From Bacteroidota bacterium (GTDB taxonomy: Bacteria; Bacteroidota; Bacteroidia; Chitinophagales; Saprospiraceae): a DNA stretch of 64,000 nucleotides. The DNA is taken from assembly GCA_024642665.1 (NCBI GenBank), contig JAHEAR010000011.1, positions 26,939-90,938 on the forward strand, written 5' to 3'. The notes beneath the pieces are model-generated. The model was not told the origin of the DNA and did no database searches. It saw only the letters and a program-made list of their open reading frames with translations. The translations under genes were made by a program, and so were the position numbers. Positions 1-64,000 of the stretch are shown here, one piece after another; within the stretch, counting starts at the first letter, position 1; every line of letters begins with the position of its first letter.

Positions 1-977
1 ATGGATCGGGAAACATGAATAGTAGCATTTTCTTCGTTTCGAAGTACAGAATTTGTACCGGTCAGGATACCATATCGCCTGATGGAGTCTATTTTTATTT
101 CTCCATAGTTTACCATATAGCCTGACCCAAGAGAAAAAGCATCTGCAAACGTATTTTTTATATCTATCAATCCATAATTGACAATGGTATCGTTAAAAAT
201 AAATCCATACGAGGATATATTCTTTAGGATAAATACACCTTCTTCCATATTGAAAATATTTTTCATCTGGCATCCTTGCTGAGCATGATCAATTGGATTG
301 ACCATGGAAAAATATCCTTCATTGATCAATGTTCCTGAACCTCCAAAATCACCATCATAAAGATCAATGATGCCCCTGTTATGCAGTACGCCGTAAAATT
401 CAATATTGGAGGAATTTGACAATCCGCGGCTGACCGATATCTCCCCTCCAGGGGCATTGTATAAACTGGTGGCCGGATTAGAAGAAAAAATCCCAAACGC
501 CCCATCAAAACAAACAATGTCAATAAGGCCATAATTTTCCAGACTCGCCGAATCATCCTGCATTTCAATACCATTGCCCGGAATGGAATCAATTAATAGA
601 TTACCATAATTGATAAAATCTCCGTTGACCTGAATTCCTTTTCCGGTGGTTGCCAAAATAACCACCTTCCCGATGTTTTCAAACTGACCATCAATCCGTA
701 TCCCATAAGAGATTGGACTGTTAACAAATACAGTGTCGTAATTCATAAGGGCTCCGGTGGAGGTGATCCTGATACTTTCTACATACACCTGAATGCCTGC
801 CGGAATAGTGACGGTCCCGTCGGCAATCCACACTGCCTGAAGGGTATCCGGGATGCAGGCACAATCCCAATTGGCCGGTACATTCCAATCACCATCACCT
901 CCCACCCATTGGACGGTCTCCGCTTTGATCGCATGGAAGGTGAGGACTATAACAAGCGTAACTAATAAATATTTCAT
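1..977 (-). CDS. Secreted repeat (beta-helix-like) surface protein, 5' part only
   Basis: The frame is open from an ATG at 977 down to the window edge, about 325 codons, so the stop lies outside. The N-terminus is a clear signal peptide (MKYLLVTLVIVLTFHAIKA). It is followed by a WVGGDGDWNVPANWD segment of the kind that opens many Bacteroidota surface proteins. The rest is a run of short degenerate units with recurring NYG and Gly-Ile/Leu-x-Ile patterns (for example NYGLIDI, NYGEIKI, NYGNLLI), typical of right-handed beta-helix folds. Export is visible from the signal peptide. Use of the type IX system is only inferred, since the C-terminus is missing. The gene is divergent from the histidine kinase at 1332, and a palindrome (1048-1063) lies about 70 bp upstream of its start. 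The specific function is unknown. Confidence 0.75.
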   Translation of the reverse strand, partial: MKYLLVTLVIVLTFHAIKAETVQWVGGDGDWNVPANWDCACIPDTLQAVWIADGTVTIPAGIQVYVESIRITSTGALMNYDTVFVNSPISYGIRIDGQFENIGKVVILATTGKGIQVNGDFINYGNLLIDSIPGNGIEMQDDSASLENYGLIDIVCFDGAFGIFSSNPATSLYNAPGGEISVSRGLSNSSNIEFYGVLHNRGIIDLYDGDFGGSGTLINEGYFSMVNPIDHAQQGCQMKNIFNMEEGVFILKNISSYGFIFNDTIVNYGLIDIKNTFADAFSLGSGYMVNYGEIKIDSIRRYGILTGTNSVLRNEENATIHVSRS

Positions 978-1331
978 GGAAACTTCAGGTTGTAATGCTG
1001 CTTAAACACGATTTGCACAAAACAAAACCTTATTAAATACTTAAACATCACCCTTTCGGGTGAGGAATCCCGGCAGAAGAGTTCCTTTATTTGTCTTCCA
1101 GAAGCCAATTAATAGTCATTATGCACAACATGCCAGAGGCCAGCACCCGAGAGGCCAAAATAATCCCTCTCCCAAAAAATACCAGTGTGTCACCCCAAAT
1201 CCCTGATCAACCAGTGTCACAAGGAATTCTTCAGTTGCATACACTCCAATTTATTGACCAAATCCTTGATGAACACTTTAAGTGAAACGAGCCGACCAAT
1301 AACCCTTAACTTTATACATGAATCAATGTAT
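978..1331. other. Divergent intergenic region, 354 bp
   Basis: This gap separates the leftward secreted protein from the rightward histidine kinase. It contains the TCACCC-N4-GGGTGA palindrome at 1048-1063. A possible -7 element, TAACTTTA, sits at 1307-1314, just before the kinase start. A 64-codon frame at 1091-1285 shows no protein-like composition and is not called. Confidence 0.5.
1048..1063. promoter_or_regulatory. Palindromic operator-like site, copy 1 (TCACCC-N4-GGGTGA)
   Basis: TCACCC and GGGTGA arms of 6 bp surround a TTTC spacer. The site lies about 70 bp upstream of the leftward secreted protein. An almost identical site at 3606-3621 lies upstream of the next secreted protein, which favours a shared regulator over chance. 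It could alternatively be an RNA hairpin. Confidence 0.45.
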
Positions 1332-3584
1332 ATGAGGCTCGCTTCACTGTTTTTCTTCTTTCTGTATTCCTTTGTTTTATCGGCTAACCCGATAACTCCC
1401 GACTCGCTGCTTAAACTTTTGCAAAAAAATGAAATCGATAACGTAATCGGTCAGTTAACCATTTCCAAAAAGAATGGTCAGAAAATAAATGATCCTTCAT
1501 CAACCATCGTGTTAGAAAAGGAAGTCATTTTAATGTTAGCCTATGCTATGCAGGGAGACTCTTCGACGAGTTTGATATTGCGAGAGGAAATTCTGAATAA
1601 AAAATTATCCACAGTTCATGCACAAGACCTGATTCTATTTGTCTATTTAAGTGGTTATAAGTTTGTGACCAATCCTCACGTGTTTTTTCTCATCCAGCAA
1701 TTCGGTATTGATCTCTCTGTAAAATATAATGAACCACGTGCTCATTTTAGTTTTTTGCAACAGAAATTTACCATGTTACAGATGACCAGTCAGGTCAGCA
1801 ACTTACCGAATATTCTACTAGATATGCGTGCGTTGAGTATATCATCTGAGTACTTAACCTATCAAACGGATATGCACTACAGCCTTTACTTTTGTACCAT
1901 TCAAAATGATTCCTGCACATATTATTTTGAAAAGTATATGGCAGCCTCAAGTCATTGGCTCGGCAAACCAAATCCCTATTTTCTGAACGCAGAAGGATAT
2001 AGTCTTAAAAAGGATTCAAGTATCATGGCCGGAGTGATCACCGAATATGCAAAGTATTATAGCCATCAGGGGGACTTGAAACAGGCAGGAGAGTGGCTTA
2101 TACGTTCCCTACAGGTCATCCCGGATACGCCTACGATGGTTCTGCTTCAAGTCAGAAATCAACTAGCACTCGCTAATATCTATGCAGATTTGGTTAATCC
2201 ATTCAGAGCACTTTTATACCTTGAAAAAGCAATTGACTTATGTGAAACTAATAAATTAAGTCGCCTGCGAAACACCTTAGTTGCCTCAAGTTATGCCTAT
2301 GCGTTAATGGCAGATGGTCAATTTGAAAAAGCTGCAGTGGAGTTGCGAACAGCTTATTATGAATATCCAAGGAATTTAAATTGTCAGGATCCGAAAAAGG
2401 AGGCAATGCGTTTGGCGCTGAATGCTTCTTTCTTAAATGAATTTAAATTATGTGAATCCATGTTAGATACGGCGTCTCAAATCGACTGCCGGTCCTCTGT
2501 TGATATTCAGTTTTATCAAGCGATGGCACAAGGACGATTAGCAGCATACAAAGGTTCTTTTGTTCAAGCCCAGTCTAACTTGGAACGCGCCTCGCAGCAT
2601 GCAAAATCCACCAAATCCATGGGTTGGATTAAAGATGTTCTTTATCAGAAATATCTATGTTTCAAACATTTTGGAAAAACACAGGAGAGCATAGATGCGC
2701 TGGAGTCCTATACATATCTGAAAGATTCTCTGTACCGCTCCGGACAAGATGTGGCTTTGTTTGATATTGAGGCAGCGTATCAAAAAAGCATTCAGGATGA
2801 AACCATTGCCAGACTGGATGCTGAAAATGAGGCTTCTATGGTCATGCTTTCCGCACAAAAAAGAAGTCTGATGATTGCCTCGCTGGCGCTGGTAGCATTG
2901 CTCATATTTTTATTTCTAGTATGGCGTTTGTATAAAAAAGTCAAAATTACAAATGCCCAGTTATCCAAAGTGGTCGCAGAGAAAAACATCCTGCTCCGCG
3001 AAATTCATCATCGCGTAAAAAATAACCTTCAGGTCATTTCAAGTTTACTAAAACTACAATCAGGCTATATAAAAGATGATGCAGCTATTCAGGCCATTGC
3101 CGAAGGCCGGAGTCGCGTTCAATCCATGGCGCTTCTCCATCAGAATTTATACAAAGAGGACAACCTCAAAGGCGTCGATATGCAGGAATATTTTGACAAT
3201 CTCATTCAGGGACTATTCGATACGTATAATATTTCACCGGAGCGAATTCAGCTCCACAAAAATATTGAGGCGATTTCATTGGATGTCGATACAGTCGTTC
3301 CTCTTGGATTGATCACCAATGAGTTGATCAGCAATGCCTTAAAACATGCCTTTCCGGACAATATAGCCGGCAACCTTTATATCGCTCTTTTTGAACAATC
3401 CGGCAATTTGATATTGAAAGTGCGGGATGATGGAAATGGGATGACCACGCAATCCACAAAAGAGGGGTTTGGGAGCAAACTCATCCAATCGCTGAGTCAA
3501 AAACTGGAAGCCGATATCACAACGCGCTCAATGCAGGGTACAGAGATCACACTTACTATTCGTGAGTACCGAAAAGCAGCCTGA
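1332..3584 (+). CDS. Membrane sensor histidine kinase, TPR sensor plus HisKA_2/HATPase
   Basis: This 750-residue protein probably autophosphorylates on His and signals to a response regulator not encoded nearby. The ATG at 1332 is chosen because it begins a signal/anchor sequence ([18 protein letters not shown]); an ATG at 1326 would add two residues, and the longer open frame upstream has no protein-like character. Residues about 200-460 are TPR-like helices, followed by a short coiled coil and a membrane segment at about 514-534. A HisKA_2 dimerisation box follows, with [11 protein letters not shown] (His559/His560). The ATPase domain starts near 655, with N-box [13 protein letters not shown], then DDGNGM and GFGSKL. 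The layout matches Bacteroidota kinases with periplasmic TPR sensors. It lies between two genes for secreted proteins that share an upstream palindrome, which suggests but does not prove a regulatory link. Confidence 0.88.
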
Positions 3585-3605
3585 CAGGTATTTTTTTATG
3601 CATTA

Positions 3606-3621
3606 TCACCCTTTTGGGTGA
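3606..3621. promoter_or_regulatory. Palindromic operator-like site, copy 2 (TCACCC-N4-GGGTGA)
   Basis: TCACCCTTTTGGGTGA is centred about 60 bp upstream of the ATG at 3674. The arms extend to 7 bp (A/T at 3605/3622). The central TTG (3614-3616) lies 17 bp before a poor -7-like CTCATTTG (3634-3641), so a bound protein could cover the promoter. It closely matches the copy at 1048-1063. Confidence 0.5.
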
Positions 3622-3673
3622 TTAATCACAATTCTCATTTGTGGAATATTGTATCAGATTAAAACGCCTGCGT

Positions 3674-5683
3674 ATGAAAACTTTTTTTGCATTCTTATCT
3701 CTTGTCCTATCCACGACCCTGATCGCTCAGGAATTTGACAGAACTTATCCAACGATTGAACTGGGCGCCATCTCCTCTATCAATATACATGCAAGTGGTG
3801 TAGGATATGCCGCACAGGAATGTGGCACATTGCTCAAAACATTAGACAGCGGAATCACCTGGACGCAAATATTTCCGGACGTATCCGACGCGGCCTACCA
3901 GGGTTTTGTCACTTTTATTGATGATAACGATCCAAACAAAGTGGTCTATCATAGTCAGTATTCCCTCATGCTGTCTGATGATGGATTTGCCACTTCTCAA
4001 AATATTAAGCCTAACCCCATTTCCGGACTTATTCAGGAATTCATAGTATTGGCAAATGGAAATTTCGGGCTTTTAGCAGGGACATTTTTTTATTCTGATG
4101 ACGAAGGCGCAACATGGATGGAAACAGAAACACTCGATGTGGATGGTGTAGATATGATGGAATTGAACGGAGCTCTTTATATCGCCTACAGAGCTATACT
4201 GCGTTCTGTCGATAATGGAATCACATTTGATACAGTGTTTTATAACACAGATACCAAACGAAAATTTGTTTCATTAGATGGCAAACCAATTGTATCCTCA
4301 AGTGACAGGCTTTATACCAGTAATGATGGTGGTCTGAATTGGGTGGAAATACCGGCAGTTGAGTATTATGGCTATGCAGATAATCTGAATGCTTATAATG
4401 GCCGCCTGATCGCTAATACAAGCAACAGAATAAATTACAGCGATGATGGTGGCATCACCTGGACATCTGTCATAATGCCGGTCGGTATATACCGAACAAG
4501 TTCCATGTTTGTAAATAACATGGGTAAAATTTATATTGGGGGTGAAGCGAGCCAATTATATGTAACGGAAGATCCAAATACGCCTCTGGAAATTCTATTT
4601 GGCAATACGGAAGAACTCAATGGAGTGACCGGCCATAATGCAAAATTAGTAGCGACCGGGAATGGTGGTGTTCTGATGCGATCAGAAGACAATGGGATCA
4701 CGTGGACTAAAAATGTCATCACGGATCGAAACCTGGACCTCTGCGCTTATATCGGAAACAGATTATTTGTCCTTAATGACAATAACGAACTCCTTTTAGT
4801 AGCCGATGACAATTCTACGTCAGTGGTGCTCAGTCAAACCAATTACTTCCACAGTTTTGAAGCTTCGTCCGGTGGTCAGATCGCCTACTTAGGGGAAAGT
4901 AATGCCATCCAACGATCGGAAGATGGTGGTGATCATTGGATGGATATCTATACCCATCCTAGTGAAATCTCCCGTCTGCATTTATTTGATAGTGGTCTGA
5001 TTACGTTTCTTGATAGCTATGGGACAATTTATGGCAGCCAGGATAATGGTTCCTCCTGGCAAATCATTGTGGCCTCCCCTGATAGCAATGCACAATACCT
5101 GGATTATGTACTATTTGATGATATGAATTTTATGATTTTGTCCTTTTCACAATTATATACCACATCGGATGGAGGAGCAAATTGGGACGCAACATTCCGA
5201 CCTTATAATGGTCAGCGTTTGTATCGAATGGACAATACTTCCGCCCTTTGTCTTGGGGTGAATGGAGCCGATGGCTGGTTGTATAAAACTGATGACAAAG
5301 GAATTTCGATTCCTCAAATTGCTAAAACTTGCAGTACAACTTCGCGAGAGGCTTATTACAATAAAAACACGCAAACTTTTTGGACCGTTGGGGCAGGATT
5401 GGGAATACAAAAAAATGAGTTAATGATCAATGCGACCCATCCAACACCAAAAAATATTGCTACAACACAGGTTTATCCCAATCCAGGGCATGATATCCTC
5501 TATTTCAAAAATGATATTAATAATTCTTCTGTGATCTCTGTATACAATATGATGGGATCACAGGTATTATCATTCAGTGGAAATAATCAATTCATTGATA
5601 TTTCGAAATTGGTACCCGGACAATATCAAGTAGTCATACAAGAAGGGAGCGAAGTTATGGTCAGCAGATTTGTAAAACTATAA
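3674..5683 (+). CDS. Type IX-secreted BNR-repeat (Ycf48/sialidase-like propeller) protein
   Basis: Translation from the ATG at 3674 gives 669 residues starting with a signal peptide (MKTFFAFLSLVLSTTLIAQ); a start at 3641 would put 11 charged residues in front of it. The body carries repeated Asp-box motifs S-x-D-x-G-x-x-W (SDDGGITW, SEDNGITW, SEDGGDHW, SQDNGSSW, TSDGGANW), the signature of a BNR beta-propeller. The last ~80 residues are a type A T9SS sorting domain: VYPNPGHDILYF, a Gly/Ile-rich strand set and the ending VSRFVKL. The protein should cross the outer membrane and be attached to the cell surface or released. No sialidase catalytic residues were identified, so binding or an unknown function is more likely than hydrolysis. 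It is convergent with the gene at 5711. Confidence 0.85.
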   Translation: MKTFFAFLSLVLSTTLIAQEFDRTYPTIELGAISSINIHASGVGYAAQECGTLLKTLDSGITWTQIFPDVSDAAYQGFVTFIDDNDPNKVVYHSQYSLMLSDDGFATSQNIKPNPISGLIQEFIVLANGNFGLLAGTFFYSDDEGATWMETETLDVDGVDMMELNGALYIAYRAILRSVDNGITFDTVFYNTDTKRKFVSLDGKPIVSSSDRLYTSNDGGLNWVEIPAVEYYGYADNLNAYNGRLIANTSNRINYSDDGGITWTSVIMPVGIYRTSSMFVNNMGKIYIGGEASQLYVTEDPNTPLEILFGNTEELNGVTGHNAKLVATGNGGVLMRSEDNGITWTKNVITDRNLDLCAYIGNRLFVLNDNNELLLVADDNSTSVVLSQTNYFHSFEASSGGQIAYLGESNAIQRSEDGGDHWMDIYTHPSEISRLHLFDSGLITFLDSYGTIYGSQDNGSSWQIIVASPDSNAQYLDYVLFDDMNFMILSFSQLYTTSDGGANWDATFRPYNGQRLYRMDNTSALCLGVNGADGWLYKTDDKGISIPQIAKTCSTTSREAYYNKNTQTFWTVGAGLGIQKNELMINATHPTPKNIATTQVYPNPGHDILYFKNDINNSSVISVYNMMGSQVLSFSGNNQFIDISKLVPGQYQVVIQEGSEVMVSRFVKL

Positions 5684-5710
5684 CAGAGAACTATCACAGA
5701 AAAATAATGA

Positions 5711-6736
5711 TCAGGCTACCTGATGTGACTGTTTTACCAGTGGGGATACTTTTGCGCCGATCATTTCAATAGCTTTTGAGAGTTTCTCATGGGGTATACC
5801 GGCATCCATTTGAAACGTAAAGCGTGAAATTCCTCCAAGGGCTTCGCTATGGCGAAGGATCTTTTCAGCAATTTCTTCCGGGTCTCCTACCAGCAGGGCC
5901 CCAAGAGGTCCGTTCTGATCATCAAAACGACTTTTCGTTACAGGTGGAAACCCACGTTCTTTCCCAATGCGGGTAAACATCTCTGCGTAGCCGGGATAAT
6001 AATCCGCAATAGCTTCTTCCTTTGTTTTTGCAACATACCCCAGCGAATGCAGCCCCACCTTCAATTTCTCCGGTGCATGTCCGGCTGCTTCACCGGCTTT
6101 TCGATATAAATCAATAAGTGGTCTGAATCGATAGGTCTCTCCTCCAATAACCGCAACCATTAAAGGTAAGCCAAGTGTACCGGCACGAACAAAGGATGCC
6201 GGGGTGCCACCCACACCAATCCAGATTGGCAAACTATTTTGTGTCGGTCGAGGATATACCGGTTGATGATGAAGCGCAGGTCTGAATTTTCCGGACCAGT
6301 CTACAAATTCATTGTCGCGAATCCTTAATAAGAGATCTAGTTTTTCCGCAAAAAGAGCATCATAATCATTGAAGTCTAATCCAAATAATGGAAACGACTC
6401 AATAAATGATCCTCTTCCGGCAACAATTTCTGCTCGCCCATTTGAAATCAAATCCAAAGTGGCAAAATTTTGAAAAACTCTTACGGGATCCGCAGCACTC
6501 AGCACCGTCACTGCACTGGTAAGTCGTATTCTTTTCGTACGTGAAGCTGCAGCTGCAAGAATCATTGGGGAAGCTGAATCAAGGAATTCTTTACGGTAAT
6601 GCTCCCCTAGTCCAAAAACATCTAATCCAACCTGATCGGCCAGTTCAATACGCGAAAGCAACTCATTCATGGCTTGCGCAGTACTTTGATCACTCCTGGA
6701 TGGGGCTGCAGCAAAACTATCTATACCAATTTCCAT
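5711..6736 (-). CDS. LLM-class flavin-dependent oxidoreductase
   Basis: This 341-residue protein has the bacterial luciferase-like (LLM) TIM-barrel pattern. The N-terminal strand is MEIGIDSFAAAP, then LADQVGLDVFGLGEHYRKEF, RIRLTSAVTVLSAADPVRVFQ and a Gly-Arg-Ala-Glu-Ile segment. A central PIWIGVGGTPASF strand is typical of the phosphate/flavin site. Family members use reduced flavin to oxidise small organic substrates; the substrate cannot be read from the sequence. It reads toward the BNR gene and lies 141 bp downstream of the cytochrome P450 gene on the same strand, so the two could be co-transcribed and act on the same compound, which is inference. Length is normal for the family. Confidence 0.88.
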   Translation of the reverse strand: MEIGIDSFAAAPSRSDQSTAQAMNELLSRIELADQVGLDVFGLGEHYRKEFLDSASPMILAAAASRTKRIRLTSAVTVLSAADPVRVFQNFATLDLISNGRAEIVAGRGSFIESFPLFGLDFNDYDALFAEKLDLLLRIRDNEFVDWSGKFRPALHHQPVYPRPTQNSLPIWIGVGGTPASFVRAGTLGLPLMVAVIGGETYRFRPLIDLYRKAGEAAGHAPEKLKVGLHSLGYVAKTKEEAIADYYPGYAEMFTRIGKERGFPPVTKSRFDDQNGPLGALLVGDPEEIAEKILRHSEALGGISRFTFQMDAGIPHEKLSKAIEMIGAKVSPLVKQSHQVA

Positions 6737-6877
6737 TTGACAATAATTCTCCTTTGATCAATTCTCATTACTAAATTATCGAACTACTAACAATGAATAA
6801 ACTAAGAAGTTTACCAAAAATCGGCATAGGGAATTGGCTATCATTCAGGACTAATTCACATGATTAAGAACAGAACA

Positions 6878-8281
6878 TCACAGTGTACGCCTTGACAATC
6901 GGATATCAAATTTAGCAGGCATCATGGTAAACGCAAGGTTTTCCTGAATATCCCCGGCGGGAGTCACCAGTTCCAGTGAGAAATTTTTAGCCATCATGGA
7001 CAGAACGAGTTTCATCTCAAGGAGTGCCAGGTGCTTCCCGGGACACATGCGCGGTCCTGCACCAAAAGGCATTACAGCACTTATATGATGAACAGGGCAT
7101 TTACTGTTCTGACCGACAAGCCATCGATCAGGATTGAATCGTTTGCTTTCGGTAAAATTGTCGTCTTGCAATGCTCCTGCACGGGTCAGAACAATCATCT
7201 TAGCGCCCTTTTCAAAGCTATATCCTTCCATCTCAATATCTTCCAAAGGTTCTAACAACAAAAGCGGAGCTACTGATTTCAATCGCAATGCTTCATGAAT
7301 TACTGCTTCCGTATACGTCAGCAATTCATGCCTATCGTAAGAAGACAGGAATCCCTCAATACACAATACGCGATCAGCTTCCTCTTGCAACTTTTGCAGT
7401 ACCGATGGATGCTGACAAATCAAAATTAATGCCCAGGCCAATGAATGAGCCGTCGTATCCTCCCCTGCCAGCAGGAGTGTCAGCAGATTACCTTTAATCT
7501 CACGATCGGTAATCACTTCCTCTTCGTCGGAGGCAGCAATCAGGGCTTCAAGAATATCGTTTGGCTGTGCCTTAAGTTCAGGATTATCTTTTAGTCTTTG
7601 TCTGCCTGCTTTGATATACCCTTCAACATATTTTTCAATTTCATCAAAGGCTTTGTCATAAGCCTTGTCGTCTTTCGTCCGATAGATCTTATGCCAGGGA
7701 AGAGGATCATTGATTCGTTTGAAGATCATCGGAAATATTTTTTCCATATGCTCCTGAATCACTCCACCTTTTTGTTCCAGTGTATTCATTTCAAAACCAA
7801 ATGCAAGTGATGTAGTCACATCCACTGTAAACCGCATAAGATCGTCTTGGACCGGATATGCAAATTGATCCTCTGCTGCAGTATTCATCTTCTTGTGTAA
7901 GCGTTCAACAGACTTAAGGATAGAAGAAAAATATTGTTTCTGGTGTTTGATGTTTAGTCCTCTGTTAACGATTCTGCGATGGACCTTCCAGTCGTCACCT
8001 TCTGCGTTAAAGAGGCCATGAACGCCTTCCTGTTTAAGGATTTTGTCCATCTTCGCCATCCTTCTGAACTGATATGGACGGGATTTTAGAATCTGTTGTA
8101 TCATCTCCGGATGAGCCACAATGGTAAAATTGGCAGGACCTAGTTTTACTTTAAATACATTGCCATAATCTATTGCACATTGCTCTAAAAAGTGGTGCAA
8201 TCCGGATAACTTAAATTGGTGCAAATTGCCAATGAATGGTATGCCTTTGGGCCCCGGTAGCGCTTTATAGGTTATACTCAT
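6878..8281 (-). CDS. Cytochrome P450
   Basis: The 467-residue protein has the full set of P450 signatures. The I-helix oxygen-binding motif is LLLAGEDTTAHSLAW. The K-helix ExxR is in EALRLKS. The heme loop PFGAGPRMCPGKH carries the ligand Cys near residue 413. The N-terminus (ALPGPKGIPFIGNLHQF) is the proline-rich hinge of membrane or ex-membrane P450s, but no transmembrane anchor precedes it, so a soluble enzyme is expected. No ferredoxin or reductase gene is adjacent. A perfect 18-bp palindrome lies 137 bp upstream in the divergent region shared with ssb. The substrate is unknown; the family includes fatty-acid hydroxylases and secondary-metabolite enzymes. Confidence 0.95.
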   Translation of the reverse strand: MSITYKALPGPKGIPFIGNLHQFKLSGLHHFLEQCAIDYGNVFKVKLGPANFTIVAHPEMIQQILKSRPYQFRRMAKMDKILKQEGVHGLFNAEGDDWKVHRRIVNRGLNIKHQKQYFSSILKSVERLHKKMNTAAEDQFAYPVQDDLMRFTVDVTTSLAFGFEMNTLEQKGGVIQEHMEKIFPMIFKRINDPLPWHKIYRTKDDKAYDKAFDEIEKYVEGYIKAGRQRLKDNPELKAQPNDILEALIAASDEEEVITDREIKGNLLTLLLAGEDTTAHSLAWALILICQHPSVLQKLQEEADRVLCIEGFLSSYDRHELLTYTEAVIHEALRLKSVAPLLLLEPLEDIEMEGYSFEKGAKMIVLTRAGALQDDNFTESKRFNPDRWLVGQNSKCPVHHISAVMPFGAGPRMCPGKHLALLEMKLVLSMMAKNFSLELVTPAGDIQENLAFTMMPAKFDIRLSRRTL

Positions 8282-8417
8282 AGGTGTATTTATCCGCCTA
8301 AGATAACGACAAAAAAAAAGATGCTACAGAAATTGATGAATGCCTTAATTGAGAAAATAATCTAAGTGACTGATCAAAAAATAATTGGTTCTCCCCTGAA
8401 AAAAAAGTTAACAAACC

Positions 8418-8435
8418 AATACTTACGTAAGTATT
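8418..8435. promoter_or_regulatory. 18-bp perfect palindrome, TetR-type operator candidate
   Basis: AATACTTACGTAAGTATT reads identically on both strands. TACTTAC/GTAAGTA half-sites are typical of TetR/AcrR-family operators. It lies between the divergent P450 (start 8281) and ssb (start 8537). The P450 is the more likely target, since TetR regulators often control oxidative enzymes. No TetR gene is in the window. Confidence 0.5.
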
Positions 8436-8482
8436 CGTATACCAAACGGTTTCTGTTGCGCGATCACCCCATTTTTGATCCG

Positions 8483-8501
8483 TCCCTCAATGAAGGAGGG
8501 A
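8483..8501 (+). promoter_or_regulatory. Small hairpin upstream of ssb
   Basis: TCCCTC and GAGGGA arms flank a 7-nt loop, 35 bp before the ssb start codon. This could fold in the ssb leader mRNA. No known riboregulator is recognised. Confidence 0.25.
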
Positions 8502-8536
8502 ATCATTAAATACTTCACCATCAAAAACACAAAATC

Positions 8537-8881
8537 ATGTTTTCAACAGTTGACAACCGCGTCCAGCTCATCGGATTTCTTGGACAGGAAATCGAATTAA
8601 AAGAGTACGCAGAAGGTAAAAAAATGGCTCGTATGTCCATGGCTACCCATGAATATCAAAAGGGAGACGAAGGTAAAAGTGAAACGATCACCACCTGGCA
8701 CAATCTGGTCGCCTGGGGAAAAACCGCTGAAATCATGGGAAAGCTACTTAGCAAAGGGCAGCGATTGTACGTAGAAGGCAAGCTCGCCTACCGGGAATAC
8801 ACCGGTAATGATAATGTGAAAAAGAATTCGACCGAAATCATCATCTCCGAATTTAAAAAACTAGAATCAGCAGACAAATAG
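8537..8881 (+). CDS. ssb: Short single-stranded DNA-binding protein (SSB family)
   Basis: The 114 residues form one OB-fold of the bacterial SSB type: NRVQLIGFLGQEIELKEYAEGKKMARMSMAT, then ITTWHNLVAWGKTAEIM and KGQRLYVEGKLAYREY. These match the strands and W/F stacking positions of the family. Replicative SSBs carry a disordered tail ending in an acidic tip such as DDDLPF. This protein stops at FKKLESADK with no such tip, so it is probably a secondary SSB that binds DNA without recruiting the usual partners. It is transcribed alone, with a GCAA-loop hairpin directly after its stop. It might still be the only SSB of this organism, which the window cannot show. Confidence 0.9.
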   Translation: MFSTVDNRVQLIGFLGQEIELKEYAEGKKMARMSMATHEYQKGDEGKSETITTWHNLVAWGKTAEIMGKLLSKGQRLYVEGKLAYREYTGNDNVKKNSTEIIISEFKKLESADK

Positions 8882-8882
8882 A

Positions 8883-8907
8883 AGGAAGGGCCGCAAGGCC
8901 CATTCCT
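8883..8907 (+). terminator. GCAA-tetraloop hairpin after ssb
   Basis: The arms GGAAGGGCC and GGCCC-A-TTCC enclose a GCAA tetraloop, starting 2 bp after the ssb stop. The stem is strong (nine pairs with one bulged A), but the following sequence is only moderately T-rich. It is a plausible terminator or mRNA-stabilising stem. Confidence 0.5.
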
Positions 8908-8999
8908 GTATCTCTGTTTACGCTGCTTCTAATCACAGACTACTCAAAATCGGGTCTGCATCATTCTACACCAGACAGAAATTATCTATCTTGCGTCGC

Positions 9000-9761
9000 A
9001 TGAAAATTTCCGTCATTGTGGTGGCTTATAACGAGGAGCATAACATTCGTCGATGCCTTGAAAGCGTTCAGGATATTGCCGATGAGATGATCGTCGTGGA
9101 CTCCGGATCACAAGATAATACGGTTGCGATTTGTCAGGAACTTGGTGCAGTGGTCGTGATTCAGCAACCATTTCTGGGCATGATCGAGCAAAAAAACTTT
9201 GCCGTAGCCCAAACTAAAAATGATTGGCTGCTCTCTCTTGATGCGGATGAAGCATTAAGTCCGGAACTGAAAAATTCAATCTCTGCAGCCATGGACAATC
9301 CGCAGGCCGATGGGTATTCCATGAATCGCTTATCTTATTACTGCGGTACCTGGGTTCGCCATAGTGGTTGGTATCCTGATATCAAATTGCGGTTTTTCAA
9401 TAAACATAAAGGTCAGTTTTCCGGCATGAACCCACATGACCGATATCAGCTCGAACCAGGTAATACGATTTTGCACCTGCAGGGAGATTTGTTACATTAT
9501 TCTTATTACACACTGAGTGATCATCTCAAACAAATTGATCGATTCAGTACGATAGGCGCTTTATCTATGCATAAACGGGGGAAAACTTCCAGCATCCTTA
9601 AAATCCTATACAAACCGATGGCAAGATTCATACGCCATTATATTCTTAAGGCAGGTTTCCTTGACGGCCTCACGGGGTATACGATTGCGCTCAATAGTGC
9701 CCATGCCGTTTTTCTTAAATACCTCCGCCTCTACTATCTGCAAAAAGGTAAGACCTTATGA
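9000..9761 (+). CDS. Glycosyltransferase family 2, LPS-core type
   Basis: This 253-residue GT-A enzyme has MKISVIVVAYNEEHNI at its N-terminus, VVDSGSQDNT, and the metal-binding LDADEAL motif. A C-terminal section with NPHDRYQL and a run of basic/hydrophobic helices resembles WaaE/KdtX-like transferases that add sugars to the LPS inner core. The ATG at 9000 is preferred over a TTG at 8991 because it opens directly on the first Rossmann strand. A TATCTTGC sequence just upstream resembles a degraded -7 element. It overlaps the next gene by 4 bp (ATGA), so the two glycosyltransferases are translationally coupled and probably act on the same glycan. Confidence 0.88.
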   Translation: MKISVIVVAYNEEHNIRRCLESVQDIADEMIVVDSGSQDNTVAICQELGAVVVIQQPFLGMIEQKNFAVAQTKNDWLLSLDADEALSPELKNSISAAMDNPQADGYSMNRLSYYCGTWVRHSGWYPDIKLRFFNKHKGQFSGMNPHDRYQLEPGNTILHLQGDLLHYSYYTLSDHLKQIDRFSTIGALSMHKRGKTSSILKILYKPMARFIRHYILKAGFLDGLTGYTIALNSAHAVFLKYLRLYYLQKGKTL

Positions 9762-10843
9762 CCGTCCTGCATGTTTCCACCGCAAAAAGTTGGCGCGGGG
9801 GAGAACAACAACTCGCTTATCTAACCACCGCGCTAAATGAGTTCGGTGTTGATCAGGTCGTCCTTTGCCCTGTGGAATCTCCGCTTTCTGAACGAATGCT
9901 GGATGCATCCATCAAAGTCACAACTTTCAAGTCCAGAGGTGTTTTGGATTTTAATCTCGCTCGAACGATTAAAACGCTTTGCACAAGCAAATCATTTGAT
10001 ATCATCCATTGTCATGATTCCCATGCGCATAGTGCTACTGTTTTATCCGCCTACCATTTTGGCAACAGGACACCTGTGGTCGTCAGCAGACGGGTTGACT
10101 TTCCGGTTTCAGGCAATATTCTATCGAAGTGGAAATATAATCATCCATGTATCCATCGCATGATCTGTGTCTCTGAAGCTATCCGCTCCATCTCCGCTCC
10201 AGCTATTAAAGACACTTCTAAATTAACGGTAGTCCACTCCGGAATTGATCTTTCAAAATATCAGAAGCAAACCGGCTATCGAAAGCTTAAGGAAGAACTT
10301 TCATTAAATGATTCCAATAAAATAGTTGGCAATCTCAGTGCGCTGGCTGACCATAAAGATTACCCAACGTTTCTTCGGACCGCATCTGAAGTTATCAAAT
10401 CCGATCCTTCTGTTCATTTTATCATCGCCGGAACAGGACCCGAAGAAAAAAGGATAAAGAAAATCATCCGTGACCTGAAAATAGAAGACCATGTCCACCT
10501 GCTTGGCTTTCGAGATGATGTGGTCGAAGTGATGCAATCGCTAGATGTCTTTTTGATCACTTCCGTTACAGAAGGCCTTGGTACGATTGTCCTTGAAGCT
10601 TTTGCCGCGGGCGTTCCGGTAGTCGCAACACGCGCGGGAGGCATCCCGGAAATGGTGGAAGATGAAGTCACCGGCTTATTAACGCAACCCGGTGATGCTG
10701 ATTCACTCGCTAAGGCAACTCTTCGCCTTCTCCAAGATCCGGCGTTAAGTCAACAACTCGCGCTTAATGCTTCCAATCGTGTCAAAGATTTTTCATTTCA
10801 GGAAACCGCGCGGAGGACTTTAGCGATATACCAGGAAGTGTAG
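9758..10843 (+). CDS. Glycosyltransferase family 4
   Basis: This 361-residue GT-B enzyme contains the N-terminal motif HVSTAKSWRGGEQQLAYL, FDIIHCHDSHAH, and a C-terminal nucleotide-sugar domain with VVHSGIDLSKY, HFIIAGTGPEE and the E-x7-E motif in EGLGTIVLE. It probably transfers a sugar from a nucleotide donor at the cytoplasmic membrane during LPS or surface-glycan synthesis, together with the overlapping GT2 gene upstream. Its TAG stop (10841-10843) lies inside the first unit of a heptanucleotide tract. The gene is convergent with the tricorn-like protease gene. Confidence 0.9.
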   Translation: MTVLHVSTAKSWRGGEQQLAYLTTALNEFGVDQVVLCPVESPLSERMLDASIKVTTFKSRGVLDFNLARTIKTLCTSKSFDIIHCHDSHAHSATVLSAYHFGNRTPVVVSRRVDFPVSGNILSKWKYNHPCIHRMICVSEAIRSISAPAIKDTSKLTVVHSGIDLSKYQKQTGYRKLKEELSLNDSNKIVGNLSALADHKDYPTFLRTASEVIKSDPSVHFIIAGTGPEEKRIKKIIRDLKIEDHVHLLGFRDDVVEVMQSLDVFLITSVTEGLGTIVLEAFAAGVPVVATRAGGIPEMVEDEVTGLLTQPGDADSLAKATLRLLQDPALSQQLALNASNRVKDFSFQETARRTLAIYQEV

Positions 10844-10923
10844 GGCGAAGAGCGCAGGGCGGAGAGCGAAGGGAAGAGAGCGAGGGGCACGAGGCGTAGG
10901 GCGCAGGGTGTAAAGCACGAAGT
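10840..10923. repeat. Heptanucleotide tract, 12 in-phase units (G-rich on +)
   Basis: Every 7 bp the + strand reads NNRGRGC (complement GCYCYNN), with units such as GTAGGGC, GAAGAGC, GCAGGGC, ACGAGGC and GTAAAGC. The phase is kept for 84 bp. The first unit contains the stop codon of the upstream glycosyltransferase. Units reappear in the opposite orientation at 11075-11193. Confidence 0.85.
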
Positions 10924-11189
10924 AAATAATAACAAATAAATGTGATTCTTCGACGCGCGACATGCGACACGCGACCCAGATCCTTTTTTTTGCATTGCGA
11001 GCTTGTGACACGGGAGCATGTGCTTTCGGCTAAAAGTTGAAGAACTATTCTCTTACCGTTTTATCATATACTTTGCTTTACCCTTTACGCGCTGTGCTCT
11101 TCGCCTCGTGCCCTGCGCTCTTCGCCCCATGCCCTACGCCCCATGCTCCATGCCCTGCGCCCTACGCCCTACGCCCTACGCCCTACGCC
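10844..11189. other. Convergent intergenic region, 346 bp, mostly heptad-periodic
   Basis: No gene is seen here. The region consists of two oppositely oriented GCYCYNN tracts around a 151-bp centre (10924-11074). The centre itself holds a short CGACNNG heptad run at 10951-10978. Frames such as 11018-11419 arise only because the C-rich repeat lacks stop codons. Confidence 0.7.
10951..10978. repeat. Second heptad word family (CGACNNN), four units
   Basis: CGACGCG, CGACATG, CGACACG and CGACCCA follow one another in phase. The unit length equals that of the neighbouring tracts, but the conserved word differs. Confidence 0.6.
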
Positions 11190-11193
11190 TCAA
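11075..11193. repeat. Heptanucleotide tract, 17 in-phase units (C-rich on +)
   Basis: There are 17 units of GCYCYNN type in unbroken 7-bp phase. Words include GCTTTAC, GCTCTTC, GCCTCGT, GCCCTGC, GCCCCAT, GCTCCAT and four consecutive GCCCTAC. The last unit (GCCTCAA) contains the TGA stop of the leftward protease gene. On the minus strand five GGG runs spaced by 4 nt (11153-11183) make a canonical G-quadruplex motif. Confidence 0.88.
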
Positions 11194-14100
11194 GTCTTCC
11201 CATTCTTTGTCCTGTCTTCCTTCTCAGGAACTTTCGGATGTATCGGACCCTTTTCGCCGATGCTCTTCATCACTTCCTCAATCGCTTTTTGCAATTGCGT
11301 ATCAATTCCTTTTGCTAACATGGTCGGATCTTCCTTTACTTCAATATCTGGATCCACTCCGTGACCTTCCAGAAACCAGGTGCCATCTGGATTATACATT
11401 CGGAAAGTTGGCACTGTGACCATACCACCATCGATCAGGGAAGGTGCCCCTGAAATCCCAATCAATCCACCCCATGTTCGCGCACCAATCAGTGGCCCCA
11501 ATCCTGCTTTTCGAAAATAATCAGGGAAGGCATCGCCTCCTGATCCTGACCATCCGTTGATCAACATCGCCATCGAACCAAAATGAGCCACGGGTGGCCA
11601 CTGCCAGTTGTCACCATCGCGGACATCCCAGTAAGCCAATGGCTTTCGATTTAACAATTCAATAAAACGGTCAGGAATCTGCCCACCGTTATTAAAGCGC
11701 TCGTCAATAACAAGACCTTCCTTATTCCATTGACCATAAAACTGACGAACCAATTCATTTTGTCCATCCACACCTGTGCTGGGCACGTAGATATAACCAA
11801 TTTTTCCACCGGATGCCTCATCTACTGCCTTCCTGTTGCCTTCTATCCAGGCAAGATTACGAAGCCTGGTTTCGCTACCCATCGTTGTCACCATAACCGT
11901 GCGCGCTCCTGCAAAATCAGGCTTTGAACTGACAGTCAATTCTACCGCCTTACCGGCCAATCCTTGAAAAGCCGCCCATGGATCAGGCCATTCATTTAAT
12001 GCTATTCCATTGACAGCAAGGATATAGTCACCTTCATTAATATTTACTCCAGGTTCGTCCAACGGAGATCTTACTTCATTATCCCAAGGCGCCCCCCTGA
12101 TAATTTTACCAACAACAAATTGACCATCTTTCTTTGCCCAGTCGATTCCAAGGTAGCCAACTTCCCTTCTTTTAGAAGATTCATTGTCTCCCCCTCCCCG
12201 ATAGGTATGAGAAGCATTCAATTCACCAATCATCTCTCCAATAATGAAATTAATATCCGCCCGATCAACACAATATGGGAGAAGTGCCGCATAGTGCGTA
12301 CGAACCGCATTCCAATCTACACCATGCATTTTTTCATCGTAGAAAAAATCGCGCTGGAAACGCCAGGCATCATTATAAATCTGCGTCCATTCTTCCATGG
12401 GATGAACGGTGGCTTCCATCTCTTTGACAGGCAGCGAACCCTCTATCTTCTGATCAGGAGCAAATTTTACAATACTAAAACCATCTCCCTTAGAAACCAA
12501 AACTTTTTTTCCATCTGCACTAATTTCATAACTGCCGACATCTTCCAAAACAGTCTTCTCTTCACGCTCTTCCAGGTCATAGTACTTCAGTGATCCTGAA
12601 TACTCGCCGGAGCCTGAGTTCGAGTATCTGGAATAAGCAATTTTTCCACTGACGGCACTGAGGTTGCCTAGGTTCCCTGCTTTTGGCGGCAGTACAATCA
12701 ATCGACCTTCGAAATTGTCAAAATCAATTTTAATATCCTTGGCTTTTTCATCCGCTTTATCTCCATTATCGGAAACACCCGTATTCTTTTTTTTATCTTT
12801 TTTGTCGTCCTTTGTCACTTCCTTCTTTTCAGCATCATCGCTCTTATCTTCAGCCATGGCAATCGCTACCGTATCGTTTTTTGTGGACAAGGGACTAATG
12901 ATATCTTTGGTCAACGTAATTACTGCCACCTCCGATGCATTTGGATAGGCCCAGGTGTTATCAAAACTGCTATAGACGGGGCTGAAATTTCTATTCGTGA
13001 CCAGATATAAGTATTGACCATCCGGATCAAACGTTGGGTTCTGATCATTATAAAAACCACTGGTCACTTGTTTACTTTCTTTGGTGGCCAGGTTATACAA
13101 ATAGATTGCTCCGTTTCCATTGGGCTGGGATTTTTCATATGCCAGCCATTTGCTGTCTGAAGACCAGCTTGGTTTCCAGTTGCGCAAACCCCCTTCGAAG
13201 AGTCTTCCATCTTGATCTACCCGATCCAATGCGTTTGTTTCCATGTTGTAGATATGGAAAGTCATCGTCTGATCTACCCATGACATTTTCTTACTATCAG
13301 GAGACCAGTATATATGATATCTGAATCCAGGTCCCATAGCAGTAAGCTTAGTTTCTTTTGCACCTTGCGTCAGATCACGAATGGTAAGTTCATACTCACC
13401 GGATTTATCACTCCAATAAGCAACATACTTCCCATCAGGAGACCATGCAGGAAACCGTTCAGCAACACCGGAAGTGCGTGTCAAATTCTGAACATACCCT
13501 TCTTCTGCGGGTAAAGAAAATACATCCCCCCGAGCTTCCAACACGACCCTGTTGCCATCCGGAGAAATACCTCCATTCGCTATATAATCGGAGACCTCCT
13601 CGATTTTTGGCTTGACATTAATCAAGTCGCTCACCACGGTGATTTTAACAACTCTGGACGCGTGTGTCTCCAAATCAAGCAAATACATATCACCATTCGC
13701 TTCGTAGACAATCTCCTCTGGTCCTATAGCAGGAAAGTGAATATCGAAATCAGTATAGTTTGTGATCTGTGTGGTGGTTTTCTTTTTTATATCATACATC
13801 CAGATATTATCACGCTGATCACTTCCTCTATCCGACATATAATAGATTCTGTCTTTATGCCACATCGGAAGTTCACTCCCTGCATCGGTATTCGTAATAT
13901 TTGTTGACGCATACGTGTCCAGGTCAAATATCCATATATTACCGTTCATCCCTCCCCGATAGCGTTTCCAGGTATCCATGACGACTGCTCGCTCATTATA
14001 CGCTATCTGTTTTCCATTAGGAGACAAGGCGCCGTACTCTCCATAGGCCATGGGTAATTTTTCTGAAAATCCACCATTTGCATCAACACTATAGAATTGG

Positions 14101-14504
14101 GAAAATCGCTGCTTACCACTTTCTCTTGAAGAGGTATAAAGCAATTTATCCCCTGATGGATACCAATCAATCAATCGATCACTCATCCCATGAAACGTTA
14201 CACGCTCAGGAATACCTCCTAATGAAGGCATAACATAAATATCATAATTGCCATCATAATTGCCTGAAAACGCAACATGAGATCCGTCCGGGGAAAACCT
14301 TGGGAATCCTTCTGCACCGGAGGGCGAACTAAGTTTGGCAGCGGTCCCGCCTTCTTTATCAACGATCCAAATATCTCCTCCATACGAGAACACAATTTGT
14401 GTCTGGGACACATCAGGTGTCCGAAACATCCTTGCACTGATTTGTGCCGTGGAGATTTGAATCGCAACAATGGACAAACAAAGTAGTAAAAGAAAATTTT
14501 TCAT
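11190..14504 (-). CDS. Tricorn-like S41 peptidase with N-terminal propeller and PDZ domain
   Basis: The 1104-residue protein begins with a signal peptide (MKNFLLLLCLSIVAIQISTAQ) and should act in the periplasm or at the surface. Residues ~25-530 are two sets of PD40/WD40-like strands (FSPDGSHVAFSG, ISPDGNRVVLEA, WSPDGKYVAYWS). A Lys/Asp-rich linker lies around 555-600. A core-domain helix region (WTQIYNDAWRFQRDFFYD) is typical of tricorn homologues, then a PDZ domain (~790-870), then the S41 catalytic half with LVIDERFNNGG and the nucleophile segment GWSGSGGDAFPDYF. Family members cleave peptides, often as oligomers. Length is normal. The 3' end runs directly into the heptad tract. Confidence 0.92.
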   Translation of the reverse strand: MKNFLLLLCLSIVAIQISTAQISARMFRTPDVSQTQIVFSYGGDIWIVDKEGGTAAKLSSPSGAEGFPRFSPDGSHVAFSGNYDGNYDIYVMPSLGGIPERVTFHGMSDRLIDWYPSGDKLLYTSSRESGKQRFSQFYSVDANGGFSEKLPMAYGEYGALSPNGKQIAYNERAVVMDTWKRYRGGMNGNIWIFDLDTYASTNITNTDAGSELPMWHKDRIYYMSDRGSDQRDNIWMYDIKKKTTTQITNYTDFDIHFPAIGPEEIVYEANGDMYLLDLETHASRVVKITVVSDLINVKPKIEEVSDYIANGGISPDGNRVVLEARGDVFSLPAEEGYVQNLTRTSGVAERFPAWSPDGKYVAYWSDKSGEYELTIRDLTQGAKETKLTAMGPGFRYHIYWSPDSKKMSWVDQTMTFHIYNMETNALDRVDQDGRLFEGGLRNWKPSWSSDSKWLAYEKSQPNGNGAIYLYNLATKESKQVTSGFYNDQNPTFDPDGQYLYLVTNRNFSPVYSSFDNTWAYPNASEVAVITLTKDIISPLSTKNDTVAIAMAEDKSDDAEKKEVTKDDKKDKKKNTGVSDNGDKADEKAKDIKIDFDNFEGRLIVLPPKAGNLGNLSAVSGKIAYSRYSNSGSGEYSGSLKYYDLEEREEKTVLEDVGSYEISADGKKVLVSKGDGFSIVKFAPDQKIEGSLPVKEMEATVHPMEEWTQIYNDAWRFQRDFFYDEKMHGVDWNAVRTHYAALLPYCVDRADINFIIGEMIGELNASHTYRGGGDNESSKRREVGYLGIDWAKKDGQFVVGKIIRGAPWDNEVRSPLDEPGVNINEGDYILAVNGIALNEWPDPWAAFQGLAGKAVELTVSSKPDFAGARTVMVTTMGSETRLRNLAWIEGNRKAVDEASGGKIGYIYVPSTGVDGQNELVRQFYGQWNKEGLVIDERFNNGGQIPDRFIELLNRKPLAYWDVRDGDNWQWPPVAHFGSMAMLINGWSGSGGDAFPDYFRKAGLGPLIGARTWGGLIGISGAPSLIDGGMVTVPTFRMYNPDGTWFLEGHGVDPDIEVKEDPTMLAKGIDTQLQKAIEEVMKSIGEKGPIHPKVPEKEDRTKNGKT

Positions 14505-14746
14505 AGTGGTATAGTAATTGAAATCTCAAAGTAGTGATAACTCAGTAAAAGTTATCCAAAAGTAGACTAACAGGCTTATTTGGGATATTGATTATATCGG
14601 AGATTAGACAATGGACAAAGGGCAGGGGAGATTCTGAAGATGGGTAAAGAATAAGTATGCCTGATAATGAATATAGTGGAAAATACTGTGTAATAACCTA
14701 CTGAAAAGAGAAAAAAACCAGGTAAGTGCGCCTCTGTAGAGACCGC

Positions 14747-16978
14747 TTATAGAAATTTGCTCATCAATCGCTCATATTCAGGGTGGTCCCAAAGCACCAT
14801 TAAATCGGGATCGTGATTAAAGGTAATCCATAAATCATACTTAAATCCTTTGGCAATGGCTTTGTCCAACAGACTAATCGCCAATTCAGGTTCCCCAAGC
14901 AATGCATAAATACGCGCCTGATAATATTCGATATATCCATAATCGAAAGGTTTTTTATAGGATTCGATTTGGGTGATTATCTTTTTTGCTTCTGTTGCAT
15001 TTCCCTTTCTGGCCTGTGTCATGCCTGTTTCGATAATGGCGATAACATTTTCCGGATCATTCTTTAACACCTCTTTTAGGGTAGATAAGGCAAGATCATA
15101 CTGATGGTCACTATAGTAACATTTTGCCAGATATCTTTTGGGAAGGAATTTCATCTTATCGATTGCTTTTTTGAAATATTTTGATGCCAATTCGGGTTGG
15201 CTTCTGACCAGAAACAATCTACCTGCCAGATAATTAAGATATTCCCATGAGGGATCATATTTCGCATGGTTTCGGGAATCTGATATCAATTGATTAATCA
15301 TGATTGTATCAGCTTTCCAGACCTGATACATCACCAGAGTCCCAAAGCTCTTCCGGGTATTGAGGGCATTGTATATTTTAGGGGCAATCTCATCTGCCAG
15401 TTTCATGTCCTCTGCGTCCAGAGCTGCCCACATGCCCAACTCAAAACGCTCTCCACAATAAACACATCCTTCCGTTTGAATACTATCATAAGGTATTTCC
15501 TTGAAAAACTTCACTGCTTCCTCAGGATTGTGCTCATACATCATGGCCATGACCATAGCCGAATTATTTGTAAAAAGATCTTTTGGATCATTGTTATACT
15601 CCTTAAGAAAATAAGCATACGCTTCATCATTCTGTCCATTCACATCTGCATCGTGATACTTAAGCATATTTGCCGTGCGATCATCAAGATCGGTAAATCG
15701 CAATTTCATCGACCGAATCGTATCGGCAGCCTCCTCATTTTTACCTTCATTATAAAACCAATCCAACAACAAAAAATAACTGTCAATAAAATTTGGGTCG
15801 TAGGTGATCGCTTTATTAAGTTGCTCTCTTACATATTTTGGATCCCCTTCGCGCCAGGCCCCTTTCGCTGCCAGGAAGGCCTTATACGCCTGATAGTTTG
15901 GCGCGGTCAATAATAACGCATCACGGCTAACCAGATATCCCTTAATCGCTCCGGCCAATTCCTGAATGCAATCCATGGGCGATTCGGCGCTACATTTAAC
16001 ATCCTTAAAAGATTTGATAATGTCAAAATTGCTAAGGTTTTTTATATAGGCACTCATCAACAATGAGTCATGATTTGAACCAATTCGCATATAGTTTGCA
16101 TCAACGACATCATATGCACCGGTCAATGAGGCATACTTTTTCATACCTCTTTCCGTATCCAGAGAAAGTCCGGCCATCTCGAGCATTTCACTGGCAGATT
16201 CATAGGAGACTACTTTTGTTTCGTTGGTGGAACTAAGCTCTTTTGTGATCCAATGGGCTCCCATCGGAGAGATAAAATCTAATCCTGGATCACCCGTTAA
16301 GTTTTTAAATACAGATACTGAAATGGCCTCTGACTTGTATTGTTCATTAAAAAATTTATTCTTCAATGGCCCATTAAACGCCCATAAAGCCAGTGCTGCA
16401 AGTAAAAAGATTGGAACATAGCGGTAAAATTTTTTAAGATCAGGTAATTTGGTCATTCCTGATGGCACCTGGAGCCCTTCATTCGTCACGGCATAAATGC
16501 CTATCGGATCTTTTACGTTCTTGAGCTGCTTCTTTCCAATGAATCTGGTGGTGATCTCAGGATGGTTGGCTAACTCTGCCTGCACCCGATCAGAAATAAA
16601 AATGGACCCCGGAATACCGGAGGCTTGTATCCTCGAAGAAATATTTACCCCATCTCCGTATACCGTTTCATCCTTAAAGACAATATCACCCACATGGATG
16701 CCTATGCGAACCGGTGTAGGATGATCTCCCTGATAAGCCTTTTGCATGGCAATACCACAATGCACAGCATCTAAAGCACTGTGATAGATACTCAGACTGC
16801 CATCGCCATAAAAAGCAATGACCTGGCCATTGTACTCAGCGGTATATTGTTCCAGAAATTTTCTGTGGACTGCAACCTTCTGAAGGGCGTTTTTCTCGTC
16901 TTTTTGTACAAAAGCCGTATAGCCCTCAATATCGGTAAACATGATGGCGGCAAGCTTCCTGACTACTGATTCGTCCAT
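14747..16978 (-). CDS. Class III adenylate/guanylate cyclase with membrane segment and TPR domain
   Basis: Residues 1-165 are a class III nucleotide cyclase domain. The metal-binding Asp16 is in FTDIEGYT, the second metal Asp59 in FYGDGSLS, and the transition-state pair Asn112/Arg116 in VNISSRI, so the domain looks active. A single membrane helix lies at about 185-201 (YVPIFLLAALALWAF). The remaining ~540 residues are TPR-like repeats (ANYAYFLKEY-type helices, FKKAIDKMKFLPKRYLAKCYYS, LALSTLKEVLKNDPENV). The cyclase is predicted cytoplasmic and the TPR part periplasmic, which suggests an envelope-sensing second-messenger enzyme. Whether it makes cAMP or cGMP cannot be decided by eye. A paralogue with the same catalytic spacing lies at 42426-43820. 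Confidence 0.88.
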   Translation of the reverse strand: MDESVVRKLAAIMFTDIEGYTAFVQKDEKNALQKVAVHRKFLEQYTAEYNGQVIAFYGDGSLSIYHSALDAVHCGIAMQKAYQGDHPTPVRIGIHVGDIVFKDETVYGDGVNISSRIQASGIPGSIFISDRVQAELANHPEITTRFIGKKQLKNVKDPIGIYAVTNEGLQVPSGMTKLPDLKKFYRYVPIFLLAALALWAFNGPLKNKFFNEQYKSEAISVSVFKNLTGDPGLDFISPMGAHWITKELSSTNETKVVSYESASEMLEMAGLSLDTERGMKKYASLTGAYDVVDANYMRIGSNHDSLLMSAYIKNLSNFDIIKSFKDVKCSAESPMDCIQELAGAIKGYLVSRDALLLTAPNYQAYKAFLAAKGAWREGDPKYVREQLNKAITYDPNFIDSYFLLLDWFYNEGKNEEAADTIRSMKLRFTDLDDRTANMLKYHDADVNGQNDEAYAYFLKEYNNDPKDLFTNNSAMVMAMMYEHNPEEAVKFFKEIPYDSIQTEGCVYCGERFELGMWAALDAEDMKLADEIAPKIYNALNTRKSFGTLVMYQVWKADTIMINQLISDSRNHAKYDPSWEYLNYLAGRLFLVRSQPELASKYFKKAIDKMKFLPKRYLAKCYYSDHQYDLALSTLKEVLKNDPENVIAIIETGMTQARKGNATEAKKIITQIESYKKPFDYGYIEYYQARIYALLGEPELAISLLDKAIAKGFKYDLWITFNHDPDLMVLWDHPEYERLMSKFL

Positions 16979-17100
16979 GAAAGGATTTGGGATGTTAAAT
17001 CCAAAGATATTGAATTAAATGGATGGGTTCAAATTGGGTATATATGATCTCGTGAAACTACACTTTAAACACTATTTGGCCTCCGTCAGTTCCCAAATTT

Positions 17101-17130
17101 TTGTCTGGTTTAATTATTTCACTATATTTA
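17101..17130 (+). promoter_or_regulatory. Bacteroidota-type promoter upstream of membrane protein gene
   Basis: TTG (17101-17103) and TATATTTA (17123-17130) are separated by 19 bp, matching the TTG-N19-TAnnTTTG arrangement seen elsewhere in the window. Transcription from about 17137 would give a leader of about 125 nt before the ATG at 17265. Confidence 0.45.
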
Positions 17131-17189
17131 GATTGTTACTCTACGTCAGAACCGACTGAAAAGAGCTCTGAAAAGCTCCAATCTTACCC

Positions 17190-17235
17190 ATGCACATTAA
17201 GGTCTGCCGAGATAACATGTTCTGAAAATGTGCAT
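17190..17235 (+). promoter_or_regulatory. 9-bp inverted repeat in the 5' leader
   Basis: ATGCACATT (17190-17198) and AATGTGCAT (17227-17235) are perfect complements around a 28-nt loop containing the palindrome AACATGTT. The stem ends 29 nt before the start codon at 17265. It could be a leader RNA structure or a protein-binding site; no known riboswitch class is recognised. Confidence 0.35.
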
Positions 17236-17264
17236 TTATTCACTCCTTTAAATAACTTAACAAA

Positions 17265-17777
17265 ATGAAAAACCAAAAAATTGCTATTGCTACCGTAGTT
17301 ACAGCAGCACTCATTTTTCTACTCGACTTTCTCTTTTATTCAGTGATTATGGACAATCCCGGTGGTGGAGAATGTTGTATGAAAGAGATGCCTGATATGG
17401 TATGGATGATTCTTGGGGATCTCTTAGTTGCTTTGGCTTTCGTCGTTATCTATGATAAAACAGCCGGCGGTGGATCAAAAATGAACAGAGGTATTAACCA
17501 TGGGATATGGATTGCTGTCTTTGCCTCTTTAGGGATGGGTTTAGTATGGTACTCCGTAATGGAAATGGAGATGCAAATGGTGATCTCAGATGTCATCTAT
17601 GGTTTCGTTAAATATTGCGTACTGGGTATCGTAGTAGCCTATCTGATGCCTGATGGTGGCGCTAGAGGATCTGCCACGCATGGCGGTGATCGTGGAAAAG
17701 CTTCAGGAAGTGGTGAAATGCCTCCTCCCACAGGCGGCGGCGGCGATCGTGGAAAAGCTACCGGCGGCGGAGAATAG
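17265..17777 (+). CDS. Small four-helix membrane protein with Gly-rich tail
   Basis: The 170-residue protein has four predicted membrane helices: IAIATVVTAALIFLLDFLFY, MVWMILGDLLVALAFVVIY, IWIAVFASLGMGLVWYS and VIYGFVKYCVLGIVVAYL. A low-complexity Gly/Gly-Asp-Arg-Gly tail follows (residues ~138-170, with a GGDRGKA unit occurring twice). The helical part resembles small Bacteroidota membrane proteins of unknown function; I do not recognise a characterised family. The tail would face the cytoplasm if the N-terminus is inside. The gene has its own promoter, a leader hairpin and a strong terminator shared with the convergent caspase-like gene. Confidence 0.8.
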   Translation: MKNQKIAIATVVTAALIFLLDFLFYSVIMDNPGGGECCMKEMPDMVWMILGDLLVALAFVVIYDKTAGGGSKMNRGINHGIWIAVFASLGMGLVWYSVMEMEMQMVISDVIYGFVKYCVLGIVVAYLMPDGGARGSATHGGDRGKASGSGEMPPPTGGGGDRGKATGGGE

Positions 17778-17793
17778 GTAATTACAAACTAAC

Positions 17794-17835
17794 TATAAGA
17801 AAAAGGGCTAGATTAATCTAGCCCTTTTTCTTATA
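17794..17835. terminator. Perfect bidirectional terminator palindrome
   Basis: Two exact 20-bp arms (first arm TATAAGAAAAAGGGCTAGAT) flank a 2-nt TA centre. With a GGGCTAGAT core stem and AAAAA/TTTTT flanks it is an intrinsic terminator in both directions, placed between the convergent genes ending at 17777 and 17849. Confidence 0.9.
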
Positions 17836-17848
17836 TCGTACTCAGCCT

Positions 17849-20800
17849 CTAAACTTCTTCAGCCAGCACTTTCCAAATCGTATTGCTGCTCCTTGTACCT
17901 GTCTGCTGAGCGAAATATCCAAAATGATGCACAGACAAAGGATCCAGCACCCTGTTTTCTTTATGACCATCTTCCCAAAGAATCTTGCATTGCAAGCTCC
18001 TCACCGGAGCAAATAAATCATTAGGCTCATCAGCATTCATGTACCGAGCTAATCGTTTTTTAGCAAGACTAATAAATCCATCATAGCCACTTCCTTCTGA
18101 ATCTACCCCTTCTGCATCACCTGATATCACAGTGTAGCGGACTGTTTCATCACAACTACTATTGAGTTTATTAATAAATTCTGAATTCGGATCAATTTGC
18201 GCTATCGATCCGCCAAGATCAGACGCTGTCTTAAAAAACTTAACCAACACGCCTGAAAACGGAACAATCGAGGGTATGAAATTCAGGGATAAATCCAGGA
18301 CGGTTTTTGCCCAATTTAAATAAGCATCTGCCCGGCCAAACATAGATCCATTATTAGGGGTCCCGACCAAAATACAATGCTCGACAAACAATTTTCCGTT
18401 ACATTTCTCGATCATCCATCGGGCGACTAATCCACCGATGGAATATCCAATCACAGTTATTTTTTTATCATTTTTTCCAAAACCATAATCAGAAAGCGTT
18501 TTGGCTAAATTAAAAGCCGTCAGGTCTAATGGGGTATTCAGACTTTCGTAATCATATATGAGGACAAGATCATACCCTTCAATATTCTTCTCTGGTATAT
18601 TGTCCCGAATAGCTTTGAACATATTTAAACCGTCACCGGCAAGACCGTGAAGAATCAGTAATACCTTTTTAGCTTTTCCAATTTTCAACCCAAGATTTTC
18701 TTTCTGCAATACAATGCTCCCATCCGGCTGGGTATCCACCCATCTGAGTTCATTGACCGGCTTAGACAAGGCTACTTTAAAGAAAGTCATTTTCAGGGAC
18801 TTGAGTTTGTCCAGCATACCTCGTTCCCCAATCGCATTATGATCAGTTTCCACCGTATCCGGTATCTTCGTAATACTGAAATGGGTGCCCTGATCATCCG
18901 AAACAGAATCACCAATGACATGATAATGCAATCCATCAAAGGCTATCGGTAAAAGAAGTTCTCCTTCCTGTGTTTTTTGGTTGAGGGAAATTTGCAAGGG
19001 ATTTTTTTCCAATGCTTCATCACTTTCTAATTGAATATCATTGATCTCAATGATATTCTGCGTTTGGGTGCCTCTGCTTGGGCTGAAATCTACCATATCC
19101 ACATGATCACCCTGCTGCTGAAGCATAGCAAAGGCATTGATTGGTCCCGCACTTCGGGCATTGACTTCAGCATGTCCGATACTCACAGAACCTCGCATAG
19201 CAGCATGTGCTTTTATTTTTAGATTCCCGTCCGCCAATGAAAGTTCAGCAGCAGATGAGATATTGTTGTCTTGTCGAACCAAGGTCACGGCAAAATTAAA
19301 ATCAGCCCAATCGCCAAAGACTTTATCCGGCTTAGGTGTTTTTAATAAACCTCGCGTTGCTCCGGGTTCAAGTCCGGACTGTAAAAACTGCTGAAAGTCC
19401 AAAGCTTCTGTCGTCACCAATAATTTAAAGTGGCAGGTATCTTCTGAATTTCCGGGCGCAGGTCCCCACCCCAGCTTACTTTTCCAAAGATTAATTCGAA
19501 CGTTGGACAAGTCTGTATGCTCATAGTCTCGATATACATTCTCCCCTTCAGGACATTCGATAGAATAATCGTAGCCAACAAAAAATGAATAGATGTAAAG
19601 GTTTTGTTTAACGTTCTTAACATTCAGTACAGGAATAAAAGAAATAACAGCATCTTCAAGGTCCTCACTGGATGCATAAATGCGAACATCTTCTTCTGTA
19701 TGAATTTTTTCGAGATCCCCTTTCCGGTTATACTCTTCCAATTCATACTTGACCATATCTCTAACCTGCTGTGTTCGGCTGTTGTTCGTCAGATCTACAA
19801 AGCGTCGCCACACAACGATTTTGTCCAGCGCATCCATAGCTGTTTTGATATCATCTTTGGTGGTACCATTTGTTGAAAAGGCCTGTTGTCCTCTCTCTAC
19901 ATCAATGATGACAATCCCTTTCTGATCAAACCTTACTTCCAGCGAAGGTTTATCCCCTTCATTGGCCCAGGCGATATGCTTAGGCTTGATGTCCTTATTG
20001 TTTCTTATCGTCTCAATGAATTGCGGATCCCCGGTCAGGCTTGCAATGTGTGGTGGGTTTGGCAAATATTTAAGCCCCGCCAGATAATGTTGTGGTTCAT
20101 CATCGTCATCCTTTGTCAGGTTTTTGAAAAAATTAACAATGCCACCTTCACCCTCAATATCCATATCAATTGGACTCAATTGTGCCCCAACGGATTTAAT
20201 CGTAGCCGTACCTACAAGTTTCTTTTCAGGAGGCATGGTGTATACATCAAATTCTATCGGAGTAGAAGGGTTAGTGGGCAAACCATGAATGGCTCCACAT
20301 TTAACGGACCAGATATCTCCACTCTTTTCAATTTCATACAAGTCCTTATCACCTGCTGGTGAGCCTTCGAGAAAACGAACATACGGATCAAAATTCTGCA
20401 CGGTATCAAACTGAGGCGTCTGATTATCCCTTACATTTTTAACGGCTGATCTGGCGCGCAGAAACAAATCATTATAACTTACATTTCCTTTTGCAGCGCG
20501 CAATGCTTTGATCAGTCCGGTGGTAAAAGCGCCCCCTTCCGGCATATCACCTGCGGTCTGAACACTCTTACAAGCAGACAGTACGACGTGCTTAGAGGTA
20601 GGTACTTCGAGGCTTTTAAGAGCTGAATAATATCCGTCAGCATAGGTATCCAAACTTCGTTCAGCCCCACTGGAAGGAGCTGATCTGGAAGTCCAGCTAA
20701 TATCCTGGCCCACTGATCTTGTGCCGGATCCGCTGTGGCAACAATCCAGCGAAACCATAATATGAGGAGGAGATGGTTTGTTCTTCGTAGCCACTTCCTT

Positions 20801-21187
20801 CAGCAGAACAGCAAGCTCTTTATCTGCCAGATTTGGTGCCTTTCCTATGCCGCTATCGCTGCAGATGAGGGTCTGATCTTTTCCGGTAGGTTCGATGGTG
20901 AGAAATTCCTTAGCGGTCTTCTCTTCTGAACCATGACCACTAAAATGAAACCAGACAATATCAGATGGTCCTGCTTGTGAAAGATGTTCACGAAATCCTT
21001 TCTTAATGTTTTCATACGTAGCACTGCTGTTTTCTAACCGTCTTATATTGAGGTTATAATCCTGAGCATAATAATCCTTAAGATAGGCTTCTACCTGATT
21101 GATATCTTTTACACAACCTTTCAGAACAGCATTTGGCGGAGTATACTCATCAATACCAACCAATAGCACGTATAAATTTTTCATCAT
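17849..21187 (-). CDS. Caspase-like (C14) peptidase fused to a C-terminal alpha/beta hydrolase
   Basis: The first ~270 of 1112 residues form a caspase/metacaspase fold: LLVGIDEYTPPNAVLKGCVKD, then the catalytic His85 in FHFSGHGS and Cys150 in SLDCCHSG. Residues ~280-780 are a long beta-rich region with no family I recognise. The last ~300 residues are an alpha/beta hydrolase: LLILHGLAGDG, the nucleophile elbow GYSIGG (Ser near 912), GTPNNGS, and a C-terminal His in SVHHFGYF, resembling PGAP1/lipase-type esterases. There is no signal peptide, so it is probably cytoplasmic. A peptidase joined to a lipase-like enzyme suggests a proteolytically controlled membrane-damaging effector; this is inference. 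It is divergent from the CHAT-STAND operon across 306 bp. Confidence 0.88.
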   Translation of the reverse strand: MMKNLYVLLVGIDEYTPPNAVLKGCVKDINQVEAYLKDYYAQDYNLNIRRLENSSATYENIKKGFREHLSQAGPSDIVWFHFSGHGSEEKTAKEFLTIEPTGKDQTLICSDSGIGKAPNLADKELAVLLKEVATKNKPSPPHIMVSLDCCHSGSGTRSVGQDISWTSRSAPSSGAERSLDTYADGYYSALKSLEVPTSKHVVLSACKSVQTAGDMPEGGAFTTGLIKALRAAKGNVSYNDLFLRARSAVKNVRDNQTPQFDTVQNFDPYVRFLEGSPAGDKDLYEIEKSGDIWSVKCGAIHGLPTNPSTPIEFDVYTMPPEKKLVGTATIKSVGAQLSPIDMDIEGEGGIVNFFKNLTKDDDDEPQHYLAGLKYLPNPPHIASLTGDPQFIETIRNNKDIKPKHIAWANEGDKPSLEVRFDQKGIVIIDVERGQQAFSTNGTTKDDIKTAMDALDKIVVWRRFVDLTNNSRTQQVRDMVKYELEEYNRKGDLEKIHTEEDVRIYASSEDLEDAVISFIPVLNVKNVKQNLYIYSFFVGYDYSIECPEGENVYRDYEHTDLSNVRINLWKSKLGWGPAPGNSEDTCHFKLLVTTEALDFQQFLQSGLEPGATRGLLKTPKPDKVFGDWADFNFAVTLVRQDNNISSAAELSLADGNLKIKAHAAMRGSVSIGHAEVNARSAGPINAFAMLQQQGDHVDMVDFSPSRGTQTQNIIEINDIQLESDEALEKNPLQISLNQKTQEGELLLPIAFDGLHYHVIGDSVSDDQGTHFSITKIPDTVETDHNAIGERGMLDKLKSLKMTFFKVALSKPVNELRWVDTQPDGSIVLQKENLGLKIGKAKKVLLILHGLAGDGLNMFKAIRDNIPEKNIEGYDLVLIYDYESLNTPLDLTAFNLAKTLSDYGFGKNDKKITVIGYSIGGLVARWMIEKCNGKLFVEHCILVGTPNNGSMFGRADAYLNWAKTVLDLSLNFIPSIVPFSGVLVKFFKTASDLGGSIAQIDPNSEFINKLNSSCDETVRYTVISGDAEGVDSEGSGYDGFISLAKKRLARYMNADEPNDLFAPVRSLQCKILWEDGHKENRVLDPLSVHHFGYFAQQTGTRSSNTIWKVLAEEV

Positions 21188-21493
21188 TTGACTTTAAACA
21201 GGGGTTAACAATTTTTGGTTCCCAAAAAAGACTAAAGCATTTAATTATTCCCGATATGGTCATTTTAGTGGGACTCTAAAATATAATAATTTCCCAAAAG
21301 GATGGTCTCTGAAAAAACCATTTTATTTCAAAAATCATCTGTGGCACGAGTAACAGGTAATCGTTATTTGGAAAATGAATGATTATAATTGTTTGATATT
21401 GTCTTCAGAGACAGAAATAGGGTATAAAAATTGTAATATTGTAAGTTGCATAAATAATTATTACATTTTTATAATAAATAGTCGTCTCAACCC
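21188..21493. other. Divergent AT-rich region between caspase-hydrolase and CHAT-STAND operon
   Basis: These 306 bp separate the two divergent transcription units of the peptidase island. They contain a promoter-like element for the + strand (21439-21469) and are noticeably AT-rich. No convincing gene is seen; a frame at 21375-21572 overlaps the CHAT start and has poor composition. Confidence 0.6.
21439..21469 (+). promoter_or_regulatory. Candidate promoter of the CHAT-STAND operon
   Basis: TTG (21439-21441) and TACATTTT (21462-21469) are 20 bp apart, close to the TTG-N19-TAnnTTTG pattern. The start codon at 21494 would follow a leader of about 18 nt. Confidence 0.38.
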
Positions 21494-23260
21494 ATGGATG
21501 TTATTTACCTGGCATTTGCAAATGATTCTACAAATCCACTACCCACGCTTCGTGAGGAGGATCAAAAGCTAAATAGTTTACTGGAACATCGATCCGATAT
21601 GGGTCATTTTAAGCTTAAAAGTGACTCCTTTGCTTCCATCTCCCAGATTTTGAGCAAAATAGGGGATTACAAAAAGGATCTTAGAATATTTCTATATAGT
21701 GGCCATGCCGGTGAGGATAAGCTGCATTTGGAAGGAGAGGATGCCAATGCAGAAGGCCTTGCTTATCTGCTTAGTCAGTGCCCTCAATTACAACTTGTAT
21801 TTCTGAACGGTTGCTCGACCAGAGGTCAGGTTTTTAATCTTTTGCAGAGTGGCGTCCCCGTAGTGATCGCCACCAGTGCACCGATCAATGATAAAAAGGC
21901 CAGTGAATTTTCCACAAGATTCTTTCAGGCTTTAAATGATCAAAGCTCAATCAAAGAAGCTTTTGAATTGGCTAAAGGGGAGATCATGACCAGATATGCA
22001 GACATCAAGCCGGAAATGCATTCCCTGCTAAAGAAACCAGGCGCTGAAGATGCATCTGAATCATTATGGGGACTCTATGCGCTCCCTGAAAAGGAGATCA
22101 GTCTTCAATGGAAACTAAATGCAAACACAGCTAGTGTTGAAATAAAAGATTTTGTTCCAAACAAATTACTCATTGAGAGTTTATCCAAATTTGTTACCTC
22201 AGACGATGACAGCTCAAATGATGTTGCAGATAATTTTCGTTGGGGTGCGAAATCCACTGATGAAGAAAAATCAGCTGTTGTCGATACCAGCACAATTCTT
22301 CAATCCTTACCCCAGCCGATAAGTGTTCAATTCAGGAAATTATTTGCGGAAGGTAATAACAGTGGATCAGGCCAGACTTTTTACAATATGCTAGGGAGTC
22401 CCAGGTTAAAGCAAATAATTGTCATTTTCAATACGGCCATTGAGTTGCTTGGGTTTACGATACTCGCCGATCTATGGGAGGCAAAAGCCGGCGATGATAA
22501 ATTTATTACTTCTGAATCCAGTTTAGACAAACTAAAAAAGTCTTTTCTATCTGCTGTCGCCGGCACCAGTACCCAACAATTCTTTGACTTATGTGTCGCG
22601 ACTAAGGAAATCATGGACAGTCAGGGATTGAAATTTTTCATCGAAGAAATGGCGGAGGTAGCAGACGCGTATCAAGCCAGAGGTCCTCTGTATGAGGCTG
22701 TCAGTTATTTGGAATTAGTGCATGAGAAACTCGAAAAGGATGCCATAACGAATGACGAAGTCAATGAAATATGCGCTATCAGTGAAGAAAAGCTGGCTAT
22801 TCTGTTTGATCAGATTGGCTTTATCATGCGCTATACAATGGTTTCTATAAAGGACATAGATGTTAGAAAATACAAGCGCTTCATTACCACCCAATACATA
22901 CACAATTTCATTCGTCTTGAATTGAATGTATCGGGGACCATGGAACCAAAAGAGTTTAATGAGAATGAAGCACTGGATAGCAATTCAGTACTTATTGCAA
23001 AAAAGGGCAACTTGAAAAATTCTCTCAATTTAAGCCCGTTCATCATTGATGAAAATTCCTTCGACAACAAAGCAAAAATTGTCAAACTCTATTATTTCGA
23101 CAGGTACGACAAGCCCTCTGACTCCTACGTCTATAAGCATGTTTATGCCCCCCAGGACCCTCCACTTTTAGTGCAAAAACAAAAATATTTTACTGCTTTG
23201 AGAGGCCAGTTCGACGCATTTGCAAAAAGCATTTTTAATCAATCTTTCATTGACCTATGA
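21494..23260 (+). CDS. CHAT-domain (caspase-like) protease
   Basis: The first ~170 of 588 residues match the CHAT peptidase core. DVIYLAFAND opens the fold, RIFLYSGHAGEDKL carries catalytic His71, QLVFLNGCSTRGQ carries catalytic Cys107, and VPVVIATSAPINDKKASEFSTRFFQAL is a typical CHAT C-terminal strand-helix. Both catalytic residues are present. The remaining ~400 residues are not recognised: a linker near 230-260, a helical segment (~290-460) and a beta-rich C-terminus. There is no signal peptide or membrane helix. The gene overlaps the STAND ATPase gene by 4 bp (ATGA), so protease and ATPase are translationally coupled and probably form one switch-and-effector unit. Its substrate is unknown; the neighbouring caspase-hydrolase is one candidate. 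Confidence 0.88.
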   Translation: MDVIYLAFANDSTNPLPTLREEDQKLNSLLEHRSDMGHFKLKSDSFASISQILSKIGDYKKDLRIFLYSGHAGEDKLHLEGEDANAEGLAYLLSQCPQLQLVFLNGCSTRGQVFNLLQSGVPVVIATSAPINDKKASEFSTRFFQALNDQSSIKEAFELAKGEIMTRYADIKPEMHSLLKKPGAEDASESLWGLYALPEKEISLQWKLNANTASVEIKDFVPNKLLIESLSKFVTSDDDSSNDVADNFRWGAKSTDEEKSAVVDTSTILQSLPQPISVQFRKLFAEGNNSGSGQTFYNMLGSPRLKQIIVIFNTAIELLGFTILADLWEAKAGDDKFITSESSLDKLKKSFLSAVAGTSTQQFFDLCVATKEIMDSQGLKFFIEEMAEVADAYQARGPLYEAVSYLELVHEKLEKDAITNDEVNEICAISEEKLAILFDQIGFIMRYTMVSIKDIDVRKYKRFITTQYIHNFIRLELNVSGTMEPKEFNENEALDSNSVLIAKKGNLKNSLNLSPFIIDENSFDNKAKIVKLYYFDRYDKPSDSYVYKHVYAPQDPPLLVQKQKYFTALRGQFDAFAKSIFNQSFIDL

Positions 23261-25635
23261 AAAGTCCATTTAAATTTCTGGATGCCTTTACATTATCCGA
23301 TAAGGATGCATTTTTTGGCAGGGATATGGAAATTGATGTTTCCTATAATACGGTATTCAAAACACCATTGGTATTAATGTATGGCTCCTCCGGTACAGGC
23401 AAAACCTCACTACTTCAGTGTGGACTTGCCAATCGGTTTGACGGACCGGACTGGTACCCCATTTTTATCCGAAGAAATGACGATTTGAATATATCGGTTA
23501 AAGAAGCAATGACCGAAGCACTTGGCGACCGGGCGACCGGAGATATGACAAAAGATGTCTCCATGCTTCTACGCAAATCGTTCTGTACGGTTTATCTCTT
23601 GTTTGATCAATTTGAAGAACTCTTTATTCGGGGTGATGAAAAAGAGCAGTTGACATTTATGCATTCTCTTCGGGGTGTATTGGATGCCAATCTTCCTTGC
23701 AAGATCGTGTTGATTATGCGCGAGGAGTTTATTGCACAGCTATACTCTTATGAAGAGTTAATACCGGAGCTCTTTGACCATCGATTCCGCGTAGAGGTGA
23801 TGGGCCCAAATAAAGTAAAAGAGGTCATTAGTTCTTCTTTTGACAAATTCAATATCCACCTGGCTGAACCAAAGGAGGAATTACTGGATCTAATGGTTAG
23901 TAATATTCATGACCCAAAGAACGGTATAACACTTCCATATCTGCAGGTATATCTCGACATGCTGTATAGAGATGTGCACCAAAAACAGTTTCGCACAAAG
24001 GAGTCTGAAGGATATCCCCATTTGGACATAACCAAACAGGATATCGATCAACTTGGGAGGATTGATAATGTGCTGGAACGGTTTCTTGAAAACCAAACCA
24101 AAGCATTACAGAAGGAACTTGAAGAAAAATACGGAGAGGTAAATCCCAGATTTATTCAGACGACCCTTAATGTCTTTGTCACAGATGAAGGCACTAAAAA
24201 TCCGGTGTCCTACAAAATGGAAGGTGACCAAATTACCTTATCCAACGAAGCATCTATGTTGTTGAATAATATTCCTACAGAAATGCTAACCGATATTTTG
24301 AATACGCTTCATGCTGATCGCATCCTGCGCAAAGACAACAAGACAATTGAGTTGGCCCATGACAGCCTGGCTTTAGTCATTCATAATCGAAAATCCGAAT
24401 CAGACCGTCTGCTGCAAAACATCAGAAGGCGCGTGCTGAATGCCCATGATGAATATAAGAAAACAGGGGCTTTTTTGAATCGCAAACAACTTTCTGCTTT
24501 TGATCAATTCCGATCTCAGATTTCCTTAACCCCGGAGTTAGAAAAATTTCTGGATGACTGCGAACGGGAAATCGTTCGTCAGGAATCTGAGAAACAGGAA
24601 CGTGCAATTGAGGAAAGCAAAATGGAACAACAAAAGCGATTAGTCCGCTCACGTATTATACTATTTTCTATTATAGGCCTAATCGTCGTTGGCGCTACCC
24701 TGTGGATTGCATTACTTTCAAAACAAAAAGCCAAGGAAGTCACCGAAAAAAATGATAAATTAATTATTGAAAAAGCAATTACCGAAGCCAAAGCAGATTC
24801 CATCAAACAAATTATTGAACTGGTAGATCAGCAAATCGGCAAACTTGATTCTACCCTGTCCGGAGATCTTCCCAAATTCCAAATGCCTAAATATTTAATT
24901 GCATTAAAAGCACTGGTTCGAAGCAATAAGCTGACAGATGCGCAAATGAAACAAAACTATATCTCCGTTGTAGACATCAGGTTGATGGATAGTCAGGAAG
25001 ACGATCATGAACATGACGATGCAGATCCTGTGCTACATTCAAAACGAGTTTTTATTTCGCTTAACCTGAGGACCCCTAATAAAACAGAATTTATTCAGGT
25101 CAATTGGATCAAAGGTGACAGTTCAGGAATAGTCAATTCCTCCTATCTGGAAGTGAATGCAGACAGCGATAGCACAACCCAATGGGTGGGATTAAATAAT
25201 TCTTTCAAAGAAGCTGGCAGGTACACAGCAGAAGTGCTTAATGGGGAAGGCTTCGTAGTTGCAAGAAAAGGGTTTGTCATCGCTGATGTGCCGGTCAAGA
25301 GCGGAGGCGTTGAATGGAGTACCTATAGTGATTTCCGAACAATGAAATCTGGAACATTGGACAACCCGGGGCCATCTACAACCAGTTTTAAAGTTGGTGA
25401 TAAATTATACTACTGGCTAAGAATTAATAGTGCTGTGGAGGAGCGAATATATGTTGAACTTCAGAATGACAATGGAGATGTTGTTTGGAAGGATAGCTAT
25501 ACCACGGAGGTGAATACCGATAAGGGCTCCCGAAAAATAAGCTGGCATGGGATCAGTAAACCCGGCGCCTATTATATACGATTATTGAACAAAAGAGGAT
25601 TCGAACTTGCCGGTTTTGCCATTCAGGTAAAATAG
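23257..25635 (+). CDS. STAND-type P-loop ATPase with membrane helix and C-terminal beta-sandwich repeats
   Basis: The 792-residue protein begins FKFLDAFTLSDKDAFFGRDMEI, the entry motif of the nSTAND1 class. Walker A is YGSSGTGKTS (~42-51), Walker B VYLLFDQFEELF (~112-122), and a winged-helix-like end (IELAHDSLALVIHNRK) follows near 365-383. A helical arm leads to one membrane segment at about 466-487 (IILFSIIGLIVVGATLWIALL), then a coiled coil. Two similar beta-sandwich units follow (~585-675 and ~700-792), each ending with Gly-Arg/Ala-Tyr-x-x-x-x-L-x-x-x-x-G-F. STAND ATPases oligomerise on sensing a ligand through their C-terminus; here that part would lie outside the inner membrane. Coupling to the CHAT protease upstream suggests signal-activated proteolysis. 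Confidence 0.86.
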   Translation: MKSPFKFLDAFTLSDKDAFFGRDMEIDVSYNTVFKTPLVLMYGSSGTGKTSLLQCGLANRFDGPDWYPIFIRRNDDLNISVKEAMTEALGDRATGDMTKDVSMLLRKSFCTVYLLFDQFEELFIRGDEKEQLTFMHSLRGVLDANLPCKIVLIMREEFIAQLYSYEELIPELFDHRFRVEVMGPNKVKEVISSSFDKFNIHLAEPKEELLDLMVSNIHDPKNGITLPYLQVYLDMLYRDVHQKQFRTKESEGYPHLDITKQDIDQLGRIDNVLERFLENQTKALQKELEEKYGEVNPRFIQTTLNVFVTDEGTKNPVSYKMEGDQITLSNEASMLLNNIPTEMLTDILNTLHADRILRKDNKTIELAHDSLALVIHNRKSESDRLLQNIRRRVLNAHDEYKKTGAFLNRKQLSAFDQFRSQISLTPELEKFLDDCEREIVRQESEKQERAIEESKMEQQKRLVRSRIILFSIIGLIVVGATLWIALLSKQKAKEVTEKNDKLIIEKAITEAKADSIKQIIELVDQQIGKLDSTLSGDLPKFQMPKYLIALKALVRSNKLTDAQMKQNYISVVDIRLMDSQEDDHEHDDADPVLHSKRVFISLNLRTPNKTEFIQVNWIKGDSSGIVNSSYLEVNADSDSTTQWVGLNNSFKEAGRYTAEVLNGEGFVVARKGFVIADVPVKSGGVEWSTYSDFRTMKSGTLDNPGPSTTSFKVGDKLYYWLRINSAVEERIYVELQNDNGDVVWKDSYTTEVNTDKGSRKISWHGISKPGAYYIRLLNKRGFELAGFAIQVK

Positions 25636-25662
25636 AGAAAGTAAATTAATATTTATTTTAAT

Positions 25663-25682
25663 GCATCCGTATCGACGGATGC
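25663..25682. terminator. Hairpin between convergent STAND and heptose genes
   Basis: GCATCCGT and ACGGATGC are exact 8-bp arms around ATCG, centred between the stops at 25635 and 25717. No T-run follows on either strand, so termination is plausible but not certain. Confidence 0.45.
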
Positions 25683-25716
25683 GCTTGATAATGTTGGCGG
25701 TGGTTGACTCGAATCG

Positions 25717-26964
25717 CTATTCGAAGTATCGGGCAAATTCAACTAAACTGGAACATGCAAGATCAACTTCATTGCCATCAATCGAATCTTTGTATCGATC
25801 GGAAGAAATCAAAACTGTTTTAGCACCCAGGTTTCTGCCCAACTTCATATCGGAAGCTTTGTCTCCTATGACAATAGATTTGGATAAGTCGATCTCCGGA
25901 TATTTTTTCTTTGCCTTCCATCCCATGCCCGGATTAGGCTTTCGATCAGGATGTGCGTTATCCACAGAAGTACAATAGAATATATCATCAATTCTTCCAC
26001 CGTCAGCCACCACGGATTCGCGCATATATGCATGGATATCTTCCAGGTCATCCGAAGTCATCAACCCCCTGCCAATGCCCCTTTGGTTTGTCACAACAAT
26101 TATTCTACCAAACAGATTACTTAATCGGGCGATGGCCTCCAATGTCCCCTCATTAAAAATAAATTCTTTTCTATTGAAGACATAACTATCATCCTTATTA
26201 ACATTGATCACCCCATCTCTATCGAGAAACAGAGTCCATGTGTTGTCTACCCCTTCAAAAGGAAAAGTAAATCGCTTCAATTCCTGTTGTGCACGGGAAA
26301 AATCGAACGGAATACCAATATCAATAAAATAGCCATCCTGAATATGGCCATAGAATTTCTCCTGCAGACAATATTTTGCGAGGTAATCCATTTCAAAAGA
26401 AAAAACTTCCGGCCAGGTTTGAGACAGAAAAGATTCTTTCTTTAAGAGGTAAATCCCACCGTTGATACAACCTGACGCCACATACTTTTTCTCTTCAAAT
26501 GAAATAATTCTGCCATCCGCCTTTAGCACTACTGCGCCATAGCGATCAAACTCCTCCAATGGCTTTAAGGCCAATGAACAATCGGCATTGGCCGTCAGAT
26601 GGAATTTCTCCAGCGCAGCAACAGATACATCAAAAAGCGTATCTCCATTCATGATCAGCACATGATCGTCCTTGGCTTGTCCAAGTGCAAGTCTGATAGC
26701 TCCACCGGTTTGCAGTGGCTTACTTTCAATGACACAAGTATAATCAAGGGATGGATAAGATTCTTTCAGAAACACTTCCACGACTTCATGCTTATACCCT
26801 AAAGAGAAAATAAAACGATCCACTTCTTGCTTAAGAAGATACTGTATGACATAAAACAAAAATGGGTGTCCCGCTACCGGTGCCATACATTTTGGGAGAT
26901 CAGGCACTGTGTCTTTAAGTCGTGTGCCTAATCCACCTGCCAATATGATGACCTCTCTAATCAA
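25717..26964 (-). CDS. Fused heptose-1-phosphate guanylyltransferase and heptose-bisphosphate phosphatase (HddC-GmhB type)
   Basis: Residues 1-230 are a nucleotidyltransferase with AGGLGTRLKDTVPDLPKCM, the sugar-nucleotide transferase signature, LIMNGDTLFD and a late GYFIDIGIP strand as in HddC. Residues ~238-415 are a HAD-IIIA phosphatase with LFLDRDGVIN, VVTNQRGIGRG, KPNPGMG and IVIGDKASDMKLG, as in GmhB. One polypeptide would therefore remove the 7-phosphate from heptose 1,7-bisphosphate and then make the GDP-activated sugar, two consecutive steps. It overlaps gmhA by 8 bp. GmhB and HddC are usually separate proteins, though such fusions may be common in this phylum. Assignment to heptose rather than another sugar rests on gmhA and hddA next door. 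Confidence 0.85.
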   Translation of the reverse strand: MIREVIILAGGLGTRLKDTVPDLPKCMAPVAGHPFLFYVIQYLLKQEVDRFIFSLGYKHEVVEVFLKESYPSLDYTCVIESKPLQTGGAIRLALGQAKDDHVLIMNGDTLFDVSVAALEKFHLTANADCSLALKPLEEFDRYGAVVLKADGRIISFEEKKYVASGCINGGIYLLKKESFLSQTWPEVFSFEMDYLAKYCLQEKFYGHIQDGYFIDIGIPFDFSRAQQELKRFTFPFEGVDNTWTLFLDRDGVINVNKDDSYVFNRKEFIFNEGTLEAIARLSNLFGRIIVVTNQRGIGRGLMTSDDLEDIHAYMRESVVADGGRIDDIFYCTSVDNAHPDRKPNPGMGWKAKKKYPEIDLSKSIVIGDKASDMKLGRNLGAKTVLISSDRYKDSIDGNEVDLACSSLVEFARYFE

Positions 26965-27532
26965 AGTATTGGCTTTCTACCAGTTCACAAATAATATGAC
27001 CGACCATAATATGGCATTCCTGTATCCTTGGTGTATCTGTAGAAGGTACATTAATCAGGAAATTACATTCCTCCCGCATTTTACCACCATCCGCTCCTGT
27101 CAGGCCAACCGTCGTCATTCCCTTTCTTTTGGCTTTTATCAATGCTTCAAGGATATTGACAGAGTTGCCGGAAGTGGATAAACCAACCAACACATCACCC
27201 GGCTGGCCTATACCTTCAATCAGTCTGGCATATACGTGTTCATACCCATAATCATTGGCTACCGCTGTGAGGTATGATGTATTGCAATGCAAGGCTTCTG
27301 CCGGCAAGGCTAATCGGTCTTTATAGAATCTTCCGGAAAATTCTGCCGCTAGATGCTGTGCATCTGCAGCACTTCCACCATTACCACAGAAGTACACACG
27401 ATTTCCTGCTCTGAACGCAATAACGATTTCCATGACGACTGCCTCGATAGCCTTTATCAAATCTGTATCTTCCAGGAGATTCTGTTTAGTTTTGATAGAT
27501 TGAGCAACTATCGCCTTTATTTGATCCTGCAT
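26957..27532 (-). CDS. gmhA: Sedoheptulose-7-phosphate isomerase
   Basis: This 191-residue SIS-domain protein carries VYFCGNGGSAADAQHLAAEFSGRF, the substrate-binding loop of GmhA, followed by VANDYGYEHVYARLIEG, VLVGLSTSGNS and HIMVGHIICELVE. GmhA converts sedoheptulose 7-phosphate to D-glycero-D-manno-heptose 7-phosphate, the first step of heptose synthesis for LPS or S-layer glycans. Length matches the family. The gene overlaps the start of the fused hddC-gmhB gene by 8 bp, implying a common mRNA and coupled translation. Confidence 0.93.
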   Translation of the reverse strand: MQDQIKAIVAQSIKTKQNLLEDTDLIKAIEAVVMEIVIAFRAGNRVYFCGNGGSAADAQHLAAEFSGRFYKDRLALPAEALHCNTSYLTAVANDYGYEHVYARLIEGIGQPGDVLVGLSTSGNSVNILEALIKAKRKGMTTVGLTGADGGKMREECNFLINVPSTDTPRIQECHIMVGHIICELVESQYFD

Positions 27533-27894
27533 AATTTTCTCTATATAATAATTCGTAAATATTTTTCTTTCTGCTTCCCGATGACTTCTGGTTTTTTTCT
27601 AGCCAATATTATATATTAATTTTAAAAAGGTTTGCAGGCATAGGCGCTGAGACGCAGTTTTAAATTTTTATATTCAGTAATTTCCATTTTGCTTTCTGCA
27701 TTTCTGCTTCTAAATCCCCTAAAGGGGGCTTGTTTTGTTTTCCGTTATCTCTATTATTATTGCAGGTTGTGTTCATCCCATCCAAAATGCAAATTCGCCA
27801 CTTCCTTTTCAGTTCACACTTTTCGTGATTCTTAATTTGCAATTATTGAGTCTCAGGTCTAAAAATCCAAGGTCCTATTTTTGTAATTCGTAAT
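27533..27894. repeat. Intergenic region with REP-like CCCCTAAAGGGG hairpin and short-period words
   Basis: There is no gene in these 362 bp. A CCCC-TAAA-GGGG stem lies at 27716-27727; the same core occurs three times in the 121-bp array near 50 kb. Nearby, TGCTTTC/TGCATTTC/TGCTTCT-like words (around 27688-27712) and GTAATTC/GTAATTT (around 27880) suggest degenerate 7-8 bp periodicity. The region separates gmhA from hddA. Confidence 0.45.
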
Positions 27895-28917
27895 TTAAAC
27901 CGTCCATGTACTCAACCCATGTTTCACAAATTCATATCGCTTTTCCATTCCTCCAAATTGGGATAATACTTTTATGACATTGTATTTTGTTGTTCCGGGA
28001 CAATAAAAAATCATAAATCCGCCGCCGCCTGCACCTGAAATTTTTCCACCGGTAGCTCCGGCCTTTTTTGCTTCTTCATAAATTTCTTCAATCCAATCTG
28101 TTGAAATTCCCTCAGCCATTTTTCTTTTCTGCTGAAAACCAAAGTCAAGAATCTCACCAATTTTATTGAGTTTTCCGGTCAGAAGGGCTTCTTTCATAAG
28201 ATTGGCCTGCACTTTCAACTGATGCATAGCCTCAATCGCATCCTGATCCTTTTCATTTACATTTCTGGATTGCTTTTCAATGATCCTGGCGGATTCCCGA
28301 CTGGTAGAAGTATAGTAGAGCAATAAGTTATGTTCCAGTTCAAACAAGTATTCACGCTTGATGCGCAGTGGATTGACCAGTACTTTATCATTCGTGTAAA
28401 ATTCCATAAAGTTTACACCACCAAACGTTGCTGCATACTGGTCCTGCCTGCCACCGGCCAGTTTGAGATCCTGGCGTTCAATTTCATAAGCGTAATGTGC
28501 CATGTCATATTCCCCCAGCGGCAAGGATAATAGTTCTGCAAAGGCACCAACAATCGCCACGACTAAAGTAGAGGAAGTCCCCAAGCCGGATCCTGGAGGT
28601 GCTTCTACATAGGTTGTTAATTTGAATCCGGGTACATTAACACCGTAATCTTGTTGAATGCGATTGTACACGCCTTTCAGTAAATCAAGTTCGCCATCTA
28701 TGGGCAATGTTTCTGTTTTCTCAAATGTCAAAAGTATCCCCTGATCAGCGGCATGCAAGATAATTTTCTTTTCGTCCAGCAACTCAATCGTCGCATAAGC
28801 ATACAAAGACAAGGTTGCATTGAGGATCGCACCACCATACAAATCACAATACGGACTCACATCCGTACCCCCTCCGGCCAATCCAATACGCAATGGTGCT
28901 TTACTTCTGTATATCAT
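27895..28917 (-). CDS. hddA: D-glycero-D-manno-heptose 7-phosphate kinase (GHMP family)
   Basis: From the ATG at 28917 the protein is 340 residues and begins MIYRSKAPLRIGLAGGGTDVSPY, the characteristic HddA N-terminus. A TTG at 28992 would add 25 residues with no family match, although it would overlap the upstream stop. The GHMP ATP loop is APPGSGLGTSST, and the C-terminal motif is KISGAGGGGFMIFYC. The enzyme phosphorylates heptose 7-phosphate at C1, between GmhA and the GmhB step. Related GHMP kinases act on fucose, but the gmhA and hddC-gmhB neighbours favour heptose. It lies 71 bp downstream of a glycosyltransferase gene on the same strand. Confidence 0.87.
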   Translation of the reverse strand: MIYRSKAPLRIGLAGGGTDVSPYCDLYGGAILNATLSLYAYATIELLDEKKIILHAADQGILLTFEKTETLPIDGELDLLKGVYNRIQQDYGVNVPGFKLTTYVEAPPGSGLGTSSTLVVAIVGAFAELLSLPLGEYDMAHYAYEIERQDLKLAGGRQDQYAATFGGVNFMEFYTNDKVLVNPLRIKREYLFELEHNLLLYYTSTSRESARIIEKQSRNVNEKDQDAIEAMHQLKVQANLMKEALLTGKLNKIGEILDFGFQQKRKMAEGISTDWIEEIYEEAKKAGATGGKISGAGGGGFMIFYCPGTTKYNVIKVLSQFGGMEKRYEFVKHGLSTWTV

Positions 28918-28988
28918 TTGCAATGGAGTTCTGTGTTTATTTTTTGAGCGTTTACCTTCATTTTGAAAATCAATTACATCATGTCGAA

Positions 28989-30122
28989 TCAAGCGAGCGA
29001 CTTAATACTTTGTACTAACTCGAACCACGAAAGTTTCTTCTTTTCACTGCGAAGATGAGGAATAAAAAAGTCTTCCCCTAATTGATAATATTCGAGTATC
29101 GCATCAGCAATGGCTGTTGGGTCAACTTCTGCGACCAATCCTGATTGTCGATCAGGCACCATGGAAGGCAGCCCCCCAACATTAGTGACCACCATGGGTT
29201 TCTCAAAATGATATGCGAGCGGTGTGACGCCACTCTGTGTTGCGTTCCTGTATGGTTGTATCACAACATCCACCGCACAAAAATAATGCAGCACTTCACT
29301 ATCAGGGATAAAGGATGTTCGCAGTATAAGCTGGTCCTGAATATGCAACCTGTTGATCTGCTCTCTGTACATATTTTCATCCTCATAAAACTCCCCGGCA
29401 ATGAGCAATTTTATGCCTGCTGCTTTTATGCGCGTATCGGCCATCGCCTCCAAAAGAATATCAAGCCCTTTATATTTTCGGATAAAACCAAAAAACAGGA
29501 TCACCTTATCCTGACTGTTAATGCCCAGCTTTTCTCTTGAGATTTGTTTAGCCACCGCCTCTCCAAAATTATCATACAATGGGTGCGCCACTAATCGCGC
29601 AGGTTTTTCTTTTTCAAATGTCCTCAGGTCACTCATTACTTTCTCACTCATGGTAATAAAGGCATGACAACTCCCTAAAAAATATTTAGTAAAAATTGTA
29701 TCACCGGGCCGCTTTTCATGCGGGATAATATTATCGGTCAGTCCTATAATCCTTGTGTGCTTATTTTTTTTAACCTGTCGTAAAATGGTACCTAAGGCAG
29801 GACCCATAAACGGAATCCAGAACCGAACCAGTATAATATCAGGTTTTGTTTTCGCGATACGCCTTCCGATTTTTATCCAATTGAACGGATTCACCGAATT
29901 GATGACTGAATAAATTTTCAGATTTTCAGGCGCCGGTTCATCCGTATATTGGGAAGTTCCGGGAAAAAGAAAAGAAGGATACTGCAGGGAAAAGGAATAA
30001 ATCACACAATCATCCCCAATCGCATTAAACGCCCTGGCCAACCGATGATCAAAAGTGGTCAGCCCCCCGCGCAAGGGATGCGCCGGCCCAATAATGATTA
30101 CCTTTTTCTTCTCCGCCATCAA
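28989..30122 (-). CDS. Glycosyltransferase family 4
   Basis: The 377-residue GT-B enzyme opens with KKVIIIGPAHPLRGGLTTFDHRLARAF. It has IILVRFWIPFMGPALG, then a C-terminal donor-binding half with VILFFGFIRKYKGLDILLEAM, LLIAGEFYED and VVIQPYRNATQSGVTPLAYHFEKPMVV. It heads the heptose gene block (GT4, hddA, gmhA, hddC-gmhB) and may use the GDP-heptose made there, or build the same glycan. It is divergent from the T9SS protein at 30222 across 99 bp. The acceptor and sugar are unknown. Confidence 0.88.
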   Translation of the reverse strand: MMAEKKKVIIIGPAHPLRGGLTTFDHRLARAFNAIGDDCVIYSFSLQYPSFLFPGTSQYTDEPAPENLKIYSVINSVNPFNWIKIGRRIAKTKPDIILVRFWIPFMGPALGTILRQVKKNKHTRIIGLTDNIIPHEKRPGDTIFTKYFLGSCHAFITMSEKVMSDLRTFEKEKPARLVAHPLYDNFGEAVAKQISREKLGINSQDKVILFFGFIRKYKGLDILLEAMADTRIKAAGIKLLIAGEFYEDENMYREQINRLHIQDQLILRTSFIPDSEVLHYFCAVDVVIQPYRNATQSGVTPLAYHFEKPMVVTNVGGLPSMVPDRQSGLVAEVDPTAIADAILEYYQLGEDFFIPHLRSEKKKLSWFELVQSIKSLA

Positions 30123-30171
30123 TTTCCTGTTTCAGCCTGCAAGATAAGCGCCCTTTTTTGACTACCCTACT

Positions 30172-30201
30172 TTGCCAGTTGTTCTTATTGCAATACATTT
30201 A
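30172..30201 (+). promoter_or_regulatory. Promoter of the T9SS BNR/PKD protein
   Basis: TTG (30172-30174) and TACATTTA (30194-30201) are separated by 19 bp and lie 20 bp before the ATG at 30222, so the leader would be very short. Confidence 0.5.
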
Positions 30202-30221
30202 TCAGATAAAATATCCCAGAT

Positions 30222-33200
30222 ATGAGATTTCTCCCGTTCGTGCTTCTGATATGCCTCCAAATTTCACTACAGGCACAGGAATTGTATAAAGTGCCTCCCG
30301 CAGCCGATGAAACGCTCCCGGCATGGGCAGAAATGATGTATGCCGCAAATCCAAATGTTTGGCAAATCGATGATGCCTATCGCATCTGGCGACAAACTCA
30401 TCCGGATTTGAAAACAACCTATACGCAGTATTATAAAAAATGGAGACGCGCCGCTGAACCTAACATTAATCATGAGGGATATATTCAGAAAGACACACCA
30501 AATGAAAAAGAAGCTTTTCAAAACAGCATCAACAAACTGAAACAAAATTCAGCTACCCGAGGCACAGCAGACTGGACGGTGATGGGACCCATGGAAACAT
30601 TTAATACCAACACCGGCCCGGCTCCCTTAGCAAAATCATCACAATCCAATATCTATTGTATTGATCAATCCCTTTCCAATCCTGATATAGTATACTGTGG
30701 CACAGAAGGATCAGAGATTTTCAAAACTACCGATAAAGGATTAAGCTGGATATGTGTTTCAAGAAATTATGCCTTTAATGCGATCACCGCCCTGGAGGTT
30801 CACCCAACAAATCCTGATATCGTATTTGCTGGAGAGAATAACAATATCTGGAAGAGCATTGATGGAGGAAGTACCTGGAATTTGGTATTATCCGATACAG
30901 AAATGTATACCAATGATATTAAGATAAATCCGGGGCAGCCACAAATTGTTTTAGCTGCTACACAACACGGAATGTACAGAAGTGAGGATGCCGGAGAAAC
31001 CTGGACAAGACTTATTGAGGATAAATGCTATGATATGGAATGGCAAGTCAATGAGCCTTCCATTTGCTTTTTGGTCCAAAATGATCCTGTGCAGGAAATA
31101 TGTCGATTTTATAAATCAGCAGACTATGGTTTAACCTGGGAACTTAAATCAGATGGCTGGTTTTTTTCTGACCTGGAAGGACGACATGACGGAGGTGCCA
31201 GATTGGCGGTGACGGATGATGATCCAAACAGAATATATGCTGTATTAATAGGTGAGGCCAAAACGGATGATTCTGGTTTTATTGGCATCTGGCGCTCTGA
31301 TGATGCCGGTGAAACGTGGGCAATGCCCAATCCTCCTGCGGGTGGTCCATGGAATGACACTTCACATCCTAATATGGCTACTATCAATCGCACCGGCGGA
31401 TACCATCAGGGGTTTTATAATCTTGGTTTTGATGCATCGGACACCGATGCAGATTTTATCATGGCCGGTTTTCTAAATCTGTGGACCTCCATCGATGGGG
31501 GTCAATCCTTCTCATGTCGTGGTGGATATTGCAGCAATAATTTTAATTATGTACACCCGGATTGTCAGGAAATAGAAATCAATGGAAATGATTTATGGAT
31601 GACCAGTGATGGGGGTATTGAATATTCTGATGATCATTTCGAAACGCATTATGCACGCAATCGAGGCATTACAAGTTCTGATTACTGGGGCTTTGGCACC
31701 GGATGGAATGAGGATATTCTCGTCGGAGGAAGGTATCACAATGGGAATAGTGGTTGGCATGAAAACTGGATGCCCGGTGAAGTACTTAGCCTTGGCGGTG
31801 GTGAAGCAGCTACGGGTTATGTCAATCCGTCGGAAGGTCGCCTCACCTACTACTCCGACATTGGTGGCGTTGTTTTGCCTGAGTCTCAAAATGGAACCGC
31901 TAAGTATTTTTCCATTGGCAAATATCCAAATGAAAGTTACTACGATGCCGAAAGTGGTGAAATGGAATGGGATCCAATTTGTTGGAATACATTTTATGTA
32001 ACAAATCAAAACAAACTATGGAAGACCATGGATGGTGGAACCACCTTCGACACACTTCACGCGTTTGGTACTGACATCAATGCACGTGCGATGAGTTTTG
32101 AAATAAGCCGAAGCAATCCAAATGTGTTTTATCTCTTTCAGCGGAATGCATCCTCATGGGATCCGGGAACACTTTGGAAAAGTACGGATGCAGGAAATTC
32201 ATGGACACCGCTCAACCTGCCTCCCGGTTATGCACGCCGCGTACTGTTGGCATGTGATGCGGAAGATGAGCAGCGCGTATGGCTGGCCTATGCGGATGGA
32301 GGAGATGGTGAGAAGATATATACATCATTTGATGGAGGAAATTTATGGTTGAATTTAACTACTCCGGGACTTAACGGCGAACATATCACTTATCTACTTC
32401 AACAAGGTGGTACAGATGGAGGCGTATACATCGGCACCTTTCGAACCATCTGGTTTAAAGATGATACCATGTCAGAATGGATGCCTTTCAATGAGGGCTT
32501 ACCTAAGCAAATTTCAACCTGCATACTCCGACCTTTTTACAGGGATAATAAATTGCGTATAGGGGCCTACGGAAAAGGAATTTGGGAATCCCCTTTCGCA
32601 GTTACGTCGAGACCTGTGGCACAACCTATGGTACATAAACGCGAAACATCCTGTCCCGGCGATACCATTCGCTTTGATGATTTTTCAATGCTATCGCATG
32701 CGAATGCAACCTGGGAATGGAGTTTCCCGGGAGGAAATCCATCCTCCTCCAATCTTAGAAATCCAAAAGTGGTGTACACTGATGAAGGCTTTCATGATGT
32801 CACCCTGAAGGTTACCAATCCAAACGGATCCTCGACCAAAACCATAGTCAACATGATCCAGGTGTTTACGCCGGAAATAAATGATATTCCACCACCGATT
32901 GATTTTACCACCACCGATAATTTTCACATCAATAATCCTGACAATGGCATTACCTGGGCTCCGGTCACACTTACTTCATGTCATCCGGAAGGTGATATTG
33001 CTTATGTTGTCAATAATTATGAGTATAGTTCGTATGGTGTCGATGACATTGTATTGCCTGTCAATATGGACCTCACGATGGCAGAAGACATCAAACTACA
33101 CTTTGATGTAGCTTATGCACCTTATTATGATGGGAATGCGTTTATTGATTCGCTGAAAGTATTGATCTCCAATAATTGTGAAAATAGTTACACGACAATT

Positions 33201-33701
33201 TTCAGAAGCGGAGGGGAAGCATTGAGTACGACCACGTCGGGTCTCGGTCCGAATAATTTATACGAACAGGAAAGGTTTTCTCCGCAATCCTGTGAGGAGT
33301 GGCGCACGATCACATTGGACCTAAACGAATATGCCGGACAATACATCACTTTGAAATTTGTCAATCAGTCCGGCTATGGAAATGATATGCATCTCGATAA
33401 TATTTTTCTGGAAACGATTTTAGTGGCTACCGATGATACTCATCTGCATAGTACCTTAACGATCAGTCCAAATCCAACCAGTGGACCAACAATTGTCTCC
33501 GGGGAAAGCCCAAACCTGCAGCAATTACATCTGGAACTTCTCTCACCATCAGGTGTTAAATTATTTGAAAAAGAAATTCAGATAACCAATGGCAAATGGG
33601 AACAACAGGTTGATTTAACTCAGTATGCTCCGGGATTGTACTTTATCAAAGTGAAGGATGCCAAAGGTGTTTTAACTACGAGAAAAATAATTAAACTGTA
33701 A
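30222..33701 (+). CDS. Large type IX-secreted BNR/VPS10-like propeller with PKD domain
   Basis: The 1159-residue protein has a signal peptide (MRFLPFVLLICLQISLQAQ), then a helical N-terminal region. A long set of Asp-box/VPS10-like repeats follows to about residue 790 (TTDKGLSW, SIDGGSTW, SEDAGETW, SDDAGETW, TMDGGTTF, STDAGNSW). A PKD domain (~809-875, WEWSFPGGNPSSSNLRNPKV) and a beta-sandwich resembling MAM/jelly-roll modules come next, and the protein ends in a type A T9SS sorting domain (ISPNPTSGPTIVSG to TTRKIIKL). It should be exported and anchored to the cell surface. The function is unknown; such propellers bind or process extracellular polymers in some relatives. It is convergent with the MFS gene, 6 bp apart. 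Confidence 0.88.
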   Translation: MRFLPFVLLICLQISLQAQELYKVPPAADETLPAWAEMMYAANPNVWQIDDAYRIWRQTHPDLKTTYTQYYKKWRRAAEPNINHEGYIQKDTPNEKEAFQNSINKLKQNSATRGTADWTVMGPMETFNTNTGPAPLAKSSQSNIYCIDQSLSNPDIVYCGTEGSEIFKTTDKGLSWICVSRNYAFNAITALEVHPTNPDIVFAGENNNIWKSIDGGSTWNLVLSDTEMYTNDIKINPGQPQIVLAATQHGMYRSEDAGETWTRLIEDKCYDMEWQVNEPSICFLVQNDPVQEICRFYKSADYGLTWELKSDGWFFSDLEGRHDGGARLAVTDDDPNRIYAVLIGEAKTDDSGFIGIWRSDDAGETWAMPNPPAGGPWNDTSHPNMATINRTGGYHQGFYNLGFDASDTDADFIMAGFLNLWTSIDGGQSFSCRGGYCSNNFNYVHPDCQEIEINGNDLWMTSDGGIEYSDDHFETHYARNRGITSSDYWGFGTGWNEDILVGGRYHNGNSGWHENWMPGEVLSLGGGEAATGYVNPSEGRLTYYSDIGGVVLPESQNGTAKYFSIGKYPNESYYDAESGEMEWDPICWNTFYVTNQNKLWKTMDGGTTFDTLHAFGTDINARAMSFEISRSNPNVFYLFQRNASSWDPGTLWKSTDAGNSWTPLNLPPGYARRVLLACDAEDEQRVWLAYADGGDGEKIYTSFDGGNLWLNLTTPGLNGEHITYLLQQGGTDGGVYIGTFRTIWFKDDTMSEWMPFNEGLPKQISTCILRPFYRDNKLRIGAYGKGIWESPFAVTSRPVAQPMVHKRETSCPGDTIRFDDFSMLSHANATWEWSFPGGNPSSSNLRNPKVVYTDEGFHDVTLKVTNPNGSSTKTIVNMIQVFTPEINDIPPPIDFTTTDNFHINNPDNGITWAPVTLTSCHPEGDIAYVVNNYEYSSYGVDDIVLPVNMDLTMAEDIKLHFDVAYAPYYDGNAFIDSLKVLISNNCENSYTTIFRSGGEALSTTTSGLGPNNLYEQERFSPQSCEEWRTITLDLNEYAGQYITLKFVNQSGYGNDMHLDNIFLETILVATDDTHLHSTLTISPNPTSGPTIVSGESPNLQQLHLELLSPSGVKLFEKEIQITNGKWEQQVDLTQYAPGLYFIKVKDAKGVLTTRKIIKL

Positions 33702-33707
33702 GGCGAA

Positions 33708-34895
33708 CTAGTTTATTAAAATAGTTTTTGTCGTGTTTGTCCGTAGGAAAACAAAATAAGTGGATACGCCCAATACAACAATCGCTGTTGCCGTAAAAGC
33801 CACCCCTGCACCGTAAGCATACCAGATCAACCCTGTCAGCGAACTGGCCAGGAAAGCACAGACACTCTGAAATCCTGCAAAAAGACCAATGGCCGTTGCA
33901 GTATCTTTCTTCGCTGCAATATTACTAATCCACGCTTTTGCTACCCCTTCCGTGGCGGCAGAAAATATCCCATAACAACCGAATAAAATCAGATACATTT
34001 TAGCCGGCAGATCCATCGCCATGCCAAGGTATACACCGACAAAAACAAAGAGTCCAAAAATGAAAATTTTCTTAAGCCCAATTTTATCTGCCAATATCCC
34101 GAGAGGAAAAGAGAAAATCGCATATACCAAATTGTAAAAAATAAATCCACCGATCACCCAGGTATCACTCATCCCTGTTTCCTTCAGGCGCAGAATCAAA
34201 AAAAGATCTGAGCTGTTCACCAACGCAAAAACGAGCAGACCAATCAATACTCTTCGATAAACGAGAGGTGCTTCTTTCCAATACGAAAGAAAAGACAGAA
34301 AGGAACCTTTCTTTTTTATGAAGGTATCCTGGCGTTTTTTATCCTTCAGGAAAAATGTGAGCAGTACTGCCACCACACCGGGAATAAAGGCAAGAAAGAA
34401 AAGCATCTTGTAATCTTCGGGATAATAATATAAATAAATTAATGCCAGTAAGGGACCAATGACAGCCCCCAGGGTGTCCAGTGAGCGATGGAAGCCAAAA
34501 ATCTTGCCTTTGTTTTCATCTGTTGCTTCGTCGGACAGCATCGCATCACGTGCACCGGTTCGGACCCCTTTTCCTAATCGATCCAAAGAACGGGTGAAAA
34601 ACACCCATACAGGATGAGCGATCAGGACCATGGCGGTTTTTCCAATGACTGTCAGTGCATATCCCCATTGAATAAAAGGAAGTCGCTTTCCGGAAATATC
34701 CGATTGCTTGCCAAAATATCCTTTACTGATTCCAATGGTTGATTCAGCAAAACCTTCAAGTATTCCGATCAATGCAATTGAAAAACCTATACTGCTTAAA
34801 TAAATAGGCATCACCGGATACAACATTTCGCTGCAGACATCCTGAAACAAACTGACAATGGAGAGAATCCAAATGGTTTTGGTGATGTGTTTCAA
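33708..34895 (-). CDS. MFS transporter
   Basis: The 395-residue polytopic protein has about 12 hydrophobic helices. A loop motif resembling MFS motif A follows the second pair of helices (SLDRLGKGVRTGARDAMLSD), and an Asp/Lys loop (PLGILADKIGLKKI) occupies the equivalent position in the second half. Such proteins move small solutes by proton-coupled transport in the inner membrane. No substrate can be inferred, and the neighbours (aminopeptidase upstream, convergent secreted protein) do not help. The C-terminal codons overlap a weak AACTA...TAGTT inverted repeat shared with the convergent gene's 3' end. Confidence 0.85.
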   Translation of the reverse strand: MKHITKTIWILSIVSLFQDVCSEMLYPVMPIYLSSIGFSIALIGILEGFAESTIGISKGYFGKQSDISGKRLPFIQWGYALTVIGKTAMVLIAHPVWVFFTRSLDRLGKGVRTGARDAMLSDEATDENKGKIFGFHRSLDTLGAVIGPLLALIYLYYYPEDYKMLFFLAFIPGVVAVLLTFFLKDKKRQDTFIKKKGSFLSFLSYWKEAPLVYRRVLIGLLVFALVNSSDLFLILRLKETGMSDTWVIGGFIFYNLVYAIFSFPLGILADKIGLKKIFIFGLFVFVGVYLGMAMDLPAKMYLILFGCYGIFSAATEGVAKAWISNIAAKKDTATAIGLFAGFQSVCAFLASSLTGLIWYAYGAGVAFTATAIVVLGVSTYFVFLRTNTTKTILIN

Positions 34896-34967
34896 TTGAG
34901 TTCAGAATTTAAATTGGAAATGATTGATGGGTATATCCAACAAAATTCGGGAAGTTTTTAAATGGCA

Positions 34968-36437
34968 TTAATTCCCGTTTGCTGTAAGCCACTTCAGTAA
35001 TAGCCTGACACCATAAGCGGTGGCGCAGTGGCCTTTGCCAAATCCATTTGGCTGAAACCCGACACCGGCGATATCCAGGTGTGCCCAACTGGTATGCTTG
35101 TCGGTGAAATATTCTAAAAATTTTGCGGCCGTCACGGAACCTGCATAAGGTTTATCACTTAGGTTGCGGATATCAGCAATATCTGACTGCATATCCTCAT
35201 GATATTCATCATACATAGGCATAGGCCATAATCGTTCGCCGGTTGCTGTTCCTGCTGATCTTAGCGACTCAATCAATTGATCATTCTTAGAAAATAGTCC
35301 TGCTGCCTGCATCCCGATCGCTCCGATAATACTTCCGGTCAATGTTGCCAGATCAATAATCACATCCGGTTGATATTCCTTTATGCCATACGCCAACGCA
35401 TCCGCCAGAACTAATCGTCCTTCCGCATCCGTATCAATGACTTCGATGGTCTTTCCCGCAAAGGAGGAAATCACATCACCGGGATTGATAGACAATCTGT
35501 CTACGCTATTATCAGTAGTGGGCGCAATGGCGGTTACATGGACCTTTAATTTTAATCGGGCACAGGCTTCTACTGTTCCCAGGACTGCAGCGGCACCCGC
35601 CATATCACTTTTCATATGATGCAAATTCCTTGGTCCTTTCATGGATATTCCACCTGTATCAAAGAGCACGCCCTTCCCTACAAGCACTACTTTCTTTGTG
35701 GCTTCCGGGTGGCTGTATTGCGTGATTATACATTTGGCTGGATGTTCGCTACCACGGTTCACCGCCAGTAAAGCATCCATTCCCAATGCTGTCAAATTCT
35801 CCTTATCCAGAATAGTGACTGTGTAATTGAATTGTGCAGCACTTCGGGACGCCCAGGCTCCCAGTGAGGCGGGAGATTTTTGATTGGAGGGGGCATTGAC
35901 AAGATTCATCACCTCCCTTTGCACTATCCCTACAGAGATACCGGTCTGCGCAGCTTGAAGAATTGATTCATCGGATATATATGTGAACACCTCTGCAGCA
36001 TTCTGTTTTCCATTATTCTTATCATGGTGTTTATAAAGTCCCAGATCGTAATGACCTGCCGTCCATCCGGCAAAGGCGGACTGAACCACTTCTTCCTGTT
36101 CTATTGGTTGAAGCCACAATCCGATATTTCCCTGACAATCGCTTTTAATTTTTATCGCCATTTTCTTGGCCAGCGAATACATGCTTGCTTCAGTCAATTG
36201 GCCATTATCGGTATAATAAACCACTTTTATTTTATGCCCTTTCCAGTGTCCGTAAAAAACAGTGAACGGCCCTTTAAGGGAAGAAAAATCTGCAAACGAT
36301 GGAAGTGTGTCCTCATGCACAAGGCGTGTCAGGACATCCTTATAAATGATTTCTGCCTTTTCTTTGGAAGAGGGTACGCACAAAACGTCAATTTTCTCTA
36401 GCAATTCCTCCGGGGAGGATAAGGCATGTAACTTCAT
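34968..36437 (-). CDS. pepA: Leucyl aminopeptidase, M17 family
   Basis: From the ATG at 36437 the protein is 489 residues; a longer frame to 36500 adds basic residues that overlap the upstream gene and is unlikely. The M17 signature is clear. VGKGVLFDTGGISMKG and MKSDMAGAAA supply Lys and Asp ligands of the dinuclear metal site, and the strict family motif appears as IDTDAEGRLVLADALAYG. The N-terminal ~160 residues form the regulatory domain. The enzyme removes N-terminal residues from peptides in the cytoplasm as a hexamer. Its start overlaps the esterase stop by 4 bp (ATGA), so the two genes form an operon with the esterase first. Confidence 0.94.
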   Translation of the reverse strand: MKLHALSSPEELLEKIDVLCVPSSKEKAEIIYKDVLTRLVHEDTLPSFADFSSLKGPFTVFYGHWKGHKIKVVYYTDNGQLTEASMYSLAKKMAIKIKSDCQGNIGLWLQPIEQEEVVQSAFAGWTAGHYDLGLYKHHDKNNGKQNAAEVFTYISDESILQAAQTGISVGIVQREVMNLVNAPSNQKSPASLGAWASRSAAQFNYTVTILDKENLTALGMDALLAVNRGSEHPAKCIITQYSHPEATKKVVLVGKGVLFDTGGISMKGPRNLHHMKSDMAGAAAVLGTVEACARLKLKVHVTAIAPTTDNSVDRLSINPGDVISSFAGKTIEVIDTDAEGRLVLADALAYGIKEYQPDVIIDLATLTGSIIGAIGMQAAGLFSKNDQLIESLRSAGTATGERLWPMPMYDEYHEDMQSDIADIRNLSDKPYAGSVTAAKFLEYFTDKHTSWAHLDIAGVGFQPNGFGKGHCATAYGVRLLLKWLTANGN

Positions 36438-37243
36438 TTTTTTTCGTCTTGGTCTGAAAAGAATAAGTATTCTACTGCCGTGGGGAAGATGGCACCCCAA
36501 TATTTCTCCTGATGTTGGCCTTCAGGATCAATCACAATGTTAAATTTAGTGAGATTACTTGAAAAAGCCCCATGCATCAGTGCATTTTTAAATTGATGGA
36601 TATGCTGGCTCATAAATCGGGTTTCTTTCTCTCCTGCGTATATAAACATGCGCATCGGCAGGGTATAATTGTATTTGAAGGCATCAAAATATATTTCATC
36701 TGAATACCAGAAAGAAGGGCTGAAAATCATCAATTTGGAGAAAAAGGTGGGATGGACAATACCAATATAAGCACTAATCAGCCCTCCCATACTACTGCCA
36801 CCAATGCCTGAATATTTGCGTTCGGGCTTTGTCCGATAATGGGAGTCTACATAGGGTTTCAACGTTTCGATGATGAAATTGGCATAATCCTTTCCCTGGC
36901 CATCTCCAAACTTTCGGTGATAATAAGGACTATACTCCTGTATCCGTTCGCTTCCGCCATGATCGATCGCTATCACGATCAATTCGCCGATCCCTTTTGC
37001 AGACAAATCCATGAGATGCTCGTCAATAGCCCAGCTCCCAAAAGGGGCTTCATCAGAAAAGAGGTTTTGGGCATCCTGAAGGTATAAAACAGGGTATGTT
37101 TTTTCAGAATCGTGATAATCATGGGGAAGTAAGGCCCAAATACGCCTGTTTTTACCCAATTGGGGTATCTCAAAGCCCTTATCAATCAACTCAATGATCG
37201 GGTAATGAGGCATCGCCTGTGTAAGTTGAGAAGTTGGCGGCAT
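36434..37243 (-). CDS. Alpha/beta hydrolase, enterochelin esterase/esterase D-like
   Basis: The 269-residue protein resembles putative esterases of the Fes/EstD type: RRIWALLPHDYHDSEKTYPVLYLQDAQN (N-terminal strands), then VIAIDHGGSER, and the nucleophile elbow GGSSMGG with Ser151, followed by FSPSFWYSD and a C-terminal His region (DPEGQHQEKYWG). No signal peptide is seen, so it is probably cytoplasmic. The substrate is unknown; siderophore, trehalose or acyl esters are all possible in the family. It overlaps pepA by 4 bp. An alternative ATG ten codons in (37213) is possible. Confidence 0.85.
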   Translation of the reverse strand: MPPTSQLTQAMPHYPIIELIDKGFEIPQLGKNRRIWALLPHDYHDSEKTYPVLYLQDAQNLFSDEAPFGSWAIDEHLMDLSAKGIGELIVIAIDHGGSERIQEYSPYYHRKFGDGQGKDYANFIIETLKPYVDSHYRTKPERKYSGIGGSSMGGLISAYIGIVHPTFFSKLMIFSPSFWYSDEIYFDAFKYNYTLPMRMFIYAGEKETRFMSQHIHQFKNALMHGAFSSNLTKFNIVIDPEGQHQEKYWGAIFPTAVEYLFFSDQDEKK

Positions 37244-37297
37244 TAATGAAATTTAGTCAAAAAGGCAAAATCGGAACGCAAAATAGTAAAAAGGAGT

Positions 37298-37346
37298 GGG
37301 ACGCGAGATGCCAGACGCGGAGGGCAGAGGGCAAAGGGCGAAGAGC
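37298..37346. repeat. Heptanucleotide tract, 7 units (G-rich on +)
   Basis: Units ending in GC follow in 7-bp phase: GGGACGC, GAGATGC, CAGACGC, then GGAGGGC, AGAGGGC, AAAGGGC and GAAGAGC. The last four are of the NNRGRGC type found at 10840-10923. The tract sits between the divergent esterase and ATP-grasp genes. Confidence 0.7.
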
Positions 37347-37381
37347 CCCCTTGCACAAGACCTAATGTTACAAATATCCCT

Positions 37382-37429
37382 TCACAATATCACAAAATCA
37401 TCAAATCACAAAATCACCCCATCACAAAA
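37382..37429. repeat. Octanucleotide tract (TCACAAAA type), 6 units
   Basis: TCACAATA, TCACAAAA, TCATCAAA, TCACAAAA, TCACCCCA and TCACAAAA follow in strict 8-bp phase. It ends 26 bp before the ATG at 37456 and so lies in the promoter/leader region of the ATP-grasp gene. Confidence 0.75.
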
Positions 37430-37455
37430 TATCTAAAATATTTCTACATTTAAGC

Positions 37456-38658
37456 ATGGACAGAACCTATGTATTCCTTTGCATTACCTGCGAATTTAAA
37501 GGCGGCGCTTTTCTACGTCAATTGAAACGACTTGGCCACCTTGTTTTTCTCGTGACCGCTGAAAAAAACAGAAATGAGGCATGGCCGCATGATGATATTG
37601 AAGAAATATTTTACATGCCCGGTGATGATGGCCGGCTGTGGGATATTGATCTGCTGATTTCAGGCGTGGCCTATCAATTCAGAACCCACAAAATAGATCG
37701 GATCATAGCACTTGATGATTATGATATCTGGAAGGGCGCAAGATTGCGTGAAGAATTTCGCATGCCCGGCATGGGAGAAACTACCGCAAGACATTTTTTT
37801 GACAAGCTGGCTATGCGCATGGAAGCACGAGATGCCGGTATTCCGATCCCAGGTTTTACTTCATTGTTTAACAATGAAACGATTCGCGACTTTTTAAAAA
37901 CAAGTACCGGCCCCTGGCTGGCAAAACCAAGAAGAGATGCCGGATCATTAAATATTCGAAAAATACCTGATGCAGATGCCTTTTGGCAATGGGCTGAAGA
38001 AGTTGGTGACAAACGCCATCAGTTTCTGCTGGAGGAATTTCGCCCCGGCACAATTTGTCATGTGGATGCCCTCAATTACAATGATGAGACCCTGTTTACA
38101 AGATGTTCAGAATATCTTGACGCCCCTTTTGAAGTGGCGCATGGCGGTGGAATATTCCAATCAAAAACATTAAGTAATAAAGATACGCTAGCTAAAAAAC
38201 TAATCAAGCTCAATACTAAAGTATTAGATTCCTTTGGCCTTCGTCATGGTGCCAGTCATACGGAATACATTGTACGTGATGACGGAAAGGAAATTTTATT
38301 TCTGGAAACGTCTGCCAGATGCGGCGGCGCCCATCTGACCGATATGGTCGAGGCGGCCAGTGGTATCAGTCTGTGGGCTGAATGGGCCAATATTGAACAT
38401 GCTGTATTAACCGGAAGAAAATACCATCTTCCATTGGTCGATGATTTGCATGCCGGTATCATTGTGACATTAAGCAAATTTGAGCAGCCTGATTATGAAA
38501 AATTTACCGATACTGAAATATGGTGGAAACTTCAAAAGAAATATCATATCGGATTTATTTTCCAACATAAAAATGAAAAAAGAATCAGGGAACTTTTAGG
38601 AGAATATGCCGACGTCATCCAACGTGATTACTCTACCAGCGTACCGCTGAAAGAATAA
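37456..38658 (+). CDS. ATP-grasp ligase, carbamoyl-phosphate-synthase-like
   Basis: The 400-residue protein has an ATP-grasp layout. An N-terminal Rossmann-like part (TYVFLCITCEFKGGAFLRQLKRLGHLVFLVT, DRIIALDDYD) precedes the ATP-binding central domain (GPWLAKPRRDAGSLNIRKI, HQFLLEEFRPGTICHVD). The metal-binding C-terminal part is EILFLETSARCGGAHLTDMVEAASG, with the Glu/Asn-type ligand strand. ATP-grasp enzymes join a carboxylate to an amine through an acyl phosphate. Substrates are unknown. The gene ends 1 bp from the convergent ATP-grasp-like gene at 38660, and two more ligase/amidotransferase genes follow, which suggests a shared pathway. A -7-like TACATTTA lies at 37445-37452, directly before the start. 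Confidence 0.85.
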   Translation: MDRTYVFLCITCEFKGGAFLRQLKRLGHLVFLVTAEKNRNEAWPHDDIEEIFYMPGDDGRLWDIDLLISGVAYQFRTHKIDRIIALDDYDIWKGARLREEFRMPGMGETTARHFFDKLAMRMEARDAGIPIPGFTSLFNNETIRDFLKTSTGPWLAKPRRDAGSLNIRKIPDADAFWQWAEEVGDKRHQFLLEEFRPGTICHVDALNYNDETLFTRCSEYLDAPFEVAHGGGIFQSKTLSNKDTLAKKLIKLNTKVLDSFGLRHGASHTEYIVRDDGKEILFLETSARCGGAHLTDMVEAASGISLWAEWANIEHAVLTGRKYHLPLVDDLHAGIIVTLSKFEQPDYEKFTDTEIWWKLQKKYHIGFIFQHKNEKRIRELLGEYADVIQRDYSTSVPLKE

Positions 38659-38659
38659 G

Positions 38660-39859
38660 TTACTCATTTTCGTAGAAGCCAACACTTCCGCCTACCCACG
38701 TTTTGTCTTTATTGAATTTGACGCCAATCATTTCGCCCCGGCTTAATCGGGCAAGATTATTGACCAGAATAGGTCTTGGCGCACCCTCTGGCCATACCAT
38801 CATAATTCTGACTTCCACTTTCACTGCATCACCTTCATCTGTCCTGATCACCGGGACATACTGAACTTTTTCCTGCAAAATAAATTGTGATCTGTCTTTT
38901 ACATTTTCAATGTCCTCCGGCTTGATATGAAAGATAACGCCGGTCCCTGAAAAAGAGTAGAGTGGTTTTAATACATAGTTTTCGAGATCATCCGGAATTC
39001 GATCCAATTGATCCAAAAACATTGTTTTAGGCATATAGTCGCATTCAATAAAAGGCATCATGTATTTAGAAATGCGAAAAAACCAGTTTGGGTGGCCCAC
39101 CCAATGCACATCCAGTTCGTCTGTGAATTTAAATCGCAACTGTAAGTCATCTCTGGACATTAATTCATCAAAGATGACCCGATTAAACAACCGCTTGACA
39201 TGCACGGTCTGCCCTTTTTCATTTTTATAATAAAGCTTATTTCCTTGCTTGAAAAGATCCTGTACACATGCAATCTTTATTCCTATCGCTTTATGTGCGG
39301 CATGAAAATCTATTTGTGTAGCCTGCTTAAATGGCTCTACATCGATCAACACGACTTCATTCGGGTCTTCCGGACCCACAATAATATCACCCAGCAGTTT
39401 GAGGTATGAATCAGTAGTAAAGCCATTAAACAAATGATTCATGTTGGCTGGAATATCGAAATGCTTCCGATACATCCGTGCAATAAAATCCTGATAAAAA
39501 TAGAGTGAAGGAAATCCCTGTACCTCAATCAATTTTGGTTCGATATTTCCCTGCCCATCATCACAGAGTCCGAAATCCATTTGAAGAAACTTCGTGTGCT
39601 CATTTTCTCCCGGAACTTTTGTTCCAGGGGTCATGGTCGGCTCAGTCATTTCTCCAAAATCAGGACGAAGGATACAATCGGCGATCTGATGACATGCACG
39701 AAAGAGCTTCTCTTTGAGCTCCTGAGGAACAAAAATGGGCGATTCGGCGACACGAAAACCAGGTACGTGATTAAACTGATGACTTACATCATCCAGAAAA
39801 GATCTGTACTTTTCCTGCGAAAATTTTTCATTGAATTGGTTTCGGATATCCGTGATCAT
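38660..39859 (-). CDS. Putative ATP-grasp-fold protein of unknown function
   Basis: The 399-residue protein has no domain I can name with certainty. Several segments fit an ATP-grasp fold: NYVLKPLYSFSGTGVIFHI (glycine-rich loop after a Lys-containing strand), SQFILQEKVQYVP (hinge with Glu), and a late VKVEVRIMMVWPEG...PILVNNLARLSRG strand set with Asn. The N-terminal half has QMDFGLCDDGQGNIEPKLIEVQGFPSLYFYQ, which resembles pre-ATP-grasp regions. It is last in a leftward block with the amidotransferase (40044) and another ATP-grasp protein (40927), with gaps of 184 and 46 bp. A role in amide-bond formation is inferred mainly from this context. Confidence 0.65.
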   Translation of the reverse strand: MITDIRNQFNEKFSQEKYRSFLDDVSHQFNHVPGFRVAESPIFVPQELKEKLFRACHQIADCILRPDFGEMTEPTMTPGTKVPGENEHTKFLQMDFGLCDDGQGNIEPKLIEVQGFPSLYFYQDFIARMYRKHFDIPANMNHLFNGFTTDSYLKLLGDIIVGPEDPNEVVLIDVEPFKQATQIDFHAAHKAIGIKIACVQDLFKQGNKLYYKNEKGQTVHVKRLFNRVIFDELMSRDDLQLRFKFTDELDVHWVGHPNWFFRISKYMMPFIECDYMPKTMFLDQLDRIPDDLENYVLKPLYSFSGTGVIFHIKPEDIENVKDRSQFILQEKVQYVPVIRTDEGDAVKVEVRIMMVWPEGAPRPILVNNLARLSRGEMIGVKFNKDKTWVGGSVGFYENE

Positions 39860-39930
39860 AACGTGAAATATACAGTAAATATGTTTGACGCATATATTTA
39901 TTCAAAAGTCATTCCAGAGAGGATGATTTT

Positions 39931-39951
39931 GTGATGGGTGATGGGTGATGA
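39931..39951. repeat. GTGATGG heptads, three units
   Basis: GTGATGG, GTGATGG and GTGATGA follow in phase, 33 bp before the C-rich tract at 39985. A similar GTGATGGGGTGAT sequence lies 36 bp before the C-rich tract at 49849, so the two loci share their layout. Confidence 0.55.
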
Positions 39952-39984
39952 CGGTTAGGAGGTTATAAAGATTTGCATTAAAAT

Positions 39985-40033
39985 GCCCTACGCTCCATGC
40001 CCCATGCCCTGCGCCCCATGCTCCATGCTCCAT
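39985..40033. repeat. Heptanucleotide tract, 7 units (C-rich on +)
   Basis: Seven GCYCYNN units in phase (GCCCTAC, GCTCCAT, GCCCCAT, GCCCTGC and repeats of these) end 10 bp before the stop codon (40044) of the leftward amidotransferase gene. The G-rich strand is therefore in that gene's 3' UTR. Confidence 0.82.
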
Positions 40034-40043
40034 GAGTCTGGAA

Positions 40044-40880
40044 TCAGAAGTATACCGGGCTATTCTCTTCTCGATACACCCGAATTCGATCCATAGCATC
40101 CTTAATAAACCCTGGCAGAATAAGGTCGCGTGTATGGGCTAATCTTTCCGGATGCAAGGCATTATGCATCATCTCTTCATAGGTATCAAGACCGTATTGC
40201 TCGATGATCATCTCCTTCTTTTCGGGACGCCTCAGGTAATGCACCATCCCGTCCGGATGCGCTTCAGGATGAAACTGAGTTCCAAACCATTCATCAGAAA
40301 ACCGAACCGCCATCAGCGCACGGTTGTCGTCAATATCCAGATCAGGATTTTCAAGAGCAGTCACTTTTGCATTGAGCTCGGAAAGCCGTTGCTCATCAGG
40401 ATAAATGACTTCATATTTTCTGAAGTCTGCACCATAAAATGGGTTACTGATATGCGCAAATAGAGGGTCTTCCGTTCCCGCAGGCGTAACGTCTACAGGA
40501 AGAATACCAAATGATTCCTTGGCGCGATGGGAGATCGTCCCAATGCCAAAATGATGGCAAATCAGTTGGAAGGAATGACAAACAAAGAACACAAACTTCT
40601 TATCGGTGTGATGGAGATTGTATTCCCAAAGTTGATCCAGCAGATCAAAATACATCTTATCCCACACGCCATTCATCTCCATTGGATCTCCGGGCCCACC
40701 GGTGGAAATATAAATGTCATAGTCCAATCCGGGAACGACTTCCTTGTGACGAACATCAAAGACATCATACCGGATCACGCCAAACTGATCAGCTATCCTT
40801 TCAATACTGGCCAAACCCATATTCTCGACATTATTATTCATGTCCAGGATGGCCATTCGTATGGGATGAGCTGCCTTCAT
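40044..40880 (-). CDS. Class I glutamine amidotransferase (GMP-synthase-like)
   Basis: The 278-residue protein has the triad of class I amidotransferases. Cys101 lies in FFVCHSFQLI, the variant of the usual G-x-C-x-G elbow, and His204 and Glu206 in GTQFHPEAHPDG. The oxyanion region is STGGPGDP (~59-66). Such domains release ammonia from glutamine for a partner enzyme. No synthetase domain is fused, so ammonia may be passed to one of the neighbouring ATP-grasp proteins; alternatively it may hydrolyse a gamma-glutamyl compound. The C-terminal ~65 residues (after YLRRPEKKEMI) form a helical extension. It is 46 bp downstream of the ATP-grasp gene at 40927. Confidence 0.85.
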   Translation of the reverse strand: MKAAHPIRMAILDMNNNVENMGLASIERIADQFGVIRYDVFDVRHKEVVPGLDYDIYISTGGPGDPMEMNGVWDKMYFDLLDQLWEYNLHHTDKKFVFFVCHSFQLICHHFGIGTISHRAKESFGILPVDVTPAGTEDPLFAHISNPFYGADFRKYEVIYPDEQRLSELNAKVTALENPDLDIDDNRALMAVRFSDEWFGTQFHPEAHPDGMVHYLRRPEKKEMIIEQYGLDTYEEMMHNALHPERLAHTRDLILPGFIKDAMDRIRVYREENSPVYF

Positions 40881-40926
40881 AGAATACTTTTTTCCTTATA
40901 CAATATCAACCATAAAAAAGGTTGAT

Positions 40927-41886
40927 CTATTTTGGCATTTTGCCTTCCACGGCAGCCTGAATAAAACTACCCCACTTAACATGGGTTTTATTCGCTTTAT
41001 GTGCCAGTGCTTTTTCAATAGCCATTTCCGCTGCATTTTCCACGACCCACTCAAAATTGGCCGCACCCACACTATTCAAATCCGCATCCGGCGCAGGGTT
41101 GCAATAATCTATAGCCAAAGGTATGCCATCTCTGACTGCAAATTCAACTGTATTAAATTCATAACCCAAGGCATGGTTGATCTTAAGCACCAGCTTATGA
41201 ATCTCCTTCATCATCTTTGGACTATCGACAGGTGACTTATCAATATATCGCAGGTGATGTGGATTACGTGGTTCATAAGGCATGACACGCACCCGATCAC
41301 CTCCCAAATAGTAGCATCTGAAGTAAGCATCAAAATCAATATTTTCCTGCAAAAGCATCACCAGCTGCCCGGTTTCATTGTATTTGGCAAACAAATCATC
41401 AAAGCTGGTCACCTTATAGACACTCTTCCATCCACCACCGGAATGCGGTTTCATATATAATGGAAATCCACCCAGGTAATCCACCATTCCTTCCCAGTCA
41501 AGAGGGAACTTCATATTTCGGAAGGATTGCTCGCTGGTATCATCCGGACGTGCATTGGAAGGAAGCAATACTGTCTTTGGGACAGGAATCCCCATCACTT
41601 CAGAAAGGCAATTATTGAAGAACTTCTCATCTGCACTCCACCAAAAAGGATTATTGATCACAGCAGTTCCGGTCAAGGCTGCATTTTTAAGATAGGCTCT
41701 GTAAAAAGGTACATCCTGGCTGATCCGGTCAATAATCACCGCATAGCCTGAGGGCTTACCCTGAATCACTTCTTCAACTTTTACAAATTCTGCTTCTACG
41801 CCTTTTATGCCTTTGCTATTCACGCGCTCTACAAACGCTTCAGGGAATGAGGTCTCCTTTCCAAATAAGATTCCAATCTTTTTCAT
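40927..41886 (-). CDS. ATP-grasp ligase (RimK/D-Ala-D-Ala ligase-like)
   Basis: The 319-residue protein shows the order of an ATP-grasp ligase. KKIGILFGKETSFPEAFVERVN forms the N-terminal domain, FPLYMKPHSGGGWKSVYKV the first ATP lysine and glycine loop, and VMLLQENIDFDAYFRCYYLGG the hinge. The metal-binding strand is NTVEFAVRDGIPLAIDYCNPAPDADL (Glu and Asn-Pro). RimK- and Ddl-like enzymes add amino acids or join peptides. The gene begins the leftward set ATP-grasp, amidotransferase, ATP-grasp-like, and its substrates are unknown. Confidence 0.84.
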   Translation of the reverse strand: MKKIGILFGKETSFPEAFVERVNSKGIKGVEAEFVKVEEVIQGKPSGYAVIIDRISQDVPFYRAYLKNAALTGTAVINNPFWWSADEKFFNNCLSEVMGIPVPKTVLLPSNARPDDTSEQSFRNMKFPLDWEGMVDYLGGFPLYMKPHSGGGWKSVYKVTSFDDLFAKYNETGQLVMLLQENIDFDAYFRCYYLGGDRVRVMPYEPRNPHHLRYIDKSPVDSPKMMKEIHKLVLKINHALGYEFNTVEFAVRDGIPLAIDYCNPAPDADLNSVGAANFEWVVENAAEMAIEKALAHKANKTHVKWGSFIQAAVEGKMPK

Positions 41887-42006
41887 AATACTGATTGATT
41901 AAAAAATGTACTGCTACACAAACATCCTGATACTCCTCTGGAGCTGTCAGCTATTTGACTATTTTTACTTTAATGACAGATGAATCCCTCGAGGGAATTC
42001 CCTCAA

Positions 42007-42315
42007 TTAAAGGCTAATGACGCTGTTTTCTTCAACACCCATTCCGCTGTTTACAAACTGGTCCGCTTCGGTGTCATTGACCCATTTTGTTTCATCAACA
42101 AGATAACGGAATTGGTAGTCCTGTCCTATTTCCAAATCAAGTGTTTTGGTAAATGAACCATCCTTTAATTTCCGCATGTTGGCCTCTTTAGGATTCCAAT
42201 TGTTAAAATCTCCAAGAACAGAGACTTTTTTAGCACCTTCTGCCAGATCAGAAGCAATGGTAAAGGTCACCTTGCACACCGGCTTTGACTTCAAAAATTG
42301 TTTTTTAAGACTCAT
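42007..42315 (-). CDS. Stand-alone CBM48/isoamylase early-set-domain protein
   Basis: The whole 102-residue protein is one glycogen-binding-type beta-sandwich: CKVTFTIASDLAEGAKKVSVLGDFNNWNPKEANM, DGSFTKTLDLEIGQDYQFRYLVDETKWVND. The GDFNNWNP motif supplies the Trp used for alpha-glucan binding in AMPK-beta and isoamylase N-domains. There is no catalytic domain or signal peptide. It may bind glycogen or target a partner enzyme to it. A perfect -7 match (TACCTTTG on the minus strand, 42357-42364) lies about 40 bp upstream. It is 120 bp upstream of the ATP-grasp gene, so co-transcription is possible. Confidence 0.85.
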   Translation of the reverse strand: MSLKKQFLKSKPVCKVTFTIASDLAEGAKKVSVLGDFNNWNPKEANMRKLKDGSFTKTLDLEIGQDYQFRYLVDETKWVNDTEADQFVNSGMGVEENSVISL

Positions 42316-42425
42316 AATTATCTGATTTTCATTACGGCATTTTGCCTTTGAGGCCGCAAAGGTAATGATAATCAGCCAATAATTATAGGTAGCTTGTAAA
42401 GCTATTGTTAAAGCCGTTAGTAAAA

Positions 42426-43820
42426 TTAACGGTCCAGCAACTCTTTCTTCTGAGACTCAAAGTCTTGTCTGGTGATCACTCCCCTTTCCAGCAGCTCTCC
42501 CAAATCAGCAATTCGATCCAACACAGTCGTATCATAATAGCTTTTGGACTCCAGCAAATCCGGTTCCGGGGTATTCAAATAAGCCACCTGGCGGTAGCCA
42601 TTCTGCACGAAAGTCTCGAAATCTGGTTGCGATCTCAACCATGCCAATGCATCATTATGATAGATTTCTTCAAATTCCTGAAAGCCAAAATCGACCGCAC
42701 TGGCCAAATGAAAATAAGCCTGTTTGGCATCCTTAGCCATGGAGTGGCAGCAGGACAGCATGAAATGCGTCTGCGGATCATTATAATCATATTGAAGTGC
42801 ATCCTCAAAATACTTTTTGGACAGATTGTAATCACCGGATCGAAAGGCAATAAAGGCATCTTTAATAATCAATGACCCGCGGGATTTACGCGTTTGGGTC
42901 GGATCGTTCCTTTTGCCATTTTGGAAAATCTTTTTGATTTTCTTTTCCTTCTTTGCGGTTGGCTGTCCGCTATTATATTTTGCATCAAATTCACTTTGAG
43001 GCATCACCGCCAACAGGATCGCATCGACTAAGGAAAGAATGGCCAACGCAATCAAAATCATTGGCATACTTTCTTCAATGGCAATCATCAAACCAAAAAA
43101 GAAAGCAGCAAAATAAGTGATCCCTAAAAACTTCTTCCCCAAATACAATCTGTGTACCCCAAACATGCCAAGCGTAATCGCTAAAATGGCTGCTACAATC
43201 TTTGACTTCCCATCCGCCATGATTTCATCCGGCAGATAAGTATTTGGTTTAGGTGCCCGTGATTGAACAATATTGCCGGGAGGCAAGGTTTGATTGCGCA
43301 CCACAGGAAGTGCCATCCCTTTGCTCGAGATCGCATAAAGTGGCGTATCTCCTGAAATATTTTTTAACTGAAAATCACCGACATGAATCGCCTGAAGCCA
43401 CGCGTGATTTCTAATATCTTCGAATACTCTTTCAGAAATATAAACCCCTCCAGGTTCGCAGAGCGGTTCAATTCGGGCCGCGACATTCATGCCATCACCA
43501 AAAGCATCCTTTCCATCATAACTGATATCCCCCACATGAATGCCGATACGGATGGGTACTTCCGGATCTTTCTTGTATTCAATCTGCATTTCTACGGCAC
43601 ACTCAACCGCTTTCACACTACTGTGAAAAATGCTTAGCGTGCCATCCCCGAAAAGCTGGATGACTTCGCCACCATATTTATCATGCATGGCTGATAAAAT
43701 CTCCCGATGCCGGGACCGAAGCAGAAGGGCTCGCTCTTCATTGATATGCATGAGATGGGTATATCCGACGATATCCGTAAACACAATAGCAGCCAGCTGG
43801 CGAACAAACTTTTCTTCCAT
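42426..43820 (-). CDS. Class III cyclase fused to TM2 domain, TPR-like segment and SHOCT-like tail
   Basis: The 464-residue protein repeats the cyclase pattern of the gene at 14747: Asp16 in FTDIVGYT, Asp59 in LFGDGTLS, and Asn112/Arg116 in MNVAARI. Residues ~205-273 match a TM2 domain: two membrane helices around GVHRLYLGKKFLG, with the usual GxHRFYLGK-like turn. Residues ~318-400 are TPR-like helices (SGDYNLSKKYFEDALQYD). The last ~35 residues (LDRIADLGELLERGVITRQDFESQKKELL) fit the SHOCT motif. The enzyme is predicted active and membrane-anchored, with catalytic and C-terminal parts both cytoplasmic. Its trigger is unknown. Confidence 0.87.
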   Translation of the reverse strand: MEEKFVRQLAAIVFTDIVGYTHLMHINEERALLLRSRHREILSAMHDKYGGEVIQLFGDGTLSIFHSSVKAVECAVEMQIEYKKDPEVPIRIGIHVGDISYDGKDAFGDGMNVAARIEPLCEPGGVYISERVFEDIRNHAWLQAIHVGDFQLKNISGDTPLYAISSKGMALPVVRNQTLPPGNIVQSRAPKPNTYLPDEIMADGKSKIVAAILAITLGMFGVHRLYLGKKFLGITYFAAFFFGLMIAIEESMPMILIALAILSLVDAILLAVMPQSEFDAKYNSGQPTAKKEKKIKKIFQNGKRNDPTQTRKSRGSLIIKDAFIAFRSGDYNLSKKYFEDALQYDYNDPQTHFMLSCCHSMAKDAKQAYFHLASAVDFGFQEFEEIYHNDALAWLRSQPDFETFVQNGYRQVAYLNTPEPDLLESKSYYDTTVLDRIADLGELLERGVITRQDFESQKKELLDR

Positions 43821-43923
43821 GTGCTGACAAAGATAACAAAAGGGTAAAGAAGGAATAAGGCTTAGGAAACGACTATACGAAAGCCTCTCTTTGCAAGACC
43901 ACCGCCCGCAATTCTACTACCTG

Positions 43924-44601
43924 CTATTTTACAACGAGCTGATAACCGACCCCTTTTAAAGTCATCAGTTGCACTTCCGGATCCATCTTTAGATGCTTTC
44001 GAAGCCTTACAACATAGACATCCAGATTTCTGGAATTGAAGAAATGATCATCCCCCCAAAGCTGAAGCAGGATCTCTTTTCGCTCTACCGGCAATCCAAG
44101 GTTTGCCGCAAGCATTTTAAGAAGTTCATTTTCTCTGTGGGAAAGGGTCACGGATTCACTTCCATTTTGCATCAGCATGCGCACCGGATCGTAAAAAAGC
44201 TTTCCGATTTTAAATTGTGTCGGTGTCACTCTGCCGGACATCGCCAACAGGTTGTTGACCCGTACCATCAATTCTTCAAGGCTGAATGGTTTCCTTAGAT
44301 AGTCATTCCCTCCGGACTTAAAGCCTTCGACTACATCTTTAGCTTCACTTCGCGCTGTTAGAAAAATGATCGGAACATCTTTAAATTCTTTTCTGACAAT
44401 CTTTCCGATTTCGTAACCGCTCAGACCGGGGAGCATAATGTCCAGAATGCAAAGATCCGGTTGAAACTGCTTTAGCACAGCTTCTGCTTCATTCCCATGT
44501 GCCACCCATTTGACCAAAAAACTATTGCGCTCCAGATGATCTTTCACCAGGCCGGCCAAAACTTCTTCATCCTCCACATACAGTATTTTACTCTCTGGCA
44601 T
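43924..44601 (-). CDS. OmpR-family response regulator
   Basis: The 225-residue protein has a receiver domain with acidic pocket Glu10/Asp11, phospho-acceptor Asp54 (CILDIMLPG), Thr82 (FLTARSE) and Lys104 (YLRKPF). A winged-helix DNA-binding domain follows (TLSHRENELLKMLAANLG, NSRNLDVYVVRLRKHLK, LMTLKGVGYQLV). It is 12 bp downstream of its histidine kinase, so the pair is one operon. The divergent GLPGLI/outer-membrane beta-barrel genes at 46184 are its most likely targets. Confidence 0.93.
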   Translation of the reverse strand: MPESKILYVEDEEVLAGLVKDHLERNSFLVKWVAHGNEAEAVLKQFQPDLCILDIMLPGLSGYEIGKIVRKEFKDVPIIFLTARSEAKDVVEGFKSGGNDYLRKPFSLEELMVRVNNLLAMSGRVTPTQFKIGKLFYDPVRMLMQNGSESVTLSHRENELLKMLAANLGLPVERKEILLQLWGDDHFFNSRNLDVYVVRLRKHLKMDPEVQLMTLKGVGYQLVVK

Positions 44602-44613
44602 CAGTGATTATTT

Positions 44614-46062
44614 CTAGTTGAGTTGAGAGGTAGCGATAGAATCCAAATTGATTTTGTCTGCAGTCTTTTTTGTTTCCGATATATTGTCAGGATTTAAATA
44701 TGCCGGCAAAGTCATCGTGAACGTTGAGCCCTTCCCTAAGGCACTATGTAAAGAAATTTTCCCTTTATGCTGATTGACCACTTCTGATACATAGCTAAGC
44801 CCCAGTCCATGTCCCTTCACATCATGTCGATTTGCCTGAGGAACCCGGTATAGTTTTTCAAATATTTTATCGTGATACACGGGTGCAATTCCGATCCCCT
44901 GATCCTGAATATCCAATCGTATGCTCCTGGTTTCTCTGGTTAAGGTCACATCAATCACCGGCGTCTTGCCTCCGTATTTAAGGGCATTGTCAATCAAATT
45001 GTAAAACACCCCACTCATATGAGTCTTGTCCCCAAGAATTATAAAGTCTTCTCCGACTTGTCTGAAATCAACGGCTGCATGTTTGTCTTCAAACTGCACT
45101 TTCATACGTTCCATCACCTCCTCCAGCACCGCCTTAACATCCATTTGTTCAAAGTGTCCCTGAGGCACTCGATTATTAAGTATGCGCTCTACCAAAATGG
45201 ACAGTCGATTCAGTTCGCGCTGACAGATATCAATATAGCGTCGGCTTTGCATACTTTGCAATTCACTGGACATATTCAGCGATTCGAGGGCCACCCCTGC
45301 CGTTGTGATGGGCGTCTTTAATTCGTGGGTGATATTACCGACAAATTCATCCCGAAGCGCATTCAGTTGAATCTGTTTTCGAAGATTTTTCCAGATATAA
45401 TAAAAGGCTGCCCCAACCATCATCCAAAGAAAAAAAGCAAAACCGAAATGGGGTATCAGTCCCTGAAATATATCCGCTTTATAATTTGGATTTATCAGTG
45501 CAATATTCTTGTCCGTACTGATATCAAACTGTGGAATACTCATGGCCTCTCCGACGGTCGTATCACTTCCTTGCCAGGAGATTAAATGGTATTCGGCGAA
45601 TTCTCCGGTGCTATCTTCCAGCTGTATGCGATGCATCACCATCTCACTCAATGTCTTGACGGGGGTATCCACTCCTGCTATTCCAGTGGTCAGTTCTTTT
45701 AATAATTTTCCTCTGAACTGATGCCTTTGACTCGGTTTGAAACGGGCGGTTTCCAATATCTTTTCAGGCGGACAATCTTCTGCCCCTTTCAATGAATCGC
45801 CCATACTGAAGATAAATCTAAACTTATGGGCACTATTGGAATCTTCGTAATTGTAGGTTGGATATGCTGAAAGTCTGGAGAAAATAAGTGAGTCTTCAAC
45901 GTCTCGCATGGAGGTAAACATTACTTGGGTCAGTTTATCCTCCATTCCGCGATAAGCATCCTGGTACTCATTGTTGAGCCACAGATATTCGAGGACTCCC
46001 AGCAAAAGCATGCTGACAATCATCAGAAATCTGGCAAGGGATATATCGATATGGTTACGCAT
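44614..46062 (-). CDS. Two-TM sensor histidine kinase
   Basis: The 482-residue protein has membrane helices at ~10-30 and ~202-224 around a periplasmic sensor of ~170 residues. HisKA is next, with His246 in GNITHELKTPI, then the HATPase domain with NLIDNALKYGG (N box), DQGIGIAP (G1) and GHGLGLSYVSEV (G2). It should phosphorylate the regulator encoded 12 bp downstream. The periplasmic sensor is not recognised. The gene is divergent from the GLPGLI gene across 121 bp, an arrangement consistent with envelope-stress control of outer-membrane proteins. Confidence 0.93.
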   Translation of the reverse strand: MRNHIDISLARFLMIVSMLLLGVLEYLWLNNEYQDAYRGMEDKLTQVMFTSMRDVEDSLIFSRLSAYPTYNYEDSNSAHKFRFIFSMGDSLKGAEDCPPEKILETARFKPSQRHQFRGKLLKELTTGIAGVDTPVKTLSEMVMHRIQLEDSTGEFAEYHLISWQGSDTTVGEAMSIPQFDISTDKNIALINPNYKADIFQGLIPHFGFAFFLWMMVGAAFYYIWKNLRKQIQLNALRDEFVGNITHELKTPITTAGVALESLNMSSELQSMQSRRYIDICQRELNRLSILVERILNNRVPQGHFEQMDVKAVLEEVMERMKVQFEDKHAAVDFRQVGEDFIILGDKTHMSGVFYNLIDNALKYGGKTPVIDVTLTRETRSIRLDIQDQGIGIAPVYHDKIFEKLYRVPQANRHDVKGHGLGLSYVSEVVNQHKGKISLHSALGKGSTFTMTLPAYLNPDNISETKKTADKINLDSIATSQLN

Positions 46063-46183
46063 CGTATCAACAAAAATAGGACAGATCGTGTTAGGGTGTG
46101 GAATTCATTAACAATAATTAACCTTATTCAAGGAACGGGGACGCATTTAGCATGTACCTTAGCACTTTAAATTAATCTATCAT

Positions 46184-46924
46184 ATGAAATACGTACTTGT
46201 CCTCCTTCTGTTTTCAGGGATTTTTACTGCAAATGCCCAAACCACCGGGATGATCATTTTTGAAGAAAAAACTGACCTGCACAAAATGTTGCCCCCGGAG
46301 CGGGAGGATATGAAAGATATGATCCCGCACTACAATACTTCAAAGTTTGAATTTATTTTCTCTGAAACTGAATCTATCTACAAACCCAAAAAAGAGGAAG
46401 AATTGACAGATAATGAAGCCATGCAGGGCGGCGGTATGCGCATGCGTTTTGGTGGTCGTGGAAACCGAGTCGTCTATAAAAATCTCGATTTGGATACAGT
46501 GATTGATTCAAGGGAATTTATGCAAAAGCAATTTCTGGTGGTGGGTGTCCCACAACAACGCAAGTGGAAAATTGGCAAGAATCAAAAGGAGATTCTTGGT
46601 TACAATTGCATGGAAGCCTCTTTTCAGGAAGATTCTACGCATCAATATGTAGCCTGGTTCACGCCTTTGATCGCTATCTCCAATGGGCCTGCGGACTTTC
46701 AGTATCTGCCTGGTATGATTCTGCAGATTGATATGAACGATGGGGAAAGAACGATTACCGCTACGGAAATATCTATGGAACCCATCGATCCATTAGCTCT
46801 TGAAGCTCCAAAGAAAGGGAAGGAAGTAACGGCTGAAGAATTCGAAGCCATCCAACAGGAAAAATTAAAAGAAATGGGTGGTCAGCCGGGACCCGGTGGT
46901 CACATGATGTTTATAAGAGGTTAA
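46184..46924 (+). CDS. GLPGLI-family exported protein
   Basis: The 246-residue protein begins with a signal peptide (MKYVLVLLLFSGIFTANAQ). It contains the family hallmark as FQYLPGMILQIDMNDGERTITA, after YVAWFTPLIAISNGPADF. GLPGLI proteins are periplasmic Bacteroidota proteins of unknown function, usually encoded beside outer-membrane beta-barrel proteins, as here. A Gly/Met/Arg-rich loop (MQGGGMRMRFGGRGNR) and a Gly/Pro-rich C-terminus with GGHMMF are unusual and could bind metal, which is speculation. It is 33 bp upstream of the beta-barrel gene on the same strand. Confidence 0.88.
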   Translation: MKYVLVLLLFSGIFTANAQTTGMIIFEEKTDLHKMLPPEREDMKDMIPHYNTSKFEFIFSETESIYKPKKEEELTDNEAMQGGGMRMRFGGRGNRVVYKNLDLDTVIDSREFMQKQFLVVGVPQQRKWKIGKNQKEILGYNCMEASFQEDSTHQYVAWFTPLIAISNGPADFQYLPGMILQIDMNDGERTITATEISMEPIDPLALEAPKKGKEVTAEEFEAIQQEKLKEMGGQPGPGGHMMFIRG

Positions 46925-46957
46925 AATCTTCATTTAAAAAAAACAATTCGAATACCC

Positions 46958-49735
46958 ATGACAATGACACCTCTGAGGAGATTGCCACTTCTTATTCTAT
47001 TTTTGATATCTTCCATCGCTGTATTTGGGCAGGTCAGTAAGACCACTTTTACCGGCTCGATTCAGGATGAAGCCGAGCTTCCCATTCCCGGGGCAACGCT
47101 TATGATTCTGGATCCGGTCGATTCGACGCTGATCCAATTTGGGACCTCCAATGCGCAAGGCACCTTTACCATCAAAAACGTTGCGAAAGGAGAGTATCTG
47201 TTGAATGTTACATTCTTAGGTATGGACCCGATCTTCAAATCGATCACTTCCGGCAATGCAGAAAATGAAGATATTGGCGTCATCCAACTTCAGCCGAAGA
47301 CTAATATTCTCAACGAAGTCCAGGTAAAGGCAGATTTTGTTCCGATTGAAATTACGAAAGACACGATATCCTATAATGCAGATGCTTTTAAAACCCAGCC
47401 GAATGCCGTCGTAGAGGATCTGTTGAAAAAACTTCCCGGTGTGGAAGTAGCGTCAGACGGATCGATAAAAGCACAGGGAGAAGATGTACAAAATGTGTTT
47501 GTCGATGGCAAAGAGTTTTTTGGATCTGACCCCAAAATGGCCACAAAAAATCTTCCTGCCAATGCGGTTAAAAAAGTAAAGGTCTACGATAAGCAATCGG
47601 ACATGTCAGAATTTACCGGCATTGATGATGGCCAGCGCTCCAAGACCATTGATCTGGTTTTAAAAGAAGAATTTAAGAAGGGTTTATTTGGCACAGCGGA
47701 AGCCGGTTATGGAACAGATGAACGTTATAATGCTAAAGCCTCGATCAACCGTTTTAGTAAAACAAGTCAACTCTCCTTTCTGGGACAGGCCAATAATATA
47801 AATGATCAGGGATTCTCCTTTACGGACATTGTCAATTTTGCAGGTGGTATGAAAGGTATGTCCTCGGGTGGTGGACGAAGCTCGCTAAACAGCAATTTAC
47901 CATTCAATGAAGGCACCAGTGATGGTCTTGTCAAAACGGCTGCAGGTGGCTTAAATTTCAACTGGCAAAAGAGTAAAAAATTTAATCTTCGATCCAGTTA
48001 CTTTGTCAATAGTATTGATAAAAACCTGATTCAAAATTCCTATCGACAGAACATTTCCGAAAACCCATTCAACACCAATGAAGACAGTGATGACAATACC
48101 AAAAACCTGTCCCACAGTATTTCATTGTTTTCTGATATAAAGCCGGACTCATTCAATCAGGTAAAAGCAAACCTAAGTCTGAATTTTGGTCGTGGTGATG
48201 GCGACAATGAGACTTTTCTACAGAACCTTTTACCGGATAATATGCTCACCAGCCAGTCTCAAAATTTTACCAACAATACGGCCGACAACCTCACGGTGAA
48301 TGGCGGGGCCACGTATATCAAAAGACTTGGCAATAAAGGAAGAAACTTTTCTTTAGGGGGCACCGTAAATATCGGAGACCAAAACAATGACAGCAAACTG
48401 GATGCGTTGACAGAATACTTTAATACAGGGAATTCGGATCTCATCGATCAACTTCAATATACTGTGTCTGACAATGTAAATATCGGAGGGACTTTTTCGT
48501 ACACAGAACCTTTGAAAAAACGAAGATTTTTGGAGTTTAATTATGATATCAGACATCAGAAAACTGATTACGACCACCTGGTAAGCGATATTGAAAATGC
48601 CATTGAGATTAAAAATGACACGTTGTCAAACCGTTATTCTTCGACCTTCTATTATCATCGTCCCGGGGTAACATTTCAATACAGCGGTGAGATCAACACC
48701 ATCAATGCCGGATTGGAATATCAAATATCAGAACTGAATGGCGTACTCAGTAGAAGCGATGATAATATCAAACAATCGTACAATAATTTCCTTCCTAAAT
48801 TTAGCTGGCGCTCCAATATGGGAAATGGAAAATATCTGCGACTGAATTATGATACGGATATCAACGCGCCATCGATCACTCAGCTTTCCCCTGTGATCGA
48901 CAACTCAAACCCGCTTCAGGTATATATTGGTAATCCGGGCCTTGATGCGGAATATGAACACTCGGTCAGAATCGGCTATCATTCATTTAGTCAGTTTTCG
49001 AATACCAGTTTTTTTGCATCAATCAATGGTTCGTTGACACACAACAAAATCATTACCTCAAGATTTTTTAATCAGGATTTCAGAGAGGTATCTACACCCA
49101 TTAATATTGATAACGAATCCGGGTTGAACGTGTATGCTTCCTATGGACGACCCTTCAAACCTATTCACAGTCGGTTCAATGTGAATGCAAGAGTTGGTTT
49201 GACCAATACGCAAAATGTGGTTGGGACGGATCTGGTCGATGTCAATCGATGGAGTCAAATGGTTGGCCTCACAATAACCAATTTAAACTCGGAAGTATTA
49301 GAATACAGGCTAGGCGGAGAATGGACGTTTACCAACAATATCTATAAGTCTGATGGAGCATTGGATCAAAACACCCTTTTGCAAAACTACTTTGCTGATG
49401 TCACGCTGACCATTTGGAAAAAATGGAAACTTACCGCTGCTTATGATTACAAGACCTATACCAGTGATCAGTTTTCAGATCGTCAGACTTTGCCTCTGAT
49501 GACAGCTTCTATCTCCCGCTTTATCCTAAAGGATGATAAGGGACAACTCAAATTTTCTGTCTTTGATGTGCTGAATGAAAACAAAGGTGTCTCCATTACC
49601 GCCAATCCAAACTATCTGGAAAGTATCACTTCCAATTCCATTGGACAATATGCTATGTTATCTTTTATATATTCCATTCGTGGTGCGGGAATGACTCCTC
49701 CGGGGGGTGGTTTTCAGTATAGGAGACATCCTTGA
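46958..49735 (+). CDS. Outer-membrane beta-barrel protein with CarboxypepD_reg-like domain
   Basis: The 925-residue protein starts with a signal peptide (LPLLILFLISSIAVFGQ), then a carboxypeptidase-regulatory-like domain (~27-110, TFTGSIQDEAELPIPGATLMI, GEYLLNVTFLGM). A TonB-plug-like region (VEDLLKKLPGVEVASDGSI, VFVDGKEFFGSDP) precedes a C-terminal barrel of the OMP_b-brl_3 type. Proteins of this family resemble TonB-dependent receptors but often lack a clear TonB box. It should import or sense an unknown ligand in the outer membrane, together with the GLPGLI protein, under control of the divergent two-component pair. The Gly/Pro-rich C-terminus (GAGMTPPGGGFQYRRHP) is short of a typical aromatic end. 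Confidence 0.9.
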   Translation: MTMTPLRRLPLLILFLISSIAVFGQVSKTTFTGSIQDEAELPIPGATLMILDPVDSTLIQFGTSNAQGTFTIKNVAKGEYLLNVTFLGMDPIFKSITSGNAENEDIGVIQLQPKTNILNEVQVKADFVPIEITKDTISYNADAFKTQPNAVVEDLLKKLPGVEVASDGSIKAQGEDVQNVFVDGKEFFGSDPKMATKNLPANAVKKVKVYDKQSDMSEFTGIDDGQRSKTIDLVLKEEFKKGLFGTAEAGYGTDERYNAKASINRFSKTSQLSFLGQANNINDQGFSFTDIVNFAGGMKGMSSGGGRSSLNSNLPFNEGTSDGLVKTAAGGLNFNWQKSKKFNLRSSYFVNSIDKNLIQNSYRQNISENPFNTNEDSDDNTKNLSHSISLFSDIKPDSFNQVKANLSLNFGRGDGDNETFLQNLLPDNMLTSQSQNFTNNTADNLTVNGGATYIKRLGNKGRNFSLGGTVNIGDQNNDSKLDALTEYFNTGNSDLIDQLQYTVSDNVNIGGTFSYTEPLKKRRFLEFNYDIRHQKTDYDHLVSDIENAIEIKNDTLSNRYSSTFYYHRPGVTFQYSGEINTINAGLEYQISELNGVLSRSDDNIKQSYNNFLPKFSWRSNMGNGKYLRLNYDTDINAPSITQLSPVIDNSNPLQVYIGNPGLDAEYEHSVRIGYHSFSQFSNTSFFASINGSLTHNKIITSRFFNQDFREVSTPINIDNESGLNVYASYGRPFKPIHSRFNVNARVGLTNTQNVVGTDLVDVNRWSQMVGLTITNLNSEVLEYRLGGEWTFTNNIYKSDGALDQNTLLQNYFADVTLTIWKKWKLTAAYDYKTYTSDQFSDRQTLPLMTASISRFILKDDKGQLKFSVFDVLNENKGVSITANPNYLESITSNSIGQYAMLSFIYSIRGAGMTPPGGGFQYRRHP

Positions 49736-49848
49736 TTAGTGAAAGCAGAAAATCGAAGCACAGCCTAGACCCTGTGTACGGACGAAGGAAGTTATACAGG
49801 GGTGATGGGGTGATTTTTTAATCAGCGACCTATGGCCTAATACTCTTA

Positions 49849-49897
49849 GCCCTACGCCCTTTGCCCCATGCCCCATGCCCCATGCTCCATGCCTTTT
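49849..49897. repeat. Heptanucleotide tract, 7 units (C-rich on +)
   Basis: GCCCTAC, GCCCTTT, three GCCCCAT, GCTCCAT and GCCTTTT follow in phase and run into the first 121-bp unit. Confidence 0.82.
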
Positions 49898-50251
49898 GCC
49901 CCCGACCCCTAAAGGGGAGAATACACTCCGTACCTGATGCCTTCTGCCTTCCGCTTAGCTTAACACCTTGATCCACGCCCCGCGCCCTTTGCCCTTTGCT
50001 CTACGCCCTTTGCCTTTTGCCCCCGACCCCTAAAGGGGAGAATACACTCCGTACCTGATGCTTTTTGCCTTCCGCTTAGCTTAACACCTTGCTCCACGCC
50101 CCGCGCCCTTTGCCCTTTGCTCTACGCCCTTTGCCTTTTGCCCCCGACCCCTAAAGGGGAGAATACACTCCGTACCTGATGCCTTCTGCCTTCCGCTTAG
50201 CTTAACACCTTGCTCCACGCCCCGCGCCCTTTGCCCTTTGCTCTACGCCCT
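49890..50251. repeat. 121-bp tandem repeat, three near-identical copies
   Basis: The CCCCTAAAGGGG core recurs at 49906, 50027 and 50148, exactly 121 bp apart; identity breaks at 49889 on the left and 50252 on the right, giving 2.99 units. Only a few substitutions separate the copies, such as TTGATCC in copy 1 against TTGCTCC in copies 2 and 3. Each unit contains heptads (GCTCCAC, GCCCCGC, GCCCTTT, GCTCTAC) and the hairpin core. Near-identity indicates recent duplication. Confidence 0.92.
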
Positions 50252-50296
50252 AGGCTCCATGCCCCTTGCCCCATGCTCCCCGCCCCTTTGCTCAAT
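50212..50296. repeat. Heptanucleotide tract, 12 units, ending in a promoter
   Basis: From the third 121-bp unit onward, GCTCCAC, GCCCCGC, two GCCCTTT, GCTCTAC, GCCCTAG, GCTCCAT, GCCCCTT, GCCCCAT and GCTCCCC run in phase. An 8-bp unit (GCCCCTTT) and GCTCAAT complete it. The TTG at 50288-50290, at the junction of the last two units, is the -33 element of the downstream promoter. Confidence 0.82.
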
Positions 50297-50317
50297 CACA
50301 TTGAAATTTTACCTTTG
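50288..50317 (+). promoter_or_regulatory. Consensus promoter for the SprB-repeat/OmpA gene
   Basis: TTG (50288-50290), 19 bp, then TACCTTTG (50310-50317), an exact TAnnTTTG match. Transcription from about 50324 gives a leader of about 170 nt to the ATG at 50495. The -33 element belongs to the heptad tract. Confidence 0.6.
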
Positions 50318-50494
50318 CAGCATCAAAAAAGTCCTGATCTCCCTTATTTTATTGAGATCAAGGTAAAAATCATCTTTTGTTAACAATATTAGATTCCCGG
50401 AAATCTGAAAAACATCTGCATAAAGAATACCGTTTATGCCTATTAAGAGCCCTATTTGGCTGATTTTCAACAATTCCACCGCTGCACAAGAAAA

Positions 50495-53400
50495 ATGAAT
50501 AAGTCATTCTACAAGCTATTATTTATCCTTCTCATTGCCTTTCATCTGGCACCTACTGTTTCTGCACAGGAACAAGTATTGGTGGTCGAGCGATGCAAGG
50601 CCCTCAATCAAAAGAGCCCAATCAACAATATATGGGTGGATGAAGAAAACATCAAGTGGGTCTCAAATACAGATGGTTTGCATAAAGTCCTTGCCATCGA
50701 CTTGGTACAAAAGGTTTCAATTCCAGCGGGTACCACTTCTCTTTTGACCATACGCGGCGGCAATGCAAATATTGAATGGAATACAGCAGAAATGCAATCC
50801 CTCCTTGGTGGTGTAGAAATATCAAGTGCGTCTTACGATCCTTCTTCAAAATCCATTTGGATAGGCACACAACGTGAAGGAGCCTTTCAGGTAGCTTTAT
50901 CCCCTCTTCGCATCCTACAACAATTTAATATAAAGAATAAAAAGCTATCCTCCAATCAAATTAATGATATCTATATTCAAAAGGATGGCAAAGCCTGGAT
51001 AGCGACAGATGATGGGATGCTTTCCGGTAATGGGTCTAAATGGTCGCTTGAAGAACGGTACTTAAATTTTGTTGGTGTGGATGCATGGGGAGATAATTTA
51101 TGGATACTCGGGGATGACTTTTTATGGCAGGTTGATCAAAGAGGCAAATGGAATCCGGTCGCTATCGAACTTAAAAATGTTGAAGGTAAATTAAGAGATA
51201 TTGCCGTTGATGCAAGAGGCCGTATATGGATTGCATCCAACATGATGACCGGCTATGATGTCTCTCTTACGAAATATCAGGAGTTTGGCCCGGGACAATA
51301 TTTCACAAGTCAATATGTCAATTGCCTGGATGTCGATCATGATGGATCTATCTGGACCGGAACAGATGATAAAGGACTATACCTCATCCAATGGGAGTCT
51401 GCCATGACTGCTAATATTGTGATGGACACTCCGCTGGATTGTAAAAATTTGCAACCAACTGCCGTACTTTCTGCTAAAGTCATTGGAGGCGAAGCTCCGC
51501 GTATCTATCAATGGAGTACAGGTGCAAGTGATGAAAAAATTTCCGGACTCGCAGCAGGTAAATATTCTCTGACAGTAACGGATGCAAAAGGAATCATTAA
51601 AACAGCGGAATACGAAATACCGGATCCTTCAATCACCTTGGCTTTTGAAGTTGTCCGATCTTCTTCCGGTGCTGCTGAAGGAGACGGCAGCGTCAATCTA
51701 TTAGTCAATGGGGGTAGTGGACAAATGACCTATCTGTGGGATAATGGGGAGAAAAAACAACTTGCAGAAAAACTTACCACCGGTACCCACTCCGTGACGG
51801 TGACCGATGAAAACGGATGTTCGGCCACCACCGCCTTTAGTGTCACGGAAAAAGTACTGCCGCTTTCTGTAACGCTAAATGTATTAGCTGATAACAAATG
51901 TGCAAACGGTGCTATTGGTGAAATTGAAGCAGTGGTCAGTGGAGGAAAACCACCCATCAAATATCAATGGAGTGAGAAAGGAGCTATTGAGAAAAAAATA
52001 ACGAATCGAACCGCCGGTGAATATTCCGTGACGGTTGCAGACGCTGCAGGACAAACGGCAACAGGTTTTGCCACAGTCACAGCTCCCCAAGCGCTTGAGG
52101 CATATTTTGAAAATATCTCAGCTGCAAAATTAGGCGTAGACAATGGTCATGCACAGGTAAAAGTAGCAGGAGGCACCCCACCCTATAGTTACAAATGGGA
52201 TAATGGAGCTACCACCGAACAGGTGAAAAATCTTTCGTTTGGCAAACATACAATGACTATCACGGATGCAAACGGATGTACTGATGTACAAACGATTGAT
52301 ATTCTGGAAGACATAGCCATGCTGGGTGTCATCATCAAGGACGCAGGACAAATTAATTGCGCCGGTCAGGCAACCGGCTCCTTGCGTCTGGATATTTCCG
52401 GAGGAAAGGGACCTTATACCTATGCCTGGAGTGATGGCCAGACCACTGCGATGGCTGAAAAGCTCCCTGCCGGATATTACACTGTCACAGTTACTGATGT
52501 TACGGGGTCAACCTTCACTTCATCTTTTGATGTCACGCAACCGAGTCCTGTGACCGCGATAGCCACAGCCGATGCAGCTTCATCCACAAATGGAATGGAT
52601 GGAAAAGCATCGGTGAAAGGTAGTGGGGGAACAGGTACCTACAGCTATGTATGGGACAATGAGGAAATCAGTAATAAGGCCACTAAACTTACAGCAGGTT
52701 TGCATACAGTGACCGTTACAGATGCGGCTGGTTGCTCAACTACTGCCAGCGTGGAAATCAGTGAAAATATTCTTGCATTAGCTGTTACACTCGAGCAAAC
52801 CGAAAAGGTAAAATGCGCAGGAACTGCAGAAGGAGCAATTAATGCTCTTATCAAAGGAGGAAAAGATCCTTTCACCTATTCCTGGAGTAATGGATCTACT
52901 TCACCGTCGCTGGCTAATGTAGGCGATGGGTTGTATACCATCACGATCACAGATGTAACCGGGCATTCTGCTACTTCTGTTATTACCATCAATTCACCAA
53001 AACAATTGGTGGCTGAAGTGAATGTTGAAAAGTCCGCATCGACCAATCAGAGTGATGGAAAAGCCACTATCTCCGTAACTGGAGGAACCGGAAAATATAC
53101 TTATGCCTGGGACAATGGGGAACAAAATTCAAAAGCAGTTTCATTGGGTGCAGGAACGCATAAAGTCATCGTCACGGATGAAAATGGATGCACGGTAGAA
53201 AGTAGCGTAATCATCACTGAAAATATACTACCGCTATCCGTAATTGTTGAGCAATCTTCAGATATTAAATGTGCAAGTCAATCCACAGCATCCTTAACTG
53301 CGAAGGTTAATGGGGGTAAACCACCCTATGCCATTCAATGGAAAGGTCCCGGCAAAACATACACCGGTGAATCCATCAGTCAACTCGCTGCAGGACAGTA

Positions 53401-54544
53401 TGCCATGCAGGTGGAAGATGCGAACGGAACTTCTGCTACAGCTGCTTTTGAAGTATTAGAGCCAAAACCGTTGGTGCTTGTTGCTGAAGACATCGCACCT
53501 GCTAATACCGGTGATAATGATGGAAGTGTTACGCTTAAAGCCTCCGGTGGAACAGGTCAATACACATTGGAAGGTGCTTCATGGCCATCCGGAGCTGCCT
53601 CGAACAAACTAAGCCTGCTTAAACCAGGGGTATATAATTATACGATAAAAGATGAGGCCGGATGTACTGCTCAAACTTCAGTGACGATCACGGAAGATAT
53701 CTTACCTCTATCAGTTACTATCAATCAAACTGAAAAAATACTATGTGCCGGAACGGGAACAGCCAGTCTGCAAGCGACGGTCAAAGGTGGAAAGGCTCCG
53801 TTCACGTATACCTGGAGTAATTCTTCAACTGGTGCTTCCGCATCAAATCTTCCTGAAGGAAAATATAAAGTGACCGTGAAAGACGTAACAGGTCAGACCG
53901 CTGAGAGTGAGTTTGATATTCCTGCTCCAAAAAAACTTTCGGTGAATGCTGACAATCTTCGGTCCGCCACCAATGATCGAATCAAAGATGGCAAAGGAAA
54001 GGTCGAAGTAACCGGGGGTACCGGTCCATTCACTTATTTCTGGAGCTCCGGAGAAACATCGGTTCAAGCCGAAAAGCTTCCGTTAGGACCCGGCACATTA
54101 GTCGTGACGGATGCCAATGGTTGTTCAGCGTCTACTCAGTTTATCATCAAAGAAAAAGTCCTTCCGGAATTAACGGCTGCCCGACTTTCATCCGGCGAAC
54201 CGATTCGCATGGAGAAGATTCAGTTTGATGCAGACAGTATTGTAATTCGCGAAGATGCTAAATCTTCGATTGATGAATTATATGAATTTCTTTATGACAA
54301 TCCGACGATCATCATAGAAGTATCCGGGCATACCAACGGGCTTCCAGCGGATGATTATTGTGATCGCATCAGTACGGAGCGTGCGCAATCAGTTAAGGCT
54401 TATCTGGTGGCTAAAGGGATTGAAGATCGTCGCGTGATATCTATTGGTTATGGTAAGCGAAAGCCTATTGCGACCAATCAGACGCCGGAAGGAAGAAAGC
54501 GTAATCAGCGTGTGGAGATACGGTTGATTAAGATTGAGGAGTAG
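50495..54544 (+). CDS. OmpA-anchored surface protein with N-terminal propeller and 12 SprB-type repeats
   Basis: From the ATG at 50495 (1349 residues) the protein starts with a signal peptide (MNKSFYKLLFILLIAFHLAPTVSAQ); the 13 codons upstream to 50456 do not fit. Residues ~30-305 are propeller strands of the two-component-regulator type (IWIGTQREGAF, AWIATDDGML, IWTGTDDKGLYLI). Residues ~320-1235 hold 12 SprB-like repeats (GG-x-x-x-Y-x-Y-x-W-x-x-G ... Y-x-V-T-V-T-D) in alternating A and B types. The C-terminus is an OmpA domain (IQFDADSIVI, VSGHTNG, ISTERAQSVKAYL, GYGKRKPIA, GRKRNQRVEI), which should bind peptidoglycan. The repeats resemble SprB, the gliding adhesin, but no T9SS sorting domain is present, so this is a periplasm- or outer-membrane-anchored protein. 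Confidence 0.88.
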   Translation: MNKSFYKLLFILLIAFHLAPTVSAQEQVLVVERCKALNQKSPINNIWVDEENIKWVSNTDGLHKVLAIDLVQKVSIPAGTTSLLTIRGGNANIEWNTAEMQSLLGGVEISSASYDPSSKSIWIGTQREGAFQVALSPLRILQQFNIKNKKLSSNQINDIYIQKDGKAWIATDDGMLSGNGSKWSLEERYLNFVGVDAWGDNLWILGDDFLWQVDQRGKWNPVAIELKNVEGKLRDIAVDARGRIWIASNMMTGYDVSLTKYQEFGPGQYFTSQYVNCLDVDHDGSIWTGTDDKGLYLIQWESAMTANIVMDTPLDCKNLQPTAVLSAKVIGGEAPRIYQWSTGASDEKISGLAAGKYSLTVTDAKGIIKTAEYEIPDPSITLAFEVVRSSSGAAEGDGSVNLLVNGGSGQMTYLWDNGEKKQLAEKLTTGTHSVTVTDENGCSATTAFSVTEKVLPLSVTLNVLADNKCANGAIGEIEAVVSGGKPPIKYQWSEKGAIEKKITNRTAGEYSVTVADAAGQTATGFATVTAPQALEAYFENISAAKLGVDNGHAQVKVAGGTPPYSYKWDNGATTEQVKNLSFGKHTMTITDANGCTDVQTIDILEDIAMLGVIIKDAGQINCAGQATGSLRLDISGGKGPYTYAWSDGQTTAMAEKLPAGYYTVTVTDVTGSTFTSSFDVTQPSPVTAIATADAASSTNGMDGKASVKGSGGTGTYSYVWDNEEISNKATKLTAGLHTVTVTDAAGCSTTASVEISENILALAVTLEQTEKVKCAGTAEGAINALIKGGKDPFTYSWSNGSTSPSLANVGDGLYTITITDVTGHSATSVITINSPKQLVAEVNVEKSASTNQSDGKATISVTGGTGKYTYAWDNGEQNSKAVSLGAGTHKVIVTDENGCTVESSVIITENILPLSVIVEQSSDIKCASQSTASLTAKVNGGKPPYAIQWKGPGKTYTGESISQLAAGQYAMQVEDANGTSATAAFEVLEPKPLVLVAEDIAPANTGDNDGSVTLKASGGTGQYTLEGASWPSGAASNKLSLLKPGVYNYTIKDEAGCTAQTSVTITEDILPLSVTINQTEKILCAGTGTASLQATVKGGKAPFTYTWSNSSTGASASNLPEGKYKVTVKDVTGQTAESEFDIPAPKKLSVNADNLRSATNDRIKDGKGKVEVTGGTGPFTYFWSSGETSVQAEKLPLGPGTLVVTDANGCSASTQFIIKEKVLPELTAARLSSGEPIRMEKIQFDADSIVIREDAKSSIDELYEFLYDNPTIIIEVSGHTNGLPADDYCDRISTERAQSVKAYLVAKGIEDRRVISIGYGKRKPIATNQTPEGRKRNQRVEIRLIKIEE

Positions 54545-54626
54545 CGGTAGATTTATTATTTTAGAAATGTTTATTTGTTTAAATGTTTAAGGTTTAAGAG
54601 GTTATCCCAAACTCCTTGTAATGGAA

Positions 54627-54656
54627 TTGAATTTTGGTTTTAAAGATTTATATTTG
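54627..54656 (+). promoter_or_regulatory. tRNA promoter
   Basis: TTG (54627-54629), 19 bp, then TATATTTG (54649-54656), an exact TAnnTTTG element ending 9 bp before the tRNA. Its position before an RNA gene validates the promoter pattern used elsewhere in this annotation. Confidence 0.7.
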
Positions 54657-54665
54657 TGCCCTTCA

Positions 54666-54739
54666 GGGCCCATAGCTCAGTTGGTTAGAGCACCTGACTC
54701 ATAATCAGGTGGTCCCAGGTTCGAGCCCTGGTGGGCCCA
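54666..54739 (+). tRNA. tRNA with CAU anticodon (Met, possibly Ile2)
   Basis: The 74 nt fold into a full cloverleaf: acceptor GGGCCCA/TGGGCCC, D stem GCTC/GAGC with loop AGTTGGTTA, anticodon stem CCTGA/TCAGG with loop CTCATAA (anticodon CAT), and T stem CCAGG/CCTGG with loop TTCGAGC. The discriminator is A, and CCA is not encoded. The acceptor begins with G-C, so it is not an initiator. It is read as elongator tRNA-Met, but an Ile2 tRNA modified to lysidine also has CAT and cannot be excluded by eye. Confidence 0.95.
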
Positions 54740-54745
54740 CATCTT

Positions 54746-54779
54746 AAAGACAGATCTGCATCAGGTCTGTCTTTTTTTT
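54746..54779 (+). terminator. Intrinsic terminator after the tRNA
   Basis: AAAGACAGA (54746-54754) and TCTGTCTTT (54766-54774) form a 9-bp stem around an 11-nt loop, followed by a continuous T-run to 54779. It is 6 bp after the tRNA. Confidence 0.88.
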
Positions 54780-54835
54780 GCTCCATAATCACATTCGCTT
54801 GCTTCAAGACATATGATGATAAAGAAATATTAAAC

Positions 54836-55081
54836 ATGCGCGATAAAGTATCTTTCTATATACTTTTCAGCAAGTCAATCAATACGTATTATTCCGGAAT
54901 TACTACCGAGGATATAGAATCACGAATCATCAAACATAACACCTCTCAATACGGACACAAGTATACATCTGCAGCTACAGATTGGGAGCTGAAACGATTG
55001 ATTCCTTGCGATAGATATTCGATCGCTCGGAAAACAGAACTTTATACAAAGCAAATGAAGAGTCGAACATTTACTGAGTAG
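54836..55081 (+). CDS. Small GIY-YIG-domain protein
   Basis: The 81 residues from the ATG at 54836 match a single GIY-YIG nuclease domain. VSFYILFSKSINTYYSGIT holds the two paired Tyr-Ile/Tyr-x-Gly strands, ESRIIKHNTSQYGHKYT the conserved Arg and His, and ARKTELYTKQMK the catalytic-type Glu. All four usual active-site positions are present, though GIY has become FYI and YIG has become YSG. Such short proteins are common in Bacteroidota and have unknown roles. The longer open frame upstream overlaps the tRNA and terminator and is not used. Nothing identifies it as part of a mobile element. Confidence 0.8.
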   Translation: MRDKVSFYILFSKSINTYYSGITTEDIESRIIKHNTSQYGHKYTSAATDWELKRLIPCDRYSIARKTELYTKQMKSRTFTE

Positions 55082-55172
55082 ATAATCGCCGTTAAAATAG
55101 AAAGAGATATATTGTTTGAAGTCGTAGCCGCCATATGACTTCCCTCACACCGTATTAGGAAAGGCCTCAAAT

Positions 55173-58100
55173 CTAGTTCAGCAAATCCCATCTTTCATTA
55201 ATACCTCCTAAAGCATTTTCCAACATCTCCACAGCTTCTGTCATCTGCTCAGTTATTTTTACATCCGCATCCTGGAGCAAATTCAATACGAACAAACACT
55301 TATACTGAAGACCCACCACTGTTTCCTGATCCATTGGTGTCGCAGCAATACTGCCGTACATCGTATCCGGATTGCCGGGTGCACCATTTCCTCTTAATGC
55401 TTTTAATCCATCCGAAGCATTATTCATTTGATCAATCGCCTCACGTATCATTTGTAATTCATGATAAGCATCATAAACCTTCAAGCTCATCTCGCTTTGC
55501 TTTTTCAGATCTTCCATGGATGCCAATACACGTGGATCAATACGTACAGTTATACGTTTTTCCATAGCCTTTCCATCCACTGTCAACCGCACGATGTATT
55601 GGCCGGGAAGTACAAAAGGTCCGAATGGCCCACTCGGTGTATTTTTATAAACTGCTGCAATGGAAAACTGCCTCCTGACCCCTGCCGGAGGTTCATACCG
55701 TAAGTCCCAAATGAATCGATGATGACCAATACTTGTATCTAATTTTTGCTCCGGCCTGATCCAATACGTAGGATGTGCTAAAGAGTTCGTGTCAATTTCT
55801 TCTGATGGACTATCGCTTCTATAGGTTCGGATCAACTTACCATCACTATCCAGAATCTCAAGGATGACCAGACCGGCATTCCTGTTGAGTTGATAATCCA
55901 ATATGGCACCATCCGGTGGATTCTCCCCGGTAGGTTCTTCCGGAGGTAAAGGCGTATCACTAAACATATTGTCTCGAACACGCGTAGCAAGCGGTGGCTG
56001 AAATAAAAATGCATTACCGGATTGCGCTTCCACCATCTCTCGCAATGGGGCAATATTATCCAGTATCCAAATCGAACGACCATGCGTTCCTACGACAAGA
56101 TCATCTTCATGGATGACCAGATCCCGTATAGAACTCGCCGGCATATTGTTTCGAAGGGATTGCCAGTGTTGACCATCGTCGATTGAAAAATATACTTCCC
56201 GTTCTGTCCCTGCATATAACAATCCAGGTTTTTTCGGATCCTCTCTTACAACATTGACCGGACCATTGGGATTCATACCATGCGTGATCAGGGTCCATGA
56301 TTTTCCACTGTCTTTTGTTCGGTATATATAAGGTGTCATATCGTTTTTTCGGATGGCATTGATAGCGACATAGGCAGTGCCTTTATCAAAATGACTTGCA
56401 TCGATTTGTGAAACCTTGTCCCATGAAGTCATAGCCAGTGGTGTGACTTCTGTCCAGTCATTTCCACCATTTGTTGTGAGATGCAAACGTCCGTCATCAG
56501 TACCTGCCCAAATAATATTGACCTCCAATGGCGAGGGGCCCACTGCATAGATTACTCCACGTCGGGCCATGGTCTCCATAGCCTCTGTTTTATAATGCCC
56601 CACACTTGCCGGCACTTCCGGTTGTTCATATGTCAAATCGGGACTGATGATCTCCCAGCTATGTCCTCCATTCATAGTTTTCCAAAGCACATTGGTGGCA
56701 AACAGGAGCATGTCATCATCCGCCGGATGGAACATTAATGGCATGGTACGAACAAAACGGTATTTGCCGGATCGCACAGCCTCAGGAGCGACATTTTGTG
56801 ACTGGCTTGTTTTCTTATCAAATCGCATAACCCGGCCACCATAAATAATATTTGGATCTTTAGGATCCACGGCAACATAGGCATACTCATCTGCACCTAC
56901 ACCCATAAACTCCCTGAAGCTAATCTGTCCACCATTTCCTCTGGAGGCAATCCCAATCGCCCCACTCTCCTGCTGTCCACCATACACTGAATATGGAAAG
57001 TCATTGTCGGTTGACACGTGATAAAGTTGCGCCGTAGGTTGGTTGTACCAGGAGCTCCATGTTCTCCCTGCATTAACAGTAACTACCGCGCCCTGGTCCG
57101 CCACAAATAACATGATATCGGGGTTGATCGGATTGATCCAGATGCGATGATAATCATCCCCGCCCGGTGCCCCTTTCAGTGACATCCAGGTCTTACCGCC
57201 ATCTGCGGAAGTATAGGACGCAACATTGGCTATATACAATCGATTCGGATCTGTAGGGTGAACTTTTATTTCCCCAAAATCTCCTCCTCTGCCCCATAGC
57301 CTGTGGTCTCCATGCAGGAAGGTCCAACTTTCACCGGCATCAACACTCTTATAAATTCCGGCTCCTTCTCTCGCATCCACTACGGCAAACATCAGATTGG
57401 AATTACTCGGTGCAATGGCCACGCCTACACGTCCCAAACCTTGTTCATTTGTGGGTAGCCCGTTGCTAAGTTTTCGCCAATGCTCTCCGCCATCTGTTGA
57501 TTTATAAAGTCCACTGTTAGGACCTGAAAACGCAGCATTTTCCCAGGGGCCTTCCTGATGCTCCCACATATCCGCATAAAGCACATTAGGGTTGTTGGGA
57601 TCAAATTCAACCTGCATGGCTCCGGTGTACTGATTAATATAGAGCACCTTTCGCCATGTCTTTCCTCCATCAGTTGTTTTGAAAACACCACGCTCTTCAT
57701 TAGCGTCATACGGATGTCCGAGACCCGCTACCAAGACGATATCAGGATTAGTTGGATGGACTACAAGGCGTCCAACTTGCTGCACATCCCGAAGCCCCAT
57801 GTGCTCCCATGACTTTCCACCGTTTATACTTTTGAAAATGCCATCACCAACACTCAGATCAGGTCTGTGCAATCCTTCGCCGCTGCCAACATAAATAATC
57901 TGAGGATTGGATGCTGATACGGCAATGTCTCCAACGGATCCGGTAGGTGCTTCATCAAAAATCGGATGCCACGTGCGTCCGTAGTCATCTGTTTTCCAAA
58001 CCCCTCCATTGTTTACGCCGATATAAAACACATTTGGTTGCGATGGGATGCCGATACCGCCTACCGTTCTGCCGGCGCGGAAAGGTCCTATCATCCGATA

Positions 58101-58208
58101 ATTCAGATCCTGATAGGCTGTCGCTTTTATGGATTGACCCTGAGCGAAATGAATGCAAATAGCGCATACAATAAAAATGCAAAGTCTTAAATAGATCGTA
58201 CTGCGCAT
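55173..58208 (-). CDS. VPS10/BNR-type surface or periplasmic propeller protein
   Basis: The 1011-residue protein begins with a signal peptide (LRLCIFIVCAICIHFAQGQS) and belongs to a widespread bacterial family that starts YRMIGPFRAGRTVGG. It has VPS10-like propeller repeats to about residue 720 (KTDDYGRTWHPIF, KSINGGKSWEHM, KTTDGGKTWRKV, KSTDGGEHWRKL, KSVDAGESW, TTNGGNDWTEV). A beta-sandwich (~790-890, with RFIWDLRYEPP) and a C-terminal helical bundle (MEDLKKQSEMSLKVYDAYHELQMI) complete it. Annotated relatives are often called glycosyl hydrolases, but no catalytic residues are visible. No T9SS sorting domain ends the protein, unlike the two other propellers in this window, so it is probably periplasmic or outer-membrane-associated. 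It reads toward the GIY-YIG gene. Confidence 0.85.
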   Translation of the reverse strand: MRSTIYLRLCIFIVCAICIHFAQGQSIKATAYQDLNYRMIGPFRAGRTVGGIGIPSQPNVFYIGVNNGGVWKTDDYGRTWHPIFDEAPTGSVGDIAVSASNPQIIYVGSGEGLHRPDLSVGDGIFKSINGGKSWEHMGLRDVQQVGRLVVHPTNPDIVLVAGLGHPYDANEERGVFKTTDGGKTWRKVLYINQYTGAMQVEFDPNNPNVLYADMWEHQEGPWENAAFSGPNSGLYKSTDGGEHWRKLSNGLPTNEQGLGRVGVAIAPSNSNLMFAVVDAREGAGIYKSVDAGESWTFLHGDHRLWGRGGDFGEIKVHPTDPNRLYIANVASYTSADGGKTWMSLKGAPGGDDYHRIWINPINPDIMLFVADQGAVVTVNAGRTWSSWYNQPTAQLYHVSTDNDFPYSVYGGQQESGAIGIASRGNGGQISFREFMGVGADEYAYVAVDPKDPNIIYGGRVMRFDKKTSQSQNVAPEAVRSGKYRFVRTMPLMFHPADDDMLLFATNVLWKTMNGGHSWEIISPDLTYEQPEVPASVGHYKTEAMETMARRGVIYAVGPSPLEVNIIWAGTDDGRLHLTTNGGNDWTEVTPLAMTSWDKVSQIDASHFDKGTAYVAINAIRKNDMTPYIYRTKDSGKSWTLITHGMNPNGPVNVVREDPKKPGLLYAGTEREVYFSIDDGQHWQSLRNNMPASSIRDLVIHEDDLVVGTHGRSIWILDNIAPLREMVEAQSGNAFLFQPPLATRVRDNMFSDTPLPPEEPTGENPPDGAILDYQLNRNAGLVILEILDSDGKLIRTYRSDSPSEEIDTNSLAHPTYWIRPEQKLDTSIGHHRFIWDLRYEPPAGVRRQFSIAAVYKNTPSGPFGPFVLPGQYIVRLTVDGKAMEKRITVRIDPRVLASMEDLKKQSEMSLKVYDAYHELQMIREAIDQMNNASDGLKALRGNGAPGNPDTMYGSIAATPMDQETVVGLQYKCLFVLNLLQDADVKITEQMTEAVEMLENALGGINERWDLLN

Positions 58209-58391
58209 GTCGGTATATTTTTGTTTCCCGAGATTACTACTTTATTGGAAGATAAACAAGTTGGAAAAATTGATTTCTTCTTCCATTGGCGAGGTATAGC
58301 ATTTGGATCAGATAAAATAATATTGAAACCTCACTAAAAAAGCCAGACCAAAACAAGTCTTATTTTTTTGATTATTTGCTCTTTGATTTCA

Positions 58392-59600
58392 TTACAAATT
58401 CGCCTTGATCACCTCTTCCAACTTCTCTTCCGTCCCCTCACCATACCCAATTTGATTAAATAATATCTTGCCATCTTTTCCAATGATATACATCGTTGGA
58501 TATCCCGATACATGATATTCTTTTGCGACATCCTTTCCTCCTAAAAGCACAGTATATGTCACGCCACGCTTAGCAAGGAATTCATCAATATGATCCTTCT
58601 CTTTTGTATCGTAAGGATCTATTCCGATCATCTTCAATCCCTGGCTCGCATATCGCTCATGCAGATCCTGCAGAGCCGGAAGCGCCTGCATGCATGGATA
58701 ACAAGCCTTATAGAAAAAATCAATCACGACCACACTGCCTTTTAAGGAGGAAAGGCTGACAGAATCATCCGTTAGCGAAATCAGATTCCACTCAGGTGCT
58801 ATCGTATCAACAGGCAAGGGTTCCGGACTCTTGTAGGGCACATAGTCTTTAAGTTGAATGTAGGCAGGAATGGAGGCCATTGAAATCTGATGCTCAACAT
58901 CCTTATGATCCGGGTCATATTTTAAAAGCTCAATATTTTCATACTGGACCATTGTATCTCCCGCCATCACAAGCTCATAGGTGATTGTATGTCGGATGGG
59001 CAGGTAGTTCTTTTGGTCAATCCAAAAATGAAACTGAGCTTTTATCATTTGCATCATATCCTCCGGGTCATTTTCCGGGGTCGCATCCATGACTATATGA
59101 TCCACATGAGTCCCTCTGATTTTTTCCTTTCCCACATAGCGAAACGTATTGTCCTCATCGTCTAAATCATCCTGATCCGGCAGCGGTTTACTTTTCCTGT
59201 TGAATAATGGTTCATAGAACTCATAATTATGACTATAAGCATTAATCTCTTCTGCCCACAAAGCCTTTGACATCACGCGGCCTGTACTATCTTTTGAAGC
59301 ATAATTGACGAATTCCTCCCCGGTATACATTGCATCTCCGATCTGTCCATCTGCGTAAAAACTTTGATAATGAAATGCTGATGAGTAAAGTGTATCATCC
59401 GCCAGCTTTTTAAAATAACAATGGAAGGCCGTAGTAACGGTGTCGTTTCCGGACATATATTTCTGGCTGTGCGTCATTTCATAATATCCACTTTGAACGG
59501 ACTGACATTTGTCAAAGGAAGCTTTTAATATTTGTCTTGCATTTTGCCCCGGGCAGAAAAAGAAACCAAATAATAATACGGTCGTACAAAAATATTTCAT
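58392..59600 (-). CDS. Exported thioredoxin-fold (TlpA-like) protein with N-terminal lipoprotein-sorting-like domain
   Basis: The 402-residue protein has a signal peptide (MKYFCTTVLLFGFFFCPGQNA); the ATG at 59600 is chosen over one at 59666, which would precede the signal with 22 extra residues. Residues ~25-260 form a beta-rich half (YYEMTHSQKYMSGNDTV, FHFWIDQKNYLPIRHTITYE) resembling LolA/LolB-like outer-membrane lipoprotein-sorting folds. Residues ~275-402 are a TlpA/AhpC-type thioredoxin domain, with active-site CYPC near 295-298 and VSGYPTMYIIGKDGKILF. It probably keeps periplasmic thiols reduced. Pairing the two folds in one protein is unusual but occurs in Bacteroidota. The gene at 59699 precedes it by 98 bp on the same strand. 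Confidence 0.83.
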   Translation of the reverse strand: MKYFCTTVLLFGFFFCPGQNARQILKASFDKCQSVQSGYYEMTHSQKYMSGNDTVTTAFHCYFKKLADDTLYSSAFHYQSFYADGQIGDAMYTGEEFVNYASKDSTGRVMSKALWAEEINAYSHNYEFYEPLFNRKSKPLPDQDDLDDEDNTFRYVGKEKIRGTHVDHIVMDATPENDPEDMMQMIKAQFHFWIDQKNYLPIRHTITYELVMAGDTMVQYENIELLKYDPDHKDVEHQISMASIPAYIQLKDYVPYKSPEPLPVDTIAPEWNLISLTDDSVSLSSLKGSVVVIDFFYKACYPCMQALPALQDLHERYASQGLKMIGIDPYDTKEKDHIDEFLAKRGVTYTVLLGGKDVAKEYHVSGYPTMYIIGKDGKILFNQIGYGEGTEEKLEEVIKANL

Positions 59601-59698
59601 GTGAAATCCATTTTTATTCCATGTGCCAATTACTGTCTCAAGTCGATTTACAACCACAAATGCCATTCACTTTCCTGGCAATCGTCAAACAAATGCTT

Positions 59699-60625
59699 TT
59701 ACCGCAAGGCTCCCTTAAACCAACTGATGATTTCATTGTCTCTTCTTTCAACATCTTTTCCGGATAAACTGTGATTACCACCCCTTAAAACGACCAGCTG
59801 GTAATCCTTGCCGAACTTATTCATTTGGGTCGCCAAATCAATACTTTGCTGAGGGTCTATTGTTTCGTCATGACTACCGGCCATAATTAACAAGGGCACA
59901 TTAATTTCCTCCGCCCACTGTACCGCTGAACGTTTGGCATGAAGCGATTCTTTGTTTGCGTCATAATCCGGCCAGATGTAATGAGCAATGTTACCGGCAA
60001 CTTCATCTCCTTCCATATATTTTCCAAAATCTGAAATGACGCCATACACTGCAGCGGCCTGAACAGGAAAACCTGCTTTCAGCAATTGCAAGGTCATGAA
60101 GCCACCTCTGGATTCTCCAAGCAAAAAAAGATTTCGGAGATCAACATATCCTCTTGATTTGATAAATGGTAACACATTCCAAATATCCGCCAGATCTTTT
60201 CCACCGACTTCATCTTTCCCTTCGCTTCCCTCACTTTCTCTCAAAGCCGGCGCTACGACCATAAATCCATGTGACACCAGCTTGTGAAATAAAGGCAGAT
60301 AATCCATCACCATATTGTTTCGGATATATCCGCCCCGATTGAATATCACCAAAGGATATTTTCTGGCGGATGAATCCGCACTGGTACGTGCGACATATGC
60401 GACAACTTTCAGCCCCATACTCTCATACGTCAGCTTTTCATAAAGAATAGCTTTATCGGTTCGCAGACTATCATAGACTGCATGAGAATAATAATCAATA
60501 CCATCCGGAATACTATCATACGCTGGAAATGCAATCGGTTCTACAGAAAGAATCTGCCCTCCGGATTGTCCAAAAGCAAACAAAGGCAAAATCAACAGGG
60601 CAAGGATCATCTGGAATTTTCTCAT
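59699..60625 (-). CDS. Exported alpha/beta hydrolase, prolyl-oligopeptidase-like
   Basis: From the ATG at 60625 the protein is 308 residues with a signal peptide (MILALLILPLFAFGQS). It has YPLVIFNRGGYIRNN, the oxyanion-side strand, then VDLRNLFLLGESRGGFMTLQLL with the nucleophile Ser in GESRGG (near residue 170), LLIMAGSHDETIDP (acid Asp) and LRGGNHSLSG (His). It should be a periplasmic peptidase or esterase of the S9/dienelactone-hydrolase group. The ATG at 60649 in front of the signal adds eight residues and is less likely. The substrate is unknown. Confidence 0.85.
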   Translation of the reverse strand: MRKFQMILALLILPLFAFGQSGGQILSVEPIAFPAYDSIPDGIDYYSHAVYDSLRTDKAILYEKLTYESMGLKVVAYVARTSADSSARKYPLVIFNRGGYIRNNMVMDYLPLFHKLVSHGFMVVAPALRESEGSEGKDEVGGKDLADIWNVLPFIKSRGYVDLRNLFLLGESRGGFMTLQLLKAGFPVQAAAVYGVISDFGKYMEGDEVAGNIAHYIWPDYDANKESLHAKRSAVQWAEEINVPLLIMAGSHDETIDPQQSIDLATQMNKFGKDYQLVVLRGGNHSLSGKDVERRDNEIISWFKGALR

Positions 60626-61036
60626 AAGAATGTATTTACTATAAAGCATTTATATTAAATATAAAGTAGCCGGACCATGAAATTATCAATACTATTATAA
60701 ATGAGGGCTTATATTTTCTAATCCGCAACAACATCAGAGATTTCATAACCTTCTTCAAACGCAAAATTACGACTCACAAGTCTTGTATGCTGCAATAAAT
60801 TTAATATTTAAGGATACCCATGAAGTCGACTATACTGGTTTTGAAATTCAAATTTAAAGTTCACCCTTGTTGCTACACTCAGTCGCTGGGAAAACAATTC
60901 CAATCAAAACTTTATATCCATTAACACTGTTCCCTTTCGGAATGCTAATTTTGATCTCTGCAATAAGACATAATCAGAAAAGATATAAAATAATCTAAGC
61001 TTTGAATGAAAGCTCCGGATGATCAGAACCTAAATA
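60626..61036. other. Intergenic region, 411 bp
   Basis: No gene is recognised between the hydrolase and the VOC protein. On the minus strand 29 codons ending HTRLVSRNFAFEEGYEISDVVAD* (60721-60810) look protein-like but stop upstream at once. They may be the remnant end of a lost gene, or chance. Confidence 0.4.
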
Positions 61037-61387
61037 ATGATGCATATGACCAACAATCACATCAACTATATTGAATTTAAAGCCAGGCATCTGGAAAGCA
61101 TCAAAGCATTCTATTCAAATGCTTTTGGATGGTCTTTTACAGACTACGGCTCTTCCTATACATCCTTTAACGAAAGTGGACTGGAAGGCGGTTTCGAGCA
61201 ATCGGATGAGACCATCGTCAATGGTGCATTGGTAATACTGTACTATAAGGAACTAGAACAAATAAAGGCAAGAGTGGAAGAACTGGATGGTGTTATTTCC
61301 CGGGAGATATTTTCGTTTCCGGGAGGAAGACGGTTTCACTTTATTGATCCCTCGGGCAACGAATTAGCCGTATGGTCAGATCAATAG
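61037..61387 (+). CDS. VOC-family (glyoxalase/bleomycin-resistance fold) protein
   Basis: The 116-residue protein has one beta-alpha-beta-beta-beta vicinal oxygen chelate pair: INYIEFKARHLESIKAFYSNAFGWSFTDYG, then YKELEQIKARVEELDGVI and GRRFHFIDPSGNELAVWS. The final strand's Glu is the usual metal ligand. The family includes lyases, dioxygenases and binding proteins, and the reaction here is not predictable. The ATG at 61037 is followed by another at 61046 that would give the more typical N-terminus. It is 73 bp upstream of the lipoprotein gene. Confidence 0.86.
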   Translation: MMHMTNNHINYIEFKARHLESIKAFYSNAFGWSFTDYGSSYTSFNESGLEGGFEQSDETIVNGALVILYYKELEQIKARVEELDGVISREIFSFPGGRRFHFIDPSGNELAVWSDQ

Positions 61388-61393
61388 TATACG

Positions 61394-61401
61394 TATCTTT
61401 G
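61394..61401 (+). promoter_or_regulatory. -7 promoter element before the lipoprotein gene
   Basis: TATCTTTG is an exact TAnnTTTG match lying 6 bp after the VOC stop. No TTG lies 19-20 bp upstream, so the promoter is only half supported. Confidence 0.35.
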
Positions 61402-61460
61402 CTTCTGTTTTTATGCAACTCTACACACATTATCCAATCCATTATTTGAATCTATTAATT

Positions 61461-62075
61461 ATGCGCTTCAGATATTTTTTTAGCATCTGCACATCTTTGT
61501 TTCTTGTTCTATATTTCACAAGCTGCTCATCCTCCGACAAGAAAAATGACGAATTCAGTTTGTTTAAAGCCTTTTATCAGGCGGAAATAAACATGGATGA
61601 TTCAAAATGGGATTATACTACTGACACCCTTAGGGTTTGGTATGGGAAAACCGATGCAGAACCTACATTAAAATATAAAGGTGCTCCCAAAGACCCATGG
61701 ATTGATTGGAATGTTGCCCTGAATGCAAAGTCCTCTTACGATACGATTTGGTATGCCCCGGAAGAGCATGCGATAAAAGGCTTTTTCTATGAAAACAATG
61801 ATTTTTATAATCTACTTGGGGCATCAGCTAATAAAACCCTTCGGACATATACATTCAATACTTCCCTTAAAATCACGGATGTGCGTTATGAAAACATACC
61901 GGAAGAAAACACACTCAGTGGCAAGCATATGGCTCCTGTGTATACGTGGGCTCAGACCTATGCCCCGGAGGAAATTGCAGCTATTTTTCCCAACAACCAG
62001 CTGGTACCTTCCACTGAAAATGCATTGCGTTGGAAAAAGTTGCTGGAACAGTATCGTGCACAAACAGGAAAATAA
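61461..62075 (+). CDS. Lipoprotein of unknown function
   Basis: From the ATG at 61461 the protein is 204 residues. It starts with a lipoprotein signal (FFSICTSLFLVLYFTSC) whose lipobox ends in Cys22, followed by SSSDKKNDE, so it is lipid-anchored, most likely on the outer membrane. The mature part has a Trp-rich beta region (WDYTTDTLRVWYGKTD, PWIDWNVALNAKSSYDTIWYAPEEH) and a C-terminal helix (ENALRWKKLLEQYRAQ). I do not recognise the family. A start at 61413 would add 16 residues before the signal. It is 77 bp upstream of another lipoprotein gene and possibly co-transcribed with it. Confidence 0.78.
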   Translation: MRFRYFFSICTSLFLVLYFTSCSSSDKKNDEFSLFKAFYQAEINMDDSKWDYTTDTLRVWYGKTDAEPTLKYKGAPKDPWIDWNVALNAKSSYDTIWYAPEEHAIKGFFYENNDFYNLLGASANKTLRTYTFNTSLKITDVRYENIPEENTLSGKHMAPVYTWAQTYAPEEIAAIFPNNQLVPSTENALRWKKLLEQYRAQTGK

Positions 62076-62152
62076 GTAGGCTAGATTTGCTGGCAATTAG
62101 CTATTTTGTATGTATAATACGCTACCCCCATTGCCCTTTAAAATGCAAACAA

Positions 62153-63868
62153 ATGCTACGCACGCTCCTGCTTCTCCCTATCGTTCTTGCTTTTAGTTGT
62201 AAAAAAAACGGAGGTAAAGAATCGGAACTCACAAATGTTTCGCCGGTGATGTGTGCCCCGGTGACATCGGATAGTGCCTGGTACAATGACCAGAATGTTG
62301 CTCCTTTGTTTGAGGGCCTTGGCGATTTTCACTTTACCATCAAATCGGAAAATGCGTTAGTACAGCAATATTTTGATCAAGGATTTATGTTAGCCTATGG
62401 CTTTAATCATGCAGAGGCTGCTCGCTCGTTTTATTATGCTTCAACCTTAGATTCTGCATGTGCTATGGCCTATTGGGGATTTGCCTATGTGCTTGGCCCT
62501 AATTATAATGCAGGGATGGAGCCTGATCACTATGAACGAGCCTATAGGGCAATTCAAAAGGCAATTGCATTGTCCGAAAAAGCAGGGATTGAAAAAGAAA
62601 AGGATTTAATTCTAGCCTTATCCAAAAGGTATGCAGAAGCTCCGGTCGAGGATCGCTATCCGCTTGATGAAGCTTATGCCAAAGAAATGAAGGAACTCTA
62701 CCTTAAATATCCCGAAGATCCTGATGTGGCCGCCTTGTATGCTGAATCTTTAATGAATTTACATCCATGGGACTTGTGGACCGCTGATGGACAAGCTAAA
62801 GAATGGACACCTGAGATTCTTACTGTGCTGGAAAACATATTTATCATAGCCCCAAGGCATCCCGGTGCAAATCACTTCTACATCCATGCTGTCGAAGCCT
62901 CCAGAACACCTGAAAAAGGATTGAAGAGTGCGCAACTATTTGATGAAGGACTGGTCCCTAACGCAGGACATCTGGTCCATATGCCTTCACATATTTATAT
63001 TCGGACAGGCGATTACCACAAAGGGACCTTAGCCAATATTCATGCGATCACAGTCGATAGTCAATATGTCACGGCATGTCATGCCCAAGGCGCGTACCCT
63101 TTGGCATATTATCCGCACAACCAACACTTTCTTGCAGCTACTGCTACCCTTGAAGGAAATAGTCAATGGGCGATCTTCGCCGCTGATGCCATCGCTGCTC
63201 ATGTCAACCGATCATTGATGCATGAACCCGGATGGGGCACTATACAACATTATTATACCATACCATATTTTGTATATGTGAAATTTGGTAAGTGGGATGA
63301 AATTCTACACTTGAAAAATGATGTATCTGATCTGGTATACCCTGAGGCTATATTTACCTATGCACGCGGTATGGCTTTCTTAGGAAAAGGAGATTTGGTA
63401 AAAGCAAAAGAAGCTTTGAACCAACTGGCTTCATTAGCATCAAACCAGGAACTTCACGAAATAACCATATGGGACATCAACTCCGTTTACGATATAGTAA
63501 TGATCGCTCAAAAAGTTCTTACTGCGGAAATCCTGGCCACCGAACATCAATTTGATCAAAGTATCACCTTGCTTCAGGAAGCCATTGCCATTGAGGATCA
63601 CCTCAATTACAATGAACCTCCGGATTGGTTCTTTTCTGTCCGACATTATTTAGGCGCTATTCAGCTGGAAGCGGGAAAAGAAACGGATGCAATTAAAACT
63701 TTCAAAGAGGATCTGGTTTACTTTCCAAAAAATGGGTGGGCATTAAACGGACTGGCCATAGCTTATACAAGTATAAAAGATACCGCCAATCAACAGGACG
63801 TGGAAAGGCGTTTCAAAACTGCGTGGGCCACCGCAGATATTACTTTAACCGGGTCAAGGGTAAAATGA
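62153..63868 (+). CDS. TPR-repeat lipoprotein
   Basis: The ATG at 62153 begins a lipoprotein signal (MLRTLLLLPIVLAFSC, Cys16), giving 571 residues; the longer open frame upstream overlaps the previous gene and is not used. The mature part is a long helical TPR-type array beginning YFDQGFMLAYGFNHAEAARSFYYASTLDSACAMAYWGFAYVLGPN. Conserved blocks include RHPGANHFYIHAVEAS, AGHLVHMPSHIYIRTGDY and NQHFLAATATLEGN. His/Tyr-rich blocks like these recur across a widespread family of unknown function. The C-terminal third has two further TPR-like units. A role in envelope metabolism or binding is likely but not shown. Confidence 0.85.
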   Translation: MLRTLLLLPIVLAFSCKKNGGKESELTNVSPVMCAPVTSDSAWYNDQNVAPLFEGLGDFHFTIKSENALVQQYFDQGFMLAYGFNHAEAARSFYYASTLDSACAMAYWGFAYVLGPNYNAGMEPDHYERAYRAIQKAIALSEKAGIEKEKDLILALSKRYAEAPVEDRYPLDEAYAKEMKELYLKYPEDPDVAALYAESLMNLHPWDLWTADGQAKEWTPEILTVLENIFIIAPRHPGANHFYIHAVEASRTPEKGLKSAQLFDEGLVPNAGHLVHMPSHIYIRTGDYHKGTLANIHAITVDSQYVTACHAQGAYPLAYYPHNQHFLAATATLEGNSQWAIFAADAIAAHVNRSLMHEPGWGTIQHYYTIPYFVYVKFGKWDEILHLKNDVSDLVYPEAIFTYARGMAFLGKGDLVKAKEALNQLASLASNQELHEITIWDINSVYDIVMIAQKVLTAEILATEHQFDQSITLLQEAIAIEDHLNYNEPPDWFFSVRHYLGAIQLEAGKETDAIKTFKEDLVYFPKNGWALNGLAIAYTSIKDTANQQDVERRFKTAWATADITLTGSRVK

Positions 63869-63911
63869 GGGTATCCAAATTCAAATTTTTTAATGCATAT
63901 TTTATCAGGGT

Positions 63912-64000
63912 GTGAAAAAAACAACATTGCAGTCAAATCCTGAGGTGAAGAAAAAGTTTCAGGAATACCCTATAGCTGTTCGTGAAAAAATGAACCAGCT
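63912..64000 (+). CDS. DUF1801-like protein, 5' part only
   Basis: The frame starts at a GTG (63912) and is open to the window end. An in-frame TAA lies at 63891, and no ATG is available in between. The 29 visible codons read like the start of a DUF1801/YdhG-type domain: SNPEVKKKFQEYPIAVREKMNQ. These small proteins have an SH3/iron-chaperone-like fold and no settled function. Confidence 0.6.
   Translation, partial: MKKTTLQSNPEVKKKFQEYPIAVREKMNQ

Follow-up and report, generated by a model that had tools for sequence, protein, structure and literature searches.

Polar short-period tandem repeats at gene borders in the intergenic gaps of a Bacteroidota bacterium

Two inverted tracts of degenerate heptanucleotides between a glycosyltransferase gene and a protease gene belong to a larger set of repeats in the gaps of this genome. 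We give about even odds (probability roughly 0.5) to the reading that these are lineage-specific, dispersed and polar tandem repeats, mostly with units of 7 or 8 bp, which build up in the gaps starting from the borders of genes. The window analysed here is a stretch of 64,000 nucleotides corresponding to positions 26939-90938 of contig C33 in the source genome, G000, a 3.7-Mb draft in 72 contigs. It was compared with G001, one other genome of the same genus, which is also a draft.

The repeat-filled gap of the window

In G000 the gap measures 346 bp, and both stop codons lie inside repeats. The flanking genes and the repeat features of the window are listed below.

9758-10843, plus strand: GT4 glycosyltransferase gene, ending in TAG inside gTAGggc
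10840-10923, C-rich on the minus strand (G-rich in the sense of the glycosyltransferase mRNA): tract 1, 12 phased heptamers, with the stop codon in the first unit, gTAGggc
10951-10978, no strand: core between the tracts, four phased heptamers (CGACGCG, CGACATG, CGACACG, CGACCCA), read by eye
11075-11193, C-rich on the plus strand (G-rich in the sense of the protease mRNA): tract 2, 17 phased heptamers, with TGA in the last unit
11190-14504, minus strand: tricorn-like S41 protease gene, ending in TGA inside tTGAggc
37319-37346, minus strand: short GCYCYNN array of 4 units in a divergent gap
37382-37430, plus strand: period-8 repeat of the TCACAAAA / ATCAC type, representing a second word family and also located in that divergent gap
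39985-40033, plus strand: 7-unit GCYCYNN array that obeys the polarity rule described below and lies 10 bp away from a minus-strand gene, at its 3′ end
49849-50288, plus strand: four GCYCYNN arrays between two plus-strand genes, partly inside a 121-bp tandem repeat

The initial annotation had described two phased, inverted heptamer tracts at 10840-10923 and 11075-11193 that contain the stop codons of both genes, and these observations were confirmed. The four words said to be shared by the tracts (GCTTTAC, GCTCTTC, GCCTCGT and GCCCTGC) were all found in both. The proposed consensus GCYCYNN was slightly too tight, position 4 being C in 91% (G000) and 95% (G001) of the units in strict runs, which are defined here as three or more consecutive GC[CT][CT][CT]NN units. 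The 7-bp phase holds, but 3 of the 12 units of tract 1 are off this pattern, and strict runs in that tract are limited to 10840-10867 and 10875-10902; the last 14 units of tract 2 (11096-11193) form a single unbroken strict run. The core heptamers at 10951-10978 are of the same word kind as GTCGCG elsewhere, and matches to the stretch 10949-10974 were found in two other gaps.

The initial annotation had suggested that a read-through transcript could fold back on itself. As RNA, each strand of the gap has a strong predicted fold (z-scores of -7.9 and -6.9, with 0 of 100 shuffles as good in each case). This foldback probably follows from two arrays pointing at each other, rather than being the reason that the arrays exist. 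A simple scan of 10700-11300 found no intrinsic terminator (a GC stem-loop followed by a T run), and within the window the only Rfam match at gathering score was a tRNA, away from the gap. SprB and outer-membrane barrel domains are encoded nearby, which would suit a member of the Bacteroidota. The 121-bp unit at 49890-50251, present in three copies with 97% matches, contains GCYCYNN arrays and lies directly upstream of the gene for a 1362-aa SprB-repeat/OmpA protein.

The G001 orthologs of this gene pair overlap by 4 bp where they meet, no heptamers are present there, and the junction carries a terminator-like hairpin of 13 pairs (one strand was scored). The two genomes therefore differ at this site by about 350 bp, with the core counted in. 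The glycosyltransferase ends in YQEV and is shorter at its C-terminus than the G001 ortholog, which ends in YQQILGKTGN; the C-terminal residues of the protease (NGKT) are nearly as in G001, with TGA as the stop codon in G000 and TAA in G001. The window gap resembles an intrinsic terminator in its position at gene 3′ ends, in its predicted foldback and in the hairpin at the orthologous site, but the G000 gap is without the short GC stem and subsequent T run.

Distribution, polarity and word families

Frequencies were taken from 864 kb of G000 (four 200-kb pieces and the window; 88% coding), the only set that is unbiased with respect to array content. Genes were called with our own hexamer scorer, and gene starts are therefore approximate. 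It had been argued in advance that a pattern equally common in coding DNA, or no more frequent than chance, would not be a dedicated element. The 864-kb set contained 39 strict runs, against 1, 0, 1, 0 and 1 in five second-order Markov controls, and all 39 lay outside predicted genes; the pattern thus largely withstood these tests. Strict runs were likewise intergenic in 39 of 39 (G000) and 40 of 41 (G001) cases in the targeted regions, all of those from G000 and part of those from G001 having been picked for holding arrays or for matching array regions. With a looser score (segments scoring at least 14), 13 of 57 segments in the 864-kb set and 7 of 48 and 6 of 52 in the other sets fell in coding DNA; these are presumably weak chance matches. 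Segments are up to 29 units long, the commonest units are GCCCCAT and GCTCCAT, and the unit on the G-rich strand approximates NNRGRGC. Enrichment at convergent 3′ ends was also observed and was threefold: arrays occupied 8 of the 92 convergent gaps and 14 of the 457 remaining ones (p = 0.019, odds ratio 3.0).

With tract 2 as the BLAST query, at least 61 matches were obtained in G000 at E values up to 10 (40 of 100 candidate regions were scored). At an E value of 0.001, only G000 and G001 matched among 60 genomes, the source genome included, and GTDB contigs of many different phyla contained an exact 18-base word of the repeat at 112 or more loci. A mobile element carried by phages or plasmids was rejected, as collections of both gave no match, although this is a weak result for a 7-bp repeat because BLAST filters low complexity.

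Within 60 bp of a 3′ end, the strict runs of G000 and G001 were G-rich in the mRNA sense in 51 of 51 cases, and of the 12 runs equally close to a gene start, 11 had the G-rich strand with its 5′ end toward the gene; border runs were thus found mainly at 3′ ends (51 of 63). Counted as GCYCYNN hits within 60 bp of a gene, 64 of 66 read toward it, at starts and stops alike. When the rule was expressed by gap (G-rich on the plus strand in the left half, C-rich in the right half), 103 of 123 segments in all gap classes complied, including 15 of 19 segments in divergent gaps. The polarity follows the gap, not the strand of the gene. Among segments scoring at least 20, to which the analysis of distances and arms was limited, polarity was complete close to genes (47/47 and 9/9 within 60 bp) and faded with distance (3/7 and 5/7 beyond 250 bp), and the order was G then C in all 11 gaps with both arms; most array gaps have a single arm. 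The arrays show a weak gradient along their length: in 45 of 70 decided arrays the lower-scoring half was the one at the G-rich strand's 5′ end.

The same orientation was found outside the genus. Among the at least 112 GTDB loci listed, 45 of 73 runs were placed between two predicted genes, 21 being G-rich on the plus strand and 5 C-rich in the left half, and 19 C-rich and none G-rich in the right half; 14 runs inside predicted genes and 14 without a neighbouring gene had been dropped before this 40-to-5 count. In a set of other taxa that comprised 41 of those loci and 5 of the relative G018, the GCYCYNN polarity was kept in 38 of 40. The supply of stop codons was rejected as the cause of the polarity, since the commonest units carry no stop codon on the G-rich strand and gene starts obey the rule too; it does fit the overlap of arrays with stops.

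GCYCYNN is accompanied by at least five other short words in the gaps of G000. After the arrays had been masked, 65 of 70 array gaps still shared sequence with other gaps, versus 38 of 179 array-free gaps, the pools being unequal (array gaps from both genomes, array-free gaps of 150-1500 bp from G000 only) and leftover degenerate units possibly adding matches. The shared pieces were largely short-period words, namely ATCAC/GTGAT, TTAACC/GGTTA, TTCGTAA/TTACGAA, the 15-bp composite TCTCAGGTC/GACCTGAGA, and GTCGCG. A scan of the 864-kb set for periods of 1-16 yielded intergenic repeats with periods of 7 (29), 8 (12), 14 (8), 15 (4), 16 (3) and 9 (1), and three repeats in coding DNA, with periods of 6, 7 and 12. 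The intergenic periods are 7, 8 or their sums, and hardly any other.

Within 60 bp of a gene, all occurrences of the five additional words, each searched with its own regex, read toward it (ATCAC, 23/23; TTAACC, 9/9; TTCGTAA, 10/10; TCTCAGGTC, 23/23; GTCGCG, 7/7; together 72/72). For TTCGTAA, TCTCAGGTC and GTCGCG the count is of brief word matches rather than long arrays, and several hits may come from one gene end. The 864-kb set alone gave 52 of 52 for the six words. The word families (B, C, D, F and G) were defined once the gap sequences of both genomes had been viewed, and each word was given a single orientation by eye, ahead of the counts and from both genomes, so that G001 is only a partial hold-out. 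Coding DNA contained two hits of TCTCAGGTC and one of GTCGCG. GCYCYNN (54 stops versus 12 starts), TCTCAGGTC (21 versus 2) and TTCGTAA (9 versus 1) preferred stops, and ATCAC preferred starts (17 versus 6 stops), out of 517 stops and 673 starts available beside gaps of at least 100 bp. Generic scoring of the non-GCYCYNN repeats by G or purine content was less clean, with 78 of 101 in this genus after segments with equal G and C had been dropped, and 19 of 31 in other taxa after segments of 45-55% purine had been dropped. G-richness was rejected as a rule for every word: in G versus C scoring, TTACGAA (0/3) and GTCGC (0/3) break it, and for these two only the word orientation holds. TTACGAA-type words were found within 60 bp on the gap side of 23 of 135 GCYCYNN arrays, versus 5 on the gene side, where a wider pattern was used (for example, C41:5938-6459).

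Four other relatives were sampled at 100 kb each. G018 had 7/8-bp repeats of other words and some with periods of 9 and 12; G007 had a few repeats with periods of 8, 10 and 16; and no such repeats were found in the 100 kb sampled from each of G014 and G038. The intergenic 7/8-bp words of G018, a member of the same family, are different ones, for instance TAACCAC and TTAATGG (L279-L283).

The composition of the strand that faces the gene raises the idea of Rho-dependent insulators, in which a C-rich, YC-spaced strand would face a polymerase entering the gene and Rho would stop antisense and read-through transcription at both borders. The strand toward the gene is indeed YC-rich and G-poor for GCYCYNN, ATCAC and TTAACC, and less so for TCTCAGGTC, at both gene ends. 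Rho loading needs only a loose YC pattern, which the degeneracy of the units fits. We nevertheless consider this improbable. TTCGTAA and GTCGCG obey the rule without being C-rich and G-poor. Nor was C-rich, G-poor RNA, as in Rho terminators, found downstream of stops: all 51 runs there are G-rich in the sense direction, the reverse of what Rho would need in order to load on the mRNA of that gene. We know of no Rho in Nostoc. Similar repeats have been described in that genus in the excerpted text of PMC4692102.

Stop codons, unit turnover and transcription termination

Array offsets of -4, -11 and -18 from the stop codon recur, a pattern to be expected where an in-frame stop in the first, second or third unit closes the reading frame. 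TAG was used at 8 of 14 stops with an array within 20 bp, versus 142 of 617 other stops. A few C-terminal residues were changed in several array-bordering genes; at C41:66661 the last codons of the gene consist of the repeat, and the G001 ortholog ends in other residues.

Among 157 conserved adjacent gene pairs, arrays were present in neither genome in 133, in both in 12, only in G000 in 6 and only in G001 in 6, so that 12 of 24 array sites were common to both genomes. In all six gaps with arrays only in G000, the G001 gap was the shorter one (-4 to 505 bp versus 219 to 524 bp), one pair being nearly equal at 505 and 510 bp. Where arrays were present only in G001, the G000 gap was shorter in four of six cases and longer in two, so the presence of arrays is no general explanation of gap size. 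The cosine of unit counts was 0.20 for orthologous gaps (8 shared gaps, not the 12 above) and 0.23 for non-orthologous gaps, and arrays of at least six units resembled those of their own genome more closely than those of the other one (a difference as large arose in 0 of 2000 permutations). For example, GCTCTCC occurred in 3 of 57 G000 arrays and in 12 of 33 G001 arrays, and GCCCTGC in 16 and none, respectively. Sites are thus often shared but units are not, and each genome has its own dialect. The conserved array positions in 12 gaps could reflect selection for a function.

Neighbouring units were identical in 26% (G000) and 29% (G001) of cases, versus 8-9% of random pairs, and runs and higher-order repeats are visible in the arrays. 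These data support replication slippage, which had been offered as one origin of the tracts; slippage alone, however, fails to explain the shared vocabulary, the dialects and the polarity.

Other dispersed sequences were seen in the gaps. An intergenic repeat of about 230 bp (G000:C41:104538-104779; L227:4538-4779) has about 40 matches in G001, and a piece of about 57 bp, often 91-100% conserved, includes by eye a T/A-rich palindrome. This repeat was rejected as a carrier of the arrays, most of the matched gaps being without an array in the sequence examined. Gaps of G001 (for example, L210 and L240-L246) contain repeated CCCCGTGCTTTAGCTCGGGG hairpins and a dispersed element with TGAATGGTAGCCTTTCAATGC, both absent from the G000 part of the same listing. 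At G000:C28:168449-169112, an array gap also appears by eye to contain a tRNA gene followed by a terminator.

The proposal that the tracts are a dedicated transcription insulator largely passed the coding, chance and convergent tests and is partly supported, but it is countered by the polarity at starts and of most segments in divergent gaps, by the other words and by mixed terminator counts. In its bidirectional form, read-through RNA with a G-rich and then a C-rich arm would fold back and stop, and arrays would have replaced conventional terminators. We judge this unlikely, even though the G-then-C order of two-arm gaps, the folding z-scores and the convergent enrichment agree with it, as does the hairpin found at the junction in G001 and not in G000, a pattern that recurs at a second site, C41:108151. 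In Xanthomonas RNA-seq data, transcripts start or stop more often in quadruplex-capable repeats, according to the excerpted text of PMC4692102. Terminators were found in G000 at 0 of 17 array 3′ ends, in 1 of 10 cases with an array elsewhere in the gap and in 48 of 282 without an array, and in G001 in 3 of 17, 5 of 21 and 39 of 182, respectively, by a scan that misses hairpins reaching into genes, such as that at the G001 junction. The complete lack at the 17 ends in G000 is as replacement would predict, but G001 shows no depletion, and only two of five G000-only gaps with a 3′ end have a terminator in G001; replacement was rejected on these mixed counts. Units were common to the arms of one gap just a little more often than to arms taken from separate gaps (11 arm pairs; p = 0.035 and 0.15), and hairpin co-evolution of the arms was set aside as weak. 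Single arms predominate. Polarity is equally strong within 60 bp of gene starts and is shared by most segments in divergent gaps, which excludes a 3′-end terminator as the sole cause.

We return to the reading of border repeats in turnover, which we take to be the most likely one. Arrays would arise or land at a gene border, often beside a stop codon and perhaps at a terminator hairpin, would grow and shrink by 7-bp slippage, and may be homogenised across the genome by recombination. Selection would keep them out of genes, and overrun of the stop codon would be tolerated because stop-bearing units such as gTAGggc end the frame at once. This reading is favoured by the intergenic restriction, the excess over controls, the stop offsets, the identity of neighbouring units and the ortholog gaps, as well as by the fact that several words share period and polarity. 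Counting against it are the threefold convergent enrichment and the strong foldback, as a functional terminator would predict, and slippage with tolerance does not predict the polarity at starts (11/12) or the 72 of 72 for five unrelated words.

Relation to known repeats and possible origins

In earlier descriptions of gene-border heptamers, each organism has one main word and no function is known, as far as the excerpted texts of PMC4692102 and PMC4679880 go. In the former, Rehm et al. (2015) describe G-rich heptamers, GGGAATC and GGGGA(C/T)T, in Xanthomonas and Nostoc, which are intergenic, form inverted pairs, occupy sites common to species with variable length, prefer four units and have no role given there. 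They lie within 50 bp of stops on the coding strand, overlapping them, and upstream of starts on the non-coding strand (PMC4692102, same excerpt). The GCYCYNN repeats are similar in their 7-bp unit, their mainly intergenic location (39 of 39 strict runs in 864 kb), their inverted pairs and their sites shared between genomes; they are likewise G-rich on the sense strand near or over stops (51/51 within 60 bp) and on the non-coding strand upstream of starts (11/12 within 60 bp). They differ in a more degenerate unit of about NNRGRGC instead of GGGNATC or GGGGAYT, in segments of up to 29 units and in being mixed with other short words. The quadruplex criterion of the Rehm type, four G3 tracts by sequence, applied to a minority of GCYCYNN arrays (21 of 67 in G000 and 6 of 29 in G001), and the G-quadruplex was rejected as the defining feature. 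The match in placement and polarity suggests that GCYCYNN repeats work or arise like Rehm repeats, and the arrays can be read as Rehm-like border repeats with a new unit, expanding and homogenised.

MacGregor (2015) reported TAACTGA direct repeats and mixed heptamer assemblages in Beggiatoaceae, Cyanobacteria and Bacteroidetes, with TAACTGA mostly just upstream of start codons in a Beggiatoaceae genome, and with mixed heptamers in Bacteroidetes gaps that are shorter in relatives without them (excerpts of PMC4679880). Heptamer arrays in Bacteroidetes gaps, several per gap and with a patchy taxonomy, are common to those excerpts and the present case. GCYCYNN differs from TAACTGA in its unit and in its location, 51 of 63 border runs lying at 3′ ends rather than upstream of starts, and the excerpts of PMC4679880 state no general polarity rule for TAACTGA. 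The repeats are also like those of Calothrix and other cyanobacteria in being short tandem heptamers, a likeness by description only. Such cyanobacterial heptamers are named STRR. Three heptanucleotide tandem repeats have been reported for Calothrix, as mentioned in the excerpted text of PMC4692102. A polarity common to several words was not found stated in titles or abstract openings, a weak search in which subscription literature is mostly uncovered.

Two further origins would act on the DNA itself. Breaks in gaps, for example at terminator hairpins, might be extended from both 3′ ends by a polymerase that stutters in mostly purine-rich steps of 7 or 8 nt and then joined, which would leave purine-rich words leading away from both genes. 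Such relics of DNA-end extension would explain most simply why the polarity is independent of gene strand and of the word, would account for the periods of 7 and 8, and fit the coincidence of the window site with a 13-pair palindrome in G001. However, most words prefer stops and one prefers starts, the gradient along arrays is weak, and the units form a shared vocabulary. Neither a reverse transcriptase (PF00078, the one model searched) nor Ku (PF02735) was matched in the G000 and G001 drafts; telomerase-like synthesis and Ku-type end joining were rejected on this ground, and we hold end extension in general to be rather improbable.

Alternatively, the words might be polar recognition sites for a DNA-level machine, either Chi-like or a tandem DNA-binding protein, that bracket genes. 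Polar words flank genes, and an enzyme entering from the gap would meet the same orientation at either border; Chi sites, too, follow an orientation rule. Several unrelated words are present here, whereas we know of only one Chi word per species, and Chi is not found as long arrays of the kind seen in these gaps. We regard this origin as very improbable.

A broader formulation, which we hold to be unlikely, is that six or more unrelated words, mostly of period 7 or 8, mark gene borders at the DNA level, all oriented toward the gene at start and stop but differing in the end they prefer, and written by an end-extension or templated process or read by a polar DNA machine, with GCYCYNN polar in several other phyla too. 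Going beyond the known one-word repeats, two related genomes here have several words with a common 7/8 period and a common strand-blind polarity. The repeats hold stop codons and alter C-termini. The shared period and strand-blind polarity form a sharp constraint, which argues against mRNA 3′ ends, G-quadruplexes or stop codons as the sole basis and points to either a DNA process centred on the gap or a function of polar DNA.
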